Shown: positions 1 to 10,854 of the stretch, piece by piece
Position numbering within the stretch: the stretch's first letter is position 1
Layout: each line of letters begins with the position of its first letter
Source: Deltaproteobacteria bacterium UBA2385
GTDB taxonomy: Bacteria > Myxococcota_A > UBA796 > UBA2385
Length of the DNA stretch: 10,854 nucleotides
Direction: 5' to 3'
Assembly (NCBI GenBank): GCA_002343455.1
Contig: DDSR01000450.1
Coordinates: 1-10,854, forward strand
The notes under the pieces: generated by a model
The model's input: only the letters and a program-made list of their open reading frames with translations
Told to the model about the DNA's origin: nothing
The model's database searches: none
Made by a program: the position numbers and the translations under genes

Positions 1-1052
1 CGCTCGGCCTGGGCGGTGCCGCTGGCGACGCCGGCCGAGGGGTGCTGGTCGCCGCTGGGCGAGGCCGGGTCCCGGCACTCCAGCCAGCCGTTGCCCCGGT
101 CCTTGCCCGTCAGCCACGCGCCGTAGACGGCGTCCAGGTCGAGGCGGGCCAGGGCCTCGGCCCGCCACGCCTTCCACTCGGGCGCCTCGTTGGTGGAGCG
201 GGGGGGACGGCCCGGCGGCGGCGTCTTGGGGCCCGGCTTGCCCTTCGGCGGGGGGGCCACCAGGTTGGCGAGCAGGGTCAGGGCCTCGACCTCGCCGGGG
301 ATCGCCGCCGGGTCGATGGACGAGAGACGGTGAGGGGCCTCGGGCGTGTCCTCGCCCTTCACCGACACGGTGCCGTAAAGCTTGAAGATGCGCGAGGCGT
401 TGTGGACGGCCTTGTCCACCTTCGCCGCGGGAGTCGAGTAGCGGGCGTCCAGGGCGTGCAGGAGCTTCTTGCAGCCCTCGGCGTGGGCGCGCACGGCCTC
501 GTCGCCCAGCGCCGGCACGGCGCGGGTCAGCAGGTGCCAGCCGTTGCCGCTGTCCGCCAGGACCGTGGGCACGCCGCGCGCAGCGAAGGTGCCGGCGATC
601 TCCTCGGCCACCCCGCGGGCGGCGGCCTTCTCGTCGTCGGTGGAGGACCGGCCCTTCGGCTCCCGCTCCGGGTCCACATCCACCACGACCCAGGGCGAGG
701 CCACGATGTCGGCGTCCTTCGTCGTGCTCTTCGTCCGACGCAAGGGCAGGCCGGTGGCGCCCGCGCGGTCGGGTCGCACAGCGCCGAGGGTGAAGTAGAC
801 GTTGGCCTCGCCCGAGCGGGGGTGGTCGCCGCGGGGGATGACCTCGCGGGGGGCATCCCCGACGGGACGCAGCGCCGCGACCAGCACGTCCACTTCGTCG
901 GGGCCGATGAGCGCCGACCAGACCACGCCATCCCGCAGGACGCGGATCTCCGTCCGGCCGCCGAGCCGCGCGTGCAGCGCGGTCAGGTGGGCCAGGAAGG
1001 GGCGGGTGATCGTGTCGAGCGCCCCCTCGATGTCGGCGCGCGGGACCGCCAC
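1..1052 (-). CDS. Archaeo-eukaryotic-type primase (AEP), N-terminal part, cut by the window edge
   Basis: Probable replication primase or primase-polymerase of a phage or plasmid. The frame is open for 350 codons and runs off position 1, so the C-terminus (often a helicase in such proteins) is unseen. Visible AEP signature: VVVDVDPER with the metal-binding pair D125/D127, then SGNGWHL at 168-174 (the Ser-x-His-type motif II, H173), then KVDKAVHNASRIFKLYGT at 211-228 with the third acidic residue D213. A Pro-rich linker (267-285) leads to GNGWLECRDP...SGDQHPSAGV (320-342). This resembles the second half of a DnaG-type CHC2 zinc-binding domain, but only one Cys is visible. The proposed GTG start at 1052 sits two bases past the stop of the preceding small ORF, suggesting coupling; the Shine-Dalgarno is weak, so the start is uncertain. 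Domain calls come from reading motifs, not from a search. Confidence 0.8.
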   Translation of the reverse strand, partial: MAVPRADIEGALDTITRPFLAHLTALHARLGGRTEIRVLRDGVVWSALIGPDEVDVLVAALRPVGDAPREVIPRGDHPRSGEANVYFTLGAVRPDRAGATGLPLRRTKSTTKDADIVASPWVVVDVDPEREPKGRSSTDDEKAAARGVAEEIAGTFAARGVPTVLADSGNGWHLLTRAVPALGDEAVRAHAEGCKKLLHALDARYSTPAAKVDKAVHNASRIFKLYGTVSVKGEDTPEAPHRLSSIDPAAIPGEVEALTLLANLVAPPPKGKPGPKTPPPGRPPRSTNEAPEWKAWRAEALARLDLDAVYGAWLTGKDRGNGWLECRDPASPSGDQHPSAGVASGTAQAE

Positions 1053-1053
1053 C

Positions 1054-1329
1054 CTACGCCACCCCGGGGGGCAGGGGCTCCAGGATGTCGATGATGCGCT
1101 GGGCCTGGTCGAGCGTGAAACGACGGCCGAGCATCCCGTGCTCCTGGGCGATGGCCACGATCAGGTTCTCGTGGACACCCGTGCGGGCGGCGATGTCCGC
1201 CGCGGTCACGAAGACGGGCGGCTCGTTCGCCGCGTCGTCGAGGTCAGCGGCGCCGGCCTCCCAGGGCGGCGGGGGGCGGCGGCGGCTCAGGGAGAGCTGG
1301 AGGGACAGGCGCAGGGTCAGGCGGGGCAT
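1054..1329 (-). CDS. Small putative helix-turn-helix protein (91 aa)
   Basis: Residues 41-83 (VTAADIAARTGVHENLIV... then RRFTLDQAQRIIDIL) read as a compact helix-turn-helix followed by a helix, similar in feel to MerR-like or small winged DNA-binding units. The N-terminal third (1-30) is basic and Pro-rich. The ATG at 1329 is preceded on its strand by GGAG six bases upstream, which decides the start over the longer frame at 1362. It lies directly upstream of the primase gene and probably shares its transcript. A likely role is local regulation or assistance in replication, but that is inference. Its first 86 bases overlap the end of the preceding small ORF, which is unusually long for an operon overlap. 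Confidence 0.6.
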   Translation of the reverse strand: MPRLTLRLSLQLSLSRRRPPPPWEAGAADLDDAANEPPVFVTAADIAARTGVHENLIVAIAQEHGMLGRRFTLDQAQRIIDILEPLPPGVA

Positions 1330-1558
1330 CGTGGCTCCGGGGTGGAGGGTCGTTGGCAGCACGGACGCCGCCCGGTCCCAGCCCCGCGCGGTCCTCGGCG
1401 TCCCAGGCGGCCAGGACGTCGTTGAACCGTCGGAACGTCCCCACGATCTCCTCCACCTCGTCGTCGCCGAGCGCGCGTCCGTACCGGGGCTCGAAGGCCG
1501 CGCGGACGGGGCCGGCGACCTCCTGGGCCAGGGTGTTGCGGGGCGCGCGACGGCTCAC
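1244..1558 (-). CDS. Small hypothetical protein (104 aa), acidic helical core with Pro-rich tail
   Basis: Not recognised as a named family. Residues 8-57 form a plausible helical domain (LAQEVAGPVRAAFEPRYGR, then DDEVEEIVGTFRRF and VLAAWDAED). Short accessory ORFs with a DDE-x-EI-x-F-x-L-x-W type core are common beside recombinases and phage genes. Residues 71-104 are Pro/Ala/Arg-rich and probably disordered. The GTG at 1558 is chosen because a strong GGGAGG lies five bases upstream. A longer version from ATG 1639 (131 aa) is possible but lacks properly spaced ribosome-binding bases. It would be the first gene of the small-ORF/primase group, reading away from the GATGAAC dyad upstream. Confidence 0.55.
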   Translation of the reverse strand: MSRRAPRNTLAQEVAGPVRAAFEPRYGRALGDDEVEEIVGTFRRFNDVLAAWDAEDRAGLGPGGVRAANDPPPRSHDAPPDPAPVPPALPEPPPPPAALGGRRR

Positions 1559-1666
1559 GCGGACCTCCCAGGGGAGGGCCGGCGACGCGACGGGGCGGGG
1601 GTTGGCGGGGCGTTGGACACGGGCGGGTTCCGTGTCCATTCCTACTCGATGATCGGCCTGCTACCT

Positions 1667-1717
1667 GATGAACACTCGATGAACGGTGGGCGCCGTTTCG
1701 TTCATCATCCGTTCATC
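1667..1717. promoter_or_regulatory. Four-site dyad of GATGAAC / GTTCATC, candidate operator or iteron cluster
   Basis: GATGAAC occurs at 1667-1673 and 1678-1684, and its complement GTTCATC at 1700-1706 and 1711-1717. Within each half the start-to-start distance is 11 bp, about one helical turn, and the halves face each other across 15 bp. A degenerate fifth copy, GATGATC, lies at 1648-1654. The right half overlaps the stop codon of the 742-residue gene, and the whole block sits before the small-ORF/primase group read leftwards. No T-run follows, so an intrinsic terminator is less likely than a binding site for two dimers. The bound protein is unknown; the small helix-turn-helix ORF at 1054-1329 is a candidate. 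Confidence 0.6.
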
Positions 1718-3933
1718 GGCGACGCCTCCCGCGACCACCACTCGACTCGGCTCGGCGGGACCCGGAGAACGTAGCCGCCGCCCGTCGTGGACTCGACCAG
1801 GTCCTCGGGCAGGTCGGGGTCGGCCTTCTTGCGGCCCGACGCCAGGGCCTTCATCAGCTTCTGGCGGTACTGCGGCCAGGACGCTCGCGAGGTCGGAGCG
1901 ACCACGTCGGGATGGGCGGCTTGCAGCTCCTCGAAGCTCACCGCCACGCCCGGGTCGCGGGCCAGGGCGCGCAGGAGGAGGCGGGCGGGCTGCTCGCGCT
2001 TCCCGAAGGTCACCGGCCGCCCGAAGCACCAGTACCGATCCCGGGCCGGGTCGAGGACCAGGTCGAAGCGGTCCCCGCAGAAGGCGGTGGGGTCGGCGTC
2101 CCGAAGGGTCCGCCGGTGGGCGTCGAGGAGAGGCCACAGGTCCACCGCCAGGTCTCCCCCCGCGACGGAGCCCGCCTTGTCGAGGCCCAGCACGAGCACT
2201 GCATCGAGGCGCGCGACATCCAGGACTCGGCCTGGCACCGCCGCGACGGACGACACCAGCAGGCAGGACAGGCCAGCGGAGCGGCGGCTGCGGACTACGT
2301 TCACGGCGGCGATCAGCTCGGCCTCGGCAGCGCCGGGCGAAAACCAGAAGTCGACCGTCGTCCCGCCGATGCGGCGCGTCCCCAGCGCCCAGATCCGCAC
2401 GCCGGGCTCCGGCGGCGCCTCGATGTCGCCCTCCGCCCCCACCGCGTCGCCGAGCACTTGGGCGAGCCCCACGAGGTTCAGCGAGTACCCGGCCGCCTTG
2501 CCCTTGCTCAGCGCCGTGCCTTCGCAGCGCGTGGGCTGGTCCCCACAGCGGTAGGTGCTGACGCCGTCGTCGTCGCGGTCCTGGAAGACCATGCGGCAAC
2601 CCTGGCCGGGGCCGAGGCCGCAAGGGTGGGTCGGCGCGGGCCCGCCAACAGGCTGGAGCAGTCCTGCGGCCGGCCCCGCCCCCTCCCCCAACAGCGCGTC
2701 CCACTCGGCGCGCGTCATCACGGCGTCCGCCTCGTCGGCCAGGGCCCGCCAGAGGTTGACCAGCGCGGCGGGTGGGACCCTCCCCCGCAGCCGCAGGAAG
2801 CCCCGGTCCACCAGCCACTCCTTGACGCAGTCGTGGGTCGCGTCCCGGTCGTAGCTGGTGCGGGCGCCCGCGTGTACCCGAACCGACGGCGCCGGCTTGC
2901 CGCGGATGAACTCGACCTTGAAGGCGGCGTGGCTGATCCGCCCGCGGGGCATCTTGACCTGGTCGAAGGTGACGAACAGGTCGTCGGAACGCCGGGTCAT
3001 GCGGTCGTGGACCACCGAGTTCCACTGGAACCCGATCTCGACCAGGGTGATCTTGTGGATGCCGTCGATGTGGTCCACGACAAGGGCGCCCCGGCCCAGG
3101 GTGCGCAAGGGCTCCAGGCTCACCCGCCCGGCCTCGGAGAAGCGGTCCTTGTCGCCGAAGGCGTGCAGCCCGACGACCTCCCGGTACTTCGTGGTCTCCG
3201 ACTTGCTCTTGGCGTGGACGCTCAGCTCCCGCCGGTCGGGGTGGTAGATCAGGACGTCGTAGTCCTCGGGGTGGCCCTGTTTCATCTCGTCGCCGCCGTC
3301 GTCGCCGATGTAGACCCGGCGCTCCCAGGGGGCCGGCTGCCGCACGATGAGCCAGGTGGCGGGCCCCTTGGACACCGGGATCAACCGGACGCCGCGAGCG
3401 CCCCGCTTCTCGTCGTAGAAGTCGTCCAGGTCGTTGATGATGGCCTTGAGCGCAGCCGCGCCGAAGTCCGGGGTGACCTCGGGCGCCTCGTCCTTCGGGT
3501 AGAAGGACTCGAAGGAGCGTGGGTTCGCCGAGCAGTGCTGGGCGTGGACCGTCCGCACCAGCTCCTGCCCCCGCTCGACGAGCCACAGCGCCACGACGAG
3601 ATCCTCGGGCGTCATCTTGGCCCCGGCCTCATCGCGCACCGTGGCGAAGCCCGCCTGCTCGGCGGCCAAGCACAGGGCGTCGTAGGCGTTGCTGTCCTTC
3701 CCGAAGTCGACGGCGTGGTAGAGCGCGTCCACGAGGCTGTCGGGGTAGCCCTCCCCGGGCGTGCCCAGCAGCTCGGCCACGTCGGTCAAGGGCAGCGGGT
3801 TCGCGGAGAGGTCGATGGAGTCGGCGACGTAGGAACCGCCGACCTGGCGCAGGAAGCCCCGAAGGCGCTGGGGTTCGATCTTGGCGAGTACGTCGGGCCG
3901 GGTCAGGCGACGGAAGTCGAGGCGATGGCTCAT
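1705..3933 (-). CDS. Uncharacterised 742-residue protein with Cys cluster and C-terminal winged helix
   Basis: Not recognised as a named family. Residues 1-170 are mostly helical. Residues 200-300 look like an alpha/beta domain with DYDVLIYHPDRRELSVHAKSK (225-245), followed by YREVVGLHAFGDKDRF. The D226...E236...K242 spacing is loosely nuclease-like but unproven. Cysteines at 438, 446, 463 and 470, in a Gly-rich stretch containing DRDDDGVSTYRCGD, could bind zinc. The last ~95 residues (SFEELQAAHPDV... and ...ESTTGGGYVLRVPP) resemble an OmpR/PhoB-type winged helix, so DNA binding is plausible. ATG 3933 has GAGG six bases upstream. It is divergent from the restriction-modification cassette, separated by the palindromic repeat block, and its stop lies in the GATGAAC dyad. 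No signal peptide or membrane segment is evident. A defence or regulatory role is a guess from context. Confidence 0.8.
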   Translation of the reverse strand: MSHRLDFRRLTRPDVLAKIEPQRLRGFLRQVGGSYVADSIDLSANPLPLTDVAELLGTPGEGYPDSLVDALYHAVDFGKDSNAYDALCLAAEQAGFATVRDEAGAKMTPEDLVVALWLVERGQELVRTVHAQHCSANPRSFESFYPKDEAPEVTPDFGAAALKAIINDLDDFYDEKRGARGVRLIPVSKGPATWLIVRQPAPWERRVYIGDDGGDEMKQGHPEDYDVLIYHPDRRELSVHAKSKSETTKYREVVGLHAFGDKDRFSEAGRVSLEPLRTLGRGALVVDHIDGIHKITLVEIGFQWNSVVHDRMTRRSDDLFVTFDQVKMPRGRISHAAFKVEFIRGKPAPSVRVHAGARTSYDRDATHDCVKEWLVDRGFLRLRGRVPPAALVNLWRALADEADAVMTRAEWDALLGEGAGPAAGLLQPVGGPAPTHPCGLGPGQGCRMVFQDRDDDGVSTYRCGDQPTRCEGTALSKGKAAGYSLNLVGLAQVLGDAVGAEGDIEAPPEPGVRIWALGTRRIGGTTVDFWFSPGAAEAELIAAVNVVRSRRSAGLSCLLVSSVAAVPGRVLDVARLDAVLVLGLDKAGSVAGGDLAVDLWPLLDAHRRTLRDADPTAFCGDRFDLVLDPARDRYWCFGRPVTFGKREQPARLLLRALARDPGVAVSFEELQAAHPDVVAPTSRASWPQYRQKLMKALASGRKKADPDLPEDLVESTTGGGYVLRVPPSRVEWWSREASPMNG

Positions 3934-4080
3934 GGGGGGCCTCGCGGAGGCGGGAGGTGGGGCTGCGGGCGGAGTGGTTTGCGGGAGCGAGGGCGGGGCA
4001 CGAAGCGCCAGCGACGCCGCGTGCGAGCGGATCTTAGCCCGGCGGCGGCCCGGCCACCGCGTCGGAGGCGGCCCTCGGTG

Positions 4081-4427
4081 GATGGCAGACCTGGCAGACC
4101 TTGGCAGACCTCAGCTCTCGGTAGGTCTGCCACGAATAGCTGCGCTGATACCCACACTTGTTGCCGATGGCAGACCTTGCGCGGAGCTGGCCGCCCCCCT
4201 TCGTGATCCGGCGTTTTTAATTTCGAGGACTCGGCTCCTCCTCCGCCGGTCTCCCGACCCCGACGACCGGCCGGACTCCTCCAGAAAAATGTACGCGCGC
4301 GCGTATGGCGGCGGGGGCGAGGTCTGCCAGGTCTGCCATCGGCCCTGGAAGCGCGACGGCAGGCCGATCCTCGGATGGCAGACCTGCCGGATCGTGAGGT
4401 CTGCCAAGGTCTGCCAGGTCTGCCATC
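4081..4427. repeat. Interrupted palindrome built from eleven GGCAGACC / GGTCTGCC units
   Basis: GGCAGACC starts at 4084, 4093, 4103, 4169 and 4377. Its complement GGTCTGCC starts at 4124, 4321, 4330, 4398, 4408 and 4417. The outer triplets form a perfect 33-bp inverted repeat (4081-4113 against 4395-4427), and a second inverted pair (4123-4132 against 4376-4385) continues the symmetry inwards. An inner 15-bp pair (4163-4177 against 4329-4343) adds a third level. Units in the tandem blocks are 9-10 bp apart, near one helical turn, and the spacing 9,10 on the left mirrors 10,9 on the right. The layout suggests a multi-protein binding array such as an origin, partition site or shared operator. 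With its terminal inverted repeats it could also be a small miniature element, although no target-site duplication is visible. Confidence 0.85.
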
Positions 4428-4439
4428 GGGGCACTGGAG

Positions 4440-4511
4440 AGGGTCATGTTCGACTCCTGACCCTGCGGAGGTCGTTGCCGCGCCCTCCCCGTGCGCCAGC
4501 ACGGACCTCCG
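4440..4511. promoter_or_regulatory. Two dyads in the methyltransferase leader, candidate operator or RNA hairpins
   Basis: AGGGTCA at 4440-4446 faces TGACCCT at 4458-4464 across 11 bases. Immediately after, CGGAGGTC at 4466-4473 faces GACCTCCG at 4504-4511, with a nested GTGC/GCAC pair (4491-4494, 4499-4502). Both lie in the leader of the methyltransferase, 130-200 bases before its start. They could be operators for autoregulation of the restriction-modification cassette or structures in its mRNA leader. No controller (C) protein gene is seen, so another form of control would be expected. The short arms in GC-rich DNA limit confidence. Confidence 0.35.
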
Positions 4512-4637
4512 GTCACGCCCGCGCAGGCTGCACTCGGGCCCATGTCGACGTCGGACGTTCAGCGTTCCAGGCCATCAACCCGTCGCGGGTCCACCGCGGC
4601 AGGCGGCGCGCCGCCCCCTGATCGTGATAGGATCGAG

Positions 4638-6044
4638 ATGGACTTCGATGCCGCGCTGCCCTGGTCCCCCAGCTCCTCCATCCACGCCCCCGACAACTCC
4701 CGCCACATCATCCCCACTCCTCTCCGCGAGCCCATGCCCACCATCCTCCCTCCCCTGAAGTTCAAGGTCGTCGATCTCTTCTGCGGTGCAGGTGGCCTGT
4801 CCGAGGGCTTCCGGCAAGCGGGCTGCACCATCGTGGCTGGCGTCGATCACGACCCCGATGCAGTCGCGACCTACGCCCACAACTTCCCCGAGGCAGAAGC
4901 GATCTGCGGCGATGTTCGCCAGGCAGCCGTGCGCAAGCGGATCATGGAGGTGGCGGCCGGTTGCGAGGTCGTTGTCGGTGGCCCTCCCTGCCAAGCGTTC
5001 TCTCAGGTCCGCAACCACGTACGGCTCATCGACGACGGCCGGAACAGCCTCTACCGCGAGTTTGTCACGATCGTACAGGCGCTCCAGCCCGCCATGTTCG
5101 TGATGGAGAACGTGCCCGGCATGGACCAGATGGGCGTGCGCGATCAGATCGAAGAAGACCTCGCCATCGGCGGCAGGTACTCGGTTCGATCGAAGAAGCT
5201 GGACGCCGCTGATTTCGGTGTCCCTCAGACACGAGAGCGGCTGATCTTCATCGGGGTGAGGAGAGACCTTGGCTTCGAGGTGCCCGAGGTGAAGGGGACC
5301 GGTGCTGTGCAGCGAACTGCGCTTGTGCGAACGATGATAGGGGGCAAGGTCGAGTACGTCGTGACGAGCAGCGGCGAGATGCAGGACCGCTTGGCGCTGG
5401 AAGATCCCAACAACACTTCCGTCACAACGGTTGAGCAGGCGATCAGTGACCTTCATGGCCTAAAGGCGGGCAACCGCGCGGACTCCTTGCCCTACTCTCA
5501 GCTCGCCGCACCACAGTCTGAGTACCAGCGACGGATGAGGGACTCGTCATCGCACATCCTGACCAACGTCCAAGTGCCCCGGATGATTGAAGATACCAGG
5601 CTCCGCCTCAGGGCGATTCCAGACGGAGGGAACTATCGAGACCTGCCCGAGAACCTCCAGGCCCGCTACATCACCGGCGAGAAGTGGGGCCAGCACAACG
5701 GCTCTGGCAAGCTGACTCGGAAGCACTACTATGCATATCGACGGCTCCACCGTGGGATCTGGGCGTGGACCTTGAACACGAAGGCCGATGCCGCCTACCA
5801 CTACGCGGTGCCTCGCGCCCTTTCCGTCCGTGAGTTCGCGCGACTTCAAAGCTTCCCCGACCGGTTTACGTTCACGACCGACGCGCGGAAGGGCGCATTG
5901 CCTGGCCGGATCGACGGTGGCGCAGCCCACAGCCGGTACCGGCAGGTTGGAAACGCGGTCCCGCCGCTTCTCGCCTATGCGATTGCTTGCACACTGCAGG
6001 GGGCGCTCGTCGAGGCAGAGAACGCTCGGACCCGGACGGCGTGA
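4638..6044 (+). CDS. DNA (cytosine-5-)-methyltransferase of a type II restriction-modification system
   Basis: Transfers a methyl group from S-adenosylmethionine to C5 of cytosine in a specific DNA site, protecting host DNA from the partner nuclease. All key C5 motifs are present in the 468-residue product: motif I VDLFCGAGGLSEGF (45-58), motif IV GGPPCQAFS (114-122) with catalytic C118, motif VI ENVPG (157-161), motif VIII QTRERLIFIG (197-206), motif IX near 393-410 (RALSVREFARLQSFP) and motif X RYRQVGNAVPP (433-443). The target-recognition region falls between about 210 and 390, so specificity cannot be read. ATG 4638 has AGGA five bases upstream; ATG 4734 (436 aa) is a fallback start. The stop overlaps the nuclease start by one base. 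Third codon positions are more mixed than in flanking genes, consistent with transfer as a cassette. Confidence 0.96.
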   Translation: MDFDAALPWSPSSSIHAPDNSRHIIPTPLREPMPTILPPLKFKVVDLFCGAGGLSEGFRQAGCTIVAGVDHDPDAVATYAHNFPEAEAICGDVRQAAVRKRIMEVAAGCEVVVGGPPCQAFSQVRNHVRLIDDGRNSLYREFVTIVQALQPAMFVMENVPGMDQMGVRDQIEEDLAIGGRYSVRSKKLDAADFGVPQTRERLIFIGVRRDLGFEVPEVKGTGAVQRTALVRTMIGGKVEYVVTSSGEMQDRLALEDPNNTSVTTVEQAISDLHGLKAGNRADSLPYSQLAAPQSEYQRRMRDSSSHILTNVQVPRMIEDTRLRLRAIPDGGNYRDLPENLQARYITGEKWGQHNGSGKLTRKHYYAYRRLHRGIWAWTLNTKADAAYHYAVPRALSVREFARLQSFPDRFTFTTDARKGALPGRIDGGAAHSRYRQVGNAVPPLLAYAIACTLQGALVEAENARTRTA

Positions 6045-7096
6045 TGTACCCGCAAGATCTCCTGGAACGGCCCTTTGGAGCCGAGAGCCGGCGGTTTCTG
6101 ATCCGACAGTATCTGGATTCGGTCGGGGTGGTGACGCCAGAGGATGCCTGGAAGCACGTCTACCGACTGCTGATGTGGATCGACCCCACCACCTCCCTCG
6201 CCCACTGCTACGAGAGCGACAAGTCCCAGCCCGGTCGCCATTGGTACGACCGGAGCATGGCCTTCCACGCATGGCTTTCGGCCGCTCTTGGGTCTTCACC
6301 GCGAACCCTGCATCGCGAGATCGACATCCTGTTCAAGGGTGTGATCTCGATCCTGGCTGTCGTGGAGGCTGAGGAGAAAGACAAGCGCCGAAAGAACGCG
6401 CTACGCCAACGGGCTGACTTCGACGCGGACATGCCCGACGCCACGGGGGATCCGGACCTCATCGAGAACATCTCCGCAATGCTCGCTCAGCACTATGGAA
6501 CCGCTCCGAGCGAGGCACTGGTGTCGGAAATCATCGACACGGTCACACAGGACCTGTACCGCGAGAACAAGCGCAAGAACCTGCTCGGCGAAGGCTTCGA
6601 GGACACGCTGGCCTCGGTCATCCGCGAGTGCGCGGGCGCGTCTTCGCTGGAGGTTCACAATCGCGCCCTCCTGCACGACTTGCCTGGCTTTCGCGAGCCA
6701 CCCAAGCACGAGAAGGCGCGAGCCGTGGACTTGGCGGTGGTTTCGAAGACTACCGGCCATCGGTCGCTCGCCACGGTCAAGTGGAGCGTCCGGGCCGATC
6801 GCGAGGAGCAGTTCACCATCGACCTGGACACGTATTCGCGCATGGAGTTCGACGGGCAACCGTTCTCGTTCGTGTTCTTGACCAACGAGTTCGACGCAGC
6901 CCGGCTGGTGGCGGCATGTCGACGCCGTCATGGACATCGCCTGATGTTCGATGCGGTGGTTCACATGAATCCCGAGGCCCTGGTGGCAGTACACTCGTTG
7001 AAGACGCGCGCGAAGGCCAACGATCTTTTGGAGCACATCAACGAAGGCAGGTTGATCAGCCTCGGTCAGTGGATCCGCAACCTGGAGGCGAGCTGA
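6044..7096 (+). CDS. Putative type II restriction endonuclease (PD-(D/E)XK-like), partner of the upstream methyltransferase
   Basis: Expected to cut DNA at the site protected by the upstream methyltransferase. Its ATG overlaps the methyltransferase stop in TGATG, typical of coupled modification-restriction genes; this context is the strongest evidence. In the 350-residue product the N-terminal half is helical. The C-terminal half carries a nuclease-like core: RKNLLGEGFEDTLASVIREC (177-196, with E184/E187 on a helix), then VDLAVVSK (228-235, D229), then LATVKWSVRADREEQF (242-257, K246, R250, D252, R253). K-x-S-x-R-x-D-R after a strand is seen in several type II nucleases. The residue two before K246 is Thr rather than Asp/Glu, so the second acidic ligand may be relocated. 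Specificity and family are unknown. No transmembrane segment or signal peptide is seen. Confidence 0.75.
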   Translation: MYPQDLLERPFGAESRRFLIRQYLDSVGVVTPEDAWKHVYRLLMWIDPTTSLAHCYESDKSQPGRHWYDRSMAFHAWLSAALGSSPRTLHREIDILFKGVISILAVVEAEEKDKRRKNALRQRADFDADMPDATGDPDLIENISAMLAQHYGTAPSEALVSEIIDTVTQDLYRENKRKNLLGEGFEDTLASVIRECAGASSLEVHNRALLHDLPGFREPPKHEKARAVDLAVVSKTTGHRSLATVKWSVRADREEQFTIDLDTYSRMEFDGQPFSFVFLTNEFDAARLVAACRRRHGHRLMFDAVVHMNPEALVAVHSLKTRAKANDLLEHINEGRLISLGQWIRNLEAS

Positions 7097-7208
7097 TTCG
7101 GGCCGGCGTGGTTGAGATCCACCTCCTTCCGGACCCCGTTCGGGCCCCGCCTTGTGGACCCCGGAACCGCCCTCCTGGAGGCCCTCGGCGCGAGTGGCCT
7201 TCTGGACC
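7097..7208. other. Convergent junction between the nuclease and recombinase genes
   Basis: A 112-base gap where the plus-strand nuclease and the minus-strand recombinase meet tail to tail. GGACCCCG is repeated at 7131-7138 and 7156-7163 (25 bp apart), with CGGGCCCC and TTGTGG between. A related arrangement (TTGTGG, GGACCCC, CGGGCCC on the minus strand) lies at 7872-7896, just before the recombinase start. These could be recombinase sites or chance in GC-rich DNA. No hairpin followed by a T-run was found on either strand. Confidence 0.3.
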
Positions 7209-7859
7209 CTACGCTGCCTCCCGCTCGCCGGCCTCCCGCGCCACCGGCCACTGCCCGGCCTCCTCCAGCCGGCGACGCAGGGTGGCGCGCGGCACCTTGA
7301 GGATCCGGGCCACGTCCTTGAGCCCCCGCCCCTCCCGGAGCAGCGCCACGGCGGGCCGTAGGTCGATCTCCATGCGCGGCCGGCCGCAGTGCTTCCCGGC
7401 AGCCTGGGCGCGGCGGATGCCAGCGACGACGCGCTCTTGGATGAGGTCGCGCTCGAAGGCCGCGAAGGCGGCGATCATGGCGGTGAAGAGGCGCCCGGCA
7501 GGCGTGGTGGAGTCGAGGCCCTGGTCGCGGAGCGAGACGAAGGCGACCCCCTGGGCATTGAGCTGATCTAGCGTCGCTAGGACGTGCTGGAGGCTACGCC
7601 CGAGGCGGTCGAGCTTCCAGACGGCCACGATGTCGAGCTTGCCAGCCTGGGCGTCGGCGAGCATACGGTCGAGTCCGGGGCGCGAGGTCTTGACCCCGCT
7701 CACCCCTGAATCTTCGTAGACCCCCGCGATCTCCCACCCCCGCTGCTCGGCGACCTGGCGCAGCTCGTCAACCTGGAGGCCCACGTCTTGGCCGTGGCCG
7801 ATGGTAGAGACCCGCACGTAGAGCGCGGCGCGGGGCTTGGTGGGCTTCGAGGTGGCCAT
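7209..7859 (-). CDS. Small serine recombinase (resolvase/invertase family)
   Basis: Site-specific recombinase that cuts DNA through a serine nucleophile and resolves or inverts DNA segments. The 216-residue product has the complete small-serine-recombinase plan: YVRVST at 14-19 with catalytic S18, a GLQVDELRQ helix, YEDSGVSG at 48-55, the WKLDRLGRS active-site segment (81-89), the long E helix containing AAFAAFERDLIQERV (130-144), and a C-terminal helix-turn-helix (GRPR... GLKDVARILKVPRATLRRRL, 179-198). Length is normal for Hin/Tn3-type resolvases, and nothing suggests inactivation. ATG 7859 is chosen; a TTG at 7877 would add six residues and neither start has a strong Shine-Dalgarno. It lies 59 bases past the GHKL gene in the same direction, and may be co-transcribed. 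Invertase versus resolvase cannot be decided without finding its sites. Confidence 0.93.
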   Translation of the reverse strand: MATSKPTKPRAALYVRVSTIGHGQDVGLQVDELRQVAEQRGWEIAGVYEDSGVSGVKTSRPGLDRMLADAQAGKLDIVAVWKLDRLGRSLQHVLATLDQLNAQGVAFVSLRDQGLDSTTPAGRLFTAMIAAFAAFERDLIQERVVAGIRRAQAAGKHCGRPRMEIDLRPAVALLREGRGLKDVARILKVPRATLRRRLEEAGQWPVAREAGEREAA

Positions 7860-7918
7860 GGGCTTCGAGTACCACAAGGGGGGTCCACGGGCCCGACGAT
7901 TCGCTTACCGCCTGCGCT

Positions 7919-10405
7919 TCAGCGGGAGAACGCCCCCCGCACCACCGCCACCAGCTCCCCCCGCCGCCGGCCGAGGAAGGCATCGACGTACTCGGCATCC
8001 ACACCGGCCGGCGGGTTCGCCCGCAGCGCAGCCGCCGCCGCGTCGAGCAGCCGCTCGGCGTCGAGCCCGCCACGCGGAGCCGGCGCCGCTCCCCGCAGCC
8101 GCTCCCGCTCGCGTTCCAGGGCGGCGATCCTTGCCCGCTGCTCCTTCACCGCGGTCCGGGCCTGGTCGAGCTGCCGCACCAGCTTCGCCGCGCGCCGGGC
8201 GTCCGGGCTGGGCGCCTCGGGCAGACGTAGGAGCTTGCTCACCAGCACGGCGATGGCGGGCAGGAGGTGCGCCGTTGCTGCCCCCAGGTCCTCTCGCGCC
8301 GCGATGAAGGACTCGTCGTGGCCCAACCCCATCCTGCCATCGAGGTGGCTCAGCTCGTGGACGGCGATCCCGTGCAAGAACGCGGCGATGGCGAGGGGCC
8401 GCTCGCGGTGGGCCTTCACGACCTGGGCGAAGCGGTCGGGGTGGATGAAGATGAACCGGCGCGGGCCGGGGCGCTCGATGGCCTCGCCGACCACACCATC
8501 GTCGAGCACGAAGCCAGGCCGGAAGGCGCGGCGGATGCGGGCCTCGGAGGCGACCAGGCGCAGGGTGCCGTCCCAGGCGAGCAAGTAGGGGACCCACTTC
8601 GCGTAGCCCTTTTTGAACCGGTACGCGCGTCCCCGGTCGTAGGTCTTCTTCGCGATGCGCAGGCCGGCGAAGCGGCCGAAGGGGTTGCGCACGCGCCGGC
8701 CTTCGGCCTTGTCGAGCGACCGGGCCCAGCTCGGGGTGAGCGCGTCCAGCGCGCCGTGGGCCTTGGAGACTGCGACGGCCTGGAGCAGCCCGCCGCCGCC
8801 GGGGGCGAGGGCTGCCTCGGCAGCGCGGTCGATGGCGGCTTCGACGGCCTGGGTCTGCCAGCCGTCGAGCTGCTGGCCGACCTCGGCGCGACGGAGGGCC
8901 TGGTCCACCTCCTCGGTGACGACGACGGCGAGCGCGCCGCCCGCGGCCCGGCCCGCCGCGTCGGCCTCGGTGAGCACGGCGCGCAGCACTCGGGCCGCCG
9001 CCACCTCGGAGGGGGCCTCGATGTCGGGCTCGACCTGGGCTTCGCGCGCGGCGGCGATGCCAGCGGGCAGCACCCAGCCTCGGCGCGGTTCTTCGTCGGC
9101 GGGGCTGGCCTTGGTGCCGCGGGGCGCGGCCGAGGCGACGGGCTCCTCGATCCCGGCGTACTTCGACTGCTCCACGTAGAAGTCGAGGATGCCCCCGGCG
9201 GCCTCGGCGATGGCCCGGCGCACATCGGCGTCGGCGAAGGCGTCGGCCATCTGCGCGGCGATGTCGGCGCCGGTGCCCTCGCTGTCGTCGTCGCCCTCGG
9301 GGTCGATGAACTCGTCCTCCTCCGAGGCGCCCACCGACTCCGACTCCTTCTCGACCTCCTCGACGAGATCGGCGAAGGTCCAGGCGGCGCGGTCCTGGAG
9401 GCTGTCGCGCGCAGCATTGAAGGGGTAGCCCCGATGCCCCGGCCGGACTGTAGTGGTCAAGTCGATCACTACGTCCGCTTTGAGGTTTCCGCGCTGGGCA
9501 GGGAACTTGACCTGGAACAGGCCGTTGAGGCGCAGGTACCAGGCGCCGCCACGATCCCCGGGCGGGCGGCGGTACGCCTTGACCGCCGCCGAGGTTCCTT
9601 CGCCCCAGGAGCCTTCGACGGCGACGCGGGAGCCGCCTCGCCGGCTGAACATCGGGCGGACCTCCTCGCCGTTGAAGACGAAGGTGAAGCCGGGCAGATC
9701 GTTGGCGGCCAGCAGCTCGCGCAGCCGGTCCTCGATGTCCACGTGGACGCCGCGGGCGCGGTCCCAATACCGGACCAGCTCGGGGTCGATGTCATGGACG
9801 GTGAGCGAGGTCCCCTGGCGCGGCGGGGCATCGTAGACCTGCACGTCCCGGTCGATGCCGTCGGCGATGGCGAGGTTGTCGCGGGTGTGCATGGACCACT
9901 TGAAGGAGCGGGACACGCCGAGGATCACGGCCTTCGCCACGCCGAAGCCCCCGGCGGCCTGGCCGGAGTCGTCGGCGTCCCGCTTGCCGCTCTCGCCGAT
10001 AGCCAGGAACTTCCCGATGATGTCCTCGGCGCTCATGCCGATCCCGTTGTCCGCCCAGGTCAACGAGCCCGCGGCGGCGTCCCAGGTGACCTCAAAGCGG
10101 CCCTCGCCGGCCTTGATCTGGCGGGCGCGGATCGCTGCTCTTGCCGCGTCAAGTCCATTTTGAGCCGCCTCCCTCGTGGCAAGCCAGGGAAGATCGCCGC
10201 TTCTGTAGACCGAGCGCGTGAGCAGGAGCCAGAGGGTGCCCACGTTCGCGGAGGGGCGGCCGGCCAGCTTGCTCGTCATGGCCTCGCGGACCTCGGCGAC
10301 TCCGGCCAGCTCCTGGCGCAGGGCGGCGCGGTCGATGCGGACCCGGCCGGTGGCCTTGGGTTCGGCGCCGGGCGCGGGGACGGGGTGAGAGCAGGAGCAC
10401 GTCAT
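7919..10405 (-). CDS. GHKL (Hsp90/MutL/MORC-type) ATPase with C-terminal HExxH zincin motif
   Basis: An 828-residue protein. N-terminal GHKL ATP-binding fold: EAAQNGLDA (79-87, with E79 and N83), DNGIGM (119-124), the glycine-rich lid GGFGVAK (152-158) and GTSLTV (198-203). Residues ~235-336 (LRLNGLFQVKF, FNAARDSL) look like the following S5-type transducer domain. An acidic linker (347-378) and an Ala-rich helical middle follow. Near the C-terminus, VHELSHLDG with H683, E684 and H687 is a zinc-peptidase motif, and GHDESF with H696 could give the third ligand, as in SprT/WLM-like zincins. Residues ~735-772 suggest a coiled coil. ATG 10405 overlaps the upstream methyltransferase stop in ATGA, which fixes the start and implies coupled translation. 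MutL/MORC-like GHKL proteins are known from restriction-modification contexts. Joining to a zincin suggests ATP-gated proteolysis or remodelling of DNA-bound proteins; that is inference. Confidence 0.85.
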   Translation of the reverse strand: MTCSCSHPVPAPGAEPKATGRVRIDRAALRQELAGVAEVREAMTSKLAGRPSANVGTLWLLLTRSVYRSGDLPWLATREAAQNGLDAARAAIRARQIKAGEGRFEVTWDAAAGSLTWADNGIGMSAEDIIGKFLAIGESGKRDADDSGQAAGGFGVAKAVILGVSRSFKWSMHTRDNLAIADGIDRDVQVYDAPPRQGTSLTVHDIDPELVRYWDRARGVHVDIEDRLRELLAANDLPGFTFVFNGEEVRPMFSRRGGSRVAVEGSWGEGTSAAVKAYRRPPGDRGGAWYLRLNGLFQVKFPAQRGNLKADVVIDLTTTVRPGHRGYPFNAARDSLQDRAAWTFADLVEEVEKESESVGASEEDEFIDPEGDDDSEGTGADIAAQMADAFADADVRRAIAEAAGGILDFYVEQSKYAGIEEPVASAAPRGTKASPADEEPRRGWVLPAGIAAAREAQVEPDIEAPSEVAAARVLRAVLTEADAAGRAAGGALAVVVTEEVDQALRRAEVGQQLDGWQTQAVEAAIDRAAEAALAPGGGGLLQAVAVSKAHGALDALTPSWARSLDKAEGRRVRNPFGRFAGLRIAKKTYDRGRAYRFKKGYAKWVPYLLAWDGTLRLVASEARIRRAFRPGFVLDDGVVGEAIERPGPRRFIFIHPDRFAQVVKAHRERPLAIAAFLHGIAVHELSHLDGRMGLGHDESFIAAREDLGAATAHLLPAIAVLVSKLLRLPEAPSPDARRAAKLVRQLDQARTAVKEQRARIAALERERERLRGAAPAPRGGLDAERLLDAAAAALRANPPAGVDAEYVDAFLGRRRGELVAVVRGAFSR

Positions 10406-10854
10406 GCAGCGACCCTCCCGGGGACGGACACGCGACCCCGTCGCAGCGCGTGGGCCAGCTCGGCGCCGTCCACCCCGGCGGCTTGGAGGGCCAACCAGGC
10501 GCGGTGCGCGGCGAGCACGAGGCGCCCGGCGGCCTCGGCGAGGGCGGGCGGGACGGCGTTGCCGACCTGGGTGTACCGCTGGTGGACGGTGCCCTGGAGG
10601 GGCCAGTCGGAGGGGAGGCCCTGGAGGCGCAGGCCCTCGTCCAGGTCGATGCGGCGGATGCCGGCGACGAGGAAGGCGGCGTCAGAGGCCCGGTCAGGCC
10701 CGCCGTTGAAGCTCCAGTTCGCGACCGCGTTGGCCCGCGTGCCCTTCTCCTCGGCGGTGGTCACGGTGGGGGCGGGACGGTCGAGGCGCGAGGGCTCGGA
10801 ACAGGCGCGGCCGTGGTCCTCGTCGCAGGGGTAGCAGGCGCGGCGGTCGCAGGT
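10402..10854 (-). CDS. DNA (cytosine-5-)-methyltransferase, C-terminal part, cut by the window edge
   Basis: Only the last ~150 codons are inside the window and the frame stays open to position 10854, so the gene starts outside. The visible part contains RLDRPAPTVTTAEEKGT (from about 10798 leftwards), a substrate-loop-like stretch common in phage and plasmid Dcm-type enzymes. It is followed by motif IX (LDEGLRLQGLPSDW) and motif X (RYTQVGNAVPPALA). Motifs I, IV and VI with the catalytic Cys are not visible, so activity cannot be judged. A Cys-rich segment (CDRRACYPCDEDHGRAC) lies just upstream of the Pro-Thr-Val loop. The stop overlaps the GHKL start by four bases, ATGA. It is distinct from the methyltransferase at 4638-6044: different strand, different motif wording and matching the local high-GC codon use. 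Confidence 0.9.
   Translation of the reverse strand, partial: TCDRRACYPCDEDHGRACSEPSRLDRPAPTVTTAEEKGTRANAVANWSFNGGPDRASDAAFLVAGIRRIDLDEGLRLQGLPSDWPLQGTVHQRYTQVGNAVPPALAEAAGRLVLAAHRAWLALQAAGVDGAELAHALRRGRVSVPGRVAA

Follow-up and report, generated by a model that had tools for sequence, protein, structure and literature searches.

The window analysed here, a stretch of 10,854 nucleotides from Deltaproteobacteria bacterium UBA2385 (contig C220 in a draft genome of 6.76 Mb and 496 contigs), contains a large palindrome built from copies of one short sequence. As described in the initial annotation, it lies between two divergent genes; these are a 742-aa ORF read leftward (start 3933) and a C5-methyltransferase ORF read rightward (longest start 4491). 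What such a structure does at this position was left to four options: an iteron-type origin, a partition site, a shared operator, or a cluster of sites for the adjacent methyltransferase/nuclease. The layout of the sites, its match to ori1 of phage P4 and its association with a primase-helicase speak for the first, while the other three were disfavoured. Very probably the array serves an integrated mobile element as its replication origin and is the target of that element's own primase-helicase.

The palindrome is real, and all eleven copies of the 8-mer first noted extend to the 10-mer TGGCAGACCT, present with zero mismatches within 4083-4425. The site listing bore out five forward and six reverse copies in the order +++-+ core --+---, with gaps of 9, 10, 20, 46, (core) 9, 48, 20, 10 and 9, so that the mirrored unit spacing (9,10 / 10,9) was recovered. 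Direct reading likewise showed the outer 33 nt to be a perfect inverted repeat; the arms 4081-4132 and 4376-4427 are 88% complementary over 52 nt. The shorter sequence GGCAGACC has 12 occurrences in the window; 11 fall within 4084-4424, and none of 200 dinucleotide-preserving shuffles of the window reached 12 (mean 0.91, largest 4). No second array was found elsewhere in the window. The palindrome is an interrupted inverted repeat around a core of some 130-140 bp and represents an 11-site copy of a 12-site layout (Table 1). Its sixth left site (f) is degenerate also in L006 and in the sister-genome copy L038, and intact in L039, L040, L092 and L134. The AT-rich stretch adjoins the inner pair, and only 1.2% of random segments are as AT-rich; core GC is below that of the own locus in 20 of 22 arrays, with clear AT enrichment in eight (8/22 at the 5% level). 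No DnaA box (TTATNCACA, up to one mismatch allowed) and no Rfam match were found within the window.

Table 1. Coordinates of the array and of the surrounding genes in the window.
Feature	Position	Strand	Basis or remark
N-terminal 350 aa of element primase-helicase (AEP domain), cut by contig end	3..1052	-	90% identical to intact 973-aa copy L007:3822-6743
Small protein beside primase, conserved in L007 and L038	1054..1362	-	no Pfam or PHROGs match
742-aa protein, orphan family, starting 150 bp left of array (variable cargo slot)	1705..3933	-	ORF
Left outer triple (a, b, c), TGGCAGACCT at 4083, 4092, 4102	4083..4111	+	exact matches, site listing
Left reversed site (d)	4123..4132	-	exact match, site listing
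Left inner site (e)	4168..4177	+	exact match, site listing
Place of sixth left site (f), degenerate, reads TGCGCGGAG	4178..4186	+	relatives carry a site there
Core between half-arrays	4187..4319	.	AT-rich stretch (GTTTTTAATTTCGA region) and strongly conserved GCGCGCGCGTATGGCGGCGGGGGCG edge
Right inner pair (f', e')	4320..4338	-	exact matches, site listing
Right reversed site (d')	4376..4385	+	exact match, site listing
Right outer triple (c', b', a') at 4397, 4407, 4416	4397..4425	-	exact matches, site listing
C5-cytosine DNA methyltransferase (variable cargo slot, other side of array)	4491..6044	+	Pfam
369-aa ORF overlapping methyltransferase end	5987..7096	+	no Pfam or PADLOC match
Small serine recombinase, resolvase/invertase type	7209..7877	-	Pfam

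Two further copies of the array occur in the same genome on contigs C281 and C353 (90% and 89% identical, the latter containing an N gap), and tandem-unit patterns in the genome are confined to these two contigs and the window. The sister genome carries one copy (L038, 92% identical). The immediate flanks differ among the three copies and no flanking direct repeats were seen at them. Over 1.6 kb of sequence from the primase end, the window and C353 are 91% identical, and they therefore sit in related elements.

Among the genes around the array, the 742-aa protein has at least seven relatives and no match in Pfam, PADLOC or PHROGs; the L007:788-2056 protein beside the C353 array shares 30% identity with it across some 390 residues. 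By eye, the C-terminal end of the 742-aa protein looks like an OmpR-type winged helix. A role for it in binding the array was considered but given up, as most loci that have an array lack this protein. On the other side, the 369-aa ORF is a candidate restriction enzyme or nuclease partner of the methyltransferase by position only. The remainder of the window (7919-10854) encodes the C-terminus of a second C5-methyltransferase and a HATPase-like 828-aa protein.

The layout was followed through the relatives of the primase-helicase. A search of 186 genomes yielded any match in 37 genomes and strong relatives on 28 contigs of 15 genomes; around these genes, arrays were sought by k-mer count and then by a layout detector, with no unit assumed. 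We count an array on 18 of the 28 contigs, including the C353 copy, which was recognised by homology (detector score 81), and one (G028:C77) has a partial array. Eight are without one (G057:C147, G051:C1285, G020:C145, G001:C373, G037:C108, G051:C1114, G047:C160 and G029:C668), with 86 of 128 kb covered for G057:C147 and 16 of 36 kb for G001:C373. Relaxed seeds on the array-less loci returned only low-complexity scores of 77-81, which were not accepted. A borderline, degenerate array on G046:C164 (L042 6090-6371, score 83) lies 41 kb from that contig's primase gene among unrelated neighbours.

What the arrays share is the layout, namely three sites, one reversed, two, a core and the mirror image, while the 9-bp unit changes. 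The layout recurs near the primase-helicase family in Myxococcota, Planctomycetota and uncultured phages. The Myxococcota units examined end in ACCT and vary in their first five bases, those of Planctomycetota read GCCGAACCT (L131), TTCCCTACG (L134) and AAGGGACGG (L140), and uncultured viral contigs carry TGTCTACGC and similar units. Half-array gaps in the family are 9, 10, 20-22, 45-47 and 9. At least 10 of the 12 sites match at 7 or more of 9 bases in 18 of 22 scored arrays. The refined detector gave the window 96 of 108, against a maximum of 78 in one block-shuffled copy of 2.04 Mb; an earlier version reached at most 77 in two shuffled copies, and the first version found none in 1.67 Mb. 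However, the detector reached 84 on natural sequences picked for coding 9-nt repeats, so that scores of 81-84 alone prove little. Since its allowed ranges also partly set the gap standard deviations, the position-free site listing is the better evidence: in L039, L040, L092 and L134 it returned the 12-site pattern with gaps agreeing within two bases except at the core. The gaps of L131 diverge more (20, 11, 19, 49, 9), and in L098, L102 and L100 no reversed site could be made out in one or both half-arrays.

Scans of the viral contigs for tandem units gave four stretches with AGGTCTGCCAGGTCTGCC, none with an array, and five with TGTCTACGC, two of which had an array and a primase on contigs already known; AGGTAACC proved a poor seed, the matches listed being coding repeats. 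Some clusters of other kinds were also seen. The Acidobacteriaceae loci L136 (near 5471) and L137 (near 4355) hold nine CTGCTACA copies in the order ----+++++, not scored as a 12-site layout, and L040, besides its main array, has eight CTTGCCGC copies at 12086-12316, six one way and two opposite. Contigs of the Myxococcota-type element family (L124, L127) occur in records titled Klebsiella pneumoniae MAG; these titles look wrong.

The association with the primase-helicase was also recovered from the DNA side. A gene-blind search of the 186 genomes found eight arrays, seven of them with a primase gene on the same contig; its five remaining weak matches held no array. Among 64 viral contigs found via the primase domain, 19 carried, close to the gene, an 8-mer in six or more exact copies that included both strands. 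The same criterion picked out none in the 414 kb farther off in those viral loci and none after shuffling. L148, among these 19, is AT-rich, and its cluster may be due to chance. In 15 of 22 loci the array precedes the primase gene, 1.6-6.5 kb away on its 5' side (3.0 kb in the window); in the other seven it follows directly, 2-321 bp 3' of the gene. Of 29 loci, 18 encode a large serine recombinase (identity of 46% or higher); three of these were the sources of the queries, and the match in L092 spans 74 residues only. In a collection of plasmids, 15 records gave weak partial matches only.

Unit distance tracks primase distance (rho 0.54, p 0.0015; 0.67 for residues 800-890), a correlation between sequences for which ancestry alone could be a sufficient cause. 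The protein, intact in L007, combines an AEP domain with an SF3-like helicase. Its predicted structure resembles hexameric SF3 initiators and is predicted to end in a winged-helix-like C-terminal domain. A PDB sequence search with the primase profile gave nothing relevant (best E 0.056, a ribosome-recycling factor).

The closest known counterpart is P4 (NC_001609), a replicon that likewise encodes its own primase-helicase, alpha, of a similar kind. Its annotated origin comprises six ori type 1 repeats at 9310, 9320, 9331, 9353, 9396 and 9406, arranged +++-++ with gaps of 10, 11, 22, 43 and 10 versus 9, 10, 20-22, 45-47 and 9 in the family, and its inner pair faces an AT-rich stretch, as in the window. 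Given the inner pair, the outer four P4 sites match at 35 of 36 bases at the layout positions, compared with at most 23 in 2000 shuffles. The P4-type half of six iterons is complete in L039, L040, L092 and L134; in the window the right half is complete and the left has five of six. Judged by sequence, P4 ori1 is one half of the mirrored layout. Unlike the window, P4 has this one half only, about 2.1 kb 5' of alpha, with GGTGAACA as its unit, and a separate crr, which resembles the other (right) half weakly (p 0.045 and 0.13).

Other origins are similar in part. According to PMC7581432, the iterons of SaPI and of SCCmec Cch2 lie beside the gene of the helicase that recognises them, an enzyme with a DNA-binding C-terminal domain. 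SaPI Rep appears to sit on its origin as two hexamers, and the putative Cch2 origin has three iterons (PMC7581432). The fold of the SaPI5 primase-helicase matches that predicted for the element's protein. Unlike SaPI-type origins, with iterons directly downstream of rep, the window array lies 5' of the gene, although seven of the 22 relatives have it directly 3'. Phage Sfi21 (NC_000872) offers a further likeness: its annotated origin, 302 bp of non-coding DNA, immediately follows a primase gene on the 3' side, and convergent tandem pairs flank an AT-rich core of 69 bp; its outer sites were not supported (p 0.14). For plasmid pRN1, PMC4234260 maps the origin by deletion 3' of orf904 and reads it as a stem-loop. 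Each arm of this stem (L218 5087-5180) contains two 9-bp-spaced units with a TGGACA core, and these might be bound by a protein instead of forming a structural stem; only the inner 2+2 units are present, outer sites again being unsupported (p 0.29). phi105, Cheetobro, AcaML1 and Acinetobacter phage 4316 showed such pairs or clusters in the gap that follows the primase gene on its 3' side, where PSA has dispersed sites. In BPP-1 (L219 2608-2711; record 26607-26710), two convergent pairs of the 9-bp unit TTGCCTCGT surround a core; they lie some 470 bp past the 3' end of the primase gene, with a small ORF on the opposite strand in between. They may be the same feature as the stem-loop published for the related phage BIP-1 (PMC4234260), a match made doubtful by this distance from the primase end. 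Corynephage BFK20 gave no array. All seven annotated phages and plasmids with an inner pair were without supported outer sites (p 0.06-0.95), and the annotated phages other than P4 share only the 2+2 inner sites with the layout. The NrS-1 primase-polymerase, with a related helicase fold by structural modelling, recognises an 8-nt sequence (PMC7102993); in contrast to the window array, just two such sites occur in the NrS-1 genome.

The array, its conserved layout with a changing unit, the association with the primase-helicase, the match to P4 ori1 and the predicted hexameric-initiator fold together support an origin. We infer one of the P4/SaPI kind, with short units bound by a hexameric primase-helicase. 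The enzyme would bind the 9-bp units through its C-terminal domain, assemble on the two mirror-image half-arrays flanking the core and open the core, from which replication would start in both directions. As a full half has six units, the simplest picture would be one hexamer loaded per half, the two face to face with the core between them. A strict rule of one site per subunit fits poorly with the loss of the sixth left site here and with the 2+2 origins elsewhere. Against the origin reading count the lost site in the window, the eight array-less contigs among the 28 with a primase, and the restriction of annotated phages beyond P4 to 2+2 sites.

The genes next to the array differ from locus to locus: a C5-methyltransferase in the window, HsdM/HsdS in L006, and a QatC-like protein with a type III methyltransferase in L038. 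Because restriction-modification genes are exchanged in this way while the array stays, sites for the neighbouring methyltransferase or nuclease are disfavoured. This turnover, on both sides of the array, also bears on a shared operator or divergent promoter, at which a regulator would bind the units and control the genes on either side. OmpR-type proteins bind direct repeats of about 10 bp, and the position between divergent genes together with the OmpR-like appearance of the 742-aa neighbour would fit such a role. However, we consider it unlikely because the same array is found directly 3' of the primase gene in seven of 22 loci; P4 ori1 moreover shows the same half layout, and a scan of 3800-4800 for sigma-70-type promoters found none.

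Even less probable is a MITE or a pair of transposon ends moved by a unit-binding transposase, despite the inverted ends with repeated sites and the three copies with unrelated immediate flanks within one genome. The initial annotation had linked a MITE to many scattered copies with target duplications; the genome has only two copies besides that in the window, without a flanking direct repeat, and the copies in the window and C353 belong to related elements. That the layout accompanies one replication gene in several phyla, with differing units, also argues against it. A centromere-like partition site of the element appears equally remote. Partition sites can be iteron arrays, and repeated sites on a mobile element would suit one, but the array is associated with the primase-helicase rather than with partition genes, neither ParA nor ParB is among the window's Pfam matches, and the one ParB-type parS consensus scanned gave no match in the window at up to three mismatches.

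No report of the mirrored 12-site layout was found in the full-text literature searched, which has few subscription papers and neither the original P4 studies nor those on SaPI. The origin reading ties an unexplained palindrome to self-replicating mobile elements whose cargo includes restriction-modification genes and others of a defence-like kind. Through it P4 ori1, so far described from a single phage, is linked with elements of Myxococcota and Planctomycetota and with uncultured phages. The layout also provides a rule for finding such origins from sequence alone, for which the unit need not be known. A more far-reaching reading, tentative and in our estimate rather more doubtful than not, takes the layout as a spacing code for loading the initiator helicase. 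The six sites of a half would template one hexamer, and the mirror arrangement would set two head to head for a bidirectional start; P4 ori1 would be a half-origin, and the 2+2 origins of Sfi21-like phages and pRN1 reduced forms. The unit would drift freely with its initiator while the spacing is held across phyla. If this were true, the interpretation of the pRN1 origin as a stem-loop would have to be revised. With near-fixed spacing and a drifting unit, the placement of SF3 initiator hexamers becomes directly testable through spacing and site number.
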